A stretch of DNA of 64,000 nt, from positions 1 to 64,000 of the forward strand of contig CALVIB010000004.1 in the NCBI GenBank assembly GCA_944329375.1, in the 5' to 3' direction. Numbering within the stretch: position 1 is the first letter of the stretch; every line of letters starts with the position of its first letter. Below the pieces are notes generated by a model that did no database searches, was not told where the DNA came from, and saw only the letters and a list, made by a program, of their open reading frames with translations. Below, in pieces: positions 1 to 64,000 of the stretch. Origin of the DNA: an uncultured Bacilli bacterium. GTDB taxonomy: Bacteria; Bacillota_I; Bacilli_A; RF39; UBA660. The position numbers were made by a program, and so were the translations under genes.

Positions 1-5
1 CTAAA

Positions 6-82
6 TGGTCGGGAAAACAGGATTTGAACCTGCAACCCCCTGGTCCCAAACCAGGTGCTCTACCAAGTTGAACTATTTCCCG
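6..82 (-). tRNA. tRNA-Pro (UGG)
   Basis: Minus-strand cloverleaf with CGGGAAA acceptor, anticodon loop TTTGGGA (anticodon TGG) and an encoded 3' CCA. It is the last tRNA of the minus-strand cluster. Confidence 0.95.
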
Positions 83-88
83 ATATAA

Positions 89-165
89 TGGCGCGCCCAG
101 TAGGAGTCGAACCCGCAACCTTTTGATCCGTAGTCAAACGCTCTATCCAATTGAGCTATGGGCGC
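89..165 (-). tRNA. tRNA-Arg (ACG)
   Basis: Minus-strand cloverleaf with GCGCCCA acceptor, loop CTACGGA (anticodon ACG, so A34 is expected to become inosine) and encoded CCA. It lies 6 bases from tRNA-Pro and is separated by about 180 bases from the upstream tRNA-Phe. Confidence 0.95.
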
Positions 166-345
166 ATCATGATAATATATATTTAATATCTATATGAGAT
201 ACATATAAATATTATCACAAACAAATATTATAGTCAAGCTCAATTGTTTATCTGTTATTTAATATTATGCATAATTTAATAATAAATAACATTTTATTCA
301 ACTTTGTTTTTTAAAACCGTTGAATTTCAACGGTGTCTTTTTAAA
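166..345. other. AT-rich gap inside the tRNA cluster
   Basis: This 180-base gap separates tRNA-Phe from tRNA-Arg. It has no open frame of note. The only structure seen is a short hairpin at 316-334. The distal Arg-Pro pair may have its own promoter here, but none is convincing. Confidence 0.5.
301..334 (-). terminator. possible intrinsic terminator after tRNA-Phe
   Basis: An inverted repeat at 316-334 (ACCGTTGA arm) is followed on the minus strand by TTTAAAAAAC. The U tract is poor, so termination may be partial. A run of five T also follows the hairpin on the plus strand. Confidence 0.4.
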
Positions 346-421
<76 letters not shown>

Positions 422-426
422 ATAAA

Positions 427-502
427 TGGCGGTTCCGACGGGAATTGAACCCGCGATCTTCTGCGTGACAGGCAGACGTGATAACCGCTACACTACGGAA
501 CC
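427..502 (-). tRNA. tRNA-Asp (GUC)
   Basis: Minus-strand cloverleaf with GGTTCCG acceptor, loop CTGTCAC (anticodon GTC) and encoded CCA. Confidence 0.95.
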
Positions 503-503
503 A

Positions 504-580
<77 letters not shown>

Positions 581-594
581 ATATAAAATTTAAA

Positions 595-685
595 TGGCGG
601 AGAAAGAGGGATTCGAACCCCCGCGCCGTTTCCGACCTCCCGGTTTTCAAGACCGGTCCCTTCAACCAGACTTGGGTATTTCTCC
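595..685 (-). tRNA. tRNA-Ser (UGA)
   Basis: A 91-base class II tRNA with a long variable arm, GGAGAAA acceptor, loop CTTGAAA (anticodon TGA) and encoded CCA. Confidence 0.95.
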
Positions 686-688
686 ATG

Positions 689-777
689 TGGTGCCTGAGG
701 CCGGACTTGAACCGGCACGGGATTTGACTCCCGCAGGATTTTAAGTCCTGTGCGTCTACCTATTTCGCCACTCAGGC
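689..777 (-). tRNA. tRNA-Leu (UAA)
   Basis: An 89-base class II tRNA with GCCTGAG acceptor, loop CTTAAAA (anticodon TAA), long variable arm and encoded CCA. Confidence 0.95.
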
Positions 778-813
778 ATTTAAAAGTCTTAGTAGACTTA
801 TATAACAATAAAA

Positions 814-889
814 TGGTGGCCTGTCCGGGATTCGAACCCGGGACCCTTTGATTAAAAGTCAAATGCTCTACCGACTGAGCTAACAGACC
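814..889 (-). tRNA. tRNA-Lys (UUU)
   Basis: Minus-strand cloverleaf with GGTCTGT acceptor (one T-G pair), loop CTTTTAA (anticodon TTT) and encoded CCA. Confidence 0.95.
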
Positions 890-893
890 GTAA

Positions 894-968
894 TGGTTGC
901 CTCGGCTAGATTCGAACTAGCGAATGCCACAGTCAAAGTGTGGTGCCTTACCGCTTGGCTACGAGGCA
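894..968 (-). tRNA. tRNA-Gln (UUG)
   Basis: Minus-strand cloverleaf with TGCCTCG acceptor, loop CTTTGAC (anticodon TTG) and encoded CCA. It is closely similar to the second tRNA-Gln at 1100-1174. Confidence 0.95.
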
Positions 969-975
969 ATAAAAG

Positions 976-1059
976 TGGTGGAGAGAGATGGATTCGAACC
1001 ATCGAACCCGAAGGAACAGATTTACAGTCTGCCGCGTTTAGCCACTTCGCTACCTCTCC
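976..1059 (-). tRNA. tRNA-Tyr (GUA)
   Basis: An 84-base class II tRNA with GGAGAGG acceptor, loop CTGTAAA (anticodon GTA) and encoded CCA. Confidence 0.95.
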
Positions 1060-1099
1060 AAGTAATATTTTTTGAACTTCGAGGTTACTATTCATAATT

Positions 1100-1174
1100 T
1101 GGTTGCCTCGGCTGGATTCGAACTAGCGCATGTCGCATTCAGAGTGCGATGCCTTACCACTTGGCTACGAGGCA
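1100..1174 (-). tRNA. tRNA-Gln (CUG)
   Basis: A second Gln tRNA with the same TGCCTCG acceptor but loop CTCTGAA (anticodon CTG). It looks like a duplicate of the UUG isoacceptor, with changes concentrated in the anticodon arm and T arm. Confidence 0.94.
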
Positions 1175-1182
1175 ATATAAAA

Positions 1183-1258
<76 letters not shown>

Positions 1259-1265
1259 AAAAAAA

Positions 1266-1342
1266 TGGTGGGCGCTATAGGACTCGAACCTATGACCCCC
1301 TGCTTGTAAGGCAGGTGCTCTAACCAACTGAGCTAAGCGCCC
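1266..1342 (-). tRNA. tRNA-Val (UAC)
   Basis: First tRNA of the minus-strand cluster, with GGGCGCT acceptor, loop CTTACAA (anticodon TAC) and encoded CCA. It starts 25 bases downstream of a strong promoter. Confidence 0.95.
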
Positions 1343-1366
1343 GATTTAACTCCCTAGACAACTATG

Positions 1367-1395
1367 ATTATATTATGTATAAAATTATTTGTCAA
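1367..1395 (-). promoter_or_regulatory. SigA promoter of the tRNA operon
   Basis: On the minus strand TTGACA (1390-1395) is followed after 17 bases by TATAAT (1367-1372), a perfect match to the housekeeping consensus. The -35 box overlaps the last codons of the S1-domain gene. Confidence 0.9.
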
Positions 1396-1762
1396 TAGTA
1401 TTTGATTTATTTTTTTGTTTTTTTAGTTGTTTATCTATCCAAAAGGGTAATCTTTCACTTAAAGTGGTAAATCCATGAGGTGTTTCAATAATTTTTCTAT
1501 GTCTTGGTTTCCCATTTATTTTATAGTTTATATTTTTTATACTTAGTTTTAAATGATATTCTTCATCATCAACATCTAATATTTCTACATATATATGGTC
1601 ACCAACATTTACAAAATCATGAATATCTTTAACAAAGCCTTTAGATATTTCAGATATATGAATTAATCCTGTATAATATTCATCAAATGACATAAAGGCA
1701 CCATAAGGCTCTATACAGGTAACTGTTCCTTTTACTACTTTTCCTTTCATATATTTGGTCAT
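1385..1762 (-). CDS. S1-domain RNA-binding regulator (CvfD/YugI-like)
   Basis: A 125-residue cytoplasmic protein with one S1 RNA-binding domain (about residues 5-75, opening KGKVVKGTVTCIEPYGAF). It has the basic C-terminal tail typical of the general-stress/CvfD family, including HGFTTLSERLPFWI. Members bind ribosomes or RNA and act as post-transcriptional regulators. The start at 1762 is chosen because AGAGGTG sits 7 bases upstream; a longer in-frame extension has no ribosome binding site and crosses the divergent promoter region. A TATAAT on the minus strand at 1782-1787 is a plausible -10 box. The RNA target is unknown. Confidence 0.85.
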   Translation of the reverse strand: MTKYMKGKVVKGTVTCIEPYGAFMSFDEYYTGLIHISEISKGFVKDIHDFVNVGDHIYVEILDVDDEEYHLKLSIKNINYKINGKPRHRKIIETPHGFTTLSERLPFWIDKQLKKQKNKSNTIDK

Positions 1763-1811
1763 AACTAACACCTCTTTTTTAATTATAACACATTTTTTTA
1801 TAATTAAAAAG

Positions 1812-1840
1812 TTTACCTTAATATTTATTTGGTATATAAT
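1812..1840 (+). promoter_or_regulatory. promoter of the NifU-like gene
   Basis: TTTACC (1812-1817), a 17-base spacer, then TATAAT (1835-1840). Transcription would begin near 1847, leaving a leader of only about ten bases that just contains the GGTGA ribosome binding site. Confidence 0.7.
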
Positions 1841-1856
1841 TGTGTTGGTGATGAAA

Positions 1857-2084
1857 ATGAATAATGAAGATAAAATAAAGGAAATCATAAATAAATTAAG
1901 ACCTTATTTGCTTGGCGATGGTGGAGATATCGAATTTGTTAAATATGAAAATAATATTGTATATATTAAGATGCTTGGAGCTTGTGCGGGATGTGCGCTT
2001 ATTGATTATACTTTAAAAGATGGTATAGAAATGGCTATTAAAGAAGAAGTGCCTGAAGTTAAAGAGGTTGTTAATGTGGCTTAA
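1857..2084 (+). CDS. NifU C-terminal-domain Fe-S scaffold protein
   Basis: A 75-residue protein consisting only of the NifU C-terminal (Nfu) domain. The CxxC pair in GACAGCAL is expected to hold a [4Fe-4S] cluster on a dimer for delivery to apo-enzymes. The start is placed at 1857 because GGTGA lies 5 bases upstream; an ATG at 1851 overlaps that site. The gene ends convergently with its neighbour, overlapping it by 4 bases. Very short promoter-to-start distance. Family confidence is high; the client proteins are unknown. Confidence 0.88.
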   Translation: MNNEDKIKEIINKLRPYLLGDGGDIEFVKYENNIVYIKMLGACAGCALIDYTLKDGIEMAIKEEVPEVKEVVNVA

Positions 2085-2965
2085 TCTAGCCAATCTATTT
2101 TATTCATTGGTAAAAATGTTTTATAATAATGATAGATTCTTTTAATTATATTTTCAAAATCATCTACTTTTGAGATGATTTTTTCTATTTCTTCATCATC
2201 TTTTCTATCAGTTATGATTTCTTCGTATAGGTCAAAATAATATGTTGGATAGATTAATCTTGCTAAAAACAGGTAATATTCATATGTACTTAATCTGACA
2301 TTATTTAGATAATTAGTTAAATCTTGAGTTATATCTTCTCCATTAAAAAATTTATTTTTTAAATATTCGGCTATATCCCTTACTTTATAATCTATAACTA
2401 TATTTAATGGATTATATAATTCATACTGAGTATCATTACTATTTATCCTTCTATGAGAATATACCAAGCCGACATTGGTTTTTTCTAATGAATTGACAAG
2501 CTCTATAGCGGTTTCTCCAAGGCCAATATAATAACTGAAGCTTTCTCTAATTATTGGATGTTTTTGCCCAAGCTGACTTATTTGATACTCTAAATAATCG
2601 TTTTTTTGTGACCATAGTTCTGCCCAGTTTGGAGATTTTGCTATTGTATTTATTTCACTATTAAAATACATAATATCATTTACGGTTATTTTATTTTGAT
2701 AATAAAGGGTAATCATTAATATATATGGCTCATTATTTATATAGGTTAAAATTTGATTTTGATTATTTAAAACTATGGGATGAACATAGATATTTTGATT
2801 TAAAAGGTACATGTGATTTTCATATATTGTTTGAATATTTTTTGGGTCATCAGAGTATTTGGTTAAAAAATACCTTGTTTGATTTATTATAAAGTAATAG
2901 CCTTTTTCATTTTGATGAATATCATTAGGATACAAATTGTAATAGTAATTAATGGCATTTTTCAT
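2081..2965 (-). CDS. CotS/YutH-like spore-associated kinase-fold protein
   Basis: A 294-residue protein rich in Tyr and Asn with no signal peptide. Its overall layout, and the C-terminal stretch LFLARLIYPTYYFDLYEEI, resemble the aminoglycoside-phosphotransferase-fold proteins of spore coats (CotS, YsxE, YutH). A clear catalytic HxD loop is not seen, so it may be an inactive member, like YutH. The start at 2965 follows GAGGTG by 6 bases; a GTG three codons earlier lies within that site. It is divergent from a CotY/CotZ-like gene, and that context supports a spore-coat role. Assignment is by resemblance and moderately sure. Confidence 0.55.
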   Translation of the reverse strand: MKNAINYYYNLYPNDIHQNEKGYYFIINQTRYFLTKYSDDPKNIQTIYENHMYLLNQNIYVHPIVLNNQNQILTYINNEPYILMITLYYQNKITVNDIMYFNSEINTIAKSPNWAELWSQKNDYLEYQISQLGQKHPIIRESFSYYIGLGETAIELVNSLEKTNVGLVYSHRRINSNDTQYELYNPLNIVIDYKVRDIAEYLKNKFFNGEDITQDLTNYLNNVRLSTYEYYLFLARLIYPTYYFDLYEEIITDRKDDEEIEKIISKVDDFENIIKRIYHYYKTFLPMNKIDWLD

Positions 2966-3098
2966 GGTATGCACCTCAGTTAATTTTATGAAAATTTGCT
3001 TTAGACAATTACTTTAAATTTAATATTTGGGTTTTTGATGTGTACCTTCTTTGGTTTTTGGAATATGTTATATTGAGAATAAAGAAGGGGTGGATTAT

Positions 3099-3536
3099 AT
3101 GTGTAATAATTCTAATGATAGTTCATGTATTGCAGAAATACTTACAGTAATTAATATTTTGCAATGTAATGCGCAATGCCCAGATCCTTGTTTAGATACT
3201 TGTGATCGTGGATTTTTAGGTAATACTGTTTCTACTATGGGTTTAAACACAAGACCAGTTATGCTTTATACTTGTGCTGGAAACGGAACACCTTGGAGTA
3301 TGCCTACAACTAAAGAAAATATCGATTGTGCCTCTGTTGGTGCGACATGTTCAAGTGTGTTTAGAGTTGAAAAAGTTGATGGTAACTGTGCAACATTTAG
3401 GGTACTTGCAGCTAACAGCGATTCTACAACATCTGGAACAATGCCTTATGTAGCTACTAATTCATTTTTCACAATGAACTTGGACTGTGTATGTGCATTA
3501 AAATGTTTAAACGATACAACTGTCGAAGGAGTTTAG
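3099..3536 (+). CDS. CotY/CotZ-like spore coat or exosporium protein
   Basis: A 145-residue Cys-rich protein. The N-terminal region has CIAEILTVINILQ followed by CPDPCLDTC; the core has TRPVMLYTCAGNGTPW, like the conserved part of CotZ/CotY/ExsY proteins, which build the cysteine-crosslinked outer coat of Bacillus spores. The start at 3099 follows GAAGGGGTGG; 16 further upstream codons are open but have no ribosome binding site. A good terminator follows. No certain SigE or SigK promoter was recognised in the 130-base divergent region. The family call is fairly confident; sporulation by this organism is inferred. Confidence 0.7.
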   Translation: MCNNSNDSSCIAEILTVINILQCNAQCPDPCLDTCDRGFLGNTVSTMGLNTRPVMLYTCAGNGTPWSMPTTKENIDCASVGATCSSVFRVEKVDGNCATFRVLAANSDSTTSGTMPYVATNSFFTMNLDCVCALKCLNDTTVEGV

Positions 3537-3560
3537 GAAAGCTTAGGCTTTCTTTTTTTA
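3536..3560 (+). terminator. intrinsic terminator after the CotZ-like gene
   Basis: Stem GAAAGC/GCTTTC (3537-3552) with a 4-base loop, followed by seven T. Confidence 0.9.
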
Positions 3561-3561
3561 T

Positions 3562-3586
3562 AAAAAAACGTTCTTTTTATAGAACG
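3562..3586 (-). terminator. intrinsic terminator after trpS
   Basis: Stem CGTTCT/AGAACG (3569-3586) followed on the minus strand by seven T (3562-3568). It lies directly downstream of the trpS stop codon. Confidence 0.88.
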
Positions 3587-3587
3587 A

Positions 3588-4595
3588 TTAAAAATAATTA
3601 ATTTTCATATTTGTCTTTACTTCTTTAAGTGTTTCTTCAGCTACTTTTTTAGCTTTTTTAGAACCTTCTTTCAATATTTCTTCAACTATTTTAGGGTTTT
3701 CTTCATAGTATTTTCTTTTTTCAGCAATTGGTTTTAAGAATTCTAACATTTTAGATATTAATTCTTTTTTACAAGCAACACAACCTCTTTTGCCAGCTTT
3801 ACATTCTTGGCATACTGTTTTTAGGTTGTCATTTTTTATTAATTTATGGTAGTAATATACCATGCAAATGTCGGGATTTGCTTTATCATCTACTTTTATT
3901 TTATTAGGGTCGGTTATGGCTCCCATAATTTTTTTCTTGACGGTTTCTGAATCATCAGCTAAGAATATAGCATTACCTAAACTTTTACCCATTTTTTCAT
4001 TACCATCTAAACCTTTAATTCTAGGTATATCACTTAGATATGCTTCTGGTTCTATTAATGTTTCTCCATAAATACTATTGAATTTACGGACTATTTCGCG
4101 GCATTGTTCTAAAAGGGGTAGCTGGTCTTCTCCTACTGGAACTAAGGCACCTTTAAAGGCTGTAATATCGGCAGCTTGACTTACTGGATAACCTAAAAAA
4201 CCATAAGTTATGCTTTCCCCCTTTTCTCCAAATAGTTCTTTTTTTTGCTTTATTTCCGTTTTAACAGTTGGATTTCTTTCTAATCTAGCAATTGTTACTA
4301 GGTTAGAATAAAATACAGTTAATTCAGCTATTTCAGGAACTGTAGATTGAATAAATAATGTAGCTTTATTTGGGTCAATACCAATTGATAATAAGTCAAT
4401 TACTAAATCTTTAACACTTTTTCTAACTTTATCTGGATTGTTAAAGTTATCAGTTAAAGCTTGAACATCAGCTATTTCAATATATGTATCAAATTTATCT
4501 TGTAATTTAACCCAGTTTTGGCCAGCCCCAAAGTAATGTCCTATATGGAGATGTCCAGTTGGTCTTATTCCTGTTAAAATTGTTTGTTTTTTCAT
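3588..4595 (-). CDS. trpS: tryptophanyl-tRNA synthetase with C-terminal Cys cluster
   Basis: A 335-residue class I synthetase charging tRNA-Trp. HIGH is at residues 17-20 and the KMSKS-type loop KMGKS at 201-205. The C-terminal region carries five cysteines (C244, C262, C265, C272, C275); four of them fit C-x20-C-x6-C-x2-C, close to the motif that binds a [4Fe-4S] cluster in Thermotoga maritima TrpRS. The start at 4595 follows AAAGGTGAT; a GTG three codons upstream overlaps this site. It is probably co-transcribed with the PepSY gene, 14 bases upstream. No T-box was seen ahead of it. Confidence 0.95.
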   Translation of the reverse strand: MKKQTILTGIRPTGHLHIGHYFGAGQNWVKLQDKFDTYIEIADVQALTDNFNNPDKVRKSVKDLVIDLLSIGIDPNKATLFIQSTVPEIAELTVFYSNLVTIARLERNPTVKTEIKQKKELFGEKGESITYGFLGYPVSQAADITAFKGALVPVGEDQLPLLEQCREIVRKFNSIYGETLIEPEAYLSDIPRIKGLDGNEKMGKSLGNAIFLADDSETVKKKIMGAITDPNKIKVDDKANPDICMVYYYHKLIKNDNLKTVCQECKAGKRGCVACKKELISKMLEFLKPIAEKRKYYEENPKIVEEILKEGSKKAKKVAEETLKEVKTNMKINYF

Positions 4596-4609
4596 ATTTA
4601 TCACCTTTG

Positions 4610-5155
4610 TTATCTTCTTATATCTTTATCAAAGCTTAAAATTTCGCCTGTACTTGCATCAATTTCATAACTATATTTATTATTGTTATATATAAATTCT
4701 ATTTCGTAATTTTTTCTTCCATCATCGTAATCTGTTTTGGTTTCAATAAAATTGACAGAGTTTTCAGTTGTATTAATATCTTTTACAGCAATCATTTTAG
4801 CTTCAGCTAAAGTAATTTCTGAGCTTTGATTTGTATTATTTTGATTATTTGTTACTGGTTGGTTATTTAATCTAAAGTTGTTATAAATTATTTTTCCTGT
4901 TTTGGCATCCATTTTGCATTCATATTCGGTATCTTGATTTAAGTAGTAAAATTCTATTTCATATAAATTTTCTTCTGTGTCTAACTCAACTTTAGATATA
5001 TGTATATTGTCTTTATATTTGCTAACATCTTCTAAGAATATTTCACGAGCTTCACTTTTACTCAAATATGTAACATTAAAATAGATTAAAATACCAATAC
5101 CTATCAATAAAATTATTCCTACAATACTTAATATAATTACAAGTGGTCTTTTCAT
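4610..5155 (-). CDS. membrane-anchored protein with two PepSY domains
   Basis: A 181-residue protein with one N-terminal membrane segment (about residues 5-28) and two extracytoplasmic PepSY-type repeats. Each repeat ends in the hallmark DAxTGxI sequence (DAKTGKI and DASTGEI), separated by an Asn-rich linker. PepSY domains are associated with inhibition of secreted peptidases or with the cell-envelope environment. The start at 5155 follows GGAGGA. It precedes trpS by 14 bases, apparently in one transcript. The exact function is not known. Confidence 0.8.
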   Translation of the reverse strand: MKRPLVIILSIVGIILLIGIGILIYFNVTYLSKSEAREIFLEDVSKYKDNIHISKVELDTEENLYEIEFYYLNQDTEYECKMDAKTGKIIYNNFRLNNQPVTNNQNNTNQSSEITLAEAKMIAVKDINTTENSVNFIETKTDYDDGRKNYEIEFIYNNNKYSYEIDASTGEILSFDKDIRR

Positions 5156-5195
5156 AGCATTCCTCCTATTTTATTTTATCATATTTATCTTTATA

Positions 5196-6443
5196 TCAGT
5201 AAATTAAATGTGAACTTTTTATGGCATATATGTATAAGGCAACTAAAAATTCGTTTGGAAAAGGTATTATATATTTGAATGAAATAGTATTGTTTTCAAT
5301 TTGTTTATAGAAGTATTTAACTATTTTTCTTTTATCTAAAAGATTTTCTATATTTTTGTTTTTTATTGATATTTCTTCTAAACTAATATATTCGGTGTTT
5401 GATAAGGAAGTTAAAAGACCTTTATTATAACTTTTTATATTATATATTGTTGTTTCATCAAAGTTAAATATTTTGCCAGCTGTTTCAATTAAACTATTGA
5501 AATTATTATAAAGAGTTTTATTATTTAAAATTCCTTTAAATATATCTGTTTCAAATATTTTGTTTAAAAGTTTATTGTCTGTTATTTTAAATATTTCTTT
5601 TAATTCTTTTTCAAAATTTTCGGCGTATTTATTATAATTTTTAATTAGATTATATTTTTTAAATGTAAATATATTTCCTTCTAATTTTCCATATGTTTTC
5701 ATGGTGTCATTATAACCTAGTTTGATAGATTTTTTTGCTTGATTTTTATCAAAGACCAAAAATGAACCTATTTTGTTTCTTGGGGCTATATATGTGATGT
5801 CAACCGTTTTATCTTTGACATTTTTTTTGAAACCAATTGCTCTTAGGTCAACGGCTATTATTTCTGTCGCACCCATATCAATGGCTAGATTTATTGGCAA
5901 GTTATCATAGTAACCACCATCTATATACATTTCATCATTTATTAGATATGGTTTAAAGGCTGGATAACATGATGCGGAAGCTAAAATATAATCTTTAACT
6001 TGTTCTTTTGGTAAATCTTTTTTTGTTTTTAATACAGGTTTATTTTGACTAAAATTATATGTTACTAATCCATAATCTATGTTTGATGAATAAAATTTAT
6101 GTGGCTTGAAGTATTTATCAAAGATATTTTTCATTTTATATATATCTAGGCCACCTTCATTTATGAAGTTTTTAGCATATTGTATGTATATTTTTGTGAG
6201 GGCTTCATCTTCCATAAGTGGAAATTCTTCTTCATCATATATTGTTTTAAAACTCATATTTTTCCACAATTTTAAAGCACCTTTTAAGTCTTTTTGAGCT
6301 ACAAACATTCCGTTTATAGCACCTATCGATGTACCTGTGACAATATCTATACTTTTATTTAGTTTTTTTAAGGCTTTATATACACCTATTTCGTAGGCTC
6401 CTTTGGCTCCACCACCTGAGAGAACTAATCCTAATTTTGTCAT
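5196..6443 (-). CDS. patatin-like phospholipase
   Basis: A 415-residue patatin/RssA-type acyl hydrolase. The glycine-rich oxyanion loop GGGAKG is near residue 10, the nucleophile elbow GTSIG near 38-42, and the catalytic Asp lies in DGGYYDNLP. There is no signal peptide, so it acts in the cytoplasm or at the inner membrane face, probably on phospholipids or lysolipids. About 200 C-terminal residues beyond the patatin core are Lys/Asn-rich and not recognised. The start at 6443 follows GGAGTTGAT. Confidence 0.85.
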   Translation of the reverse strand: MTKLGLVLSGGGAKGAYEIGVYKALKKLNKSIDIVTGTSIGAINGMFVAQKDLKGALKLWKNMSFKTIYDEEEFPLMEDEALTKIYIQYAKNFINEGGLDIYKMKNIFDKYFKPHKFYSSNIDYGLVTYNFSQNKPVLKTKKDLPKEQVKDYILASASCYPAFKPYLINDEMYIDGGYYDNLPINLAIDMGATEIIAVDLRAIGFKKNVKDKTVDITYIAPRNKIGSFLVFDKNQAKKSIKLGYNDTMKTYGKLEGNIFTFKKYNLIKNYNKYAENFEKELKEIFKITDNKLLNKIFETDIFKGILNNKTLYNNFNSLIETAGKIFNFDETTIYNIKSYNKGLLTSLSNTEYISLEEISIKNKNIENLLDKRKIVKYFYKQIENNTISFKYIIPFPNEFLVALYIYAIKSSHLIY

Positions 6444-6544
6444 GTTATCAACTCCGTTTTCATTATACTACAAATGATTGGTTTTGCCTAATTTGAGTGG
6501 ACTTTATTAAATAAATAAGGTAAAATGGAATTAGGTGAAGAAGT

Positions 6545-7201
6545 GTGCTAGAATTTTATGAATTTATAACTTTATGTGCTTTATTTTTAGTTTATTCATT
6601 TTTAGGATGGATTGTTGAAGTTATTTTTACTTTCTTTGTGGAGGGTAAACTTGTTAATAGAGGATTTTTAGTAGGACCTTTAGTGCCAATTTGGGGTACG
6701 GGTGCTATTTTAATTACTTTAGGTTTAAAACCTGATGATAGTGTTTTTAGTTTAATTATTTCTTCAGCATTTATAGGAACTGTTTTAGAATATATTGTTA
6801 ATTATGTAATGGAAAAAATATTTAAAGTTCGTTGGTGGGATTACTCACAATTTCCGTTTAATATTAATGGTAGGGTTTGTTTAATTACTTCTTGTATGTT
6901 TGGAATAGCTGGTTTACTTGTAATTAAAGTATTCAATCCTTTATTTATTAAGCTTTTCTTAATGATTAATGAGTCGGTATTTTGTGTTTTAATTTCTGTT
7001 TTAATTGTTTTAGCTTGTATTGATTTTTGTGTTTCATTCAATATTATTCAAAAATTTAAATTTTCCGTTGATTCTGTGCGTAAAGATTATACTGAAGAAA
7101 TTTCTAAAAAAGTTAGAAAAACTTTAATGGAAAAATCTTTATGGTTCAAAAGACTTTTTAAAGCTTTTCCAAATATTAAATTTGGTTTAAAGAAAAAATA
7201 G
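6545..7201 (+). CDS. CmpB-type putative ABC-transporter permease (multi-spanning)
   Basis: A 218-residue membrane protein with about five hydrophobic segments. The N-terminal YSFLGWIVE and NRGFLVGPLVPIWG motifs are those of the CmpB/ABC-transporter type IV family, whose transport role is only predicted. The C-terminal 40 residues are basic and cytoplasmic. It begins with GTG at 6545 after AGGTGAAG. No ATPase partner lies nearby. The family is fairly certain, the function is not. Confidence 0.75.
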   Translation: MLEFYEFITLCALFLVYSFLGWIVEVIFTFFVEGKLVNRGFLVGPLVPIWGTGAILITLGLKPDDSVFSLIISSAFIGTVLEYIVNYVMEKIFKVRWWDYSQFPFNINGRVCLITSCMFGIAGLLVIKVFNPLFIKLFLMINESVFCVLISVLIVLACIDFCVSFNIIQKFKFSVDSVRKDYTEEISKKVRKTLMEKSLWFKRLFKAFPNIKFGLKKK

Positions 7202-7222
7202 GTTTAAAAAAGCCTATTTTTT
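7195..7222. terminator. bidirectional terminator
   Basis: Arms AAAATAGG (7195-7202) and CCTATTTT (7213-7220) with flanking A and T tracts serve both convergent genes. Confidence 0.8.
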
Positions 7223-8425
7223 ATATACGCCAAATGATATATCTTTATTGAAATCTAGTTCGGTGTTTTTAATTACTTTTCTTTCTCCATAATTAGTGTG
7301 ATAATATAGGGTATTACCATTGATATAGTATATAGTATTTTCTAAATATATGATACTATTTAAATCAGTTGTTTTAAATAGATATGTTTTTAGTTTTTTA
7401 TTTTGGATGTCGGCACGGTAAACATTATAATAATCATTTTCTTTTTCATATATATAGTAATAGTTACCTACTTTATCTACTTTAGTATAACCTTTTATAT
7501 CATTTGTATAATAATTTCTAAAAAGTTTCCCTTCTAAAGCTTCAGTTAAACTCATCTTCTCCCATTTACCATTATATGTTTGAAGATTATTTTTATCATG
7601 GAATAAATCGACACTTTCATTTTTTATATCTATTTTATACTGTTTTTTGGTATCTTTGTCAAATAGATATATTTCATCATTGATTGCGCCTTCAATATAT
7701 GAATCAAATGATATGTCATCATAGCTTCTGATATCTATTTGATTACCGTTGATTATATTTATGACATGGAATATTTTAAATGTATAGTTTTCAGTATAGT
7801 CAGCAACAATATAATATTTTCCTGTGAAATAGCTAATCGGTTTGGTATATACATCATTTTCAAATATTTTTACATTGCTTTCTTTTCCATTAAAAAGATT
7901 TAATCCCTTATATGTTTCCATGGCAATGTAATGATTTTCTAGAAAGTTTTCTTCATATATTGTTTGAGTATTTGAAAGTTTTATTTTGCTTGCTTTATCT
8001 TTGTAGTCTTCTAAGTTATAACCATATTTTTTTAATGTGGTTAAATAATCTTTTATGTATTTGTTATCTAAGTTGTGGGCATAGGTTATGGTATTATTTT
8101 TCAAACACATTACATCTGTAAGTATTTTTCCATTTTTAAAAATCGGTAATATGCATTTATATCCATTTATGTTTTTGTATTCTATTTTGTTTATTATTTT
8201 TTCTTTTTTATTATAATTTTTGCTTACAGAAAAATTGATTTTGAATTTCTCATGGGTTAATTCAAAGTAATAATTACTATTTTGTTCTGTGTTTAATTCT
8301 TCTTTTATTTTAAAATTTCCAACATTATAAGTTATAGTATGGCCATCATCATATAAGAATAGAATAAATTTTAAAGCAAAGAATGTGACAGTAAAGATAA
8401 TTAATGTTTTAAAAAGATACTTCAT
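7214..8425 (-). CDS. membrane-anchored extracytoplasmic protein, unknown
   Basis: A 403-residue protein with one N-terminal membrane segment (about residues 5-24) followed by a long, Tyr/Asn/Lys-rich, probably all-beta extracytoplasmic region. Many short YYI, IYY and VADYTE-type strands suggest a propeller or repeat sandwich, but no family was recognised. The start at 8425 follows AGGAGGAAG. It has its own terminator shared with the convergent CmpB-like gene. Confidence 0.6.
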   Translation of the reverse strand: MKYLFKTLIIFTVTFFALKFILFLYDDGHTITYNVGNFKIKEELNTEQNSNYYFELTHEKFKINFSVSKNYNKKEKIINKIEYKNINGYKCILPIFKNGKILTDVMCLKNNTITYAHNLDNKYIKDYLTTLKKYGYNLEDYKDKASKIKLSNTQTIYEENFLENHYIAMETYKGLNLFNGKESNVKIFENDVYTKPISYFTGKYYIVADYTENYTFKIFHVINIINGNQIDIRSYDDISFDSYIEGAINDEIYLFDKDTKKQYKIDIKNESVDLFHDKNNLQTYNGKWEKMSLTEALEGKLFRNYYTNDIKGYTKVDKVGNYYYIYEKENDYYNVYRADIQNKKLKTYLFKTTDLNSIIYLENTIYYINGNTLYYHTNYGERKVIKNTELDFNKDISFGVYKK

Positions 8426-8475
8426 AAAGCTTCCTCCTATTCATAATTATAAAACATTGATAAATATTTGTCCAC

Positions 8476-8507
8476 AATAAAACGGAGGTTAGTTTTCTCC
8501 GTTTTTT
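8476..8507 (-). terminator. terminator overlapping the stop of the PH-domain gene
   Basis: Arms AAAACGGAG (8479-8487) and CTCCGTTTT (8497-8505); the hairpin includes the stop codon of the gene it terminates. Confidence 0.75.
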
Positions 8508-8989
8508 GAAATATTTTTTAGTTCAGCTTTTAATCTATTATGTTCTTCATCGGTTAATTCACTTTCATATTGTCTTTTTTCTTGCATCATATATTTAGAA
8601 ATTACTGTTTCAATTTCTCTTAAAGCAGCTTTGGAAATAAATGTTAGTGTAACTGTTTCTTTAACAGTATCAATTACTACTTTTCCCCAGAAAAGTCCCA
8701 TTTTAATAGTTAAATCATTAAACATATCTGGAGTAATTGTATAGTAAAAATATCCAAATATTAATCTTTTTTGAGCAAGCAAGATTCTTTTATCGGTAAT
8801 TACAATAACATAAGTTGAGGTTATATTAAAAACACTTGGTAATTTTTGAGCGGCAAAGGCGTATAAAACTTCTTCATCATCGTTAACGTGCTCGGCAGCA
8901 ACTTTGCAATGAGCTTTTAATCTCCATGAAATAGTCATTGGATATCTTTTTTTAAAATCTTTAACTTTGTTATAAATTGTTTTTAACAT
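8489..8989 (-). CDS. bacterial PH-domain (YokE-like) protein
   Basis: A 166-residue soluble protein. The central part (about residues 45-135) reads as a bacterial pleckstrin-homology domain, with VIVITDKRILLAQKRLIFG as the signature strand pair. Such domains usually mediate membrane or protein association. The start at 8989 follows AAGGAAG; an in-frame ATG ten codons upstream has none. It lies 4 bases after the DUF1653 gene, so both are in one transcript. Confidence 0.7.
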   Translation of the reverse strand: MLKTIYNKVKDFKKRYPMTISWRLKAHCKVAAEHVNDDEEVLYAFAAQKLPSVFNITSTYVIVITDKRILLAQKRLIFGYFYYTITPDMFNDLTIKMGLFWGKVVIDTVKETVTLTFISKAALREIETVISKYMMQEKRQYESELTDEEHNRLKAELKNISKNGEN

Positions 8990-8993
8990 ATTA

Positions 8994-9251
8994 TTACTTC
9001 CTTTTCTTTGTTTTAACACTATCTATTTTTACATCTTCAAATCTATATTTTTGCTTTGTTTCTGGATATTTTTCATGGTCTACTTCTGACAAAAACATAT
9101 CTAGTGGTCTTATCCATAGTTCGTTATCACCATATAAAGCTCTATATATGACATATTCTTCATCGGTTTCTGATGATTTAGCAACATCCAAAACTAAATA
9201 GTAATCACCTTTGAAATGTTTATAGATATGATTTTTTTTAATTTCTCTCAT
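8994..9251 (-). CDS. DUF1653 small protein
   Basis: An 85-residue protein of the DUF1653 family: a compact beta domain with [15 protein letters not shown], then YRALYGD and WIRPLDMF. The family has no defined activity. The start at 9251 follows GGGGA by 6 bases. It is the first gene of a two-gene unit with the PH-domain protein. Confidence 0.85.
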
Positions 9252-9290
9252 TCATTTTCCCCATTTCATTTATATTATACATTTTTTTAT

Positions 9291-9318
9291 ATATTAAAAC
9301 AAGGCTTATGACCTTGTT
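9291..9318 (-). terminator. terminator of galE
   Basis: Arms AACAAGG (9298-9304) and CCTTGTT (9312-9318), followed on the minus strand by TTTTAATAT. The hairpin spans the galE stop codon. Confidence 0.6.
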
Positions 9319-10307
9319 ATATATTTCCATGAGTCTTTGCACATATCTATTAATGTTTTTTCGGCTTTCCAATTTAATTCTTTTTGAGCTTTAGATGGAT
9401 CTGAATAGCATATGGCTATATCCCCTGGTCTACGATTTACTATTTTATATGGAACTTTTTGCCCTGTTGCTTTTTCAAAAGCTTTAACCATATCTAAGAC
9501 ACTATAACCTTTTCCTGTTCCTAAGTTATATATGTATAATCCCTGGTTTTCTTTTTCTAATTTTTCTAAGGCTTTGATATGACCTTTAGCTAAGTCAACG
9601 ACATGAATATAATCTCTGACACCAGTTCCATCTTTGGTGTCATAATCATTTCCAAAGATTGATAGTTCTTTTAATGATTTACTTGCCACTCTTACGATAT
9701 ATGGCATTAAGTTATTAGGAATGCCATTTGGCTCTTCGCCAATTAAACCACTTTCATGAGAACCTACTGGGTTAAAGTATCTTAATATGGCTATATCCCA
9801 GGTATTATCTGATTTATATAAGTCTTTTAATATTTGTTCAATATATAGTTTAGTTGTACCATAAGGATTGGTGGTTTCACCAATTTTACTTTCTTCAGTT
9901 ATAGGTACTTTTTCTGGGTTTCCATAAACAGTGGCTGACGAGCTAAAAATAAATTTTTTTACGTTATGTTTTTTCATTACTTTTAATAAGGTAATGGCAC
10001 CAGTTATATTATTTTCATAATATTCTAAAGGTTTTTGAGTAGATTCGCCAACGGCTTTATATCCAGCAAAATTCATGACGGCTTCGATATTATTTTCTTC
10101 AAATATTTTGTCTAGAGCTTTTTCATTTTTGTAGTCTACTTCATAAAATTTAAAATCTTTTTTAGTTATTTCTTTTATTTTTTCTAAAACTTCTTTTTTA
10201 CTATTTGAAAAATTATCCACAATAATAATATTTCTTTTATTATTTAAAAGTTCGATTGCTGTGTGGCTACCAATATAGCCAGCACCTCCTGTTATTAATA
10301 TATCCAT
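9306..10307 (-). CDS. galE: UDP-glucose 4-epimerase
   Basis: A 333-residue extended short-chain dehydrogenase of normal length. It interconverts UDP-glucose and UDP-galactose (or the N-acetyl forms) using bound NAD+. The Rossmann motif GGAGYIGSH is at residues 7-15; the catalytic Ser is in SSSATVYG and the Tyr-Lys pair in YGTTK. The start follows AAGGAGAAGG. No Leloir-pathway partner is adjacent, so it probably supplies sugar nucleotides for surface polysaccharides. Confidence 0.95.
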   Translation of the reverse strand: MDILITGGAGYIGSHTAIELLNNKRNIIIVDNFSNSKKEVLEKIKEITKKDFKFYEVDYKNEKALDKIFEENNIEAVMNFAGYKAVGESTQKPLEYYENNITGAITLLKVMKKHNVKKFIFSSSATVYGNPEKVPITEESKIGETTNPYGTTKLYIEQILKDLYKSDNTWDIAILRYFNPVGSHESGLIGEEPNGIPNNLMPYIVRVASKSLKELSIFGNDYDTKDGTGVRDYIHVVDLAKGHIKALEKLEKENQGLYIYNLGTGKGYSVLDMVKAFEKATGQKVPYKIVNRRPGDIAICYSDPSKAQKELNWKAEKTLIDMCKDSWKYITRS

Positions 10308-10373
10308 AAACCTTCTCCTTACTTTGTTTATTAAATTTTATCATTTTTATTTATAATAGGTAAAGATATATTT

Positions 10374-10402
10374 AAAAAAATTACGCTGTAACGTAATTTT
10401 TT
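10374..10402 (-). terminator. terminator after the esterase gene
   Basis: Arms around ATTACG/CGTAAT with A and T tracts on both sides; the relevant transcript is the minus-strand esterase unit. Confidence 0.75.
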
Positions 10403-10427
10403 ACATATTTTCCTATTTTTTTACGGT

Positions 10428-11168
10428 TTAGCTTTTTAGAAAATTAACAGTTTCTTCAATCACCATTTTATTTGAATCATCATAGAAACAGTGGGTAGCT
10501 TTTTCAATTAACTTAACATCAATGTTTTTTGATTTAAGTTCTAAAGATTGTTTATATGGGACAACTAAGTCTAAGGTACCATGAAATATTTTTACTTTTC
10601 CTTTAAAATTTTGGATAACTTTTTTTGCATCGTATTTTTCAGCATCATTAAAGGTATTCATGTTAAATTTAACATTAGTATTACCAAAGGTCGCATAGCC
10701 TTTTTCTCTTATTTGCTTTAAAGCTTCTTCACCTAAAAAGTCTTTACAAAAATGGTTTTGGGGATGGATAACATTATTTTTAGCATCTATTAATGGACTC
10801 CATAAAGCTAATTTATCTACATCTATATGTTCGGTAAGTAAGGTAGCTAATCCACCACCATAGGAAGTTCCAATGATACTGATTTTTTTATGGGGATATT
10901 TTTTTAACAAGGTTAAAGCTTCATTTATGGCAATTTCCATAGTTAAATCTTCGGTATGACCATCAGATTGTCCATGACCTAGATAGTCAAATCTTAATGA
11001 ATCTACGTTACTTTGTAATAATTTTTCAGATAGAGTATCAAAATTTCCTTTTTCATGCATATCTGAACCAAATCCATGAAGTAGTAAAGCTAAGTGAGCA
11101 TTATTTTCATGGGTATATATATAAGATATATAATTACCATTTATTTTTATTTTACTTTTTACAATCAT
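10428..11168 (-). CDS. alpha/beta hydrolase, esterase-like
   Basis: A 246-residue soluble serine hydrolase. LHGFGSD forms the oxyanion loop, GTSYGG carries the nucleophile, the acid is probably the Asp of HGTLDLVVP and the His is in KATHCF. The layout matches feruloyl/cinnamoyl-esterase-type lipases (Est1E-like), which release phenolic acids or short acyl groups. Its start overlaps the stop of the MFS gene by 4 bases, so the two are translationally coupled; this suggests import of a substrate that is then hydrolysed. The substrate is a guess. Confidence 0.8.
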   Translation of the reverse strand: MIVKSKIKINGNYISYIYTHENNAHLALLLHGFGSDMHEKGNFDTLSEKLLQSNVDSLRFDYLGHGQSDGHTEDLTMEIAINEALTLLKKYPHKKISIIGTSYGGGLATLLTEHIDVDKLALWSPLIDAKNNVIHPQNHFCKDFLGEEALKQIREKGYATFGNTNVKFNMNTFNDAEKYDAKKVIQNFKGKVKIFHGTLDLVVPYKQSLELKSKNIDVKLIEKATHCFYDDSNKMVIEETVNFLKS

Positions 11169-12298
11169 TTTAAATCTTCCTTTTTAATTGGGTTTAACAA
11201 GAAATGTATTATAGTTACTATTAACATAAAGATACCTGATACGGTAAATGTTGTTACGATATTTGAATTAAATAGGTTACTAATAAAATTAATGATGTAT
11301 GGTGACAAGAAAGCACCTAACTGACCAGCACCATTAAATATAGCTATGGCTAAAGCACTTTTCGCAGCAGTTACCATATTAGCTGAGAAGGTTATTCCAG
11401 CAGGGTTTCTGGTGGCAAAGGCAAAGCCTAATAAAGCAGAGCCTATAAAGATTAAAATTATTTGTTTAGTGGCGATTAAAAAGAAGCCAATGGTAGCTAT
11501 GGCACAAGCAAAGGTTAAAGTATTTGTTTTAAATATTTTAACTACTTTATTTAAGATAAAGCCGGCAAATAGACCTATTAGAGTATATATAGCTGTAACT
11601 AGGCCACTGATATCTGATTTATAGCCAATATTTTCTAGTAATAAGGCAATACTAGTATTAAAGACGTTGATACTTATAAAGAATAGTATAGAAATTACGC
11701 CGAGAAGATAAATTCTTTTGGGTAATTTTTCTTTGGTTTTGGTTTTACTTTCTAGTTTATCGTTTGGTAAAAAAGCTATATTTATTACAACGACTATAAG
11801 GGCTAGAAAGAAACATAGATATGAATATGGCCAGTTTATTTTGGCTAGTAAGCCACTTAGGTATGAAAATAAGGTTCCACCAATACTGACAAATATTGAT
11901 TGATAACCCATGACTTTCATTTTTTCTTCGCCATCAAAATAATAAGATATCATGGATGAACTGATAACATTTATTAGGCCAATTCCTAAACCGAGTAATA
12001 TACTTGATACATATAACTGCCATAGATATCTATGGAATATATAGGTAAAGGCTCCACCTAATGTAATTAATATTAAACCTATAATACCAATATTTTTCAT
12101 ACTAATTTTTTTAGATAAGGGGTTACATAAAAACATTGTTACTACGGAAAATAATGGTATTAAGGTAACTATTATTTGAATATTTTCTAGTTTTTCGTTT
12201 GGAAAACTATTATAGATGTTTGCTACTATGGGGGTTAGGGCCATATATGATAATAAGAACATGCTTAAGGTCATAATGGCAATTAATTTTTTATTCAT
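11165..12298 (-). CDS. MFS transporter
   Basis: A 377-residue integral membrane protein with about 12 hydrophobic segments and two-fold arrangement typical of the major facilitator superfamily. The substrate cannot be read from sequence. No clear ribosome binding site is seen before the ATG at 12298. It is coupled to the downstream esterase by a 4-base overlap, so an ester- or carbohydrate-linked substrate is possible. Confidence 0.85.
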   Translation of the reverse strand: MNKKLIAIMTLSMFLLSYMALTPIVANIYNSFPNEKLENIQIIVTLIPLFSVVTMFLCNPLSKKISMKNIGIIGLILITLGGAFTYIFHRYLWQLYVSSILLGLGIGLINVISSSMISYYFDGEEKMKVMGYQSIFVSIGGTLFSYLSGLLAKINWPYSYLCFFLALIVVVINIAFLPNDKLESKTKTKEKLPKRIYLLGVISILFFISINVFNTSIALLLENIGYKSDISGLVTAIYTLIGLFAGFILNKVVKIFKTNTLTFACAIATIGFFLIATKQIILIFIGSALLGFAFATRNPAGITFSANMVTAAKSALAIAIFNGAGQLGAFLSPYIINFISNLFNSNIVTTFTVSGIFMLIVTIIHFLLNPIKKEDLK

Positions 12299-12304
12299 GT
12301 TTTC

Positions 12305-12332
12305 AAAATAAAAAGCTTTAATAAGCCTTTTA
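12305..12332 (-). terminator. terminator after the acyl-metabolism operon
   Basis: Imperfect stem of AAAAGgCTT type with one bulged G, then TATTTT on the minus strand. It overlaps the end of the 147-residue membrane gene and separates that operon from the MFS gene. Confidence 0.55.
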
Positions 12333-12773
12333 TTTTTCCCTTCTTGTATATTTTACTGATTTTTCATAGCTTTTTAAAGCTATGAATGCTAATAAAGTAG
12401 AAACGATTACTCCTAATGTAGCAAATATCAATGTGTTTTCCATTGTTTCTAAGGTTCTTAAATCAATATTTAATCCATTTATTAATACCCCAAAAGCAAA
12501 TAAGAATCCTAAGATGGCAGCTACTAACACGTATGGTAGGTTTCTAAGGAATGCTTTACCAATTGATAGTTTTCTATCTAATGCTTTAGCTGTTCCTTTT
12601 AATACTATTACACCATTTAATAATGTTGGGATAGCGCAGCTCATGACACCACCTATTATATTAGGAATTTCGTTTTCAGGATCAACTCCGACGACAGTAG
12701 TTAATACAAAACCGAGAATAAATCCGACAACTACTCCAGGAAGTAATTGTTTTATAATATCTTTACCTTTCAT
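12330..12773 (-). CDS. four-helix membrane protein, unknown
   Basis: A 147-residue protein with about four membrane segments (near residues 10-30, 40-60, 75-98 and 115-137) and a basic C-terminus. The Gly-rich first helix (LLPGVVVGFILGFVL) is typical of small permease-like or accessory proteins, but no family was recognised. It starts after AGGAGG only 8 bases past butyrate kinase, so it is the last gene of the acyl-metabolism operon and may handle the acid product. Confidence 0.65.
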   Translation of the reverse strand: MKGKDIIKQLLPGVVVGFILGFVLTTVVGVDPENEIPNIIGGVMSCAIPTLLNGVIVLKGTAKALDRKLSIGKAFLRNLPYVLVAAILGFLFAFGVLINGLNIDLRTLETMENTLIFATLGVIVSTLLAFIALKSYEKSVKYTRREK

Positions 12774-12781
12774 AAGTCCTC

Positions 12782-13885
12782 CTAAAGTGATTTAAATACA
12801 GGTTTTCCCGTATAAATCATTGGTTTTTCAAGGCCACTTAATACACGAATCGCGCCTGCAGATAGGGCTTCTAGTTCAAATTCTCCTGGCATAGATACGA
12901 TTTTGGCCATGGTTTTACAATATGATTTTATTTTATCTCTAACGTATTTGTCGTTAGCTATTCCACCAGTTAATATGATGGCTGAACAATTTCCTTTTAA
13001 TGATGCATACATTGCACCTATTTGTTTAATTATTTGATATATCATGGCATCTAAAATTATTTTGGCTTTTTGATTGCCGTTATCAATCATTTTATGGACT
13101 TTTCTGATATCATTGGTTCCAAGCCAAGCTGTAAGGCCTCCGTTTTTACCGATAAAACCTTTTATTTGTTCTAATGAATATTTATCATTCATACACATTT
13201 TTAAGACGGCTTTGGCTGGCAAGAAGCCACTTCTATTTGGAGTCATTGGGCCATCACCATTAACGATATCATTACAATCTATCATTTTACCTTTTCTATG
13301 GGCGGCTATGCTTATGCCACCGCCTAAATGGCAAATGATAAGGTTTAAATCTTTATAGTTTTTGTCTATTTTTTTAGCATACCTAATAGCTATTTCTTTT
13401 TGGTTTAAAGCGTGAATTCTAGATTCTCTATATATTCCAGGAATTCCAGTTATCCTAGCTTCAGTTATAAATTCATCAACATCTGGTGGATTGACACAGA
13501 ATGATGGTTTACCATATTTATCACCTAAGTTTTTGGCTAAAACGATACCTAGAGCAGATGGATGTTTAACTATTTTCATCTCACTGGCACTTTTATACAT
13601 TAACTGATTTATGGCATAAGTTCCACCTTGACATGGCTCTAGTGAGCCACCTCTACCTGAGAAGGCATCAATAGAATTTATGTCAATATTTTCTTTGTTT
13701 AAGTTGTCAATGACAGCTTTTAATCGGAATTCATACTGATCTTTAATGTCTGGATATGGTTTTAAATCTTCTGGGGTATGTTCGATTGATATTTTGAATA
13801 TTACTTTATCATTTTCAAACAAACCTATTTTAGTACTAGTACTTCCTGGGTTAATGGCTAAAACTCTATATTTAGTTTTTAGCAT
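12782..13885 (-). CDS. buk: butyrate kinase (acyl kinase)
   Basis: A 367-residue ASKHA-fold acyl kinase that makes ATP from an acyl phosphate, giving butyrate or a branched short-chain acid. The N-terminal phosphate loop is INPGSTSTKIGLF; FSGRGG and CHLGGGIS follow, all as in Buk rather than acetate kinase. The gene overlaps the phosphotransacylase by 14 bases, so the pair makes one acyl-CoA to acid route. Whether the real substrate is butyrate or isobutyrate/isovalerate cannot be told. Confidence 0.92.
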   Translation of the reverse strand: MLKTKYRVLAINPGSTSTKIGLFENDKVIFKISIEHTPEDLKPYPDIKDQYEFRLKAVIDNLNKENIDINSIDAFSGRGGSLEPCQGGTYAINQLMYKSASEMKIVKHPSALGIVLAKNLGDKYGKPSFCVNPPDVDEFITEARITGIPGIYRESRIHALNQKEIAIRYAKKIDKNYKDLNLIICHLGGGISIAAHRKGKMIDCNDIVNGDGPMTPNRSGFLPAKAVLKMCMNDKYSLEQIKGFIGKNGGLTAWLGTNDIRKVHKMIDNGNQKAKIILDAMIYQIIKQIGAMYASLKGNCSAIILTGGIANDKYVRDKIKSYCKTMAKIVSMPGEFELEALSAGAIRVLSGLEKPMIYTGKPVFKSL

Positions 13886-14894
13886 TTTCTTTATCTCCAG
13901 CTCTAACTACGGAAATAGCTATATTTCCAACCATTTCAGATACTGGGGCACCTCTTGAACAATCACAGCAGATTTTTTTGAAACCTTGAAGTAATGGTCC
14001 ATAGGCATCGGCTCCAGCAAATCTTTGAATTAGTTTTACGCCAATATTTCCAGCGTTTAAATCTGGGAATATTAAAATGTTAGCTTGTCCAGCGACTTCG
14101 CTTTCTCTTTTTACTTTTTTAGCAGCAACTTCTGGCACTATAGCACTATCTAATTGAAATTCCCCATCGATTTTTAAATCTGGTCTTTTTTCTTTGGCTA
14201 TTTTAATCGCGTTTACTACTTTATCTACAAGTTCTCCACTTCCTGAACCACAGGTTGAATATGATAACATGGCACATTTTGGCTCAAAGCCAGTTACAGC
14301 TTTCATGGTATCACAGGCCGCTATGGCAATACTAGCTAGTTCGCTTGATGATGGATTTGGACATACGGCACAGTCGCCAACGGCTATTATATTTGATCCG
14401 TTTGCGAAGGTATAGTTTGGCATTTCAGCAATACCAATACTTGAGATAGTATCTAGGTTATCTTCTAGGCCAATTATAGTTTGAGCGGCATAGATAATTT
14501 CGCCTGTACTACTATTGATACCGGCAAAGGTTACATCAACATCGCCAACAGCTTCCATCATTAAAGCAAAGTTTAATGGGTCTTTCATTCTTCTAGTTAA
14601 AGATTTTTCTCCATAAATGATATTAGGCAATTTTAGATATCTTTGTAAGACATTATTACTATATGTTTCATCTAAATTATCAACATATTTAAATTTAGAG
14701 TCATCAATTTTATTTTCTTTGACTAAGGTTTTGACTTCTTCTATGTTTCCAACCACGACTGCTTCGGCATAGCCTTTATCTGATACTTCTTGCATAGCCG
14801 CAAGCATTTTTAGGTTATTTGCTTCAGGAAAGGCTACCTTTTTAGGGTTAGCCTTCGCTTTAGCAAATATTTCATTCATTAATGTTTTTTCCAT
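13872..14894 (-). CDS. phosphate acyltransferase (Pta/Ptb family)
   Basis: A 340-residue phosphotransacylase converting acyl-CoA and phosphate to acyl phosphate. The C-terminal half (AMLSYSTCGSGSG, NILIFPDLNAGNI, GPLLQG) is of the phosphate acetyl/butyryltransferase family. Length and motifs look closer to acetyltransferases (Pta) than to classical Ptb (about 300 residues), although its partner is butyrate kinase. It overlaps its neighbours by 1 base upstream and 14 downstream, implying tight coupling. The chain length used is uncertain. Confidence 0.85.
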   Translation of the reverse strand: MEKTLMNEIFAKAKANPKKVAFPEANNLKMLAAMQEVSDKGYAEAVVVGNIEEVKTLVKENKIDDSKFKYVDNLDETYSNNVLQRYLKLPNIIYGEKSLTRRMKDPLNFALMMEAVGDVDVTFAGINSSTGEIIYAAQTIIGLEDNLDTISSIGIAEMPNYTFANGSNIIAVGDCAVCPNPSSSELASIAIAACDTMKAVTGFEPKCAMLSYSTCGSGSGELVDKVVNAIKIAKEKRPDLKIDGEFQLDSAIVPEVAAKKVKRESEVAGQANILIFPDLNAGNIGVKLIQRFAGADAYGPLLQGFKKICCDCSRGAPVSEMVGNIAISVVRAGDKENAKN

Positions 14895-16690
14895 TATCTA
14901 TAAATGTAATCTCCATCTTCATAACGTGGCGGAATTTCAGGTACTAATAGGTATGAGTCGTATTTTCCTCCTGTGTGGATAACGTGCTCACCCTTATTAT
15001 CTGGGAACCATACTAATGGTTCAAACCATTCATCTCTGATATATCTTCCGGCTACTTGAACACGTAGTTTTTGTCCTTTATGCCAGAATCTACTTAATGG
15101 CCAGATTTCAATATCGACTGGAACGATTTCTCCTGGTTTTAGTTTTTCAGTTCTATCATGAGTGTGAACTGGTTGATATTCGGTTGATTTTTCTTCATCT
15201 AGGTGTCTAGCAGATACTCTAAGTTTACCCCAAGCACCTGGATGTCTTTCAGTACCAAATATTGTTACTGGAAGTTCTTCGTCTTTAGTAGATAGTTTTT
15301 TGATGGTAATGAATAAATCCATGTCATCATGACCTCTAGCTTCAACCCACATACGTAATTTCATATAACCTGTTAGTTCAGTATCTTTTCTAAAGGTATA
15401 ATCGAATGTGGTTAGGCCAGTAGCTCCATCATAACTAACTTCGGCTTCATTTTTAACTGGAGCGTCACCCAATTTACCAGTTGCGGCATTTAGGTATAGT
15501 TTTTTATATTGAGTTCTAGCAAGTGGGAACTCTTCTTCTGGTCTACCTGTTTGATATGGATATTCAAAGGCATCCATAACTTCCATTCTGATTTTTGGAG
15601 TTAATTCCCAGCCGTTATAAATATCTTTTAGATAACGGTCAAAGAATAATTTTAAATCTAATAACCATTTTGGATTATAAGTGTCTGGCCATTCAAATAC
15701 TTGGTGACATCTCATCCATTTTTTTCTAGATTTAATTTTATTGAATCCTTCCCAAGCTCCTCTTAGGTGGAAGTGATTCCAGTTACAAGTAGCGTAGGTT
15801 GGAACAGTTATTTTTTCAAATTGTGGAATTTTATCTTGCCAGTATGGACTTGTAACATATGGTTCTTTTTTAGCCATAGCTAAAGTATTATCAATAAATC
15901 CTTTACCTTGAGCGGCAACGACGATTGAACCACCAAATAGTCCTGGAATTCCACCTTCCATTAGACTTTCTCTATATTGGTCGCCTGTTGCTTCCCATGG
16001 AGCAATACAAGTTAGGTGTGGTGGGTTTTCAGCGGCGATTCTCCACTGACTCATGGCTACACCAGAGTTTCCGAATAATCCGACTTTACCTGTACACCAT
16101 TTTTGCGCTGCTGCCCATTCGACAAAGTCATAACCGTCTCTACCTTCTTGAGTACCGAATTGGATTTGATCGCCTTCTGAGTTTCCAATTCCTCTTGGGT
16201 CAACGTTAGCGACAGCATATCCTTGATAACACCAGAATAATGGATCTGATGATTCAAATTTACATACTTTAGATACAGCTCCTGTTGGAACACCCATTGG
16301 TCTAAAGATTTGGACTGGTTGGTGCCATGGTTGTTTTCCAAAGAATGACCAACTTATGATAAGTGGGACTGGTTCTTCCATGGCAGTTTTTGGCATATAA
16401 ATATCAGCATAGATAGTTACGCCATCACGCATTTTAACTGGTTGGTCTTGCAAGCATAGTATTTTTTCTTCATCATCGACAAAATATTCAGTTGTATTTA
16501 CTGGTACTTCTATGCAGTAGTTAGCCATTTCTTCACGAGGTAATTTCATATATTCCTCTTTTGGAATTGGCTGAGTTAGTTTTGAGAAGATTACATCGCA
16601 AGATGTTCCATTTGGATAAGTTACTTTGACGATTTTTTCTTCTCTTTTTGGCAATTCTTTTGGTAATGCCATATTGTTTTCTTCGTTCAT
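14894..16690 (-). CDS. CocE/NonD-family hydrolase (X-Pro peptidase S15-like)
   Basis: A 598-residue cytoplasmic protein. An alpha/beta-hydrolase core from about residue 85 has the nucleophile elbow GNSGVA (S15/CocE form GxSxxA) and VDPRGIGNSEG upstream of it; a C-terminal jelly-roll domain follows (from about 390). The family includes cocaine esterase, glutaryl-7-ACA acylase and X-Pro dipeptidyl-peptidases. The start follows AAGGGG. Its place between an acyl carrier protein and a phosphotransacylase suggests an acyl-ester or acyl-amide substrate feeding the acyl-CoA pool, which is inference. Confidence 0.8.
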   Translation of the reverse strand: MNEENNMALPKELPKREEKIVKVTYPNGTSCDVIFSKLTQPIPKEEYMKLPREEMANYCIEVPVNTTEYFVDDEEKILCLQDQPVKMRDGVTIYADIYMPKTAMEEPVPLIISWSFFGKQPWHQPVQIFRPMGVPTGAVSKVCKFESSDPLFWCYQGYAVANVDPRGIGNSEGDQIQFGTQEGRDGYDFVEWAAAQKWCTGKVGLFGNSGVAMSQWRIAAENPPHLTCIAPWEATGDQYRESLMEGGIPGLFGGSIVVAAQGKGFIDNTLAMAKKEPYVTSPYWQDKIPQFEKITVPTYATCNWNHFHLRGAWEGFNKIKSRKKWMRCHQVFEWPDTYNPKWLLDLKLFFDRYLKDIYNGWELTPKIRMEVMDAFEYPYQTGRPEEEFPLARTQYKKLYLNAATGKLGDAPVKNEAEVSYDGATGLTTFDYTFRKDTELTGYMKLRMWVEARGHDDMDLFITIKKLSTKDEELPVTIFGTERHPGAWGKLRVSARHLDEEKSTEYQPVHTHDRTEKLKPGEIVPVDIEIWPLSRFWHKGQKLRVQVAGRYIRDEWFEPLVWFPDNKGEHVIHTGGKYDSYLLVPEIPPRYEDGDYIYR

Positions 16691-16705
16691 ATAACCCCTT
16701 CTTTC

Positions 16706-16945
16706 TTATTCTACCATTTTAGCGATTGCATCAGCAGCTTGGCCAATTGTTTCAGCGTGCATTAATTCTGTGTATTTGATATAGCAATCATATTCTTCTT
16801 CAAATTCAGAAATAATACCAGCAAGTTCAATACTTTTAAGGTTTAAGTCTGTTTTTATGTTAGTATTTTCTGAAAGTGTGGATGGATTGACACGCATTGC
16901 TTTGGCAGTTTTTTCAATAAGTTTTTTTAGTATTTCATCACGCAT
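16706..16945 (-). CDS. acyl carrier protein
   Basis: A 79-residue acidic helical protein of the ACP family. The phosphopantetheine Ser is S38 in DLNLKSIEL, where the usual DSL is replaced by LKS. It is first in the operon with the CocE-like hydrolase, 15 bases upstream of it. AcpS, which would load the cofactor, is transcribed divergently 50 bases away. The non-canonical motif and the lack of fatty-acid synthesis genes suggest a specialised ACP rather than the FAS II carrier. Confidence 0.85.
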   Translation of the reverse strand: MRDEILKKLIEKTAKAMRVNPSTLSENTNIKTDLNLKSIELAGIISEFEEEYDCYIKYTELMHAETIGQAADAIAKMVE

Positions 16946-16973
16946 AGTCTTTCTCCTTTCTTTAGAAGTGTGA

Positions 16974-16979
16974 TATACT
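16974..16979 (+). promoter_or_regulatory. -10 box of acpS
   Basis: TATACT sits 16 bases before the acpS ATG, so the transcript leader would be only about 10 bases. No good -35 box is seen. Confidence 0.4.
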
Positions 16980-16995
16980 TAAGTAGGTGTTGTGT

Positions 16996-17340
16996 ATGAT
17001 TAAAGGAATCGGCTGTGATATTTTATCTATTTCTAGATTTAAAAATGTTCTTGAGGCGACTCCTGCTTTACTTAAGCGGTGTTTTAGTGAACGGGAAATA
17101 GATGAATATCATAAAAGAAATGATATTGCCTATTTGGCTTCACGATTTGCAGCTAAGGAAGCTATTGTTAAGTCTTTTACTAAGTATAATCACGATTTAA
17201 ATTCTATTGAGATACTAAATGATGATGATGGTAAACCATATGTGGTTATCCATAGTAAGATTAAGCCTGAGATATTTGTTTCAATTTCTTATGAAACAGA
17301 ATATGTGATGGCTTACGCGGTATTATCTAGTATCTTATAA
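16996..17340 (+). CDS. acpS: holo-[acyl-carrier-protein] synthase
   Basis: A 114-residue phosphopantetheinyl transferase that moves 4'-phosphopantetheine from CoA to the ACP serine. GIGCDILSISRF at the N-terminus and RFAAKEAIVKSF in the centre are the AcpS metal-binding and catalytic motifs. The start at 16996 follows TAGGTG by 6 bases; an upstream GTG overlaps that site. It is divergent from the ACP gene, its likely partner. Confidence 0.93.
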   Translation: MIKGIGCDILSISRFKNVLEATPALLKRCFSEREIDEYHKRNDIAYLASRFAAKEAIVKSFTKYNHDLNSIEILNDDDGKPYVVIHSKIKPEIFVSISYETEYVMAYAVLSSIL

Positions 17341-17387
17341 TAATTATAACTTATTATGGGATTATCTTCAATCTATTTATGCATAAG

Positions 17388-17430
17388 AGTGCAAAAAAAA
17401 TAAGCTACCTGTCAAATAGCCTATTTTTTT
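17388..17430 (+). terminator. terminator of acpS
   Basis: Imperfect stem AAATAaGCTA/TAGCcTATTT followed by seven T, about 60 bases beyond the acpS stop. Confidence 0.7.
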
Positions 17431-17983
17431 GTGGATAAATTTAACTATATTTATACTGACAGATATAACTATAGCTATTATCAAGATCCCACATGTACGT
17501 ACATTACTTAATAGCTTGATAACGATAGAAAAATGAACAAAATAGTCATATTATAACCATAACTATTTGTAATTTGCCTCATAAATTACTAAAAATTTAC
17601 TGAAAAATAATTTTTAATAAGTATACACAGATTAGAAATTATTAGTGCATTTTTGTGACTATCCTATTAAGTACTTTCAATATATCATGATTTTTGGGAT
17701 AAAGCAAGTAGTTTTTAATATTTTTTTTATTTATGTGTAAAGTTTACTTGTTGAGATTAAAGTTTTGTTTCTTTTAACATACATTTTGATGATTTTGTTA
17801 GTTGAAGGGAACATAGAAACACAATATAATTTAATTATAAAAAGAATGTTTACATATTTTTGTGCAAGCATTCTCTTATTTTTAAGGTGTTTTGCAGTAT
17901 TTCAATTTTTTTGCAAACAATTTCAATGTTTTTTTATTTTCTATTTTTTCTAAAATACCTTTATTATCTTATTTTATAAAGCT
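17431..17983. other. 553-base non-coding stretch between acpS and secA
   Basis: Very AT-rich. A 60-codon hydrophobic frame at 17765-17953 has no ribosome binding site and looks like chance. The one striking structure is the nested inverted repeat at 17472-17530. The remainder shows T-rich runs near 17710 and 17930, the latter possibly a weak secA terminator. No known RNA gene was recognised. Confidence 0.5.
17472..17530. repeat. nested inverted repeat with central 12-bp palindrome
   Basis: Outer arms CTATTATCAAG (17475-17485) and CTTGATAACGATAG (17515-17528) are inverted copies apart from a small insertion. Between them lies the perfect 12-bp palindrome ATGTACGTACAT (17493-17504). It could be a protein-binding operator or a structured RNA. 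No gene overlaps it. Confidence 0.6.
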
Positions 17984-20482
17984 TTACGCATTTTTGCCAC
18001 AGCACTGTTTGTACTTCTTACCAGAACCGCAAGGACAAGGGTCATTTCTACCTACTTTTTGAACTCTTTTTGGAGTTTGTTTTTTTACTTTGCTTTTATC
18101 CTCATTAGGGGTTCCTTTAATTACTTGCTCTCTTTCAGTATTTTGTCTTATTTCAGCATTTAATAAATATCTACTAATATCCATATCTATTGTTGCAATC
18201 AAATTATCAAACATTTCATAACCTTCAGCTGTATAAGCTTGAAGTGGATTTTCTTGAGCATACTGTCTTAAGTAAATACCTTCTCTAAGTAAACTCATAG
18301 CATTAATATGATCCATCCAATGAGTATCGATTACCCTTAATGAAATTGCTTTTTCAAATTCATTTTTAAGTTCATCTGGGAAGTCTTTGATTTTATCTTC
18401 ATACTCTTCTACTACGTGTTCATAGATTGTTTCAATTAGACTTTCTGAGTCAAGTTCTTCTAATTCATCAATTGATAAATCTTTTTTAAGTAGATTTTCA
18501 TTGACTGTTTCTAGTATTTCACTAACATCTAACCCCGTTAATTTATTACTATCTATTAAATGGCTATTTACTATATTAGTGATATGGTTTTTAAAATGGT
18601 CTAAAGTCATACTATGGATTGAATCACTATCTAAGATTCTATTTCTTTGACCATATATAATCATACGTTGGTTATTTATTACATCATCATATTCTAGTAA
18701 ATGTTTACGAGTATCAAAATTATTACCTTCAACTCTTTTTTGTGCTGATTCAATTGACCTTGATAAAGCTTTACTTCTAATTGAAAGTTCTCCATCAAAT
18801 CCGACTCTTTGAAGTAAACGTTTAGCACTATCTGTACCAAACCTTACCATTAAATCATCTTCAAATGAAACACAGAACTGGCTCATTCCTGGGTCTCCTT
18901 GACGACCTGAACGACCTCTTAACTGATTATCAATACGTCTAGATTCATGCCTTTCTGTACCTAGTACACATAGCCCACCTAATTCTTTAACTCCTTTACC
19001 TAATTTAATATCAGTACCACGGCCAGCCATATTAGTGGCAATAGTTACAGCACCTTTTTCTCCTGCTTTAGCAATTATCTCAGCCTCGCGAGCATTGTTT
19101 TTAGCATTTAATACTTCATGTGGTATATGTTCTTTTTGAAGCATTTTGCTTAATTTTTCACTGTTTTCAACAGCTACTGTACCTACTAGAACTGGTTGTC
19201 CTTTTGCATGTCTTTCTTTTATTTCTTTAACGATTGCTCTATATTTTCCTTCAGCTGTAGCAAAGATTAAATCACTATAATCTTCACGAATAACTGGTTT
19301 ATTAGTTGGTATTTGAATAACATACATGTTATAAATATCTCTAAATTCTTCTTCTTCTGTTTTAGCTGTACCTGTCATACCAGCTATTTTTTTATACATT
19401 CTAAATAAATTTTGGAATGTAATAGTTGCAAGGGTTTTAGTTTCTTCATTTATTTGAACCCCTTCTTTAGCTTCTATGGCTTGATGTAAGCCTTCTGAAA
19501 ATGCTCTACCTGGCATTAAACGACCTGTAAACTGGTCAACTATAACAATTTTACCATCTTGAATAACATAGTCAAAATCTTTTTTCATACTATAGTTAGC
19601 GTGTAATGCTTGGTTGATAAAGTGAACTAAAGTTGCGTGCTCGATGTCATATAGGTTTTTAACATTGAAGTATTTTTCAGCTTTTTTTATTCCTTCTGCA
19701 TCTAATGATGTAGCTTTAGTTTTTTCATCATATATATATCCTTCGTTTTCTTTTAATGTTTTAACAAATTTGTCGGCTTGTTGATATAGATTAGCTGATT
19801 GCATTTTTCCACCAGAAATGATTAATGGTGTTCTCGCTTCATCTATTAATACTGAGTCAACTTCATCTATAATAACAAAGTTTAATGGTCTTTGAACTCT
19901 ATCTTCAGCACGAACTACCATGTTATCTCTTAAGTAATCGAAACCAATCTCATTGTTTGTGGAATACATAATATCACAGTTATATGCTTCTCTTTTTTGA
20001 GCCTGATTATATTCTCTATAATTTATACCAACAGTTAAACCTAAAAATTCATAGATTTTACCCATCCAAACAGCATCACGACCAGCTAAGTATTCATTGA
20101 CAGTGATAATATGTACACCATCTCCAGTTAATGCGTTTAAATATGCTGGTAAGATAGAAGTCAAAGTTTTACCTTCACCTGTTTTCATTTCAGCTATATT
20201 ACCATAGTGAATAGCTAAACCACCTAATAACTGTACATAATATGGCTTTTCACCAATTACACGAAATGCGGCTTCACGTGCAACTGCAAATGCTTCTACT
20301 TTGATATCTTCTAATGTTTCACCATTTTGTAATCTTTCTTTAAATTCTTTTGTTTTTGCTTTTAATTCTTTATCAGTTAAACTAGACATTTCTTCATCTA
20401 AAGCATCTATTTCATCAGCGATTTTTTGAAATTTTTCTAGTTCTTTATATTCATGGTCAAATATCTTTTTAAAAAATTTCAT
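17984..20482 (-). CDS. secA: preprotein translocase ATPase SecA
   Basis: An 832-residue motor that pushes unfolded proteins through SecYEG. Walker A-type AEMKTGEGKT lies near residue 100, the DEAD-like VIIDEVDSVLIDEART near 210, and GRGTDIKLG and QLRGRSGRQGDPG in the second helicase lobe. The C-terminus is the SEC-C zinc motif CPCGSGKKYKQCC, which binds SecB or lipids. The start at 20482 is preferred because AAAGGA lies 8 bases upstream; longer in-frame starts lack one. Single, apparently monocistronic. Confidence 0.97.
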   Translation of the reverse strand: MKFFKKIFDHEYKELEKFQKIADEIDALDEEMSSLTDKELKAKTKEFKERLQNGETLEDIKVEAFAVAREAAFRVIGEKPYYVQLLGGLAIHYGNIAEMKTGEGKTLTSILPAYLNALTGDGVHIITVNEYLAGRDAVWMGKIYEFLGLTVGINYREYNQAQKREAYNCDIMYSTNNEIGFDYLRDNMVVRAEDRVQRPLNFVIIDEVDSVLIDEARTPLIISGGKMQSANLYQQADKFVKTLKENEGYIYDEKTKATSLDAEGIKKAEKYFNVKNLYDIEHATLVHFINQALHANYSMKKDFDYVIQDGKIVIVDQFTGRLMPGRAFSEGLHQAIEAKEGVQINEETKTLATITFQNLFRMYKKIAGMTGTAKTEEEEFRDIYNMYVIQIPTNKPVIREDYSDLIFATAEGKYRAIVKEIKERHAKGQPVLVGTVAVENSEKLSKMLQKEHIPHEVLNAKNNAREAEIIAKAGEKGAVTIATNMAGRGTDIKLGKGVKELGGLCVLGTERHESRRIDNQLRGRSGRQGDPGMSQFCVSFEDDLMVRFGTDSAKRLLQRVGFDGELSIRSKALSRSIESAQKRVEGNNFDTRKHLLEYDDVINNQRMIIYGQRNRILDSDSIHSMTLDHFKNHITNIVNSHLIDSNKLTGLDVSEILETVNENLLKKDLSIDELEELDSESLIETIYEHVVEEYEDKIKDFPDELKNEFEKAISLRVIDTHWMDHINAMSLLREGIYLRQYAQENPLQAYTAEGYEMFDNLIATIDMDISRYLLNAEIRQNTEREQVIKGTPNEDKSKVKKQTPKRVQKVGRNDPCPCGSGKKYKQCCGKNA

Positions 20483-20606
20483 ATTGTTCATCCTTTCATC
20501 TATATAGTATTTTACCAAAAAAACACGAAATTGCATAGAAAAACAAGGTAAAAAGTCAAAAAAAGCTTTATTATCCCTGTTTTTATTCTTTTATTTGATG
20601 ATATGC

Positions 20607-20631
20607 ATGAGAAAAATCGCTTTTGGCGATT
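20607..20631 (-). terminator. terminator of hpf
   Basis: Stem AATCGC/GCGATT (20615-20631) followed on the minus strand by TTTC; it covers the last base pairs of the hpf stop. Confidence 0.8.
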
Positions 20632-21163
20632 ACTTCTCTTTAATTAAACCGTAGTTACCGTCTTCTCTTTTATATATTACTTCTATATCTCCTGTTTTTG
20701 AATTTCTGAAGATAAAGAATGTATGGTCTATTAAATTCATTTGTAATATAGCTTCATCTTCACTCATCGGTTTAAGTTCAACACTTTTGCGTTTAACAAT
20801 TTTACTTTTATCATTTTCCTCTTTTTCTACTTTAAAGTCAGTAACAAAGCCTGCCATTTTATCTTTAATTACTTTTTTACTCATTCGAGTTTTATTTTTT
20901 CTAATTTGTCTTTCCAACTTATCAATAATTAAATCTATTGCAGCGAAAGGGTCTTTATGGCTTTCTTCTGCTCTAAGTATTACTTTTTTTACTGGAATTG
21001 TTACTTCTACTTTGTAGTTTGGTTCTACATTTCTGATTAAAACACTAGCAGTATATTCCTCATTTTCATTAAAGTACTTGTCAAGCTTTGAAAGTTTCTT
21101 TTCAGTATGTTCTTTTAAGTCGTTTGTGACTTTGGCTTTTTTGCCACGGATTATATATTTCAT
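20630..21163 (-). CDS. hpf: long-form ribosome hibernation promoting factor
   Basis: A 177-residue protein with the N-terminal HPF/RaiA domain that sits on the 30S decoding site (residues 1-100). A charged linker joins it to the C-terminal dimerisation domain (about 120-175, with MSEDEAILQMNLIDHTFF and YRREDG-like YKREDGNYGLI). The long form causes 100S ribosome dimers in stationary phase. The start at 21163 follows GGAAGGTGAT; a GTG five codons upstream is within the binding site. Confidence 0.95.
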   Translation of the reverse strand: MKYIIRGKKAKVTNDLKEHTEKKLSKLDKYFNENEEYTASVLIRNVEPNYKVEVTIPVKKVILRAEESHKDPFAAIDLIIDKLERQIRKNKTRMSKKVIKDKMAGFVTDFKVEKEENDKSKIVKRKSVELKPMSEDEAILQMNLIDHTFFIFRNSKTGDIEVIYKREDGNYGLIKEK

Positions 21164-21243
21164 ATCATCACCTTCCACTTACATTATATCATATTTTTTC
21201 TATAATTTATATGATATTATGTGGGAAAATATGTGATTTTATA

Positions 21244-21270
21244 GAAAAAAAACTACACAAGTGCAGTTTT
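21244..21270 (-). terminator. terminator of the cold-shock gene
   Basis: Stem AAACTGCAC/GTGTAGTTT (one G-U pair) followed by seven or more T on the minus strand; it includes the stop codon. Confidence 0.85.
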
Positions 21271-21465
21271 AATTTCGACAACATTTTTGGCTTGTAATCC
21301 CTTGTCAGTTCTGACTAAATCGAATTCAACATACTGACCCTCAACTAGCGTTTTGTAGCCAGGTGTAAGAATCGCTGAATAGTGGACGAATATATCTTCT
21401 TTATCATTATATTCGATAAAACCAAAACCTTTTTCATTGTTGAACCACTTAACTTTGCCTTTCAT
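21253..21465 (-). CDS. cold-shock protein, CspA family
   Basis: A 70-residue single-domain OB-fold RNA chaperone. RNP1 is KGFGFIE and RNP2 DIFVHYS. Such proteins melt RNA structure at low temperature and are often constitutive in Firmicutes. The start at 21465 follows AAGGGAGATG. The leader from the predicted promoter at 21504-21533 is only about 32 bases and begins with the hairpin GTAAGAGACTTAC, unlike the long leader of enterobacterial cspA. Confidence 0.95.
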
Positions 21466-21503
21466 GTCTTACATCTCCCTTCTAGTAAGTCTCTTACAAT
21501 ACT

Positions 21504-21533
21504 AGTATAAATTAACAAGGCCTTTGCATTCAA
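21504..21533 (-). promoter_or_regulatory. promoter of the cold-shock gene
   Basis: On the minus strand TTGAAT (21528-21533), an 18-base spacer, then TATACT (21504-21509). Transcription would start near 21497. Confidence 0.65.
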
Positions 21534-21816
21534 TGAAAACAATACCGTTTATTCCGACAAATTTCACTTTTACTTCATACTACTAATATATATTTTTTTG
21601 TGCACACTACGACATCGACATGTTTGATTTTACACGTAATAGTGACATTATTATTCAATTTTGTTCGAATGTGCTTTTATTTTGACTGAATGCTAACAAG
21701 TGTTACGAGTAATATACTTTTTGCTCATATAGACTTCTTTTGACTACATATTGAACATATTACCATTTTATTACGTTAATTTGTTGTATTATTGATTTGG
21801 TAAAGAGAGGATTTAT
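21534..21816. promoter_or_regulatory. upstream region of agrBD
   Basis: About 280 bases without a gene. The part nearest agrB has a candidate -10 TATTAT (21787-21792) with no good -35 box, as expected for an activator-dependent promoter. Just upstream, ACATATT occurs twice at a 9-base interval (21746 and 21755) and is a candidate LytTR/AgrA site. The rest shows nothing I can interpret. Confidence 0.4.
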
Positions 21817-22416
21817 ATGAAAGAAGTATTTATTAATAATTCTATGAGTTTAATTCAAAAATATTATCCTAACTATTCAGAAGAAAAATTAGCTGAATTG
21901 AAGTATGGTTTACTTGGGTTATATTTAATGATATCTAAATCAATAATTATATTTGGAATAGCTTTATATTTAAATATATTTAAGGAATTGTTAATATTTA
22001 CTATTATTTATAATATTTTAAGAGCACCTTCATTTGGTATGCATGCTTCTAAAAGTTGGATTTGTTTGGTTTCTTCTGCTTCAATTTTTATATTATCTAC
22101 TTATTTAAGTATCAATATACATATACCAATTAATATTAAGTTAATTTTTGGAATATTAGGAATTATTTTTATTTATAAAAATAGTCCAGCAGATACTAAG
22201 AAAAAACCTATTATAAGTCCTAAAAGAAGAAGAATTTATAAAACTATATCAACAATAATTGCTATTGCTTTTGTTATAATCTCTTTAATTATTAGTAATA
22301 ATTTTTTATCAAATGCTTTTATCTTTTCTTTATTAATACAATGTATTTTTACATCGCCTACAATGTATAAAATATGTGGCGAGCCTTATAATAATTACAA
22401 AAATTATCAACCTTAA
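21817..22416 (+). CDS. agrB: AgrB-like peptide-processing membrane protease
   Basis: A 199-residue membrane protein of the AgrB family, which cleaves the C-terminal part of AgrD and forms the thiolactone. The catalytic pair is His76 and Cys83 in RAPSFGMHASKSWICL; SPADTKKKPI is the other conserved block. About five or six hydrophobic segments. The start at 21817 follows GAGAGGA. agrD lies 52 bases downstream on the same strand. Confidence 0.93.
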   Translation: MKEVFINNSMSLIQKYYPNYSEEKLAELKYGLLGLYLMISKSIIIFGIALYLNIFKELLIFTIIYNILRAPSFGMHASKSWICLVSSASIFILSTYLSINIHIPINIKLIFGILGIIFIYKNSPADTKKKPIISPKRRRIYKTISTIIAIAFVIISLIISNNFLSNAFIFSLLIQCIFTSPTMYKICGEPYNNYKNYQP

Positions 22417-22468
22417 CGTTTGGTTTAAATTATTATTTAAACATAGATTTTAGAAAGGAGTTTGTTTT

Positions 22469-22588
22469 ATGAGTTTTATTGCATCAATATTATCTTCACT
22501 AGGTGGTATGTTTGCGAATGCTAGTAGTGTTGCTTGCCCATATTTTTGGTGGGATGAACCTGAATGTCCAAAAAGTTTAATTAAATAA
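22469..22588 (+). CDS. agrD: AgrD-type autoinducing peptide precursor
   Basis: A 39-residue precursor, found by reading the gap after agrB. The start follows AAAGGAG by 8 bases. It has the three AgrD parts: an amphipathic N-terminal leader (MSFIASILSSLGGMF), a peptide core around residues 20-28 (SVACPYFWW), and the acidic recognition tail DEPECPKSLIK. The ring Cys is C23. Counting back from the DE of the tail gives CPYFWW, six residues, one longer than the usual Cys-plus-four ring, so either the macrocycle is larger or one Trp stays in the tail. A second Cys (C33) in the tail is unusual. Confidence 0.92.
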   Translation: MSFIASILSSLGGMFANASSVACPYFWWDEPECPKSLIK

Positions 22589-22619
22589 AAATGTAGAAAA
22601 CAAATCTACATTTTTATTT
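22587..22619. terminator. bidirectional terminator between agrD and agrC
   Basis: Stem AAAATGTAGA/TCTACATTTT with loop AACAAA-like and flanking A/T tracts; it ends both convergent transcripts of the agr locus. Confidence 0.9.
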
Positions 22620-23913
22620 TTAAAGTTTGAGTAAATGTATCACGGTTTATACTCTTTTCATTTTCTAATTTATTTGGTTCTTCTTCTAATAATTTACTTA
22701 CTAAGGTTAAACCATATCCATGGCCATCGCCTTTTGTAGTATATTTTGTATTACTAATTTTGTCTAAATCTAAATTACCTTTAAAATTATTAGTTATGTC
22801 GATACATAAATAATTATTTAATGAATATATTTCTATAAAAATTTCTTTTTTCTTTAAATGTTTTACAGCTTCAATGGCATTATCTAAAAATACACCTAAT
22901 ATTTTACAAATTTTTAATATTATATCTTCATCTAAATTTATCAAATCTGTTGTTCTTACATCCCTAGAAATGTTTAATTTATATTTTATCTTTAATTTAT
23001 CCATTAAACATAATTTAGAATATATTGTAGCTCTCAAACCGCCTTCTGGGATTTTTGCTGTTTTTTTCATTATTTTATCGCTATCTTTTATTTTATTATC
23101 AATCAATTTATCTATGTATTTAATTACTTTTTCATCATTATTTTCTTCTTTTAACATATTTCTAATAGTATAGAACTCATTTTTGTTTTCATGTGTGCTT
23201 ACTCTAAACTTATCTATCATTATCTCATATTCTTTTAAACTAGAAATACTAGTTTCATATTTACTACTTATTCTATTATAGTTTGCTTTTACTCTACTAG
23301 ACATTACTACAAGACCAATAAATAGACCAGCTGTAATAATATTTACTACAACTACAATTGGTAATGATAATTTCATATATGTGAGTGTTGTGGAAATAAT
23401 GATTATTGCAATAATCATTATTGAAGAAACTAAAACTTCATTACTTTTAATTTCATCATAAGATTTTTGTAATATTTTAAATACATTTCTTGGTAAACCG
23501 ATTTTGTTAATCAAGAATGAAATTAATATAATAAATACGTTTAATCCTATGTATATAAAACTATTATTCATTAAATTTTTTAAATCATCATTATATAGTA
23601 AGCTAATAAATATAACATATAAAAATTCTGATAAACCGATAATTATTTCTAAAAGTATGGCTAATATAATTGATAACTTAAGATTTTTAATTACAAAGTA
23701 ATAACAGGTAATTGTTAAAAGTAAAAATGTTAATAATAATCTGATTGGATTAGGGACAAATGTGTTTAATATAGTGGTTATTACTGTCATAAAAGTAACT
23801 ATCAAAACTATTACTTTTACATCTAATTTAATATAAAGACACTTATACCAGGTATACATAATTGCTATAGTTAGCATAAAACTTGCAATTAAATTTAGCA
23901 ATATTTCTTCCAC
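22606..23913 (-). CDS. agrC: AgrC-like sensor histidine kinase
   Basis: A 435-residue HPK10-type kinase that should sense the peptide from AgrD. About six or seven membrane segments fill residues 1-205. The phospho-acceptor is His241 in STHENKNEF, the N box is LGVFLDNAIEA (Asn345), and the G box GDGHGYGLTLV near 395-405. It begins with GTG one base after the agrA stop, and its ribosome binding site AAGGAG lies in the last agrA codons, so translation is coupled. Confidence 0.92.
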   Translation of the reverse strand: MEEILLNLIASFMLTIAIMYTWYKCLYIKLDVKVIVLIVTFMTVITTILNTFVPNPIRLLLTFLLLTITCYYFVIKNLKLSIILAILLEIIIGLSEFLYVIFISLLYNDDLKNLMNNSFIYIGLNVFIILISFLINKIGLPRNVFKILQKSYDEIKSNEVLVSSIMIIAIIIISTTLTYMKLSLPIVVVVNIITAGLFIGLVVMSSRVKANYNRISSKYETSISSLKEYEIMIDKFRVSTHENKNEFYTIRNMLKEENNDEKVIKYIDKLIDNKIKDSDKIMKKTAKIPEGGLRATIYSKLCLMDKLKIKYKLNISRDVRTTDLINLDEDIILKICKILGVFLDNAIEAVKHLKKKEIFIEIYSLNNYLCIDITNNFKGNLDLDKISNTKYTTKGDGHGYGLTLVSKLLEEEPNKLENEKSINRDTFTQTLKIKM

Positions 23914-23914
23914 T

Positions 23915-24616
23915 TTATATCAACTCCTTATCAAATCTAGTTGAAATCAAATCTGATGTCATTCCGTTGTCAAAAACCACTTCTTTTTGCGATTTGCTAA
24001 AACTTAAAATGCGTTTAGTATTCATAAGACAAGCTCTATGGGTTTTCATAAAATTTGAATTAACCATTTCCTCTAATTCCATTAAACTTTTTCCTACTTT
24101 AAAGGTATTATAATCAGTAACAATTATACACTTTCTTTCAACACTATCTCTTGTTATATATAGAATATCATCTTGTGGTATTGAATAAACTACACCATTA
24201 TCTTTAAATCTAACTACACTTCTTATTTTAAACATTTGTAATGCTTTATCTAATGATTTGGTTAATCTTCGTTCACAATCATCAAATTTATTAATATAAG
24301 ATAAGAACAAAAAATCATTTTTCATAACTACATGTCCTAATTCTTGATGACCTGTTAAAAAAATTAAAACACTGTCAACATCTTTATTTCTTATAATTCT
24401 AGCAATATCAATCCCAGATTTTGTTGGGGTTTCAATATCTAAAATGTAGACTTTAAATGATAATTTAGATTCTACTATTTTTATAAACTCACTATTATAA
24501 TCATTAAAAATATGAGTTCTATATTCTAGTTTATTTTTCATCATATATGAAGCTATTATATGTTCAACCATATCTCTGTACTGCTTTACATCATCACAAA
24601 TAATAAAGTTTATCAT
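23915..24616 (-). CDS. agrA: AgrA-like LytTR response regulator
   Basis: A 233-residue regulator with an N-terminal receiver (ICDD acidic pair at residues 6-9, phospho-acceptor Asp60 in YILDIETP). A C-terminal LytTR DNA-binding domain follows (about 135-233, with THRACLMNTKRI). It should activate agrBD and other targets when phosphorylated by the kinase encoded just downstream. The start follows GGAAAGG; a promoter is predicted at 24669-24697. Confidence 0.93.
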   Translation of the reverse strand: MINFIICDDVKQYRDMVEHIIASYMMKNKLEYRTHIFNDYNSEFIKIVESKLSFKVYILDIETPTKSGIDIARIIRNKDVDSVLIFLTGHQELGHVVMKNDFLFLSYINKFDDCERRLTKSLDKALQMFKIRSVVRFKDNGVVYSIPQDDILYITRDSVERKCIIVTDYNTFKVGKSLMELEEMVNSNFMKTHRACLMNTKRILSFSKSQKEVVFDNGMTSDLISTRFDKELI

Positions 24617-24668
24617 AAATATTACCTTTCCTTCCCTAATTTAGCCAACAATATGATATTCCTATGTA

Positions 24669-24697
24669 AATATACCATAATTTGACAAATAATACAA
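24669..24697 (-). promoter_or_regulatory. promoter of agrAC
   Basis: On the minus strand TTGTAT (24692-24697), 17 bases, TATATT (24669-24674). Transcription would begin near 24662, about 45 bases before agrA. Confidence 0.6.
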
Positions 24698-24700
24698 TGA

Positions 24701-24731
24701 AAAAAGGTAATTTTTTGAAATATTACCTTTT
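24701..24731 (-). terminator. terminator of the lipoprotein gene
   Basis: Stem AAAAGGTAAT/ATTACCTTTT followed by T on the minus strand; it abuts the agrA promoter. Confidence 0.8.
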
Positions 24732-24746
24732 ATCATCTTAAATCAA

Positions 24747-25319
24747 TTATTTTGTGTTTCTTTTAGAATTTATTTCATCCCATAATTCTAATCCTTTATC
24801 TTTTAAATCGCTTAGGGTATCAAGTCCTCTAGCGCTTGTATCTGTAAACCAATCTTTAAATCTTTCTTTATAATTTGGTACTAAATAATTTAATATATCA
24901 TCAATAGATGCAAATGCATTTAAAACTCTTTCTTTGGCAGAATCACTTAGTTCATTAAATGTTACCCCGTTAATTTCGCTACCATTAAAGATAAAATCAG
25001 AAAGGTCTTTAAAATTTTGCATTGATTTGTCTAATTCTCTTTGAACTTCTTCACTATTAGCGGCATCATTGGCTGAATCTTCTAATTTTTCGGCACCTTC
25101 TAACATTATTTTTATGGCACTTTCAGCCGCCGAATCTTTTTCTTCTTGTGTATCTAAATTTTGATTATCAGTTGTTGTTTCTATTGGCTCTTGAGAGACT
25201 GTTGTTTCTATTTTATTTTCTTCAACATTTCCGCCACAACTTGAAAGAGTTAAGGCGAGTGAAATTCCGCATATGGCATTAAGCGCTTTTGATTGATATA
25301 ATTTAAATTTATTTTCCAT
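24747..25319 (-). CDS. lipoprotein, unknown function
   Basis: A 190-residue secreted protein. The N-terminus has a hydrophobic stretch ending in LTLSSCGG, a lipobox with the lipidated Cys near residue 28. The rest is acidic and helical (Asp/Glu/Asn/Ser-rich), with a Thr/Gln-rich linker after the Cys. No family was recognised. The start follows AGAAGGA. It is monocistronic, upstream of agrA on the same strand but separated from it by a terminator and promoter. Confidence 0.7.
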   Translation of the reverse strand: MENKFKLYQSKALNAICGISLALTLSSCGGNVEENKIETTVSQEPIETTTDNQNLDTQEEKDSAAESAIKIMLEGAEKLEDSANDAANSEEVQRELDKSMQNFKDLSDFIFNGSEINGVTFNELSDSAKERVLNAFASIDDILNYLVPNYKERFKDWFTDTSARGLDTLSDLKDKGLELWDEINSKRNTK

Positions 25320-25452
25320 AATTATTCCTTCTTTCGCTTTTATTATAACAAATATAGTAAAAAATGCAAATTATATATGGAAATTATAAAATCAATTATT
25401 AACTAAATTTAGTTACCTTTGCTATTTAAGATGTACTATGTTTTTGATTAAA

Positions 25453-28029
25453 TTATACTCCACCTTTTTCTCCATGATATCTTAAGTATATTTTCCTAAT
25501 CCAGTCTACTGGTACTACTGTTAATGATAATAACAACATTATTTCAAATTCAAATGGAGATAATCCATATGCTCTAAAGAGGTCTCCTCCATAATATATT
25601 AAATATATTTGAACTATTAAAATAAACATAATAATTGTTAAAAATACTTTGTTTTTCGATAAATGGGCAAATAAATTTAATCTATGTGTCCTAGCATTGA
25701 AGCAATTAAATATTCCCATAAATATAAATAGTCCAAAGAATGCTGTCATTAAATATCTGTCATCTATACTATCTCTAAATATGCTGTGAATAAATGGAGA
25801 TTTTAGGAAAAACACACACATCAACGCAGAGTAAGCTCCTGTAAAGATTATTTCATCTCTCATATAACGGTTAATTATATTTTCATTTTTTACTTTTGGC
25901 TTTTCATTCATATATTCTTTTAATGGTGGCTCAAAAGAGAATGCTATTCCAGCTAAAGTATCCATAACCATATTTATCCACAACATTTGTATTACTGTTA
26001 CTGGTACATCTACTCCTATAAATGGACCGATTATTGATATACTTACAGCACATATATTCATCGTAAGTTGAAAGATTATGAATTTTCTTATACTTTTAAA
26101 TATTGTCCTACCATATAAAACAGCATTAGATATAGAAAGTAGATTATCATCTAATATGACAATGTCGCTTGCTGATTTAGCTACTTCTGTACCTGAACCC
26201 ATGGCAAATCCCACATCAGCTTTTTTTAAAGCAGGAGCATCATTTACACCATCGCCTGTCATACCAACTACAAGGTTAGCAGATTGAGCTATTTTTACTA
26301 ATCTACTTTTATCTTGTGGAAGTGATCTAGCTAGTATTTTTAAATTTGGCAATAACTCTTTTATTTCTTCATCGGTTTTTTTATTAAATTGTTCGCTTGT
26401 TAAAATTATATCGGTTTGATTTTGAATTAGTCCAACTTCTCGGCCGATGGCTTTGGCTGTATCTATGTTATCTCCAGTTATCATAACGGTGTTTATGTTT
26501 GCACTTTTTATTAATTTTAATCCTTCAATGGCTTCTGGTCGAACTTCATCTTTAATATATATTAATCCAATTAAGGTTAATCTTTCTAAAGCATGTTTGG
26601 AAGGAGATACTGCAAAGGCTAAAACTCTAATTCCTTGATTTGTTGCGTTTTTTATTTGCTCATATATTTTTTCTTTATTTATCAAGAATTTTTTTTGTTC
26701 ATTATCATAATAATGTGTGGATTTACTAATTATTACTTCAGGCGCACCTTTAATTAAATTTATTGTTTTTCCTTGATAAGATACTTCAGTTAAGGAATAT
26801 TTATTTTTACTTGAAAATGGAATTTTATCCAAAATTTTATAATCTATTTTTTCTTTTTCAAAAAATTTTAGTATAGCTCTATCAGTTATGTTTCCACCTA
26901 CTGGTTTATTTTCGACATATGTACTTTCATTATTGGCTATTAATGATAATTTTACCCTTGTATAATATGTTTTATTTTTCTTTAATTCTTCTTTATTTTT
27001 ATACATTTCTCCTTTAGCATTTGTTATAGCAATGACTTCTAGGTTACCTTTAGTAATTGTACCTGTTTTATCTGTAAAAAGCATGTTAATGTTTCCAGCT
27101 GTTTCAATGCCTGTTAGTTTTCTTACTAAAACATTATTTTTTAACATTCTTTTCATGTTTGATGATAATACTAAAGTTACCATTAATGGTAGTCCTTCTG
27201 GAACAGCAACTACTATGATGGTTACAGATAATGTTAGGGCATGGAGTGCATGACCAAACATTAAAGGAAAATTAGTAATTGTATTAATTATTTTATCTGG
27301 GTTAAAATTATTTTCAATAAATATAACTGAAAACAAATATGAGACACTTACTAATATAGCAGATACATACCCTATTTTACTTATTATTTTAGCAAGTTCT
27401 AGCAATCTTAATTTTAGAGGACTTGTTGGAGATTTTTCATTTACTTCTTTAGCTAACTTTCCATAAAATGTATTATCCCCTACTTTTTTTACTCCCATTT
27501 TAGCTATACCTGAATAAATGACTGTGGATTTATATACTTCATCATTTTCTTTCTTTTCTTTTTCTTTCATTTCTCCATTTAAGTTTGATTCATTAACTAG
27601 TACTTTTCCTTCAATGATTGTTCCATCTGCTGGTATTGCATCGCCAGTTTCTAAACAAATAATGTCGCCAACGACTACTTCATTTATGTCTATTTCAGTT
27701 ATTTTTTTATTTCTTATTACTTTTGTTTTTATTTTTGAGGCGGATTTTTGTAATTGCTCAAAGGCTTTTTCACTACCATACTCAGATAGTGTAGATATAA
27801 ATGAGGCTAGAAAAATGGCTATTACAATCCCTATTGTTTCATACCAATCAAAGTTTTGAAATAGGAATAACGTTTTAACGGCTAGGGCAATTAATAAAAT
27901 TCTAATTATTGGGTCACCTAGAGTAGCAATTAATTTATGAATAAAACTTTCTTTTTTGGTTGATTTTATCTCATTGCTTCCATATGTTTTACGACTTTTA
28001 ATTACTTCTTCATCTGTTAGACCTTTCAT
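25453..28029 (-). CDS. P-type Ca2+-transporting ATPase
   Basis: An 858-residue P2-type cation pump of normal length. The actuator domain has GDAIPADG and LNGE, helix M4 the Ca2+ motif VAVPEGLP, the phosphorylation site is DKTGT, and the hinge is TGDGVNDAPALKKADVG. About ten membrane helices. The motif set fits SERCA/PMCA-like calcium exporters of bacteria. The start at 28029 follows AGGAGG by 5 bases; a GTG two codons earlier overlaps that site. Sodium or manganese transport cannot be excluded. Confidence 0.92.
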   Translation of the reverse strand: MKGLTDEEVIKSRKTYGSNEIKSTKKESFIHKLIATLGDPIIRILLIALAVKTLFLFQNFDWYETIGIVIAIFLASFISTLSEYGSEKAFEQLQKSASKIKTKVIRNKKITEIDINEVVVGDIICLETGDAIPADGTIIEGKVLVNESNLNGEMKEKEKKENDEVYKSTVIYSGIAKMGVKKVGDNTFYGKLAKEVNEKSPTSPLKLRLLELAKIISKIGYVSAILVSVSYLFSVIFIENNFNPDKIINTITNFPLMFGHALHALTLSVTIIVVAVPEGLPLMVTLVLSSNMKRMLKNNVLVRKLTGIETAGNINMLFTDKTGTITKGNLEVIAITNAKGEMYKNKEELKKNKTYYTRVKLSLIANNESTYVENKPVGGNITDRAILKFFEKEKIDYKILDKIPFSSKNKYSLTEVSYQGKTINLIKGAPEVIISKSTHYYDNEQKKFLINKEKIYEQIKNATNQGIRVLAFAVSPSKHALERLTLIGLIYIKDEVRPEAIEGLKLIKSANINTVMITGDNIDTAKAIGREVGLIQNQTDIILTSEQFNKKTDEEIKELLPNLKILARSLPQDKSRLVKIAQSANLVVGMTGDGVNDAPALKKADVGFAMGSGTEVAKSASDIVILDDNLLSISNAVLYGRTIFKSIRKFIIFQLTMNICAVSISIIGPFIGVDVPVTVIQMLWINMVMDTLAGIAFSFEPPLKEYMNEKPKVKNENIINRYMRDEIIFTGAYSALMCVFFLKSPFIHSIFRDSIDDRYLMTAFFGLFIFMGIFNCFNARTHRLNLFAHLSKNKVFLTIIMFILIVQIYLIYYGGDLFRAYGLSPFEFEIMLLLSLTVVPVDWIRKIYLRYHGEKGGV

Positions 28030-28088
28030 AAGCACCTCCTACAAAAGAATATTTTAAGGTGGTACTTTTTATACTTTTTATTAGGCGA

Positions 28089-28112
28089 CAAAAAAACCAC
28101 TTATTTAGCGGT
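28089..28112 (-). terminator. terminator of the HTH gene
   Basis: Stem ACCGCT/AGTGGT (28096-28112) followed by seven T on the minus strand; the stop codon lies inside. Confidence 0.85.
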
Positions 28113-28439
28113 CTTTAATAATCCTTCTGATTTTAGCAAATTATATATACATGAGTAACTGCGACTATTATAAAATTTACAAAATTTTCTAATGCTTACA
28201 TTGCTTTTTTTATAAAGTTTAATTATTTTTTGTTTTTCTTCTTCACTCATAACATTTGAGGGAACTCTATTTTTATTTCCATGCACAAAACTGATTGTTC
28301 CACTAATTACTTCTTTCTTTAATTTTAAAATATATTTGGGATGATATCCTGTAATATCGGCTATTTCTTTATATGTTAAAAAGGTTTTGTTATTCATTTT
28401 ATCATGTATCAATTTTACAGCTTCTTCTTTTTTTGTCAT
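28101..28439 (-). CDS. helix-turn-helix protein, transposase-N-terminus-like
   Basis: A 112-residue basic protein with two predicted helix-turn-helix units: LTYKEIADITGYHPKYILKLK (about 23-43) and a second near SIRKFCKFYNSRSYSCI (about 80-98). Between them HGNKNRVPSN resembles the HGN-R linker at the N-terminus of ISNCY/IS1202-type transposases. No catalytic domain follows, and the gene has its own terminator and ribosome binding site, so it is either a domesticated remnant or a small regulator. Confidence 0.6.
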   Translation of the reverse strand: MTKKEEAVKLIHDKMNNKTFLTYKEIADITGYHPKYILKLKKEVISGTISFVHGNKNRVPSNVMSEEEKQKIIKLYKKSNVSIRKFCKFYNSRSYSCIYNLLKSEGLLKTAK

Positions 28440-28591
28440 TTTTACACCTTCTTACTTTTGGTAATATAATCGAAAAATAATTATATGTACATTGTTTTTA
28501 CATTACATGCATTTGTTTTTATTATATCATATATTACCATTTTTAAAACAAAAATTGTTTTAATAGTAAGTTTTATATTATAAATTATTAT

Positions 28592-30034
28592 CTAATTGTT
28601 TATTTTTATATATTGATTTGAATCTTTGATTAGTTCTGTTACAAATATGGATGGTAAATTTTTTTTCACAATTAATATAACTTTTGATTTTGTTCTTGTG
28701 AGCGCTACATAAAATAATCTTCTTTCTTCTGCAAATGGATAATTATCATCTTTGGGAATTACATAAGTTAGATACTCACTATCTTTGATTTTGCTAGGAA
28801 ATCCAGTTGTTTTATTTTCTAAGTTAATTATTATTATGTTTTCACTTTCTAAACCTTTTGATTTATGAACTGTCATATATTTCATTTTTTTATTTAGATA
28901 TGGTATTTTTTTTATATCTTTGTTATTTCTACCTAATACGAATGTTTCTCCATTTAATTCACTTATAACTTTATCCCATATTTCTTTAATATTTTTTTCA
29001 TAATAATAAATATGAATTGGTTTTTTTTCTTTTTTTGATGAGGTTACTTTTTTTGTTATCTGATAAGGATTTTTGAGAATAAATTTTTTAGCTACATTAG
29101 TTAGTTGTTTACTGTTTCTATATGTTTTATTTAATTTTATTATTTTTGTTTTGGGAAAGTATTGTTTAAATTTTGTAAATATATCTAAATTACTACCAGT
29201 AAATCTATATATAGATTGCCAATCATCGCCAACGGCTATTAAATTAGCATCCGTTTTATTTTGAATAGTTTTTATTAATTCACATTTATTTAATGATGTA
29301 TCTTGATATTCGTCAATTATTATATATTTATATGGATAGATACCTTCTGTTTCAACTATTTTTGTAGCTTCATTTATCATATCATGATAATCAATTTTTT
29401 TAGTAAATGATAAGTAATCTTCATAATCTTGGTAGATATTTTTAGCCAAGTTTAAGAATTTATTATGTCTTATTCTTTTTTTGATATAGTTTTGTTTTTT
29501 ATTTATTTTAAAAAATGTATTAAATGAACTTAAATTATAATTATTACTTTTAAATAAATTAATAAATGTATTAATTAGATTCTTTAAATAAGTTATATGT
29601 GGAGTTTTTTTTAATATTTCATTTTGTAATTTTTTAACATTTCCATTACCTAATTCTATAAATGTAGCGCCAATCAAATCATTTAAGTTTGGATATTTTG
29701 CTAGATGATTTAGTATTATTTTATCTAAGGTATTTTCCTTTGTTAAATTTACGTTTTTTGATTTTTTTATTATTTGATAACCTAAACTATGAAATGTATA
29801 AACATTTATATTAATATTTTCTTTTAATAGTTTTTGTCTTAAGCTATTAGCAGCAGATTTAGTAAAAGTTAGACACAAAATTTTATCTGGATTTATTTGG
29901 TCTTTTATCAATTTTTTTATTTTATAAATTATGGTTAGTGTTTTTCCCGAGCCTGCACCTGCAATTACTAATAGATTTTTTGATATGTTTTTTATTACTT
30001 TTTTTTGCTTTTTATCTAATTTTATATTTTTCAT
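28592..30034 (-). CDS. UvrD/Rep-family DNA helicase, short form
   Basis: A 480-residue superfamily 1 helicase. Motif I is AGAGSGKT near residue 26, motif II IIDEYQDTS near 240, motif III GDDWQSIYRF, and the C-terminal VALTRTKSKVIL is motif VI. At 480 residues it lacks much of the 1B and 2B subdomains found in UvrD or PcrA (about 720), so it is a minimal helicase. No nuclease domain is seen. It probably acts in repair or plasmid/phage-related DNA processing. Confidence 0.85.
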   Translation of the reverse strand: MKNIKLDKKQKKVIKNISKNLLVIAGAGSGKTLTIIYKIKKLIKDQINPDKILCLTFTKSAANSLRQKLLKENININVYTFHSLGYQIIKKSKNVNLTKENTLDKIILNHLAKYPNLNDLIGATFIELGNGNVKKLQNEILKKTPHITYLKNLINTFINLFKSNNYNLSSFNTFFKINKKQNYIKKRIRHNKFLNLAKNIYQDYEDYLSFTKKIDYHDMINEATKIVETEGIYPYKYIIIDEYQDTSLNKCELIKTIQNKTDANLIAVGDDWQSIYRFTGSNLDIFTKFKQYFPKTKIIKLNKTYRNSKQLTNVAKKFILKNPYQITKKVTSSKKEKKPIHIYYYEKNIKEIWDKVISELNGETFVLGRNNKDIKKIPYLNKKMKYMTVHKSKGLESENIIIINLENKTTGFPSKIKDSEYLTYVIPKDDNYPFAEERRLFYVALTRTKSKVILIVKKNLPSIFVTELIKDSNQYIKINN

Positions 30035-30084
30035 ATAAAAACACCTCTATATATAACATACGAGATGTTTTTGAGATTTCCTTT

Positions 30085-30792
30085 TTATTCGTTATTTGCT
30101 GTTGAAATAATTGAATACAATTCATCACGTTCAGAATCTTCGATATTTCCATCGGTTTTTGCTATTGAGATAATAAATACTCCATCATCTGCTTCGGCAT
30201 AAGTAATATCTAAATCAATTGTACCCTGTTTAATGCCACTTGTTATTAGGAACTGTTTTCCACCATATGTTTTTTCTTCAGTAACGGCATTTGTGAAATC
30301 ATATCCTTGTGATTGACTAGACTCTTGAGCTTTTAATAAGTCAACAATTTGGTCTTTCATAGATGATAAAGTACTATAAGTGGTACCAGTTTGATAAATT
30401 ACTGCTTCAGCCAAAGAATTATCAGCATTAAGTATTAATAATTGACTATCTGATGGTGTGGCGATATAGTGTTCTGGAACTTCAAATGTGTAATTACTAT
30501 AGGTAACTGTTTTAGTATCTTCTTTATCTTCTTTTTTATCTTCTTTTTCTACCGTTTGTTCTTGATTAGTTTTATTTTCTTTTTTATCTTCTTCTTTTGA
30601 CATACTAATTCCCACAAACACGGAAATAATTATTAAAGCTAAAATTATTACTATAACAATTAAACCTACTGGTGTTTTTTTACCATTTGATTGATTTGAT
30701 GCATTATCTTGTGGTTTATCAATTTGCATTCCACAAGATGAACAGAAAAATGAACCTTCATTTATTTCTGAGCCACATTTTGGACACTTCAT
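30085..30792 (-). CDS. zinc-ribbon membrane protein, extracytoplasmic C-domain
   Basis: A 235-residue protein. An N-terminal zinc ribbon (CPKCGSEI and CSSCGMQI, residues 3-21) faces the cytoplasm; a single membrane helix spans about 42-64. A Lys/Glu-rich linker then leads to a folded outer domain (about 95-235). The arrangement is shared with the proteins at 36479-38511. Function unknown; a sensor or envelope-associated role is possible. The start follows GAGGTT. Confidence 0.75.
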   Translation of the reverse strand: MKCPKCGSEINEGSFFCSSCGMQIDKPQDNASNQSNGKKTPVGLIVIVIILALIIISVFVGISMSKEEDKKENKTNQEQTVEKEDKKEDKEDTKTVTYSNYTFEVPEHYIATPSDSQLLILNADNSLAEAVIYQTGTTYSTLSSMKDQIVDLLKAQESSQSQGYDFTNAVTEEKTYGGKQFLITSGIKQGTIDLDITYAEADDGVFIISIAKTDGNIEDSERDELYSIISTANNE

Positions 30793-30876
30793 AACTATAA
30801 CCTCCTCATTATAATGATATCATATATAAATTTTAGTTACAATTGTTTTGTGAAAAACAGATGAAAAAATTATGAG

Positions 30877-32208
30877 TTATTTTATTATTTTCATAACTTC
30901 TACACTATCTTTAAAAGGAAATTCATCATTACCTATTATTTGATAATCTTCATGACCTTTACCTAATATTAATAATATATCTTGATTTTCTAACATATTT
31001 ATACCTTTTTTTATGGCCTCTTTACGGTTTATTATTGACACATAATTATCTTTTTCTAAATTTTGGGTTATATCATTAATTATGTTTTCTTCATCTTCAT
31101 GGCGTGGATTATCACTAGTAAATATAACATAATCAGTATTTTCACACACTAATTTACCAATTAACGACCTTTTTTCTTTTCTTCTTTCTCCACCGCAGCC
31201 TATTATAGTAATTATTTTACCTTTAGCTATTAGTTTTGTTTCTTTAATGATGTTTTTTATTGTATCTAAATCATAGGCATAATCAATTATAATTAGTCCA
31301 TCTTTATATTTTATAGCTTCATATCTTCCATCAACCATGTGAAGTAACAATGTTTTTTCTTTTATTATTTCATCATCAAAGCCAAATAATTTAGCTATTA
31401 TAAATGCGGGGGCGTAGTTATACATATTATATAAACCAATTAATGGTAATTTTATATTACAGTTAGCTATAGTAAATTCTGTTTGTTCATAAGTTAAGTT
31501 TATTTTTTTTAAAGGATAATCGCTATCTTGGGTGCCATAAAAGATATTATTGTTTTGTTCTAAGACAAAGTATTCATATGATGAATCTTTTTTATTTATT
31601 ATGGCATAACCATCTTTTTTTATCATTTTAAACAATTCAACTTTGGTATTTAAGTATTCCTCTTTATCTTTTCTTTGATGTGCTATAAAATTTGTAAATA
31701 AAACTATATCAAACCTTAATCCTTCAATGTGTCTTTGTTTTACAGCTTTAGATGAAACTTCAATTATGATATTTTCACATTCATTATCAATTGCTTCATT
31801 CATTAGTTCGTATAATTCATAAAGGTCTGGAGTTGATGAGGAGATTTTTTTAATTTTATTATTTATATAGAATCCATTTGTCCCTATATATGCGGTTTTA
31901 GTATCTAAATTATTTAATAACTGATATATTAAGTCTCCAGCGGTTGTTTTTCCAGATGTTCCAACTATTCCAATTAGTTTTATTTTTTCTATTTTTTGTA
32001 AGTATAATTCTTTTAAGTAGTTAGCAAGATAAGTTCTTGTATCTTCAACTATTATTGTTTTTACTGGATATTCTCCATGAGTAGCGATAATACAGACAGC
32101 CCCTTTATCAATTGCATCATTTATATAATCATGACCATCTGTGTATGGTCCTGTTAAGGCTAGAAAAGTGTCTCCTTGTTTAACTTTTCTCGAATCTACT
32201 CTTAACAT
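30877..32208 (-). CDS. murE: UDP-N-acetylmuramoyl-tripeptide synthetase (MurE)
   Basis: A 443-residue Mur ligase adding the third residue to the peptidoglycan stem peptide. The first domain starts at DSRKVKQGDTFLAL, the ATP loop is GTSGKTT near residue 87, and the substrate motif is DNPRHED. DNPR (rather than DNPA) is typical of enzymes adding meso-diaminopimelate. The usual first 20 or so residues are missing, but the start follows AGGAGG and no upstream frame is open. It lies 6 bases after a membrane protein gene. Confidence 0.9.
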   Translation of the reverse strand: MLRVDSRKVKQGDTFLALTGPYTDGHDYINDAIDKGAVCIIATHGEYPVKTIIVEDTRTYLANYLKELYLQKIEKIKLIGIVGTSGKTTAGDLIYQLLNNLDTKTAYIGTNGFYINNKIKKISSSTPDLYELYELMNEAIDNECENIIIEVSSKAVKQRHIEGLRFDIVLFTNFIAHQRKDKEEYLNTKVELFKMIKKDGYAIINKKDSSYEYFVLEQNNNIFYGTQDSDYPLKKINLTYEQTEFTIANCNIKLPLIGLYNMYNYAPAFIIAKLFGFDDEIIKEKTLLLHMVDGRYEAIKYKDGLIIIDYAYDLDTIKNIIKETKLIAKGKIITIIGCGGERRKEKRSLIGKLVCENTDYVIFTSDNPRHEDEENIINDITQNLEKDNYVSIINRKEAIKKGINMLENQDILLILGKGHEDYQIIGNDEFPFKDSVEVMKIIK

Positions 32209-32214
32209 ACCTTT

Positions 32215-32727
32215 TTACCTCCTAGTTTTGGATAAAAATTTATCTAATGGCTTTACAATTAAATTAGCAATCCATACTACTATGTATGCAAAATAACTAA
32301 TCATTATTAACACAATATAATAAAATGCAGTATTATCAAAAATTATATCAGCATAATGATAACTCATATAGTCTAATACAAACCATATGTTTAAACCTAT
32401 AAATATGACAACAATGGCAATAATTCTAGCTATCATTTGGTTATTTATTTTTATTTTTATTTTCTTTTTGAAATCTAATAAAAACATTAGTGTATAAAAT
32501 ATTACAGTACATACGCCTATAACTTTTAAGTTAAAGTTAAAAGTTATTATTAATAAAATTATAGATAATAATTCTTTATTTAAGAATGTTTGTTTATAAT
32601 TTTTAAATATCCAACTACCATATGTTTTAATATCATATTTATTTTTTTGTAAATTAAATAAAGCTTTTTTATATTTTATTAGGTTAAAACATATATATGT
32701 TGATAAAGAAATATAAAAAAATATCAT
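32215..32727 (-). CDS. membrane protein resembling the N-terminus of membrane MurF
   Basis: A 170-residue protein with four or five hydrophobic segments. Its start (KKALFNLQKNKYDIKTYGSW) resembles the membrane domain fused ahead of the ligase in some Firmicute MurF-like proteins. Here it is free-standing, overlapping asnB by 4 bases and 6 bases ahead of murE. It may tether precursor synthesis to the membrane; this is inference from resemblance and position. Confidence 0.6.
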   Translation of the reverse strand: MIFFYISLSTYICFNLIKYKKALFNLQKNKYDIKTYGSWIFKNYKQTFLNKELLSIILLIITFNFNLKVIGVCTVIFYTLMFLLDFKKKIKIKINNQMIARIIAIVVIFIGLNIWFVLDYMSYHYADIIFDNTAFYYIVLIMISYFAYIVVWIANLIVKPLDKFLSKTRR

Positions 32728-34547
32728 TTAGCACCTCCAAAGAAAATTTCATACCATAATAAGAATACATATATGGTCCATATTTTTCTACTATTATCAT
32801 TTTTTCCACTTTTATGTTCATCTAATAGTTTGATTATTTTTTTTGTATTAAAGAAAGTTTTGTCTTTTGTAAATAAAGTTTTTATTTGTTTATAGATGTC
32901 TTCTTCTTTCATCCATTCTCTAATTGGTACAGGAAAACCTAATTTCTTTTTATTTGATACTTTATCTTCTAAAACTTCACTAGCTATATCTCTGAAAATT
33001 TTTTTTGTTTTAAACTTATCTGTTTTAAATTCGGTTGGTAGTCCTAAAGCATAATCAATTAATGGTCTATCTAGAAATGGAACTCTAACTTCTAATGAGT
33101 TAGCCATACTCATTTTATCGGCTTTTAATAATATGTCGCCAATCAACCAAAAATTGAAATCAATGTACTGCATCTTTGTTATATCATCTTTATCTTTTAC
33201 TTTTTCATAGTATGGTTTTGTTAGCGTTTGAAAACCTTTTGTTTGTGGTTTATGTTTCAATATTTTTTTAATTTCTTTATTATTAAATATAAAGGCATTT
33301 CCAACAAATCTATCTTCTAATTTTTTTCCTCTTCTAATTAAGAAGTTTATTCCTCTTTTATGAGGAAAAATAGAAGCGATTTTACCAACAACAAATCTAA
33401 TTGGATAAGGGATTTTATAATACCAACTAGCAGTTAAAGGCTCTTGGTATATGTTATAGCCACCAAATATTTCATCGGCTCCTTCACCCGATAACGATAC
33501 TTTAACATTTTCACTAGCTAGTTTTGTTACAAAATATAGTGCAATGGCAGATGGGTCAGCCAATGGTTCATCCATATAATATAAAATGTTTGGGAGATTT
33601 TTAAAATACTCATCTTTAGTAATTATTTTGTTTATGTTTTTGGTATTTATTTTTTCTGATAAGTCTTTTGCATATTCTATTTCACTATATTTTTCATTGT
33701 TAAAACCAACAGTAAATGTTTTATCGACATCACTACTTGCGGCAATGAATGATGAATCAACTCCACTTGATAAGAATGAACCTACTTCGACATCACTTAT
33801 TTTATGAGCTTTTATGGAATCTTGTAATCTTTCTTTTATACCAGTTTTCCATTCTTCATATGTTTTTGTATTGTCTTCCTCAAATTTTATTTCATAGTAT
33901 TGTTTTATTTCTAGTTTTCCATTTTTATATTTCATATAATGTCCAGGCATTAATTTATAAACATTTTTGAAAAAAGTTTCTTTACCAGCACTATACTGAA
34001 AGGTAAGATAATATTCTAGCATATTAGTGTTTAGTTCTTTTTTAAAATGTGGGTGGATTAAGAAACTTTTGATTTCTGAACCAAATATTAATGTGTTATC
34101 CATCTTAGCATAATAAAATGGTTTAATACCATAGAAATCTCGTGCTCCAAATAGTTCTTCAGTATTTTTATCATATATAACAAAGGCAAACATTCCTCTT
34201 AGTCTATCTAATAAATTTTCGTTCCACTGTTCATAACCGTGGAGTATTACTTCAGTATCTGTTTTTGTTGTAAAAGTATGACCTTTTTCTATTAATTCTT
34301 CTCTTAGTTCTTCAAAATTATATATTTCTCCATTAAAAATAATTACTTTTGATTTATCTTCATTATAAATTGGTTGTGAACCACTTTTTAAATCAATAAT
34401 ACTTAATCTTCTAAAACCTAAGGCAATATTTTTATCTGTATAATACCCTTCTGAATCTGGGCCGCGGTGGGCGATTAGGTCTGCCATTTTTTTGATTGTT
34501 TCTGTTTTATCTTTTTCTTTATTTATGTATCCTACGAAACCACACAT
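32724..34547 (-). CDS. asnB: glutamine-hydrolysing asparagine synthetase
   Basis: A 607-residue enzyme. The N-terminal glutaminase domain opens with MCGFVGYIN, Cys2 being the nucleophile once Met is removed; RGPDSEG follows near residue 30. The synthetase domain has the pyrophosphatase loop SSGVDSSF near 260. It makes Asn from Asp or, in some bacteria, amidates other carboxyls such as the diaminopimelate of peptidoglycan. Being in one transcript with murE hints at the latter, but a biosynthetic role is equally possible. The start at 34547 follows GGGAGG. Confidence 0.92.
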   Translation of the reverse strand: MCGFVGYINKEKDKTETIKKMADLIAHRGPDSEGYYTDKNIALGFRRLSIIDLKSGSQPIYNEDKSKVIIFNGEIYNFEELREELIEKGHTFTTKTDTEVILHGYEQWNENLLDRLRGMFAFVIYDKNTEELFGARDFYGIKPFYYAKMDNTLIFGSEIKSFLIHPHFKKELNTNMLEYYLTFQYSAGKETFFKNVYKLMPGHYMKYKNGKLEIKQYYEIKFEEDNTKTYEEWKTGIKERLQDSIKAHKISDVEVGSFLSSGVDSSFIAASSDVDKTFTVGFNNEKYSEIEYAKDLSEKINTKNINKIITKDEYFKNLPNILYYMDEPLADPSAIALYFVTKLASENVKVSLSGEGADEIFGGYNIYQEPLTASWYYKIPYPIRFVVGKIASIFPHKRGINFLIRRGKKLEDRFVGNAFIFNNKEIKKILKHKPQTKGFQTLTKPYYEKVKDKDDITKMQYIDFNFWLIGDILLKADKMSMANSLEVRVPFLDRPLIDYALGLPTEFKTDKFKTKKIFRDIASEVLEDKVSNKKKLGFPVPIREWMKEEDIYKQIKTLFTKDKTFFNTKKIIKLLDEHKSGKNDNSRKIWTIYVFLLWYEIFFGGAK

Positions 34548-34610
34548 ATTACTGCCTCCCTTTAGTATACAACTCATATACATTTTATCATAAATTTTAT
34601 TTTTTTTAAA

Positions 34611-34640
34611 GGAAAAGGTCAAAGAATAACTTTGACCTAC
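34611..34640 (-). terminator. terminator after the first muramidase-like gene
   Basis: Stem GGTCAAAG/CTTTGACC with a 5-base loop (34617-34637), followed on the minus strand by TTTTCC. Confidence 0.8.
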
Positions 34641-34659
34641 AGTTTTTAGTATTAAATTT

Positions 34660-35340
34660 CTAAGACATTTTTATTTTATTTATATAATGGTGAATTTTTC
34701 CTGCCCAAGCTTTACTTGCAGCATATTTCTTATTCATCTGTTCTGGGGTTGTTAATCCTTTATCATAGTAATTAGTTTTTAGATTATACATAAAACTATA
34801 AATTCCTTCATCTAAACTAGCAAATTTTTTATATGATGTTCCATTACAACTTGGGCCACCTTTCATACCACCCACATTATAGCATTCTCTAACTTGTTTA
34901 CTGCATGTTCCATTACATCCTGTTTCATGAAGGACTATGGCAACAGCTAAATATGGGTCAATATTCATATCTATGGCATATTTGGCAAAGCTTAATCCTG
35001 TGCCTGATAGGGTTGATTTTAATGAACGATTTAGTTTTTCAGCTAGTTCGTTTAAGGTCATATTATCGTAAACAACAGGTTCTGCTTGTGGTGTGGGTTC
35101 TGGTACTGGTTCTGGTGCAGGTTCAGGCTCTGGCGTAGGTTCTGGAATTGGAGTACCTGACTCATCTTTTGTAGCAAGGGCAACTTCATTTATATTTGAA
35201 GTTGTATTTTCTGTTTTTATTTCTCTTGGAGTTTCTGTTTCTAAATTTTTTGATGTATTTAGGTTAATTATATTTGGAAGCATTATTGATAGTACTACAC
35301 CAAAAATAACAACACTGGTTACTTTTTTTACCTCGCTCAT
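34660..35340 (-). CDS. secreted glucosaminidase/lysozyme-like protein A
   Basis: A 226-residue exoprotein. An N-terminal hydrophobic segment (about 5-25) is followed by a Pro-Glu-rich linker (PEPTPEPEPAPEP-type, about 65-90). The C-terminal lysozyme-fold domain (about 95-226) has the catalytic-type sequence AIVLHETGC and NVGGMKG. Four Cys around it could form disulphides. It should cut peptidoglycan glycan strands. The next gene upstream encodes a close paralogue. The start follows GGAGAGATG. Confidence 0.8.
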   Translation of the reverse strand: MSEVKKVTSVVIFGVVLSIMLPNIINLNTSKNLETETPREIKTENTTSNINEVALATKDESGTPIPEPTPEPEPAPEPVPEPTPQAEPVVYDNMTLNELAEKLNRSLKSTLSGTGLSFAKYAIDMNIDPYLAVAIVLHETGCNGTCSKQVRECYNVGGMKGGPSCNGTSYKKFASLDEGIYSFMYNLKTNYYDKGLTTPEQMNKKYAASKAWAGKIHHYINKIKMS

Positions 35341-35445
35341 TTACATCTCTCCTACTATTCTGTTTATAATTTTATCATAATAGAAAAGTCGTGTCAAACT
35401 GATGTAAATTTTTATAATGCGTTGTAATTAAAGGGTTATTCAATC

Positions 35446-35477
35446 AAAAATAAAAGAAGCAAGAATTATTTTGCTTC
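35446..35477 (-). terminator. terminator after the second muramidase-like gene
   Basis: Stem GAAGCAA/TTGCTTC with a 7-8 base loop, then TTTTATTTTT on the minus strand; it includes the stop codon. Confidence 0.75.
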
Positions 35478-36284
35478 AATTTCACTCATATATGCTCTTA
35501 CTTGAGATGCCCATGTATTACTAGCAGCATATTTAGGACCAATTGTTTCAGGTGTTGTTAGGCCATATGCATAATAATTTTTATATAAGTTATTCATAAA
35601 GGCTTTTATTCCTTCATCTAAACTTGAGAATGCTTTATATGAACCTCCATTACATCCTGGAGTTCCTTTCATTCCACCTACGTTGTTACATTGTTTTAAT
35701 AATGTTGAACAATTCCATTTACAACCCGTTTCATGAAGGACTATGGCAACGGCTAGATATGGGTCTATCCCAAGTTCTGTTGCATATTTAGCAAAGCTAT
35801 CACCTTTTCCAGCTAATGTGGAATTTAATGAACGATTTAGTTTGGCAACTAGTTCATCATATGAAAGGCTTTCACCTTTAGATGCTGTTAATTCTTTAGC
35901 TTTAGCATCTGCTTGAGCTTTTTCTTTAGCCTTTCTTTCTTCTTCAGCTTTTCTTCTAGCTTCTTCTTTTCTTTTTCGTTCTAATTCTAATGCTTTTTTA
36001 CGAGCAATATTTATTTGTCTCAATTCATCGATGTCAATTTCAATTTTAAGTGAACTTACATTCGCATGTAATTGTTCATTTATTGGCTCAATTTCCAATT
36101 TGTCTAAATTCAAAGGTGCTTTTACTGTTTCTTCTTTTGAATCTTTGATAAGTGTTTGATTCATGAAAGACAGTTTTAATGATTTTAGGGACTCTGCCCT
36201 TGTGATAGTAGGATGCCAAAAGGCAGATACTATCACTAATATGATTATGGCCAAATTGGCCTTAATCGATTGGTTTGTTTTCAT
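35466..36284 (-). CDS. secreted glucosaminidase/lysozyme-like protein B
   Basis: A 272-residue paralogue of the neighbouring protein. A signal peptide (about 5-30) is followed by a Lys/Glu/Ala-rich coiled-coil stretch (about 95-135, ERKRKEEARRKAEEERKAK). The same catalytic domain follows, with AIVLHETGC, NVGGMKG and four matching cysteines. The coiled coil replaces the Pro-rich linker of protein A, so one domain was duplicated onto different stalks. The start at 36284 follows GGAGAGG by 6 bases. Confidence 0.8.
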   Translation of the reverse strand: MKTNQSIKANLAIIILVIVSAFWHPTITRAESLKSLKLSFMNQTLIKDSKEETVKAPLNLDKLEIEPINEQLHANVSSLKIEIDIDELRQINIARKKALELERKRKEEARRKAEEERKAKEKAQADAKAKELTASKGESLSYDELVAKLNRSLNSTLAGKGDSFAKYATELGIDPYLAVAIVLHETGCKWNCSTLLKQCNNVGGMKGTPGCNGGSYKAFSSLDEGIKAFMNNLYKNYYAYGLTTPETIGPKYAASNTWASQVRAYMSEIEAK

Positions 36285-36478
36285 TTTCACCCTCTCCTGT
36301 TACTTACAAAATCAGAAAACAGGCCTTATTCTAACAAATTTAAATGTATGTGTCAAATTGAGTCGATTTTTGTCAGTTTGGTTTTTGGAAGTTTAGCCTT
36401 TATTTATAAGGGTAAAACGTCCTCACTATTATTATATGGCTGAGGGAATGAATTTTATACAATATTTTTTATATTTAA

Positions 36479-37933
36479 TTAAGATTTTATATCAATAAAT
36501 TTTTTTAATTCTTGATTTTTATATGGTTTACTATAATTATTTATCCATATTTCTATACTACTTTTGTCATTTATTGGATAGTATATTTTTGCTGTATAAT
36601 TGTAATCTAGAGTGGTGTCTTTACATTTTTCTTCTACACTAAAGGCTTTTATTTCTTTGTTATTTATAGATAAAGTAAATTCATCATATTTATATTCACA
36701 ATTTTCATTTACTCTTTCCTTTTCATATTCTATATCATTTAAATAATATTCATCTATTTTCATATAACTGTTATCTTGATATCTATAATGAATATAATCT
36801 TCATTTCCTATATCGGCTGAAGAAGAATTGCTGTCTTTTGTTAATTTATAACCTTTTGGAATATTGAAAGTGATAGTATTTTTTCCTTTTCCTAAAGTAA
36901 AATCTTTGGCTTTTAAATCATAATCTATATTTTCTATATAATACATAATTTGATTACCTAATTTTGATTTTGGAAGCCATGTTATTATCATGTTTACAAA
37001 TATAACTATAATTAAGATTATAACTGAAACTACAATTATTATAGTTCCATTATTTATTCCATGTTTTTTATATTCAAAGGTTTCTTCTTCAAGCCATTTT
37101 CTATATAAATTAACTAATGAACTTGTAAGATATGGTATGAAAACTATATATAATAGTGCTAGTGAAAGAAAACTAATTATTAATAAATAAATATTATTAA
37201 TAATAACTGTAGCAATTAACACGAAAGAGGCCAAGAAATATAAAATTATATATGGTGCAAAACTTAATAATAAGCCATAATATTCTATCCTATGACCTTT
37301 TATTAAATCTATTGATTCATTCCATAATATCGATATTTTTTTATCTTTTTTTGATATGTTATTATCCATCAGTTTAATTAATGTGGTTGTAAAAATTGGT
37401 AATACTAATATGAAGCATACGATTAAGGATAATTTAAATATGAATGAAATAGGGAGAATATACATTACGATAATTACTAATCTTAGTATAATATAGAGTG
37501 TGAGCAAAAAGACTATTAACATTTTGTGAGATATTTTAAATGGTTTTATATATATATCTAAAAGTTTAAATTCTTGTTTTCTAGAGATATCTAAAGCTAG
37601 AGCAAAAATACCTATTGTTCCAAATACATATAATAAAAAAGTTATAATTATTGTTATAGCAGCAAGGAAGGAAGAAAGGTTTTCTAAATTTAAAAACTCT
37701 AGTAATATAAAATCTATTACATATACTAAAATTATTGATGTTATGATAAATATGTTAGCACATATTAATTTTTTTAAGGTGTTTTTTCTTACAAAGGCTT
37801 TTATTCCTTTTCTTTGGCTAGAATCTTTCCAAGCATGTTTTATTTGATTTTTTAATGGATGTATTTCTGCTCCGCAGTTTGAACAATATATGTCTTTTTT
37901 ATTAATTTCAAAATTACAGTTAGGACATCTCAT
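36479..37933 (-). CDS. zinc-ribbon polytopic membrane protein
   Basis: A 484-residue protein. The N-terminal zinc ribbon (CPNCNFEI and CSNCGAEI, residues 3-21) is followed by about six to seven membrane segments (55-330) arranged like the DUF975-type integral membrane fold. A C-terminal extracytoplasmic domain follows (about 345-484). Its start overlaps the stop of the next zinc-ribbon gene by 4 bases. No known function. Confidence 0.7.
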   Translation of the reverse strand: MRCPNCNFEINKKDIYCSNCGAEIHPLKNQIKHAWKDSSQRKGIKAFVRKNTLKKLICANIFIITSIILVYVIDFILLEFLNLENLSSFLAAITIIITFLLYVFGTIGIFALALDISRKQEFKLLDIYIKPFKISHKMLIVFLLTLYIILRLVIIVMYILPISFIFKLSLIVCFILVLPIFTTTLIKLMDNNISKKDKKISILWNESIDLIKGHRIEYYGLLLSFAPYIILYFLASFVLIATVIINNIYLLIISFLSLALLYIVFIPYLTSSLVNLYRKWLEEETFEYKKHGINNGTIIIVVSVIILIIVIFVNMIITWLPKSKLGNQIMYYIENIDYDLKAKDFTLGKGKNTITFNIPKGYKLTKDSNSSSADIGNEDYIHYRYQDNSYMKIDEYYLNDIEYEKERVNENCEYKYDEFTLSINNKEIKAFSVEEKCKDTTLDYNYTAKIYYPINDKSSIEIWINNYSKPYKNQELKKFIDIKS

Positions 37934-38511
37934 TTTATCAACTCCAAACTACTTTCTATTTTGTCTTCTAAGTTACTTATATTGTTTTCTTTAATAGTTT
38001 CTAGGAAAACTATATATATTTTTTTATTTGTTAATGTTATATACATATTAGTTTTTTCTTTTTCACTTTTACACTTATATTTAATCCACTTGGTATTATT
38101 GATATTTTTAGTAAATTCTTTTTCACATTTTATATTAGATGATTTTAAATCTAATTTTTTTATATAATCATCAAGTTTTAAATTTTTATTTTCTTTAGTA
38201 ATTATACCTATTACAATATCTTCTTTGGGGGAAATATATGCTTCATCATAACCTGCTTTTATTTCTTCTTTGTAATCGTTTGGAACATATATTTTTATTC
38301 CATTCATATCTACTATTTGACCTGAATTTTTAAATACTATATAACAAGCTACTGTAAAGATTAATAATAGTAGTGCTAGCGCGATTAAAACGTATTGACT
38401 TTTTGATTTTTTTGTTTTGGTTATTTTTACACTACTTCCTACAATTGTTCCACAATTTGAACAAAATAATGATTTTTCTTTTATTTCTTTTCCACAGTTA
38501 TTACATTTCAT
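37930..38511 (-). CDS. zinc-ribbon single-span membrane protein
   Basis: A 193-residue protein with a zinc ribbon (CNNCGKEI and CSNCGTIV, residues 3-21), one membrane helix (about 38-60) and an outer domain rich in Lys and Glu. It is the same architecture as the protein at 30085-30792. It overlaps the next gene by 4 bases, so the two zinc-ribbon proteins are likely made together. The start follows AGAAGGTG. Confidence 0.7.
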   Translation of the reverse strand: MKCNNCGKEIKEKSLFCSNCGTIVGSSVKITKTKKSKSQYVLIALALLLLIFTVACYIVFKNSGQIVDMNGIKIYVPNDYKEEIKAGYDEAYISPKEDIVIGIITKENKNLKLDDYIKKLDLKSSNIKCEKEFTKNINNTKWIKYKCKSEKEKTNMYITLTNKKIYIVFLETIKENNISNLEDKIESSLELIK

Positions 38512-38569
38512 TATTGCACCTTCTTTATTTTAAGTATAACATTTATAATTCGAAAACTAAAGGTATTAA

Positions 38570-38598
38570 TTGTTTTATCATTATGATTATTATATAAT
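38570..38598 (+). promoter_or_regulatory. promoter of the 73-residue gene
   Basis: TTGTTT (38570-38575), 17 bases, TATAAT (38593-38598). Transcription would start near 38605, leaving a leader of about 13 bases. Confidence 0.7.
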
Positions 38599-38617
38599 TG
38601 TTTTAGGAGTTGATATT

Positions 38618-38839
38618 ATGAAATTACAAGTTAGTGATTTAAAAATGTTTGCTTTATTAGATGTACGTAATAATATGGAATGGTTATCTAAAGTAAAAGA
38701 CTCTGATGATACAAAAAAAGATTCTAAAAAATCTTATAGAATAAAGATGCAAATGATTTTCGACTGTTTAAGTAAGTATACTAATAGTTTGGAAGCTAGA
38801 AAAACCTTAACCAAAAGTTATTTAACACTTTCTAAATAA
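38618..38839 (+). CDS. small soluble protein, unknown
   Basis: A 73-residue helical, Lys/Asp/Ser-rich protein without signal peptide or cysteines other than one. It has a good promoter and AGGAG ribosome binding site, so the gene is real, but the family was not recognised. Its 3' end overlaps the convergent sortase gene by 22 bases. Confidence 0.6.
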   Translation: MKLQVSDLKMFALLDVRNNMEWLSKVKDSDDTKKDSKKSYRIKMQMIFDCLSKYTNSLEARKTLTKSYLTLSK

Positions 38840-39438
38840 GCTATATATATTGTTTGTTTGGTATTATCATTTTTAGTACATGTAATCATAGTTAATGTTT
38901 GTTTGGTTGTATCTCTATAAATGGTAACATTACCATCTTTTGTTTCGTTATAAATATTATCTATTTTATATGTATATAAATGTCCTTTATATTCAATTTT
39001 TGCTATATCTCCAACTTTTAATTGATATAAGTTTTTAAAGTAAGCTATCCTTGTAACACCTGAATGGGCAACTAAAATAACATTGCCCTTTTTTTCATCT
39101 GGATAATTTGATGGAGATAAAAATGTTAAATTTTCGCTTACATTATTATGTTCGTTAGTTTTATCATAAAATCCTTGTTGTAAATTTACTTTATCAATCG
39201 TTAATATTCCTAAATATCCATTAGGATTAGGAGTTGGAACATAAGGTTCTTCTGGCTCTTCTATCTGTTCTATGTTTTGAGGTGTATTATCATGGGATTC
39301 ATTATATAACGATATGTTGATTTTTTGATATGCTCTATCTTTTTTTCCTTTTAAATAATCTGAGGATATTATAAGTAATCCACCAATAATGGCAATAAAG
39401 GCGATAATTACGATTGTTCTATTACTAAGTTTTGACAT
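38818..39438 (-). CDS. sortase-family transpeptidase with Lys in place of Arg
   Basis: A 206-residue membrane-anchored sortase. An N-terminal helix (about 8-28) and a Pro-rich linker precede the sortase beta-barrel. The catalytic His is in LVAHSG, the Cys in TMITCTK. The residue where sortases have their Arg reads TKQTIYI, so a Lys seems to stand in. It links surface proteins to cell wall or pili in known classes. No LPXTG-type substrate lies in the window. The start at 39438 follows AAAGGAGAAG. Confidence 0.85.
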   Translation of the reverse strand: MSKLSNRTIVIIAFIAIIGGLLIISSDYLKGKKDRAYQKINISLYNESHDNTPQNIEQIEEPEEPYVPTPNPNGYLGILTIDKVNLQQGFYDKTNEHNNVSENLTFLSPSNYPDEKKGNVILVAHSGVTRIAYFKNLYQLKVGDIAKIEYKGHLYTYKIDNIYNETKDGNVTIYRDTTKQTLTMITCTKNDNTKQTIYIAYLESVK

Positions 39439-39497
39439 AATATACTTCTCCTTTTTTACTATTAAAGTATAACATAAATGATATATATTGTCTATTT

Positions 39498-39524
39498 TTA
39501 GCACTCTCACTTGACAAGTGCTAA
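39498..39524 (+). promoter_or_regulatory. CIRCE operator (HrcA site) of clpB
   Basis: TTAGCACTC (39498-39506), a 9-base spacer, then AAGTGCTAA (39516-39524). This is the CIRCE inverted repeat with one mismatch in the right arm. It overlaps the -35 box of the clpB promoter, as expected for a repressor site. Confidence 0.93.
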
Positions 39525-39539
39525 AGTAAGTGATATAGT
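39511..39539 (+). promoter_or_regulatory. SigA promoter of clpB
   Basis: TTGACA (39511-39516), 17 bases, TATAGT (39534-39539). The -35 box lies inside the CIRCE repeat, so HrcA binding should block it. Confidence 0.85.
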
Positions 39540-39589
39540 TATAATGTATCTTTTTTGAGATTAATTTAAAAGTAAAGGAGGTTATAATT

Positions 39590-41713
39590 ATGAATCAAGA
39601 ACAAGCTTATCAAGAAGGTTTACAAAACGTTTTAGAAAAATATGGTAGAGATATTACAGCAGCAGTTCGTGATGGGAAAATCGACCCAGTTATTGGTCGT
39701 GATGATGAGATTCGTAGTATTTCCCGTATTTTATCTCGTAAGACTAAAAACAATCCTGTATTGATTGGTGAACCTGGTGTTGGTAAAACAGCTATTGTTG
39801 AAGGTTTAGCTCAAAGAATTATTAAAGGAGATGTTCCTAATAGTTTAAAAGATAAACGAATTTGGGAACTTGATATGGGTTCTTTAATTGCAGGAGCTAA
39901 ATACCGCGGTGAATTTGAAGATAGATTAAAAGCTGTATTAAAAGAGGTTAAAAATTCTGATGGCGAAATCATTATGTTTATTGATGAAATTCATATGATA
40001 GTAGGTGCGGGAGCTTTGGAAGGAGCTATGGATGCTGGAAATATGCTTAAACCAATGCTTGCCCGTGGAGAAATTCATTGTATAGGTGCAACTACTTTAA
40101 ATGAATATCGTAAATATATTGAAAAAGATGGAGCTTTGGAAAGACGTTTTCAAAAGGTTTTAGTTTCTGAGCCTACTGTACTTGATACAATCACTATTCT
40201 TCGTGGTTTGAAATCTCGTTTTGAGGTTTATCATGGTGTAACCATTAAGGATAGAGCCTTGGTTGCTGCTGCTAGTTTGTCTGATAGATATATTACTGAT
40301 AGATTTTTACCAGATAAAGCTATCGACTTAGTTGATGAAGCATGTGCAACTATTAAAGTTCAATTAGAATCTGTTCCTACTTCTTTAGATACTTTGACAA
40401 GAAAAATTATGCAATTAGAAGTTGAAAAACAAGCTCTTAAAAAAGAAAAAGATGAATTTTCTAAAAACAGAATTAAGGAAATTGATGAAAAGTTAACTGA
40501 TTTAAAAGATAAAGAAAAAGAGTTAAGAGATGCTTGGGAACATGAAAAAGAGATTAATTCAGCTATTAATCATAAAAAAGAAGAAATTGAAAATGCGAAT
40601 AGAGATTTAGAATATGCGGAATCTAAATATGATTTAGAGACAGCAGCTAGACTTCGCCATGGTGTTATTCCATCTTTAGAGAAAGAGCTTGAAAATTTAA
40701 AGAAAAATAATAAAAATTCTATTTTAAGTGATGTGGTTGATGATGAGTCTATTGCAGCTATTATTGCAAAATGGACTAAAATTCCTGTTAGTAAATTAGT
40801 TGGAACAGAAAAGGAAAAACTACTTCATTTGGAAGATAATTTGAAAAAAAGAGTTAAAGGACAGGACAAAGCTTTACATTTAGTAAGTGAGGCAATAATA
40901 AGAGCTAGAGCAGGTATTAAAGACCCTAATAGACCTATTGGTTCATTTATATTTTTAGGTCCTACTGGAGTTGGTAAAACTGAAGTAGCTAAATCTTTAG
41001 CATATGAATTATTTGATGATGAAAGACATATGGTTAGAATCGATATGAGTGAATATATGGAACCACATTCTGTTGCTAGGTTAATTGGCTCTCCTCCTGG
41101 ATATGTTGGATATGATGATGGTGGTCAATTGACTGAAGCGGTTAGAAGAAATCCTTATAGTATTGTCTTGTTTGATGAAATTGAAAAAGCTCATAAGGAT
41201 GTATTTAATATCTTACTTCAAATTTTGGATGATGGTAGAATTACTGATTCACAAGGTAGAACAGTTGATTTTAAAAATACAATTATAATTATGACTTCTA
41301 ATTTAGGTAGTGATTATATATTGGAAGGTCATAATGATAGTGATGATATGGTTATGAATGAACTTAGAAGAACATTTAAACCTGAATTTATTAACCGTAT
41401 TGATGAAATTATTATATTTAATTCTCTTTCTAAAGATGTTGTTTATGAGATTTTGGATAAGATTATATCTGAAATTGAATATAGATTACGTGATAAAAAA
41501 TTAAAGATTAACGTTACTGATAAAGCTAAAAAATATATTATTGAAAATTCTTATGATGAAAAATATGGAGCAAGACCTATTAAAAGATATGTCAGCAGAA
41601 ATATCGAAACTTTGATAGCTAAAGCTATAATTAATGAAGATGTTAAGTTTAATTCTACTGTTACTATTGATATTAATAATGATAAATTCATAATAAAAGA
41701 AGATATTTCTTAA
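39590..41713 (+). CDS. clpB: ClpB-type AAA+ disaggregase lacking the N domain
   Basis: A 707-residue Hsp100. AAA domain 1 has Walker A GEPGVGKT near residue 64, AAA domain 2 GPTGVGKT near 460. A long coiled-coil middle domain with basic and acidic heptads (about 265-375) is typical of ClpB rather than ClpC. The usual 150-residue N-terminal Clp-N domain is absent. Lacking an IGL/F-type ClpP loop, it should refold aggregated proteins with DnaK. Controlled by CIRCE. The start follows AAAGGAGG. Confidence 0.92.
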
Positions 41714-41736
41714 ACAAATAAGAATTGTTTGTTGAT

Positions 41737-41820
41737 AAAAAAACTAGTAAATTTTAGCATTGTTATAAATCATTTTATATTTATAATAAGTTCTTGCTTA
41801 AATTTTACTAGTTTTTGAAT
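41737..41820. terminator. bidirectional terminator with long stem
   Basis: Arms AAAAACTAGTAAA and TTTACTAGTTTTT with a roughly 45-base loop separate clpB from the convergent GH3 gene. Confidence 0.65.
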
Positions 41821-41824
41821 TGTT

Positions 41825-44509
41825 TTAATCTGATGAAGGAACTTTATTCATAATGTTTTTATGTTCTTCACTACCCAAATATGAATCATCTAGTTTTTTA
41901 GTGTCAAGATTCTTTTTTAACAATAATATTTTTCTAACGGAATTATTTATTGTTTCTTCACTAATTGTTCCATTATTTACAGCATCATAAATAACATTAG
42001 AAGCTTCTATTGCATCAGTTGGTCCCAATAATAAGTCTACTCCTGCATTTATTGCCAATGTATATAAATCTTTTTTAGAATATGCATTTAAAGCATTCAT
42101 ATTTAAACCATCTGTAACAACTAAGCCATTAAATCCCAATTCTTTTTTTAAAAAATTTGTAATTGTGTTTTTAGACAATGAGGTAGGGGTTGTATTATCA
42201 CCTGTAAATGCTGGAACCGCTAAATGTCCTACCATAATTACTTTTGCTCCATTATCTATGGCATTTTTAAATGGAATTATTTCATTTTCTATTAATTCTT
42301 CTTTACTTTTTGTAATAAGTGGTAATGATACATGCGAATCAGCAACTGTGTCACCATGACCAGGAAAATGCTTATATACTGCTATTACTCCCGTTGATTC
42401 CAATCCTTGAGTAAACGGAATAGTCATTTTAGAAACTGTATCGGATGTGGTTCCAAATGAACGTTTGCCAATTACTGTATTATTTGGGTTAGACCATATA
42501 TCAGCAACTGGAGCAAAATCCATATTAAATCCAAAAACTTTTAATTCTTCTCCTATTGCTTTTCCAATATCAAAGGCAAGATTTACATCATTTGTTTTTC
42601 CAACATCATACATATAAGGAATTGTTGTTGCTCCAACATTGTTAGCGGTTAATCTTTGTACCCTTCCACCTTCTTGGTCAACACTCATAATTAACGGAAT
42701 ATTTGAATAAGAGTTTACAAGGTTATTTATGTTATCAACGAATCCTTTTAATTGTTCTCTGGTTCCAATATTATCACCCATTAATATTACTCCACCTGGG
42801 TGCACTGTATTTATAATATTGGAAAAATTATTATTAAGACTAGTCCCATGTCCACTAGCACTAACTATAATCATCTGTCCAATTTTATCTCTTAATGACA
42901 TAGTTTTTAATTGATTTTCTACTTCTTCTGAATCATTATCTGTAGGAGTATCTTCAACTTTTTTTATTTCTAAAGTATATGGATTATTTTTAGAACCGTT
43001 GCCAGAAGATACTATTAAATCACCCTTTACATTTATAACAGGGCGAACAGCAAAATTACCACGTGAACCACAAGTAATCCATCCATTTCCCAATGTATGT
43101 GTACCAATCATACTGCATACTGGATTAACTCTTGATGATAAAACTGGAAATGCAAGTAGTTGAAAACGGTTACCATAATAAATATAACTAGAGTCATTTG
43201 CGTTGTTTTCTTTATAATTTACTCCAGCAAAAATCGCATCATCCATTGTAATTGTAGAAATGGGATATTTTAATACATTAATTCCATACATATCAGAGTT
43301 GCTTGTATAGCAATCATTTTTATTTAAACAATAAAATGTAGGATAAGCATATGGTTGACCAATATGTTTAGTATAATAATTTTCAGTATTTTCTACTAAC
43401 CTAAGCCATGTACCATAATATGTTGTATTAGAACCATAACCAAGTCCCGTGTCTACTCCCCAGTCAGCACCTGCATTATAATGAACAGGATTATTTACAA
43501 TAGAATTATAATCCATTGTACGATAAGTTGTTCTATCGTTAAAAAAATACATATCTGCAATATAATCATCATATTTTCCATCAATATTATTTACATACCA
43601 TTCATCTAATTTCTTTTTCATAATTGAATCTGTGGTATTTGTATGTGTAGCTTCATAATTTCCTTGTGCTGGTGTACCATATATATACCCTATATATGCA
43701 TTATCATTTATAGGGTCTGAAGACATATTTACTTCTCCAATATCACCTTCATATAATAGTCGAACTGAACCAGTTCCATTAATTCTCATTATACGCCAAG
43801 TGGCATTAGCAAATGAAACATAGTTATTATTACTAGCTCCTCTAAAATAATAGGTGTCTCCAAAGTTATCTTTTGCCTTACAAAAACGACTTTCTTTTTC
43901 AATTCCATTTACTAGATATAAATTATTACCATATTCTGATGGGCAATCTTCTGATATGTTGTTGTTGGCTAAAATTATATCAGCAAAGGTATTTTTTACA
44001 AACTTAAAATTTAAGTATGATGACAAAACATTTGAAGAACTAATTGTATTATCCTTATAATGAAAAGTAATTTTAAAAGTTAAAGTTTGTTTTCCAGATA
44101 GAAGTGTACCAACTTCAATTCCTGATAAATCAAATGTTATACCTGAATTACTATAAAAATCATCTTCATAAACGGTTTCTTTAAAAAAGTAATCATTATT
44201 TGAACTATTATAAACTGTAATTTCATACGTTATAGAAGATGTTGGATTATTTGTAGATAAACTTACCTCACTTTGTAACATAGTTTGATAAGCATTTATT
44301 ATTTTTGAATCTGATAAATTAGCATCTATATTACTGACATATTGCACATCAGTAATAAATATATTTGTTTGTTCAATTGCTGAAACATTCCCTTTAATAT
44401 CTAATGAAACTGAATTAACTGAGGCATATCCAATTGTTATACATACGGTAGCTATTAATACAAAGATAGAATAAAAAGAAAATGATGACTTTCTTTTTTT
44501 ATTTTTCAT
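41825..44509 (-). CDS. exoprotein: SipW-type signal, beta domains, C-terminal GH3
   Basis: An 894-residue secreted protein. The N-terminal segment ends GYASVNSVSLDIKGN, as in TasA-like substrates of SipW-type signal peptidases. A beta-sandwich (about 30-170) follows, then a lectin-like WRIMRINGTGSVRLLYEG to VRPVINVKGD domain (about 215-510) common in surface proteins of these bacteria. Residues 534-870 form a glycoside hydrolase family 3 domain of NagZ type, with KHFPGHGDT near 713 and the nucleophile Asp800 in VVTDGLNM. It should cleave beta-N-acetylhexosamine. The joining of a SipW-type signal to a GH3 enzyme is unusual. Confidence 0.8.
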   Translation of the reverse strand: MKNKKRKSSFSFYSIFVLIATVCITIGYASVNSVSLDIKGNVSAIEQTNIFITDVQYVSNIDANLSDSKIINAYQTMLQSEVSLSTNNPTSSITYEITVYNSSNNDYFFKETVYEDDFYSNSGITFDLSGIEVGTLLSGKQTLTFKITFHYKDNTISSSNVLSSYLNFKFVKNTFADIILANNNISEDCPSEYGNNLYLVNGIEKESRFCKAKDNFGDTYYFRGASNNNYVSFANATWRIMRINGTGSVRLLYEGDIGEVNMSSDPINDNAYIGYIYGTPAQGNYEATHTNTTDSIMKKKLDEWYVNNIDGKYDDYIADMYFFNDRTTYRTMDYNSIVNNPVHYNAGADWGVDTGLGYGSNTTYYGTWLRLVENTENYYTKHIGQPYAYPTFYCLNKNDCYTSNSDMYGINVLKYPISTITMDDAIFAGVNYKENNANDSSYIYYGNRFQLLAFPVLSSRVNPVCSMIGTHTLGNGWITCGSRGNFAVRPVINVKGDLIVSSGNGSKNNPYTLEIKKVEDTPTDNDSEEVENQLKTMSLRDKIGQMIIVSASGHGTSLNNNFSNIINTVHPGGVILMGDNIGTREQLKGFVDNINNLVNSYSNIPLIMSVDQEGGRVQRLTANNVGATTIPYMYDVGKTNDVNLAFDIGKAIGEELKVFGFNMDFAPVADIWSNPNNTVIGKRSFGTTSDTVSKMTIPFTQGLESTGVIAVYKHFPGHGDTVADSHVSLPLITKSKEELIENEIIPFKNAIDNGAKVIMVGHLAVPAFTGDNTTPTSLSKNTITNFLKKELGFNGLVVTDGLNMNALNAYSKKDLYTLAINAGVDLLLGPTDAIEASNVIYDAVNNGTISEETINNSVRKILLLKKNLDTKKLDDSYLGSEEHKNIMNKVPSSD

Positions 44510-44607
44510 ATTTTTTTCCTTTCTTTTGTAATTATTTCTCTATCTTAAAATTTCTTATGTATAAATTTTTATTACATTAAATTTAATTTATTATAATACA
44601 TATTTTT

Positions 44608-45678
44608 TTATTTCACATCTCCAACTTTGATTCTAAAAACATACAAAATTTTAGTGTTAGTAGGAATAATGAAATATGCTCCTGTTTTATTATCATTTTC
44701 TTTCATTAAAATTGGTTGTTTAACCGTATCTCTAATTTCTAACATATCCTCAAACGTATTGACTTTTAAAATTTGATATCCCTCAAAATTAAAATCACTA
44801 TTGATTTGTTGAATATATGAACTATAACGATTTAAAATTTTTTTCATTTCTCGTTCATATAGATTTTCTAATGATAATGTTTCAAAATAATACTTAATAA
44901 TATAAATTGTTAAAATAATATCTATAATGCTAAATATTACTCCTAAAATTAGAAAAATATTTCTATTTGTTGTCATTTGACATAACATTATTCCATTATC
45001 ATTAATTAGATTATCACTAATATCAATGCCTACAGTTTTAGTTGTTAAAGGTATTGAAAGGGTTATAACTGATTCTTTATTAGGAGTTTGTTCTAAATCA
45101 TCGCAAGAATTAATAATATCAACATACATATTAATATTAAGAATACTTTCTGTATTGTCTAATCCGTATGTTTGAATAAAGGTTTTAGTTATTTGATTAT
45201 AATGATTATAATCTATTTTAATATCTTCTTGTATATTTATTTTATTTAAATTACCTTTTTTGTTTTTTTCTTTAAGTAATATATCTGATGAATGATATAA
45301 TGGTTTATCCATATCTTTTTCTTTAACAATTGTTTCAGCTTCAATTCTGTAAGAGTAATGGTAATCAACATTTTCTTTATCTAAAGTTAAATTATATTTA
45401 AATTTAGCTGTCAAATAATTTATTAAACTTGCAACATAACTGTTTTTATTAGTAAGAAAATCATTGTTAAAAAATTGATTTTCTTTTAAAAACACTTGAT
45501 AATCAATATCACTATATTCATTATAATGAACATATTTTGTTTTTCCTTCATTAAAATAAATTATCCACATTGCTAAAGATATAATACTTATAAGTATTAT
45601 AACGCAAGTAATATTAAAAATTGTTTTTCTTCTGTCAGCTTGATTTATTAAAATATTTTTTACCTGTTTTTTATTCAT
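44608..45678 (-). CDS. DUF5305-like membrane protein
   Basis: A 356-residue protein with an N-terminal membrane helix (about 20-42) and a second one near 245-267. Between them lies an outer beta domain beginning YSDIDYQVFLKENQFF, and a cytoplasmic region follows the second helix. The layout and strand pattern fit the DUF5305 family, which often neighbours archaeal-type signal peptidases. The start at 45678 follows GGAGG; it is 16 bases after the signal peptidase stop. Its role may be in secretion or assembly of the fibre protein. Confidence 0.65.
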   Translation of the reverse strand: MNKKQVKNILINQADRRKTIFNITCVIILISIISLAMWIIYFNEGKTKYVHYNEYSDIDYQVFLKENQFFNNDFLTNKNSYVASLINYLTAKFKYNLTLDKENVDYHYSYRIEAETIVKEKDMDKPLYHSSDILLKEKNKKGNLNKINIQEDIKIDYNHYNQITKTFIQTYGLDNTESILNINMYVDIINSCDDLEQTPNKESVITLSIPLTTKTVGIDISDNLINDNGIMLCQMTTNRNIFLILGVIFSIIDIILTIYIIKYYFETLSLENLYEREMKKILNRYSSYIQQINSDFNFEGYQILKVNTFEDMLEIRDTVKQPILMKENDNKTGAYFIIPTNTKILYVFRIKVGDVK

Positions 45679-45694
45679 ATTAACCTCCATTTTA

Positions 45695-46843
45695 CTATTC
45701 AAATAATTTTCTAAACCATAGCGTTGGATACCCAACATATTTAATTCTAAGCAATACTACACCATTAATATCTTTTTTTATAATATAACCTTTATCATTA
45801 TTTTTATTTGCATCGCCTTTAGTGTAATAACGTATCTCTCCATTTACTTTTTTTATGTCATATATACGATGAACTGTTTGTACTCCATCTTTTTCAAAAA
45901 TAATAATTTGTCCTTTTTGAATGTTTTGATTAATATATTTTTCAAAAATAACTGCATCTCCCTTATTTATTGTACCAGTCATACTTCTAGAGCCTATAAC
46001 TATAATGCCAAAATAAAATTGACATGAAATTAACATTGTTAGAAATATCATGCTTATACATAAAATTGTATTACTAATTAATGTGTGTTTTTTTTCCTGA
46101 TAAGAATATGTAAAATCTCCCTTCGAGTACATTTTTTCTAATATTATATAAATTATATATGGATAAATAATTCTAATAAATGATTGAAAAAAAATGGGAA
46201 TATTTGATGTTATTGGTATTAAATAAATATATATAGTTGTAATTAACCGAAAGAAGATAACAGCTTTAGAATTATATCTAAAACTTATATAGTGGTAAAG
46301 TAAATTACAAGATAAAGAAGCAAAAAATACAAATCCAAGAGCCATTAAAAAGTTGTCTAAATTATTTAAATTATTTAAATTATAAATAACTGAACAAATA
46401 ACCAATTCCACTAAAACCGAGATAATATATGCTAATATATGTGATAAATTAATTCTTTTTTTACCTATATATATTTCTTGTGACAAAAAATATTTACGAA
46501 TAATTTCTGAAAAAACTATAATTATTGTTAGTGGGATAATTAGTTTTAAAATTGTTTGAATTGAAAAAATTATTTTTGAACGTAAAAAGCCAAAATGAAA
46601 ACCTAATATATAAAATATAGCAATATATATTAATGCAAAAATAATCATTAAAATTACAACTTGATGTTGATAAATAGAATTAGAATTTCTTTTTTTCATT
46701 ATAAAATGAAGAATTATTGCATAAATTGGTAAAATGATTGAAAGTCCAATTCTCGCCAAAATATTAGGTACAAAGAGGGCAAGGAAGATGATTACAAGTA
46801 ATAAAATTTCATACCCAATTATTTCCCATTTGTAATTTTTCAT
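45695..46843 (-). CDS. SipW-like ER-type signal peptidase fused to polytopic domain
   Basis: A 382-residue membrane protein. The first 270 residues contain about seven to eight hydrophobic segments; the last 100 form an S26 signal peptidase domain. The catalytic Ser is S287 in SRSMTGTI. His325 in TVHRIYDI replaces the Lys of bacterial type, making it ER/SipW type. The Asp pair sits in YTKGDANKNND (344-350). Such enzymes process TasA-like fibres, one of which is encoded directly upstream. The large N-terminal membrane domain is not part of usual SipW (about 190 residues). Confidence 0.82.
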   Translation of the reverse strand: MKNYKWEIIGYEILLLVIIFLALFVPNILARIGLSIILPIYAIILHFIMKKRNSNSIYQHQVVILMIIFALIYIAIFYILGFHFGFLRSKIIFSIQTILKLIIPLTIIIVFSEIIRKYFLSQEIYIGKKRINLSHILAYIISVLVELVICSVIYNLNNLNNLDNFLMALGFVFFASLSCNLLYHYISFRYNSKAVIFFRLITTIYIYLIPITSNIPIFFQSFIRIIYPYIIYIILEKMYSKGDFTYSYQEKKHTLISNTILCISMIFLTMLISCQFYFGIIVIGSRSMTGTINKGDAVIFEKYINQNIQKGQIIIFEKDGVQTVHRIYDIKKVNGEIRYYTKGDANKNNDKGYIIKKDINGVVLLRIKYVGYPTLWFRKLFE

Positions 46844-46876
46844 AATATTCCTTCCTTACCTACTTTCTAACTATTT

Positions 46877-47377
46877 TTATTGTTGAACTGGATTAGCATC
46901 TAAATCAATTTGAATATTAGCTGTTGAATCATCAGCTTCGATTGGTGTTTTAATCAATTTTACTGTAACTGTAACTTTCGCAGTTCCATTAGCATCAACA
47001 GTTGTTGGAGACTCATCAACGCTAGTAGTGACTTCAAAGAATTCTTCTTTGTCATTTGTAATAGTTTTCTTTGTTATGTTTGCATTTACATCTGTTTCTT
47101 CATTTTTTATTGTGTATGTTGCGGTTACTATCTCATTTAATGTTAAATCACTAACACTAATTGTTGCATCTAGACTATTATCTGTAGAATTAGCCACAAC
47201 TTTTTCTTCATCAGATACTTCTGTGACACCATTAAATGATACGTTTAAATTTTCACTTTTAACACTAGCAGTTCCATCAATATTTAAACCTACTGTACTA
47301 ACTGCAGCATAACCAATACCCAAAACTAACACAAAAACTAACAATCCTACCACATAAAATTTCTTTTTGTTTTTCAC
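46877..47377 (-). CDS. TasA/CalY-like fibre protein
   Basis: A 166-residue exported protein. The signal segment ends VLGIGYAAVSTVGLNIDG, the form processed by SipW-type peptidases. The mature part is an all-beta, Thr/Val-rich domain with no Cys. Its setting with a dedicated signal peptidase matches the tasA/calY arrangement, where the product forms matrix fibres. It starts with GTG at 47377 after AAGGAGG. It is first in the operon leading to the signal peptidase. Confidence 0.72.
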   Translation of the reverse strand: MKNKKKFYVVGLLVFVLVLGIGYAAVSTVGLNIDGTASVKSENLNVSFNGVTEVSDEEKVVANSTDNSLDATISVSDLTLNEIVTATYTIKNEETDVNANITKKTITNDKEEFFEVTTSVDESPTTVDANGTAKVTVTVKLIKTPIEADDSTANIQIDLDANPVQQ

Positions 47378-47593
47378 AAGTTCACCTCCTTATTATAAAT
47401 AGAATAAACAGTTTTCTATGATAAATAAAGCAAACACCTAGGCATCAAAAATAATGCATATTCTATAATAATAGTAAAAAAAAAAAAAAAAAAAAAAAAC
47501 AAGTAATATTTTTGAAAATCACTTATTTTGTCGGAATTTTTTACTCTATTTTTTTCACATGTTTTTATTATATATAAATTAAATTTATTTTCT
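47378..47593. other. intergenic region with A/T homopolymer
   Basis: 216 bases upstream of the fibre operon. It contains 24 A in a row on the plus strand (47476-47499), hence 24 T on the transcribed minus strand, preceded by a hairpin. A clear promoter for the fibre gene was not identified; TATAAT occurs just before its ribosome binding site. Confidence 0.5.
47476..47524 (-). terminator. terminator with a 24-base T tract
   Basis: On the minus strand a 7-bp stem AAGTGAT/ATTACTT (one G-U pair) is followed by 24 T. It terminates the SPFH-Tim44 operon. The tract is far longer than needed for termination. Confidence 0.65.
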
Positions 47594-48451
47594 TTATTTA
47601 TATCTTTGTGATAATACTTGTTTTTTAGCTAAAACCCAGTCATAATTTTCACTTATAATTACTGAATCGCAATATGGACACTTGCTTGAATTAACATTTT
47701 CTAATGGTGCATTACAGTTTGGACATTTATTTGGTTTTTCACTGATTCCTTTGTTAAATGTCATAGCATAGTTATAGATAACTTTTCTTTTATCTGTTCC
47801 TCTTACTACTTTGTTATTTTTATCTACTATGTAATCATAACATTCTACTTGCATGATTACTGTTAAAGATACTATGTTATCTTTTATTTCCATACCTTTT
47901 ATGTTAAAGCCTAGTAAGTTAAAGTCTTTCATAATGTTTGTCTGTTTTTTGACTGATAATGTTGTTAACTGTGATTTATACATATTATACATTTCATCAG
48001 TTACTGACTTTCTCATGTTATCATAGTCAAAATTCATCCATGCAATTTGAACTTTTTGATATATGTCATATGCTTCTTGTTTAAATTCTTCTTCAGTAAA
48101 ATTTGGTAATATTTCTTTTAATTTATTTATGTCATATGGTTTTAAATTATTTAAGAATGTTCTTGGCATTGTGTTTCCTTGCTTTTTAGAATTTATAATT
48201 GCAATAGCAACAAGTATAAGCATAACTGTTAATGGCACAAAAACCACTATTGGACTTGATGATCCACTGGAATAACTTCCTCTATAATATGATCCACCAG
48301 AGCTACTCCAACTTGAGCCTGAAAATCCTCCTGATGATCCACCAGAATAACTGCCATCAAAGCCTGAATCAGCGCCCGGATGATAAAATGGCATTAGGGT
48401 TATAAAGGCAATTACAAATATAATTAGAATGTTTTTTAACTTTTTATTCAT
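47594..48451 (-). CDS. membrane Tim44-like protein with zinc ribbon
   Basis: A 285-residue protein. A signal-type helix (about 8-22) is followed by a Ser/Gly-rich outer stretch (30-70, GGSSGGFSGSSW-type) and a second membrane helix (about 72-90). A cytoplasmic Tim44-like domain (105-240) comes next, and a C-terminal zinc ribbon (CPNCNAPL and CPYCDSVI) ends it. The gene is last of a three-gene operon, 3 bases after its paralogue. It probably anchors the SPFH complex at the membrane. Confidence 0.7.
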   Translation of the reverse strand: MNKKLKNILIIFVIAFITLMPFYHPGADSGFDGSYSGGSSGGFSGSSWSSSGGSYYRGSYSSGSSSPIVVFVPLTVMLILVAIAIINSKKQGNTMPRTFLNNLKPYDINKLKEILPNFTEEEFKQEAYDIYQKVQIAWMNFDYDNMRKSVTDEMYNMYKSQLTTLSVKKQTNIMKDFNLLGFNIKGMEIKDNIVSLTVIMQVECYDYIVDKNNKVVRGTDKRKVIYNYAMTFNKGISEKPNKCPNCNAPLENVNSSKCPYCDSVIISENYDWVLAKKQVLSQRYK

Positions 48452-48454
48452 ATA

Positions 48455-48991
48455 TTACTCCTTTATATCAATTGATTTTAAAACCCAGTCTTTGTCTTCT
48501 AGATTATAAATTGTTCCGCAGTATTCACATTTCCCACTTGCATTTACATCAATTGAAGCTCCGCATCCTGGACATTTTCTAACTGTTTTTGATTTTTCAT
48601 AATTTATTTTTTTAGTGAATATTAGGTGGTTGTTTTTTTCTGTTCTAATATCTGTATCTCCACTAACATAGTTACCATCTTCATCCATTAAATAATCTAA
48701 ATATCTAGATAATATATTTACTTCTATTATCATGTTTTCGTTATCTACTTTATAACTTAAAATATCTGTCTGGGCAACATTAATCTCATCATACATTTGA
48801 ATTAAATGTTTTTTATTTAACTCATCTAATTTGTTTTGATATTTATTATATACTTCATCTGATACAAAATGTTTTATGTTTTCTAACTCTTTAGTTACTA
48901 GGGCTAGATGAAGCTGGATAAAAATATTATCGGCATATGTTTTGAATTTTGCTTCGGTAAATTCTGGTTCATATTTTAATATTTCATCCAT
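48455..48991 (-). CDS. soluble Tim44-like protein with zinc ribbon
   Basis: A 178-residue paralogue of the following gene, lacking the membrane helices. It holds a Tim44-like domain (about 5-135) and the C-terminal zinc ribbon CPGCGASI and CEYCGTIY. Its start overlaps the SPFH stop by one base. It probably works with the SPFH protein; the activity is unknown. Confidence 0.7.
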   Translation of the reverse strand: MDEILKYEPEFTEAKFKTYADNIFIQLHLALVTKELENIKHFVSDEVYNKYQNKLDELNKKHLIQMYDEINVAQTDILSYKVDNENMIIEVNILSRYLDYLMDEDGNYVSGDTDIRTEKNNHLIFTKKINYEKSKTVRKCPGCGASIDVNASGKCEYCGTIYNLEDKDWVLKSIDIKE

Positions 48992-50133
48992 TATTTAGCT
49001 TCCTTACCGCAATTACTGCAAAATTTACCTGTTAATTTAGCTCCGCAATTACTACAGAATTTAGGGGCTGTTTCGGTATTTTGATTTGTTGATACTGCTC
49101 CTGTTGTAGGTTGATTTACTGGCTGATTTGCATTTTGGGTTTGCATGTTTTGATTAACGGCATTAATCATTGTAGCTCCTGCTTGATTTGCCATTCCCAT
49201 TCCCATGAATCCCATCATAGAACCACCTTCATTTGCTGCGGCATTTTCCATAGCTTCGGCTGAAGCGCTGGCCATTAAACCTGACTGCAAAGTTGGATCT
49301 GAAAATATTTTGGCATCATCAATTCTAGATACTCTTTTCATTGATTCATCTGTTAGGTTAATGTCTCCCATGGCAACATCGGTAATTTCTAAACCATACT
49401 GTTTTTTCCATGAATCATCTAGGCATTTGTTCATTTCATCAGAAATATCACTACCATAAAGTCCCATATCTCCAAATGAAACTTTTTTATTTCTCATGAC
49501 ATTTGAAATTGCTAGTGTTACTTTTTCTACGAATTTTGCTTTTAATTGACTTCCTACTACTTCATCAAAAGTAATTGTATCTTTTGGGTTTGTACCGATT
49601 ACTTCGGCTACTAAAAGTGCTGGATCTACTACTCTAACAGCATATTCTCCAAAAAATGTTACTTCTAGTGTTCCGTATTTTTCATCGGTTATTTTTTTGG
49701 GTTGTGGACTACCAAATTTATTTCCCATGATTATTTTTGTGTTAACGTAATATACTCTTTGATCGTGGGCAGGCTGTCCACCATATGTGATACGTCTTCC
49801 AATTGTTTTTATAGTATCTTTTATTCCTTTAAAAAATCCTCCATCAAATACTGTTGGTTCTGTACTTTGTTCATAGGTGTAAATTCCTGGCTCTGCTGAA
49901 AAGTCTGCGATAGCACCATTATCTACTATCATCATAGCCATTCCTTCTGGAACTACTATTTGACTTCCTTTTGTTATTATTCCTTCACTTGGATTTTTAT
50001 TTCCTTCTCCATGTTTTATAGTACCTCTTTGTATTAAAACATTATCACCTGTTTCTGGGCATTCTATAAATTCTTTAAATTGATCTCCAAATCCAGATGA
50101 AACTGAACTTGTTACGGCTTTTATTAATCCCAT
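48991..50133 (-). CDS. SPFH-domain protein with C-terminal zinc ribbon (YdjI-like)
   Basis: A 380-residue protein. An SPFH core (about 20-290) has the PEGMAMMIVDNGAIADFSAEP start and VYYVNTKIIMGNKFG, as in the YdjI/virion-core-like family. A Gln/Asn-rich linker follows, then a zinc ribbon (CSNCGAKL and CSNCGKEA). In Bacillus subtilis YdjI recruits PspA to the membrane with YdjG and YdjH. Here two Tim44-like zinc-ribbon genes take the YdjGH place and no pspA is nearby. The start follows GGAGAG. Confidence 0.82.
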   Translation of the reverse strand: MGLIKAVTSSVSSGFGDQFKEFIECPETGDNVLIQRGTIKHGEGNKNPSEGIITKGSQIVVPEGMAMMIVDNGAIADFSAEPGIYTYEQSTEPTVFDGGFFKGIKDTIKTIGRRITYGGQPAHDQRVYYVNTKIIMGNKFGSPQPKKITDEKYGTLEVTFFGEYAVRVVDPALLVAEVIGTNPKDTITFDEVVGSQLKAKFVEKVTLAISNVMRNKKVSFGDMGLYGSDISDEMNKCLDDSWKKQYGLEITDVAMGDINLTDESMKRVSRIDDAKIFSDPTLQSGLMASASAEAMENAAANEGGSMMGFMGMGMANQAGATMINAVNQNMQTQNANQPVNQPTTGAVSTNQNTETAPKFCSNCGAKLTGKFCSNCGKEAK

Positions 50134-50193
50134 TTATTTCACTCTCCTTTATTTTAATTATATACTATTAGATATTTTATGGCAAGAAAAAAA

Positions 50194-50706
50194 TCAATGG
50201 CTATGTTGATTGATTCTTTTCTTTTGCTTAATAATTTGCTTTCTTCGGTGATTATAAAAATCATATTGTTTTTTATTTTCTTCTTCTTTTTCTTCGACAT
50301 ATTTTTGATATATTTGATTCATTTTTTCTAAATCATCTTCGTTTCTAGGTGGGAGTTTTTGAAATAAATGGTCTTGGTAACATGCATTTATAATGTCAAG
50401 CGGGATGCCACCGGCAAAAGAACGAACAAATTCTTTTAAATCGGACCAAGGATATAATATAAAATACTCCTCATATAGACTATCTTCTTTATATACTTCA
50501 ACGGGATATCCATAATTATCATAATCATGAGCTCGGTCCCATATTTTTGTGACTTCTATATTTTGTTTTGCTAAATTTTCTTTAAGGGTTTTCCAAAACC
50601 TATTAATATCAATATAATCTATTATATATCTGTTTTCATTTTCTATTATAAGTGATAGTGTTAAGTGAACGAGAGTATCCGCATATATATTAAAATGTTT
50701 TTCCAT
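50194..50706 (-). CDS. hypothetical protein, charged C-terminus
   Basis: A 170-residue soluble protein, not recognised. It has a folded region (1-115, with RYIIDYIDINRFWKTL and WDRAHDYDNYGYPVEVY) and a basic, Lys/Gln-rich tail ending in an Arg/Lys/His-rich stretch that may bind nucleic acid or membrane. Start at 50706; the ribosome binding site AAGGAAG is weakly spaced. It is monocistronic. Confidence 0.5.
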   Translation of the reverse strand: MEKHFNIYADTLVHLTLSLIIENENRYIIDYIDINRFWKTLKENLAKQNIEVTKIWDRAHDYDNYGYPVEVYKEDSLYEEYFILYPWSDLKEFVRSFAGGIPLDIINACYQDHLFQKLPPRNEDDLEKMNQIYQKYVEEKEEENKKQYDFYNHRRKQIIKQKKRINQHSH

Positions 50707-50753
50707 AATATCAACTTCCTTTTATAAAAGTTTACCATTTATATATATTTATT

Positions 50754-51275
50754 TCAACTGTTTTCATCTTTGGTTATAGCTTTGTCTAAAATATTAAGTA
50801 ATCTATTTTGATTATTGATTAATATTTCTACTTTATGGTGTAAATCTTCTAGTAATAATTCACTTTTCAAATCTATTTTATAGTCATTTTGATTTCTTAA
50901 GCTATCTTTTTTGGAAGCTCTATTTTGACTCATCATAATAATTGGTGCTTGCAAAGCAGAGATACATGATAGAATTAAATTTAGTAATATATATGGATAT
51001 GGATCGATTTCTTTATCTTGCAGAATAAAAGTATTAATAACCATCCAACCAAGTAAAAATATTATAGATATAAAGATAAATGTCCAGCTACCAGCAATTT
51101 CAGATATTTTATCAGCCATTTTTTCAGCAAACGTCAAATTTCTCTTTTCTTCTTTATCAACATCTACGGCAATAGAAGTGTCTGCAAGTAAATCTATTAT
51201 GTCTTCTTTATCTTGTTTTTCTAAGTTTTGGCGTAAAATCATTTGAACTATTTTTCTTTTATCTTTTTTGGTCAT
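50754..51275 (-). CDS. DUF1003 membrane protein
   Basis: A 173-residue protein of the DUF1003 family. Two membrane helices (about 62-84 and 92-112) contain the conserved GSWTFIFISIIFLLGWM and PYPYILLNLILSCISALQAP. IIMMSQNR follows, then a coiled tail. The function is undefined. The start follows a poor ribosome binding site; the next gene, addA, has a separate start. Confidence 0.85.
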   Translation of the reverse strand: MTKKDKRKIVQMILRQNLEKQDKEDIIDLLADTSIAVDVDKEEKRNLTFAEKMADKISEIAGSWTFIFISIIFLLGWMVINTFILQDKEIDPYPYILLNLILSCISALQAPIIMMSQNRASKKDSLRNQNDYKIDLKSELLLEDLHHKVEILINNQNRLLNILDKAITKDENS

Positions 51276-51343
51276 GTTTAGTCACCTATTATTATTATGA
51301 ATAGTTTTATGCTAAAAATACGTTTTTTTAAAAAGCTTTCACA

Positions 51344-54300
51344 TTAATTTGTGAGAGCTTTTTCGTTTAAGTAAATTAGTTTTTCATCCAATATAGAATA
51401 TAGATATATTTTTGCTGGTTTATTCGTTATGTTTTCAATATATTTTTTATAACCATTTAACTGTTTTAAATAGGCTTCATCAGTGGTGTGTTTTAATTTG
51501 TAATCCACAATAATATTTTCATTTTCTTTAATTAAAAGCAAGTCTATTATTCCGTGGTATTCTTCTTTATCTTCTTCATAAATAAATTCATATTCTTTAT
51601 ATATTTGTTTAGTATCTTTTAAAATACCTGAATTTATGAAGGATGTTACTTTTCTTTGTTCAAAAGGAGTTAAATCATTTAAGTTTGGATTATTAAAGTT
51701 AATATTTTCTAAAATACTATGCATTTTTAAACCTAATTCTATATTACTTTTTTCTTCCTTATCATATAAAGTATGAGTGGTTTTAGAAAAATGCGATTTA
51801 GTTAATTCTTCTTTTTGAATATTGAGTTCGTTTATGTTTTGAAGTTTTACAGTGGAAAAATCATTTTTATACATACCTTTTTTAGATAAATTATAATCTT
51901 TGGTTAGATTTATGGTGGATAAATCTATATTAGTGATATATTTTTCTAATGAAGGATATATGGAATTTAAAATGTTTTGAAAAGATAAATATTTTAATCT
52001 AATACCATCTGAGACAACGCCATTTTCTTTTATAGATGGTTTTTCTTCCATATTAGTTACTAAAATTATTTTCTCTCTAGCTCTAGTTAAGGCAACATAG
52101 AACAATCTTATGCGTTCAGATATTTCTTCTTTTAAGTAGTTATTTTTTAATAAGGTTTTTAAAATAGTACTTTTTGGAGAGTCATCAAAGTATGGAATGA
52201 TAAAACCGTATTTATCAGAGAAGTAAAATAAGTTTTTAAGGTCATCGATATTGAATTTTTTACTTAGGCCGCTGAAATAACATATTGGAAATTCAAGACC
52301 TTTAGAGGCGTGAATGGTCATTATTTTAACGGAGTTAGAGTCTTCCTTATTGAGGGCGAGAGTGATATCTAAACCTTCTTCTAAAACTTCGTTTAAATAT
52401 TCATAAAAATTCTTAATATCATAACCTAATTTATCACAGTTTATAGCTACTTTAATTAATGAATCAGTTATAGTAATTCTACTATTAATATCGCCAATAG
52501 TAATCATTTTTTGATACAGATTAAAGGTATCAATAATATTTCTGATTAACGATTCATTTGTTTGTTCGTTTAAATTTTGTTTTAATTTTTGGCACTTCTT
52601 ATATATATCAGTATTTTTATAGCCACCTGTTTTTAAATGGTTTAATATTTCAGAGTCAGACATTTGGAATAAGTAACTACGAGCTAGTGAAGTAAATGAA
52701 TATTTAAAGTTTATATCTATTTTATTTGACAAGATTAAATTATAAATATGTTTAAAAATAACAATTTCATCAGAATTATTAATCGCTCTATCACGGTAAA
52801 TAGTGATTGGAATATTTAGATATTCAAAGATTTTTTTATAAAGTTCAAATTTTGATGAACGGTCAATTAAGATAGCGCAATCGCGATATTCTAATTCTTT
52901 GGGTTTGCCTGTATCTTTATCCATTATTTGGTATTTGTTATTTATTTTTGTTTGAATGTCTTTCGCAATAGTAAAGATTTCAATCTCTTCATTTGAATAT
53001 GTTTTGTCTTCGGTTTTTTCATAATTTAATATTTCCATATTATAGTTTTCTTTGTTGACTTCATTATAAGATGTGTTTCCAAAAATCATTTGGTGACTGG
53101 CGATATAGTCGGCGCCCCCAATATCTGAGTTCATGACTTGATTAAACATTTCGTTGATATTGTTTAAAACTTCAGCTCTTGAACGGAAGTTTTTATTTAA
53201 ATCAATTTTTAAGCCACCATTATTTTGACTATAGTTTTCATATTTTGTTTTGAAAAGTTCGGGGTTAGTATGCCTAAAACGATAAATAGACTGTTTTATA
53301 TCTCCAACCATATAGACATTGTTTTTTTCAATATAAGAAATAAAGGTTTCTTGAATGTCATTAGTATCTTGATATTCATCGATTAGTATTTCTTCATATT
53401 TATCTTTTAATGTTGTTTTGATATCTTCATTTTCTTTTAATAAATTAATGGCCATTCTGGCAATGTCGATAAATTCATAGACGTTTTTTTCTTTTTTAAA
53501 TTTATTTAATTTTTCATCTAATTTTAAGATTATATCGATGATGACTTCAGTATAATCTTTAGTTTGATATATTTTTTCTTTAATAAAGTTTAAATCTGGA
53601 TATTTAGTTAGTTCTTTTAATTCTTTAATTAATTCAGATAATTCCTTTTTAATTGACTTAGCTTCTTCATCACTATTACACGGTAGATTAGGAATTTTTT
53701 CTGGGAATGACAATTTAATTTCATCATAGGTTTTCGCATTCATTAAATTATTTAAAGTAGTTTCTAACTTTTCGGTGTACGGGCCATCAACGAAAAAACT
53801 CAAATTATGAATGATATTTTTAATTTCTTTTTGCTTGGAATTTAAAATATTTAAATATTCAGATAAATATTCATTTATTTTTGTTTCATTAAAATAGTTT
53901 TCTAAGTATATTTTTAAATATTCATCTTTATTATATAGATTTTCTAAACTAGTATTTAGTTTTAAAATGGCATCAACAATATTTTTATCATCTTTTAAGG
54001 TAAAATCACTAATGAGTTTTAAAAATTTTGGTTTTTTTGTACGGTAGTTTTCTTCGAAGATATCATTTATGATATGTTTTTTTTCTAAAGACATGATAGA
54101 ACTATCAACAATGGATAAATCTTTTGATATGTTTAAATAATGACTATATTTTTTAACAAGTGATAGAGCGTAGGCATCAAATGTCGTGATATCGGCTGTA
54201 TCTACTTTTCCCAATTCATCTTTTAGGTCAGCTTCGATGATTTTTTTTCGAATACGCTCTTTCATTTCCGCGGCAGCCGCATTAGTAAAGGTTAAAATAA

Positions 54301-54451
54301 GCATACTATCGATACTAATGCCTTGTTTTAATTTCGTGATTACTCTTTCTGATAAAACGGCAGTTTTTCCACTGCCCGCACCAGCTGAGACGATGATATT
54401 TTGACCAGTTTGATTAATGGCTTTTGTTTGTTCAGGAGTCCATTTAGGCAC
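51344..54451 (-). CDS. addA: AddA helicase-nuclease subunit
   Basis: A 1035-residue double-strand break repair enzyme, a RecB-like motor with nuclease. Motif I AGAGSGKT is at about residue 30, motif II ILIDEYQDTND near 350, and ALTRAREKIILV is motif VI. The nuclease core is GIIDLLLIKENENIIVDYK near 990. It is shorter than Bacillus AddA (about 1230). The start at 54451 (GTG) is preferred because AGGAGG lies 8 bases upstream; the GTG at 54460 is within that site. It overlaps addB by 8 bases. Confidence 0.9.
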   Translation of the reverse strand: MPKWTPEQTKAINQTGQNIIVSAGAGSGKTAVLSERVITKLKQGISIDSMLILTFTNAAAAEMKERIRKKIIEADLKDELGKVDTADITTFDAYALSLVKKYSHYLNISKDLSIVDSSIMSLEKKHIINDIFEENYRTKKPKFLKLISDFTLKDDKNIVDAILKLNTSLENLYNKDEYLKIYLENYFNETKINEYLSEYLNILNSKQKEIKNIIHNLSFFVDGPYTEKLETTLNNLMNAKTYDEIKLSFPEKIPNLPCNSDEEAKSIKKELSELIKELKELTKYPDLNFIKEKIYQTKDYTEVIIDIILKLDEKLNKFKKEKNVYEFIDIARMAINLLKENEDIKTTLKDKYEEILIDEYQDTNDIQETFISYIEKNNVYMVGDIKQSIYRFRHTNPELFKTKYENYSQNNGGLKIDLNKNFRSRAEVLNNINEMFNQVMNSDIGGADYIASHQMIFGNTSYNEVNKENYNMEILNYEKTEDKTYSNEEIEIFTIAKDIQTKINNKYQIMDKDTGKPKELEYRDCAILIDRSSKFELYKKIFEYLNIPITIYRDRAINNSDEIVIFKHIYNLILSNKIDINFKYSFTSLARSYLFQMSDSEILNHLKTGGYKNTDIYKKCQKLKQNLNEQTNESLIRNIIDTFNLYQKMITIGDINSRITITDSLIKVAINCDKLGYDIKNFYEYLNEVLEEGLDITLALNKEDSNSVKIMTIHASKGLEFPICYFSGLSKKFNIDDLKNLFYFSDKYGFIIPYFDDSPKSTILKTLLKNNYLKEEISERIRLFYVALTRAREKIILVTNMEEKPSIKENGVVSDGIRLKYLSFQNILNSIYPSLEKYITNIDLSTINLTKDYNLSKKGMYKNDFSTVKLQNINELNIQKEELTKSHFSKTTHTLYDKEEKSNIELGLKMHSILENINFNNPNLNDLTPFEQRKVTSFINSGILKDTKQIYKEYEFIYEEDKEEYHGIIDLLLIKENENIIVDYKLKHTTDEAYLKQLNGYKKYIENITNKPAKIYLYSILDEKLIYLNEKALTN

Positions 54452-56753
54452 TTTCTTCACCTCCTATGATGTCTTTAAATTTAGTTTGTTTTAAATCTTT
54501 AATGTCTTTTTCTGTGACAAAGCATAAATCTTTAAACGGGCAGTATTCACAGCTGATATTTTTATTATCAATTCTTTTGGGCTCGATAGTAAAATTGGAG
54601 TTTAATATTTGATTAATGGTATTATCAATATTATCATTAGTTATATCTACTAGTTTATCAATGCCATCTCTATCAATAATTTTGGCATATGCATAAAAAC
54701 CTTTTTGGGTAGTTTTCATGGCACTGATGATTTCACTATTTTGATAGGTATCATCAATATGGCTAATAATATCTTCATTATTGATGGTATAACCTTTTAA
54801 TTTTAAATTATTTTTAGTATCTTTTTCATTATCTTCACTATCTAAGGTTTGATTAGTTAGGACCTTTTGAAGATAAAAGCCATTAATTTGATAATCAGGT
54901 CCAAGGCCTTTTTGGACAAGGTATATATAAGTTGGAAGCTGCATATTTAAACCATAATTAATATTATCTAGGGTTGATGAGACTAATCCTGTTTTATAGT
55001 CAATGATGATAGCATTTATTTTATTATTTTCTTCGGTGTAATTTATTTTATCGATAATGCCTGTAAAGGTTATTTGAATATCTTTAGATTTATCAATTTG
55101 AACAGGTTTTTCAGTTAGATGTTTATTATATGAACTATGGCTTTCTTGCCACCTAATTATGTCAATATCTTGTTTTAAAATATCATAGAGTTTATTAATA
55201 TAAAAGGATTCTTTAGGAGAAAGTATTTTATCTTTTAAATATCCATAATATTCTTTTTCAAGGTTAAAATTTTCATCATATATATGTGACAAAGTATTAT
55301 GAAATAAATTACCGATAAGAAGGGGAAAGGTTTCTTCGAACTGTTCTAATTTTAATATGTGTTTAACATAAAATTTAAATGGGCACAAAGCATAGTTATT
55401 TAAACTAGTATAAGATAAAGTTAATTTACCATTTAAATATTCTTTTAATTGGGTTTTGGAAATCGGATGATACTTATTACTATATGTACCGTAATTAATA
55501 TCTTGATAAGAGTTATATAGAATATTTAATGATTGGTTTTTCTCATTATAATTAAAGTAATTATCCAAAAGAATACCCAATTTAAGTTCATTATAGTTAT
55601 TTGAATATGTGAAAGTTTCTTGATGTTCTTTTATTATCTTTAAATTAAGTTCGCTGATAACTGATGAGGGATAATAAGTATTAAAGGTATCTTTTAATTT
55701 ATAAGATAGGGTTAGATGAGGGTATGTTTGAATTAAATATTTTATATGATTTTTAGCTATTTCATTTTTCTTAAGTGAGGTTAAAAGTCCTAGAGATTCT
55801 TTTTCTTTATCAGCTATTAGTTCATCATCTTTATATATATGAGGGATGATTCCTTGATTTAAGTCAGCAATATAATAATGTTTATTAGGATTAGTTATTT
55901 GGTTTAAATTAATTATTTGAACTGCATTTTTAATTTCTGGTTTTTCTAAAGAAATATTTTTTAGTTTATTAGTAATGATTTCAAGTGCGATATCATCTAA
56001 TTTTGGAAATGATAGATTATTTAGTATATCGATAATTTTGTTTTTTAAATCTGAAGTTGGCAAAACATTTAATGAATCTTCGAGGTTTTTAGTTTCAATT
56101 AATTTATTTAGAAAAGTTTGAGTTATTTCAGCACTATATAAAGAATCACTATTATTAAAATTAAAAGGAATATGAAATAAATTAAAAATTCTAATTAATT
56201 CACTTTTATAATCAGGAGTAATACCTGATACAAAAATATCATTGATATCAATATTATCATTTTGAATTTTACTTATGATATCTTCAGCAATGAAAACAAG
56301 TTCATCTGTTTGCGAATTAAATTCATGAATTTTATTAGTTAAATTGCTCGTTTTACTGTGGATAATTTCTAAATCATAGTTATTCAATGTTTCTAGTAAA
56401 TAGGGGTCTATATCTTCGTAGCCAATTATAGTTATATGTTTTAAATTATTTTTGAATGATGGATTAAATTCTAATAAGTTTTCCTTTTTTAAAACCTCAA
56501 AATATGGTTTGATGGTTTTACTATCTATAAATAGGTTATCTAGATAGTTAGTTGCAACGACATAATTTAGATTAAAGTTTTTCATCAAAAAATATAGAGC
56601 TTCTTTTTTATAAGTCCCATAGTAGTTTTTGACAAATTCTTCTTTAGTCATTATTTTGATATTAATAAGTTTTTTTTGTTTTGATATGTTTTTTAGTATT
56701 TCTTTTTTTAGATGATTTGGGGCAATAATTAAGCCTTCTTTTAATTCAAACAT
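54444..56753 (-). CDS. addB: AddB helicase-nuclease subunit, shortened
   Basis: A 769-residue subunit, short against the usual 1150. No Walker A motif is seen at the N-terminus, so the inactive helicase part is reduced. The nuclease core has IIDYKTGLVS near 545. The iron-sulphur cysteines are in NYALCPFKFYV (about 455) and CEYCPFKDLC near the end, as in AddB. The start at 56753 is chosen over an ATG eight codons upstream that lies in a -10-like TATAATG. It forms the repair nuclease with addA. Confidence 0.85.
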   Translation of the reverse strand: MFELKEGLIIAPNHLKKEILKNISKQKKLINIKIMTKEEFVKNYYGTYKKEALYFLMKNFNLNYVVATNYLDNLFIDSKTIKPYFEVLKKENLLEFNPSFKNNLKHITIIGYEDIDPYLLETLNNYDLEIIHSKTSNLTNKIHEFNSQTDELVFIAEDIISKIQNDNIDINDIFVSGITPDYKSELIRIFNLFHIPFNFNNSDSLYSAEITQTFLNKLIETKNLEDSLNVLPTSDLKNKIIDILNNLSFPKLDDIALEIITNKLKNISLEKPEIKNAVQIINLNQITNPNKHYYIADLNQGIIPHIYKDDELIADKEKESLGLLTSLKKNEIAKNHIKYLIQTYPHLTLSYKLKDTFNTYYPSSVISELNLKIIKEHQETFTYSNNYNELKLGILLDNYFNYNEKNQSLNILYNSYQDINYGTYSNKYHPISKTQLKEYLNGKLTLSYTSLNNYALCPFKFYVKHILKLEQFEETFPLLIGNLFHNTLSHIYDENFNLEKEYYGYLKDKILSPKESFYINKLYDILKQDIDIIRWQESHSSYNKHLTEKPVQIDKSKDIQITFTGIIDKINYTEENNKINAIIIDYKTGLVSSTLDNINYGLNMQLPTYIYLVQKGLGPDYQINGFYLQKVLTNQTLDSEDNEKDTKNNLKLKGYTINNEDIISHIDDTYQNSEIISAMKTTQKGFYAYAKIIDRDGIDKLVDITNDNIDNTINQILNSNFTIEPKRIDNKNISCEYCPFKDLCFVTEKDIKDLKQTKFKDIIGGEESA

Positions 56754-56915
56754 AATATCACTACTTTCTTTTTTCATTATATCATGAGTTTGTTTATTTC
56801 GGACTTATATATATTTGTTTTTATAAAAATAGAATAATTTTATTTAATTATGGTTGTAATTCTTTATATAAAAACGAGCACATATTTTTTTCAATATATA
56901 CTCGGTTAAATAATT

Positions 56916-57422
56916 TTATAGTTTAGCTAGATTTTCTTTAATTTGTCTTATATTTTCAGTAACATGTTCATCATTTGGTGTTTCAGTATTTCGATATACA
57001 TATTTAACTGCTTGTACATCATCCATACCTATTTCTCCTCTAATATCATTAAATCCTTTATAGGAATCATGATCTATTGCATAATAATATTCTAATAAAC
57101 TTCCATAATAAATCGTTTTTTCCATAGTTTCATTATCAGCAAATAAATTATCAATATTATTTTTTATAAACTCTAAGGCTTTGTTTAATTCTTCTTCTGT
57201 AGCTTCATCAACCTTATATTTCCCTTGTCTAATTAAATAATCAACCATTGATGAAGTGTTTGGATCTGGTTGTTCATTTATATTTTTTTCATTCATATCT
57301 GAAGTTTGATTACTATTATTGGTACTATTATCTTTACTTTTTTCTGTGGTTTGATTTGAACTACAAGCAGTAGTAAATACTACTAAAAATAAACATATAA
57401 CTGTTAATAAAAGTTTTTTCAT
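56916..57422 (-). CDS. lipoprotein, unknown function
   Basis: A 168-residue lipoprotein. The signal peptide ends in FTTACSS, with the lipidated Cys at about residue 20. An Asn/Ser/Thr-rich linker (22-55) precedes a helical acidic domain. No family was recognised. The gene lies 17 bases after the G5-domain gene and probably shares its transcript. Confidence 0.7.
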   Translation of the reverse strand: MKKLLLTVICLFLVVFTTACSSNQTTEKSKDNSTNNSNQTSDMNEKNINEQPDPNTSSMVDYLIRQGKYKVDEATEEELNKALEFIKNNIDNLFADNETMEKTIYYGSLLEYYYAIDHDSYKGFNDIRGEIGMDDVQAVKYVYRNTETPNDEHVTENIRQIKENLAKL

Positions 57423-57439
57423 TATATCACTCCTTATAT

Positions 57440-58276
57440 TTATTGTCTCATCTCTTTTTTGCTATTCTTTTGTTTTAGTTTATTAATAATAATTAAAATG
57501 ACATCAATAAATGCTGGTACAATTGTAATTACATAAAGGATATATAAGATAATAGCAATAGAATCTTTTTGCTTTTGAATTTTATTTAATAATAAGTTTC
57601 CATCTTTATTTTTAAAAGCTTGATAAAAGTCTATTATTAAACAAACAATCCATGAAATTCCTATAACTGGCGAACTATTTTCATATGTTCCGCGCTCTAT
57701 TACTTCTTCTACCGCTTCTAAAGTTATAGTTTCACTTTTCTTTTCTCTATCAATTTCATTACCGAAGGCATCTAGTGTTACAGTATAGACAACCTTTTTT
57801 TCGCCATCTTTACCTGCGATTTTAACTTTTTCTTGACCTTTATCCATTTCATTATTATCGATATATTTGGTTTTATAATTTACCTTTTTAGTCTCAGTTA
57901 TTTCTTTTTCATATTGACAAGAACTATCATTTGTATTGGCTGACGAATTATAGTTTATAGCTGTTTTATCAGTACATCCTAAAATTTTGGCTATACAACT
58001 TCCATCATCTTTATTAGCGCTTGGATTATAATTTAAAGCATTTCTATCAGTACATCCATAGGTGTAACTTGGAGTATAGGTTTGTCTTGATGATGAACTA
58101 CTGGTTCCTCCACTACACGTACAACTAGGACTTGTGGTCCCATCATTACATACTTGGTAGCCATTACGGCAAGCACCTGAAACACCACCATGCCATGAAC
58201 AACATCCGCGCCTGGCTGAGACATTAATTGGCACAAGCAAAATTAATAATAAAATACATCTTACTACTTTTTTCAT
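57440..58276 (-). CDS. secreted/membrane G5-domain protein with GCTD repeats
   Basis: A 278-residue protein. A signal peptide (1-21) is followed by a Cys-rich block (CCSWHGGVSG, CNDGTTSPSCTC) and two GCTDxxAxNYNxxA-type repeats (about 74-94 and 99-118), each with an Asp-rich end that may bind Ca2+. A G5 domain (about 128-195) follows, then two C-terminal membrane helices. G5 domains bind N-acetylglucosamine or adhesins. It has a promoter at 58345-58373 with a terminator in the leader. Confidence 0.7.
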   Translation of the reverse strand: MKKVVRCILLLILLVPINVSARRGCCSWHGGVSGACRNGYQVCNDGTTSPSCTCSGGTSSSSSRQTYTPSYTYGCTDRNALNYNPSANKDDGSCIAKILGCTDKTAINYNSSANTNDSSCQYEKEITETKKVNYKTKYIDNNEMDKGQEKVKIAGKDGEKKVVYTVTLDAFGNEIDREKKSETITLEAVEEVIERGTYENSSPVIGISWIVCLIIDFYQAFKNKDGNLLLNKIQKQKDSIAIILYILYVITIVPAFIDVILIIINKLKQKNSKKEMRQ

Positions 58277-58294
58277 ACTTCCCCCACCCTATAC

Positions 58295-58331
58295 AAAAAA
58301 GCCAGTACAAAACTATAAAGTCTGTACTAGC
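58295..58331 (-). terminator. terminator in the leader of the G5 gene
   Basis: Stem GcTAGTACA/TGTACTgGC (58301-58331), then six T on the minus strand. It lies about 7 bases beyond the predicted start of transcription, so it could act as an attenuator, or simply terminate the upstream gene. Confidence 0.8.
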
Positions 58332-58344
58332 CCTTTACATCACA

Positions 58345-58373
58345 ATTATATCACAATTTGGCTTTTTTGTCTT
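58345..58373 (-). promoter_or_regulatory. promoter of the G5-domain gene
   Basis: AAGACA (58368-58373), 17 bases, TATAAT (58345-58350) on the minus strand. Transcription would start near 58338, just before the hairpin at 58301-58331. Confidence 0.55.
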
Positions 58374-58410
58374 TAAAATTTACTATATAGAAAAAAGGTC
58401 AATAAACCTT

Positions 58411-59274
58411 CTAAATTTTAAATCTTTTATTTTTCTTATAATAATGACTATTATTAATATATTTCTTTTTATTCTTATGAGCAATAATTATTATAATGAT
58501 AATAATTGGTAGAGCTAAAATTAAAATACCAATGATAGTTCCGATGACATCGGTGAAAACCATACTTTTATGAAAATTTATATAATATTTTTGGGTTTCT
58601 CCATTTTCAGCTTGGCAAATTATGGTTACCTTATTATCACCAGCTTTTAGGTTTTCATTACCTTCAATTTTTATTTTTGCGTTAGAATCTTCTGGTGTTA
58701 CTTTTATATCTAAGGCTTTCTGATTTGAAGTTACAAATATATCATTAATAGTATTTTCTTTAAATTTGTATTCTTTATCATTTATGGTTATTTTTTTTAT
58801 GTTGTTATTTATACTTAATACTTTATTTCTAATAATGTTTAATTCGTAATTTTTTGTAAGCCCACCATTGCCTGTGATTTTAATCGTAATATTGTTGTTA
58901 CCTATTTCTAACTTCTTATTTTGTTCATATTCAATTTTAGCATATTGGTAGTTTGGGGTGGCGATTATGTTAGCTGTTTCATCGTATGTTTGAAATTCCA
59001 TTTTATCTGACACTGTAATATTATTTCCATTAATGGTTATTGATTTTAAAGTTGGGTCATTAGATGGTGAACATGGATATGTATAAATCGGATTACCCTC
59101 AGCAATATATTCATTACCCTTTTGAATAGCTTGGTGCCAGTGCCCATTATGGATTCCATAGGTAATACCAAAGCATTCTCGCGGACTATATACAGTGCCT
59201 TCATCTGCTTTGACTATATTTATTAAAGAAAATAATATAATTGTTATAAATAAAATTAGTTTGAATTTTTTCAA
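58411..59274 (-). CDS. secreted cadherin-like beta-sandwich protein, C-terminal anchor
   Basis: A 287-residue exported protein. A signal peptide (1-23) is followed by ECFGITYGIHNGHWHQAI (about 34-51), a motif seen in other Firmicute surface proteins. Two beta-sandwich domains of cadherin-like type (LKSITINGNNITV and IKKITINDKEYKF start them) span about 75-235. One membrane helix (about 240-263) and a Lys-rich cytoplasmic tail end it. It is likely a surface or adhesion protein. Confidence 0.7.
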   Translation of the reverse strand: MKKFKLILFITIILFSLINIVKADEGTVYSPRECFGITYGIHNGHWHQAIQKGNEYIAEGNPIYTYPCSPSNDPTLKSITINGNNITVSDKMEFQTYDETANIIATPNYQYAKIEYEQNKKLEIGNNNITIKITGNGGLTKNYELNIIRNKVLSINNNIKKITINDKEYKFKENTINDIFVTSNQKALDIKVTPEDSNAKIKIEGNENLKAGDNKVTIICQAENGETQKYYINFHKSMVFTDVIGTIIGILILALPIIIIIIIIAHKNKKKYINNSHYYKKNKRFKI

Positions 59275-59403
59275 GATACCACCCGCTTTTTTAATTTACT
59301 ACTTTATAGTATACAACAAGTTTATTATTTATTTCAAAGAATTTGAAATAATTTTGTTAAAAAAAGAATTTTATGTATAATTAAATTAAAGGAGTGGTTT
59401 GCT

Positions 59404-59991
59404 ATGAGTGATTTGATTTCGATTACTGAGGAAAATATAGAAAAAGTTCATAGAGAAGTTTTGGAAGCTATTAGTTATGGCAAGGAAGAAATTATTATAC
59501 ATGATGTTTTGAATAAATTTCCTAAAAATGATGATATAAATGTTATTGCTATGAAGATTGCTGTTATTGATGTTACTAATTCCACGCAGCTTTCTAGATA
59601 TAAAAATAAGATTTCTTTATATGAACTTGCTAATATTATTTTGAATATAGATAATTTTGATGAGAGGATTAAAAATGGGGATCCAGAACTTGTAAATATT
59701 ATTTCCAAGAGTAATGGTAAAATTAATTTATTTTCTTTTGCTTCTAAATATTGTACTTATCACAATAATGAAATTTATGGAAAAGATGATTATTCTATTT
59801 TTGATAGTGTAGTTAGAAAAATGCTTCCTAAATATTCAAATATTTCATTAAGTCAAATTGAAAAATGGAGAAAAAATCATGACTATAAATCTTTTAATGA
59901 CAGTATTACTAAATTATTAGATGATAACAATATTCATATAAAGTTTAGAAAAAGAAAGTTTGATCACTTTCTTTGGTTTCCAAATAAATAA
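59404..59991 (+). CDS. hypothetical protein, possible HhH-type fold
   Basis: A 195-residue soluble protein, not securely recognised. The central NLFSFASKYCTYHN and YSIFDSVVRKMLP stretch resembles a motif in OGG-fold DNA glycosylase-like proteins of bacteria, but this is weak. No catalytic Lys or Asp is obvious. The start follows AAAGGAG. It ends convergently one base from metK. Confidence 0.5.
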   Translation: MSDLISITEENIEKVHREVLEAISYGKEEIIIHDVLNKFPKNDDINVIAMKIAVIDVTNSTQLSRYKNKISLYELANIILNIDNFDERIKNGDPELVNIISKSNGKINLFSFASKYCTYHNNEIYGKDDYSIFDSVVRKMLPKYSNISLSQIEKWRKNHDYKSFNDSITKLLDDNNIHIKFRKRKFDHFLWFPNK

Positions 59992-59992
59992 T

Positions 59993-61015
59993 TTATTTTG
60001 TAAAATGGCCAAATCTGGCTTTTTTTTCATATGAAATATTTAATAAATTTAAATCTTTTATTATATTTTTGGGCGTGCATTCATCATATAACTTTTCTTT
60101 AACTTTTATACTTCCTTTATCACTATCTATATATATGGCAAGTGGTTTTTCTAATCCTATAGCATAACTTATTTGAACTTGACACCATTTTAAGTTATGT
60201 TTTTTTAAATATTCTTTAGCTATTTTTCTTGCTTTATAAGCTCCTGATCTATCTACTTTACTTGGATCTTTACCACTAAATGCGCCGCCACCTACTTTGG
60301 CAAATGAGTGATAACTATCGACGACTATTTTTCTTCCTGTTAATCCAGCATCACCATCAAAGCCACCTATTTCAAATTTACCGGTTGGATTGATTAAAAA
60401 TTTTTCTATTTCTATGTTATATTTTTGGCATATTTCTAGGCATTTTTCTTTAATTAAATTATCTGTATAATCTCTATGTTTTTCGTCATTTTGATAAGAT
60501 ACTGTGAAGTATTTTATTTTCTTTAGTTTCATGTTTTCGTCATAATAACCTGTTATTTGAGCTTTACCATCGGGAAATAAATATTGGCACTCTTTCCTTT
60601 TTTCATCATACCACATGCTTAATTTTTGTAAGATTACTTGAGCGAGAGGAAGCATTTCTTCAGTATCATCGCAGGCATAGCCAAACATCATACCTTGATC
60701 GCCAGCTCCTCCTATTTCATCATTTGTTCCTAAGGCAATGTCTTCACTTTGAAGTCCTAGATTATTGATTATTTCATAATCTGTTTTATAGCCTATATCT
60801 TTTAAAACTCTTTTGACTATGTTTTTAATATTTATTTGGGCTTTTGAAGTTACTTCACCGGTGATAAATATTTTCCCTTTTCCTCCCATGACTTCGATGC
60901 CACATCTCGATGTTTTATCTTCTTTTAAGTATGCATCTAACAGTGCATCACTTATTTGGTCGCAGACTTTATCTGGGTGTCCACGAAATACGATTTCATT
61001 TGAATATAGTTTCAT
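59993..61015 (-). CDS. metK: S-adenosylmethionine synthetase, short form
   Basis: A 340-residue enzyme making SAM from methionine and ATP. GHPDKVCDQISDA is near residue 12, GAGDQGMMFGYA near 103, GGFDGDAGLTGRK near 217, and GGGAFSGKDPSKVDRSGAY near 242. It is about 50 residues shorter than the common form. The start follows AGGAGG. It lies under a SAM-I riboswitch at 61042-61154, which should switch it off when SAM is plentiful. Confidence 0.94.
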   Translation of the reverse strand: MKLYSNEIVFRGHPDKVCDQISDALLDAYLKEDKTSRCGIEVMGGKGKIFITGEVTSKAQINIKNIVKRVLKDIGYKTDYEIINNLGLQSEDIALGTNDEIGGAGDQGMMFGYACDDTEEMLPLAQVILQKLSMWYDEKRKECQYLFPDGKAQITGYYDENMKLKKIKYFTVSYQNDEKHRDYTDNLIKEKCLEICQKYNIEIEKFLINPTGKFEIGGFDGDAGLTGRKIVVDSYHSFAKVGGGAFSGKDPSKVDRSGAYKARKIAKEYLKKHNLKWCQVQISYAIGLEKPLAIYIDSDKGSIKVKEKLYDECTPKNIIKDLNLLNISYEKKARFGHFTK

Positions 61016-61041
61016 AAATTCCTCCTTCTACCTTTATAAAG

Positions 61042-61063
61042 AAAAAAACAAGTGAGGAACTTG
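61042..61063 (-). terminator. riboswitch terminator of metK
   Basis: Stem CAAGT/ACTTG followed by seven T (61042-61048). The 5' arm overlaps an alternative pairing AGGAACT/AGTTCCT that acts as antiterminator when SAM is absent. Confidence 0.85.
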
Positions 61064-61154
61064 CTTATAGTTCCTTATCGTTCGGCTTTAGCACCTAACT
61101 TAAATAGGTTGCTGTGATATCATCGGGCCAGTCCCTCCATCACTCTTTATAAGG
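61064..61154 (-). promoter_or_regulatory. SAM-I (S-box) riboswitch of metK
   Basis: On the minus strand the S-box core is clear: GGAGGGACTGGCCC, then GCAACC and GGTGCTAA, with P1 formed by CCTTAT (5' end) and ATAAGG (3' end, 61070-61075). SAM binding closes P1 and frees the terminator arm, as described for the entry at 61042. A -10 TATAAT lies at 61164-61169. Confidence 0.95.
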
Positions 61155-61179
61155 TCCATTTATATTATATCATTTACTT

Positions 61180-61452
61180 TTATTTTTGTAACTGTTTTTG
61201 ATTTAATTTTTCTAAGCATTTTTGAAACATGTGATAATGCGATTTTTTAAATTCACCATTTTTATATAAATCTTCTATTTCATTTTCTTGAAATTTTGCA
61301 TATAATTTTTTACAACATTTTCTACATTTTGAACAGTCATAGTTGGTAAAATATTTTTTATGTAATCTGTTGAAATCTTCATTCAATTCTTGGTCATCGG
61401 CATTTGCTTTTAAAAATCTAGCAAATTCATAGTTTTCATCAATTTTTTTCAT
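61180..61452 (-). CDS. small Cys-cluster protein (CxxCxxCC, YkgJ-like)
   Basis: A 90-residue protein with the metal-chelating motif CSKCRKCC at about residues 40-47, the hallmark of the YkgJ-type zinc/iron-binding family. It is shorter than most members and has no second conserved block. It may be a metal-binding protein or a truncated member. The start follows AGAGGTG. Confidence 0.7.
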   Translation of the reverse strand: MKKIDENYEFARFLKANADDQELNEDFNRLHKKYFTNYDCSKCRKCCKKLYAKFQENEIEDLYKNGEFKKSHYHMFQKCLEKLNQKQLQK

Positions 61453-61519
61453 TATACACCTCTTTGGCTATAGTATATCATAGATCATAATTATTACAAA
61501 GCATTTAAAAAACATACTT

Positions 61520-62296
61520 TTAGGCATGTTTGCTTTCTTGTAATTTTATGGCTTCATTTAAAAATTTTTCTGCTTTTTGTGTGTCTTTTGTTTTTAGAAA
61601 TTGAATCCATTTTTTTAAAAATAAATCTATATCTTTAATTTCTTCAATTCCTAAATTTAATAAATCGTTTAAGTGGTAATAACTTAAATAATCATATATT
61701 TTTTGAAAGTTATCATATTTATTTGATGCAAGAAGTCCATAGACTATAAATAATTTAACTATATTTAAATCAAAATTTAAAGAATCGTTTAGGTTTTCAA
61801 TTTCTGTTTCAAATGTATCTATTACCTCACCGTTATCGTCATAATCAGGTCCAATTACTTCTTCACAAAAATATTTTGCATTTAAAATTTTTTCAAATAT
61901 TTCAATTGCTTTGTGATATTCTTTATGATAAATTAGACTTTTTCCAAATTCAAATGTTTTATCTAAAATTTCGTTCATTTCTTTATTACTGTAATAGTGA
62001 ATATCATAGTCTTCATCATAATATGAGTAACTTCCATTAGGGGATGAATAACACTTAAAACATATATTACCTTCCTCTATTTCCTTAAAAGCATTTTTTA
62101 TATAGTCTTCTGTTTCTTTTAGTAATTCTTTATCAATTTTAAGTGTTCCAGTTATATCTTTTATTTTACATATTATTTTTTCATAATGACATACTGGGAC
62201 TTCATCTATTAATATATTTGTTATTTTTTTGAATTTGTCTGATGGTGTTTGGTTAATAATTTGTTTAATTTCATTTTTATCTAAAGTTTGGTTCAT
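61520..62296 (-). CDS. hypothetical protein, TPR-like helices
   Basis: A 258-residue soluble acidic protein, not recognised. The middle (about 110-160) has KSLIYHKEYHKAIEIFEKIL, like a tetratricopeptide-type helical pair. The start at 62296 follows AAAGGA by 8 bases; an ATG three codons upstream overlaps the binding site. The next gene upstream is the broken DUF6429. Confidence 0.5.
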   Translation of the reverse strand: MNQTLDKNEIKQIINQTPSDKFKKITNILIDEVPVCHYEKIICKIKDITGTLKIDKELLKETEDYIKNAFKEIEEGNICFKCYSSPNGSYSYYDEDYDIHYYSNKEMNEILDKTFEFGKSLIYHKEYHKAIEIFEKILNAKYFCEEVIGPDYDDNGEVIDTFETEIENLNDSLNFDLNIVKLFIVYGLLASNKYDNFQKIYDYLSYYHLNDLLNLGIEEIKDIDLFLKKWIQFLKTKDTQKAEKFLNEAIKLQESKHA

Positions 62297-62318
62297 TTTT
62301 ATCATCCTTTATATAATT

Positions 62319-62674
62319 TTATTTTAAATATTTCATGATTAGTTTTTCGGCTAGTCGTTCCCCTTCTTTAGTTAGAGTTACAGATTTATTTTATGTTTTC
62401 CTGAATACAAATAACCTTTTTCGGTTAATTCATTCAAAATGTTAAAATTATATCCTTTCCAGCATTTTTTTATTATCTTTTCTTTAGGTATTTATGATTT
62501 TTCATCATAAATACATCCTGTTTCATTCCACGAAGTTAAATACATAAGCAGGAGTGTTAATTCTTCTATATTCTTGTCCAAGTTTTCTTCTTTTGTTACT
62601 TTACCTTCATTTTTAAAAAATAGGCCCCTTACAAAATGATTTAACATTTTTTCATTGCATAGATACTGTATCAT
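62319..62674 (-). pseudogene. DUF6429 gene, interrupted by a stop and a frameshift
   Basis: On the minus strand the frame from 62674 reads ELTLLLMYLTSW, then hits a TAA after IYDEKS near 62492. The same frame continues with IPKEKIIKKCWKGYNF and NELTEKGYLYSGKHK. There a change of frame is needed to reach KSVTLTKEGERLAEKLIMKY and a stop at 62319. This order (LYLTSW, WKGYxFxxL, KSVxLTxEG) is that of DUF6429 winged-helix-like proteins. Two lesions make it a pseudogene. Confidence 0.85.
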
Positions 62675-63529
62675 AAAGAAATATTTTAATTCAAGTATTT
62701 CATTAAGCTTTTCTGTAATTATGTATTAACAGTGATTTCGACTTTATTAATACTGGGCGATGATGGTCATCTTTTAAAATAATTAGATAAAAATCGATTC
62801 CTTGTGTTGTATGTTAGCTCTGATTGAGGGGAATTGCAAGTATATAATTTATATGTTATTTTTCTTGGTTACCAAGTAGCTCCATAATATTAGATAATTA
62901 TTTTAACAATCTAGTAATAGTTCTATTACTTGTATTTAATCTTTCATCTCAATAATTATTTTCAGAAAAACATTAGCATTCTTGTTGTACTAACATTATT
63001 AGTAAGCTAAATAAAGTTTTAGAACTAAGTTTAATATTTTATCTATTAATACCAATAACAACACTTTTACATAATGTTCATATTATATCGATCATTTCTT
63101 CTTTCCAGCTAGGATAACTATCTCTCAAAAATTATTAATTAGAAGCATAAGAATATTGGCACCATAAACAAAAAGCACCTTAAAAACTAAGAATTTTTGG
63201 CTATGTCATTCTTATTTTGCAAGTGCAAAATTAATCTTTCCATATTGGTTGATATTAAGAATTATGAATAGTTTTGTCCTTATTTCATAAGATAATTAAA
63301 ATCTTATATACAATTCTACTTCAAAAAACTATAAAATGATAGAATTTGTTATCAAATTTTGTGTACAAAAAAATCTTGATTATAAAACTAAAGATATAGA
63401 TTGCAATAAATGAAATAATCTAGACATGGATTTCAACAGCTAATTATTTCATTTTACTATATTTTATCACTTGATCAATAGAAGCAATGACTAATCAATG
63501 CAAAAAATGTTTTTTGTGCCAGAATTTTC
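62675..63529. other. 855-base stretch without an intact gene
   Basis: No frame longer than 60 codons with a ribosome binding site. The stretch has dense stops in all frames and looks like decayed coding DNA, but no parent gene could be named. Structures seen are a palindrome (63215-63230, TTTTGCA/TGCAAAA) and a 12-bp inverted repeat (63408-63454). Confidence 0.55.
63408..63454. repeat. 12-bp perfect inverted repeat
   Basis: AAATGAAATAAT (63408-63419) and ATTATTTCATTT (63443-63454), 23 bases apart. It lies 76 bases after the HNH gene stop and may be its terminator, though no T tract follows. Confidence 0.65.
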
Positions 63530-64000
63530 TTAATTACTAGACGTAATATATTCCATATTAATTAATCTTACCAATTCAGTAAAATTCATATCTTCAACTT
63601 CTTCATATTTATTATCATCAAATCCAACTGATAGTACATATATAAAATTATCAAAAGAATAAATAACTTCTTTACCAAACTTTATATTTTCTTCTATATT
63701 GTCCGCTTTTGTTAATAAACATATTTGTTGAAATCCTTTATCAATAATTCTTGTATTGCCATCTGGATGTGCTTTTTGAAAATGTTGACTAGGAGTTAGA
63801 GCAATTAAGTTTTCGACATAACCACTGATTTCTTGAAATTCATTTTCAGGAAATATATGGTGCATATTAATTGCATGTCCAACAGCTAATTCATCTTTTA
63901 CTTCTGACAAGCCATCATTAAATGTATCATTAAATGCTCTCAATAATTTTTTTGCTTTTGCTGATTGATATTTAATTAAGTTAGTATTAGGTTTATCAAC
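63530..64000 (-). CDS. HNH endonuclease C-terminal part (cut by the window edge)
   Basis: The minus-strand frame is open through the right edge, so only the last 156 residues are seen. MHHIFPENEFQEISG, ENLIALTPSQHFQKAHPDGNT form an HNH/His-Asn nuclease core, as in the C-terminal nuclease domain of many type II restriction enzymes. The start lies outside the window. Neighbouring DNA is decayed, which fits a mobile defence island. Confidence 0.7.
   Translation of the reverse strand, partial: VDKPNTNLIKYQSAKAKKLLRAFNDTFNDGLSEVKDELAVGHAINMHHIFPENEFQEISGYVENLIALTPSQHFQKAHPDGNTRIIDKGFQQICLLTKADNIEENIKFGKEVIYSFDNFIYVLSVGFDDNKYEEVEDMNFTELVRLINMEYITSSN

Follow-up and report, generated by a model that had tools for sequence, protein, structure and literature searches.

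The four genes at positions 41825..47377 (minus strand) of the window, the 64,000-nucleotide stretch of DNA analysed here, probably represent a surface-fibre cassette of the SipW type, found in Bacilli of the gut and rumen, that combines a dedicated peptidase platform with an exchangeable tip. Gene content and order, the catalytic motifs, the homology between the exoprotein N-terminus and fibre proteins, and the exchangeability of the exoprotein C-termini are established at the level of sequence; fibre assembly, processing, and the display of the enzyme remain inferences. A sequence-only reading of the locus had proposed a matrix or surface-fibre system possibly carrying a hexosaminidase, and this remains the best-supported interpretation, as the cassette recurs in other genomes and GH3 domains were found together with cassette genes.

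Gene organization of the locus

An ORF check identified four co-directional ORFs, all on the minus strand, in agreement with the coordinates and strand reported before. All four have good ribosome-binding sites, and the intergenic gaps are 33, 13, and 98 bp. As this cassette is found again in tens of genera (see below), the four-gene arrangement is not due to chance. Searches of the four proteins against Pfam and NCBIfam gave no match to TapA, and no sortase is present within the cassette. The host genome is 1.19 Mb and 81% complete. A second locus in this genome (contig 11) carries the same pair of peptidase and DUF5305 genes, preceded by four fibre paralogues and without a large exoprotein. 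The organism probably has a cell wall, since five transpeptidase-domain matches were obtained.

The polytopic signal peptidase

The gene at 45695..46843 (minus strand) encodes a polytopic ER/SEC11-type signal peptidase of 382 aa. It matched TIGR02228 with 73.7 bits (cut-off 51.85) at residues 256–375, the S26 catalytic domain (45719..46078, minus strand), and the N-terminal ~245 residues were therefore taken as the membrane part. The residues S287, H325, D344, and D350 were invariant in the catalytic domain of 47 sequences. The score to the B. subtilis SipW equivalog (NF046067) was 37.4 bits, well short of its cut-off of 190 bits. In the structural model (pLDDT 88, pTM 0.81), eight transmembrane (TM) helices and a ninth helix are followed by the catalytic domain, which matched SEC11C and SEC11A with Z scores of 12.7 and 11.7. 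The earlier description of an ER-type signal peptidase attached to membrane helices was thus borne out by the TIGR02228 match above cut-off and the N-terminal 8-TM domain.

The 8-TM domain (residues 3–242; 46118..46837, minus strand) resembles the CPBP/ABI fold in the model, with matches to SpdC (Z 11.7, 221 residues, 4.4 Å) and Rce1 (Z 10.3, 219 residues), each of which has the CPBP fold. SpdC is a CAAX-protease homologue that serves as a scaffold for SagB (PMC10581084). For helical bundles, Z scores near 11 (below about 13) may be deceptive, as they can reflect a common arrangement. The result of HMM–HMM comparison against CPBP (PF02517) depended on the alignment, being 80% with 13 sequences and 37% with 26; over 25 half-size subsets, the forward median was 3% versus 0.4–0.6% for the reversed controls, with which the forward values overlapped. 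As the larger alignment and the subsets weakened the sequence support, the CPBP call leans on structure, and the fold is assigned from the model with moderate confidence. Single-sequence Pfam scans of the 47 peptidases gave no common family for the membrane part among the families listed, and a literature search on SipW-like proteins with a fused domain returned nothing relevant.

Across the 47 sequences, E113, R116, and P228 were the only invariant residues of the membrane domain, which is therefore likely a degenerate CPBP domain, and no histidine was invariant or nearly so. The CPBP catalytic set (EExxxR, FxxxH, HxxxN/D) is incomplete, and since only a residual ExxR motif remains, the domain probably acts as a scaffold. 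The incomplete set ruled out an active protease as the main reading of this domain.

The fibre subunit and the DUF5305 protein

The gene at 46877..47377 (minus strand, GTG start) encodes a small fibre subunit of 166 aa with a SipW-type signal, which ends with GYAA and is followed by the mature N-terminus LxIxG. The signal form is LGIGYAAVSTVGLNIDG in the fibre subunit and TIGYASVNSVSLDIKG in the GH3 exoprotein, so that the GYAxV form ascribed to both the first and the last protein could be seen in each. The fibre protein matched no Pfam or NCBIfam family and remained below every family cut-off. The curated TasA/CalY cut-offs (PF12389, NF046066) were unmet by this protein, and no protein in its genome exceeded them. 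In profile–profile comparison with PF12389 members, the match was 95% with the signal and 38% without it (reversed controls, 0.1–0.2%), which meets the expectation of a TasA/CalY superfamily likeness including the signal and the PGD..VxNxG motif. The best PDB matches of the fibre profile were archaeal AbpX entries (E 3e-4 and 7e-3), and the sister fibres gave weak matches to TasA, TIGR04088, and PF12389. The TasA-like identity proposed before thus stands as a distant relationship, supported by the profile–profile comparison, the AbpX match, and the weak sister-fibre matches, but not as a family match of the protein itself. The residues L31 and I33 are conserved after the cleavage site, as expected for a donor strand. 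Donor-strand polymerisation of the present fibre is inferred from TasA and archaeal filaments (PMC9674648, PMC9715654), with only indirect evidence, namely the conserved L31 and I33 and the unpaired N-terminal strand in the exoprotein model.

The gene at 44608..45681 (minus strand) encodes a protein of 357 aa with two apparent TM segments. Its match to DUF5305 (PF17231; 36 bits, gathering cut-off 29) confirmed that it is DUF5305-like, and 35 of 36 aligned members matched the same family. No PDB relative was found by profile search, no DUF5305 protein was present in 14 control genomes, and no paper on DUF5305 was found in a literature search.

The exoprotein and its GH3 domain

The exoprotein of 894 aa (41825..44509, minus strand), which occupies a variable slot of the cassette, consists of a fibre-subunit-like domain (residues 26–175; 43985..44434, minus strand), a C-type-lectin-like, DUF6273-related domain (residues 174–519; 42953..43990, minus strand), and a NagZ-type GH3 domain (residues 539–862; 41924..42895, minus strand). 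Over its N-terminal ~170 aa it shows homology to the fibres encoded at the paralogous locus, indicating that the exoprotein and the fibres have more than the signal in common. In a model of residues 1–520, the fibre domain fold was of high confidence at residues 48–175 and the remainder of low confidence; the mature N-terminal strand (residues 34–45), located right after the signal, was unpaired. Foldseek matched the fibre domain to generic Ig-like folds, with 7pnb, among weak matches, as the sole filament protein. The best match of the middle domain, in the low-confidence part of the model, was 9qa6 (Z 8.9, 186 residues), the N-terminal domain of the IgA peptidase of Thomasclavelia ramosa, the next row having a Z score of 6.8. 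This peptidase domain has been described as C-type-lectin-like (PMC12237041) and as DUF6273 (PMC12402451). As modelled, the middle domain of the exoprotein is C-type-lectin-like.

The GH3 domain matched PF00933 with 269.5 bits at residues 539–862, and the motifs of the Asp-His dyad and the nucleophile, KHFPGHGDTVADSH and VVTDGL, are intact; the NagZ-type GH3 domain described at the exoprotein end was accordingly recovered. The NagZ equivalog NF003740 cut-off was unmet (182.9 vs 207 bits). The assignment by sequence reaches the hexosaminidase family, and no substrate is claimed beyond it. The closest GH3 domains (50–59%) belong to standalone anchored lipoproteins or membrane proteins. Because these nearest standalone relatives have lipoprotein or anchor signals, the exoprotein is inferred to be an anchored hexosaminidase whose targeting was switched to the fibre system.

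Recurrence of the cassette and its variable slot

The peptidase was matched in 36 of the 59 relatives searched, nearly all of the same genus. At E < 1e-15, the polytopic form was present in 121 of 291 genomes of the family, representing 80 of 150 genera; beyond the family, a class sample gave full-length matches in only two genomes, and a scan of named genomes yielded mostly rumen and animal-gut Bacilli MAGs. The carriers are gut bacteria related to mycoplasmas. Among 76 non-redundant copies, DUF5305 adjoined the peptidase in 73 and a fibre gene lay directly upstream of it in 65. The fused membrane domain, regarded in the sequence-only reading as outside the known TasA/SipW set, is thus no special feature of this operon but the usual state in the family.

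A SipW-type signal was found in 37 of 58 co-directional genes following DUF5305, whereas the other genes of these loci had one in 49 of 415 cases (p 5e-17), and the median gap between DUF5305 and the exoprotein was 5.5 bp. A large exoprotein was not recognised next to 30 of the 76 cassettes. Behind a fibre-like N-terminus, the C-termini in this slot comprised FnIII with Hint, FnIII alone, beta-repeats, LRR/DUF285, CBM26, ricin or laminin-G lectin domains, and GH3. GH3 is one of many alternative cargos and not a defining member.

GH3-bearing exoproteins with the fibre signal were found in the window and in genomes G103, G148, G316, and G218, which ruled out a protein unique to the window genome. 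G103, a genome of another genus, has a full-length orthologue with 72% identity, and the gene immediately upstream of it is a DUF5305 remnant, in which only the C-terminal half is left behind a serine-recombinase N-terminus; the polytopic peptidase was not found in G103. In G316, a GH3 exoprotein of a different lineage directly follows the fibre, S26, and DUF5305 genes. The proposed system would have been refuted had GH3 never occurred with the other genes; G103 and G316 provide such cases, and in G316 the four-gene order recurs. The copy in G218 is located away from the cassette. A 917-aa GH3 protein in G210 was rejected as a further case, as it is without a SipW-type signal. Two GH3 motif lineages were distinguished, KHFPGHGDTxxDSH and KHFPGYGNNxDTH, and judged by sequence, GH3 was recruited from two lineages into fibre-signal exoproteins on at least two occasions.

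A homopolymer tract upstream of the fibre gene

A 24-base homopolymer (47476..47499, minus strand; T on the coding strand), a candidate phase-variation tract, lies 99 bp upstream of the fibre start and is the sole homopolymer of at least 10 bases in the window; the sequence-only reading had not mentioned it. Seven long homopolymers were present in 1.59 Mb of non-redundant sequence, and 5 of them fell in the 150 bp preceding SipW-type genes, a region accounting for 2.7% of the sequence (p 2.7e-7). The length thresholds were set after the window tract had been seen and the loci were picked around SipW-type genes; the enrichment therefore needs an independent test. This clustering suggests phase variation of the fibres.

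Comparison with known systems

The cassette resembles the Bacillus tapA-sipW-tasA and sipW-tasA-calY operons in its layout, with a dedicated ER-type signal peptidase beside fibre genes, and in the distant TasA/CalY profile match of its fibre. In contrast to those operons, the peptidase is fused to an 8-TM CPBP-like domain, a DUF5305 partner and a large exoprotein with variable cargo are present and TapA is not, and the proteins fall below the SipW and TasA NCBIfam cut-offs. Gram-positive SipA-type pili are sortase-linked. The SipA pilus loci also have a pilus-dedicated signal peptidase homologue (4n31, from its title), to which the catalytic domain aligned with a Z score of 11.6, whereas the cassette peptidase is ER-type and polytopic, and the cassette is without sortase. 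The archaeal bundling pili AbpA/AbpX are similar in that AbpX was the best PDB match of the fibre profile and in the unpaired N-terminal strand of the model, but the cassette is bacterial, the sequence similarity is only distant, and polymerisation is inferred. In Staphylococcus aureus SagB-SpdC, the top structural match of the membrane domain, SpdC, is a CPBP scaffold presenting a glycosidase (PMC10581084); in the cassette, the CPBP-like domain is instead joined to a signal peptidase, and a direct link to GH3 has not been shown. The exoprotein shares the fold of residues 174–519 with the T. ramosa IgA peptidase (9qa6), but attaches it to GH3 and a fibre domain, not to an M64 peptidase.

Proposed mechanism and alternative explanations

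In the proposed mechanism, the fibre subunit and the exoprotein would be exported by Sec via GYA-type signals, which the dedicated SEC11-type peptidase would cut. The CPBP-fold domain, having lost the catalytic His, may serve as a platform without catalytic role, by analogy with SpdC and SagB, and hold the precursors and/or DUF5305, itself a putative membrane assembly or anchoring partner. Once trimming has exposed the LxIxG strand at the N-terminus, subunits would polymerise by donor strand in the manner of TasA and the bundling pili of archaea. The fibre domain of the exoprotein would allow it to be incorporated, probably at the tip or as a rare subunit, and the protein may display its lectin-like domain and hexosaminidase toward host or microbial glycans. 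The homopolymer upstream of the fibre gene would probably be an on/off switch of the operon. Among the points against the fibre reading, the same genome carries two ordinary SPase I genes, the products of which could process the same signals, and neither a fibre nor cleavage nor enzyme activity has so far been seen.

A matrix system like tapA-sipW-tasA, producing shed biofilm matrix instead of cell-bound tipped fibres, would share the peptidase type and the fibre superfamily and would suit the four fibre paralogues at the core locus. We hold it to be unlikely, though worth keeping in mind, given the lack of a TapA match and the big lectin, CBM, LRR, and Hint partner proteins, which are more typical of adhesive appendages. 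Somewhat less credit was given to the GH3 exoprotein being an independent secreted glycosidase outside any fibre, with the fibre domain serving only for wall retention or secretion: the closest GH3 domains are standalone and the similar G218 protein is not beside a peptidase, but the N-terminal domain is homologous to fibre subunits, the slot is enriched for fibre-signal exoproteins, and GH3 was gained at least two times, with two further cases beside the peptidase cassette. It appears improbable that the 8-TM domain is an active CPBP/Rce1-like intramembrane protease making a second cut, for example to clear the signal peptide; the Rce1 fold match and the invariant E113 and R116 would fit such a protease, but the (nearly) invariant histidine is missing, the motif set is incomplete, and the best match, SpdC, is a SagB scaffold (PMC10581084).

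Significance of the cassette

Beyond the surface-fibre cassette itself, we tentatively propose, without considering it established or even the likelier outcome, a phase-variable modular donor-strand fibre machine composed of a fibre subunit, a peptidase with a CPBP platform, a DUF5305 assembly partner, and an interchangeable tip (adhesins, GH3, or autoprocessing Hint). The cassette ties DUF5305 to a concrete job next to a fibre-specific signal peptidase, and reveals that in at least 80 genera a peptidase of the ER type is joined to a CPBP-like scaffold. It also bears on how TasA/ABP-type fibres are assembled and tipped, and offers a testable explanation of how gut bacteria with small genomes could display lectins and glycosidases on fibres in a switchable manner. 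If the proposal is true, the machine would correspond to chaperone-usher pili in a single-membrane cell, with the signal peptidase itself serving as assembly platform.

Unfused peptidases, an apparent recombinase fusion and GH3 proteins

Two SipW-like signal peptidases lacking the fused membrane domain are encoded at 1262-3792 of locus L041 (G001:C62), and a second polytopic-peptidase cassette is located just upstream of both in one gene run. In the window, a sortase-domain protein is encoded at 38818-39510, about 2.3 kb past the GH3 gene, with a ClpB-like AAA gene in convergent orientation between the two; the sortase-domain protein does not belong to the cassette.

In genome G103, an ORF at 3955-4746 of locus L116 (G103:C24) begins as the N-terminus of a serine recombinase and continues, without a change of reading frame, into the C-terminal half of DUF5305; the GH3 orthologue lies directly downstream. 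The cassette's peptidase was not found in the G103 genome. The joined ORF looks like a truncation by the recombinase, or else an assembly join. Outside the cassette, a 1435-aa protein with a SipW-type signal (locus L118, 3652-7959) contains at least two DUF6273-like domains and one GH3 domain, and is followed by a second SipW-type protein; no peptidase cassette is nearby.

Homopolymer tracts and Hint domains

An A/T homopolymer of 24 bases (47476-47499) lies upstream of the fibre gene in the window, and comparable tracts (A/T of 14, 16 and 19; G of 10) precede SipW-type genes at L040, L133, L244 and L276. Such tracts 5′ of SipW-type or fibre genes are proposed as candidates for phase variation.

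Fourth-slot exoproteins at L040 (12762-15188), L046 (10495-12882) and on G001:C62 end in a Hint (intein/hedgehog-like) domain, which begins with CFxxGTKI and apparently lacks the terminal His-Asn. With this domain, the fibre tip may cleave itself or become covalently attached.
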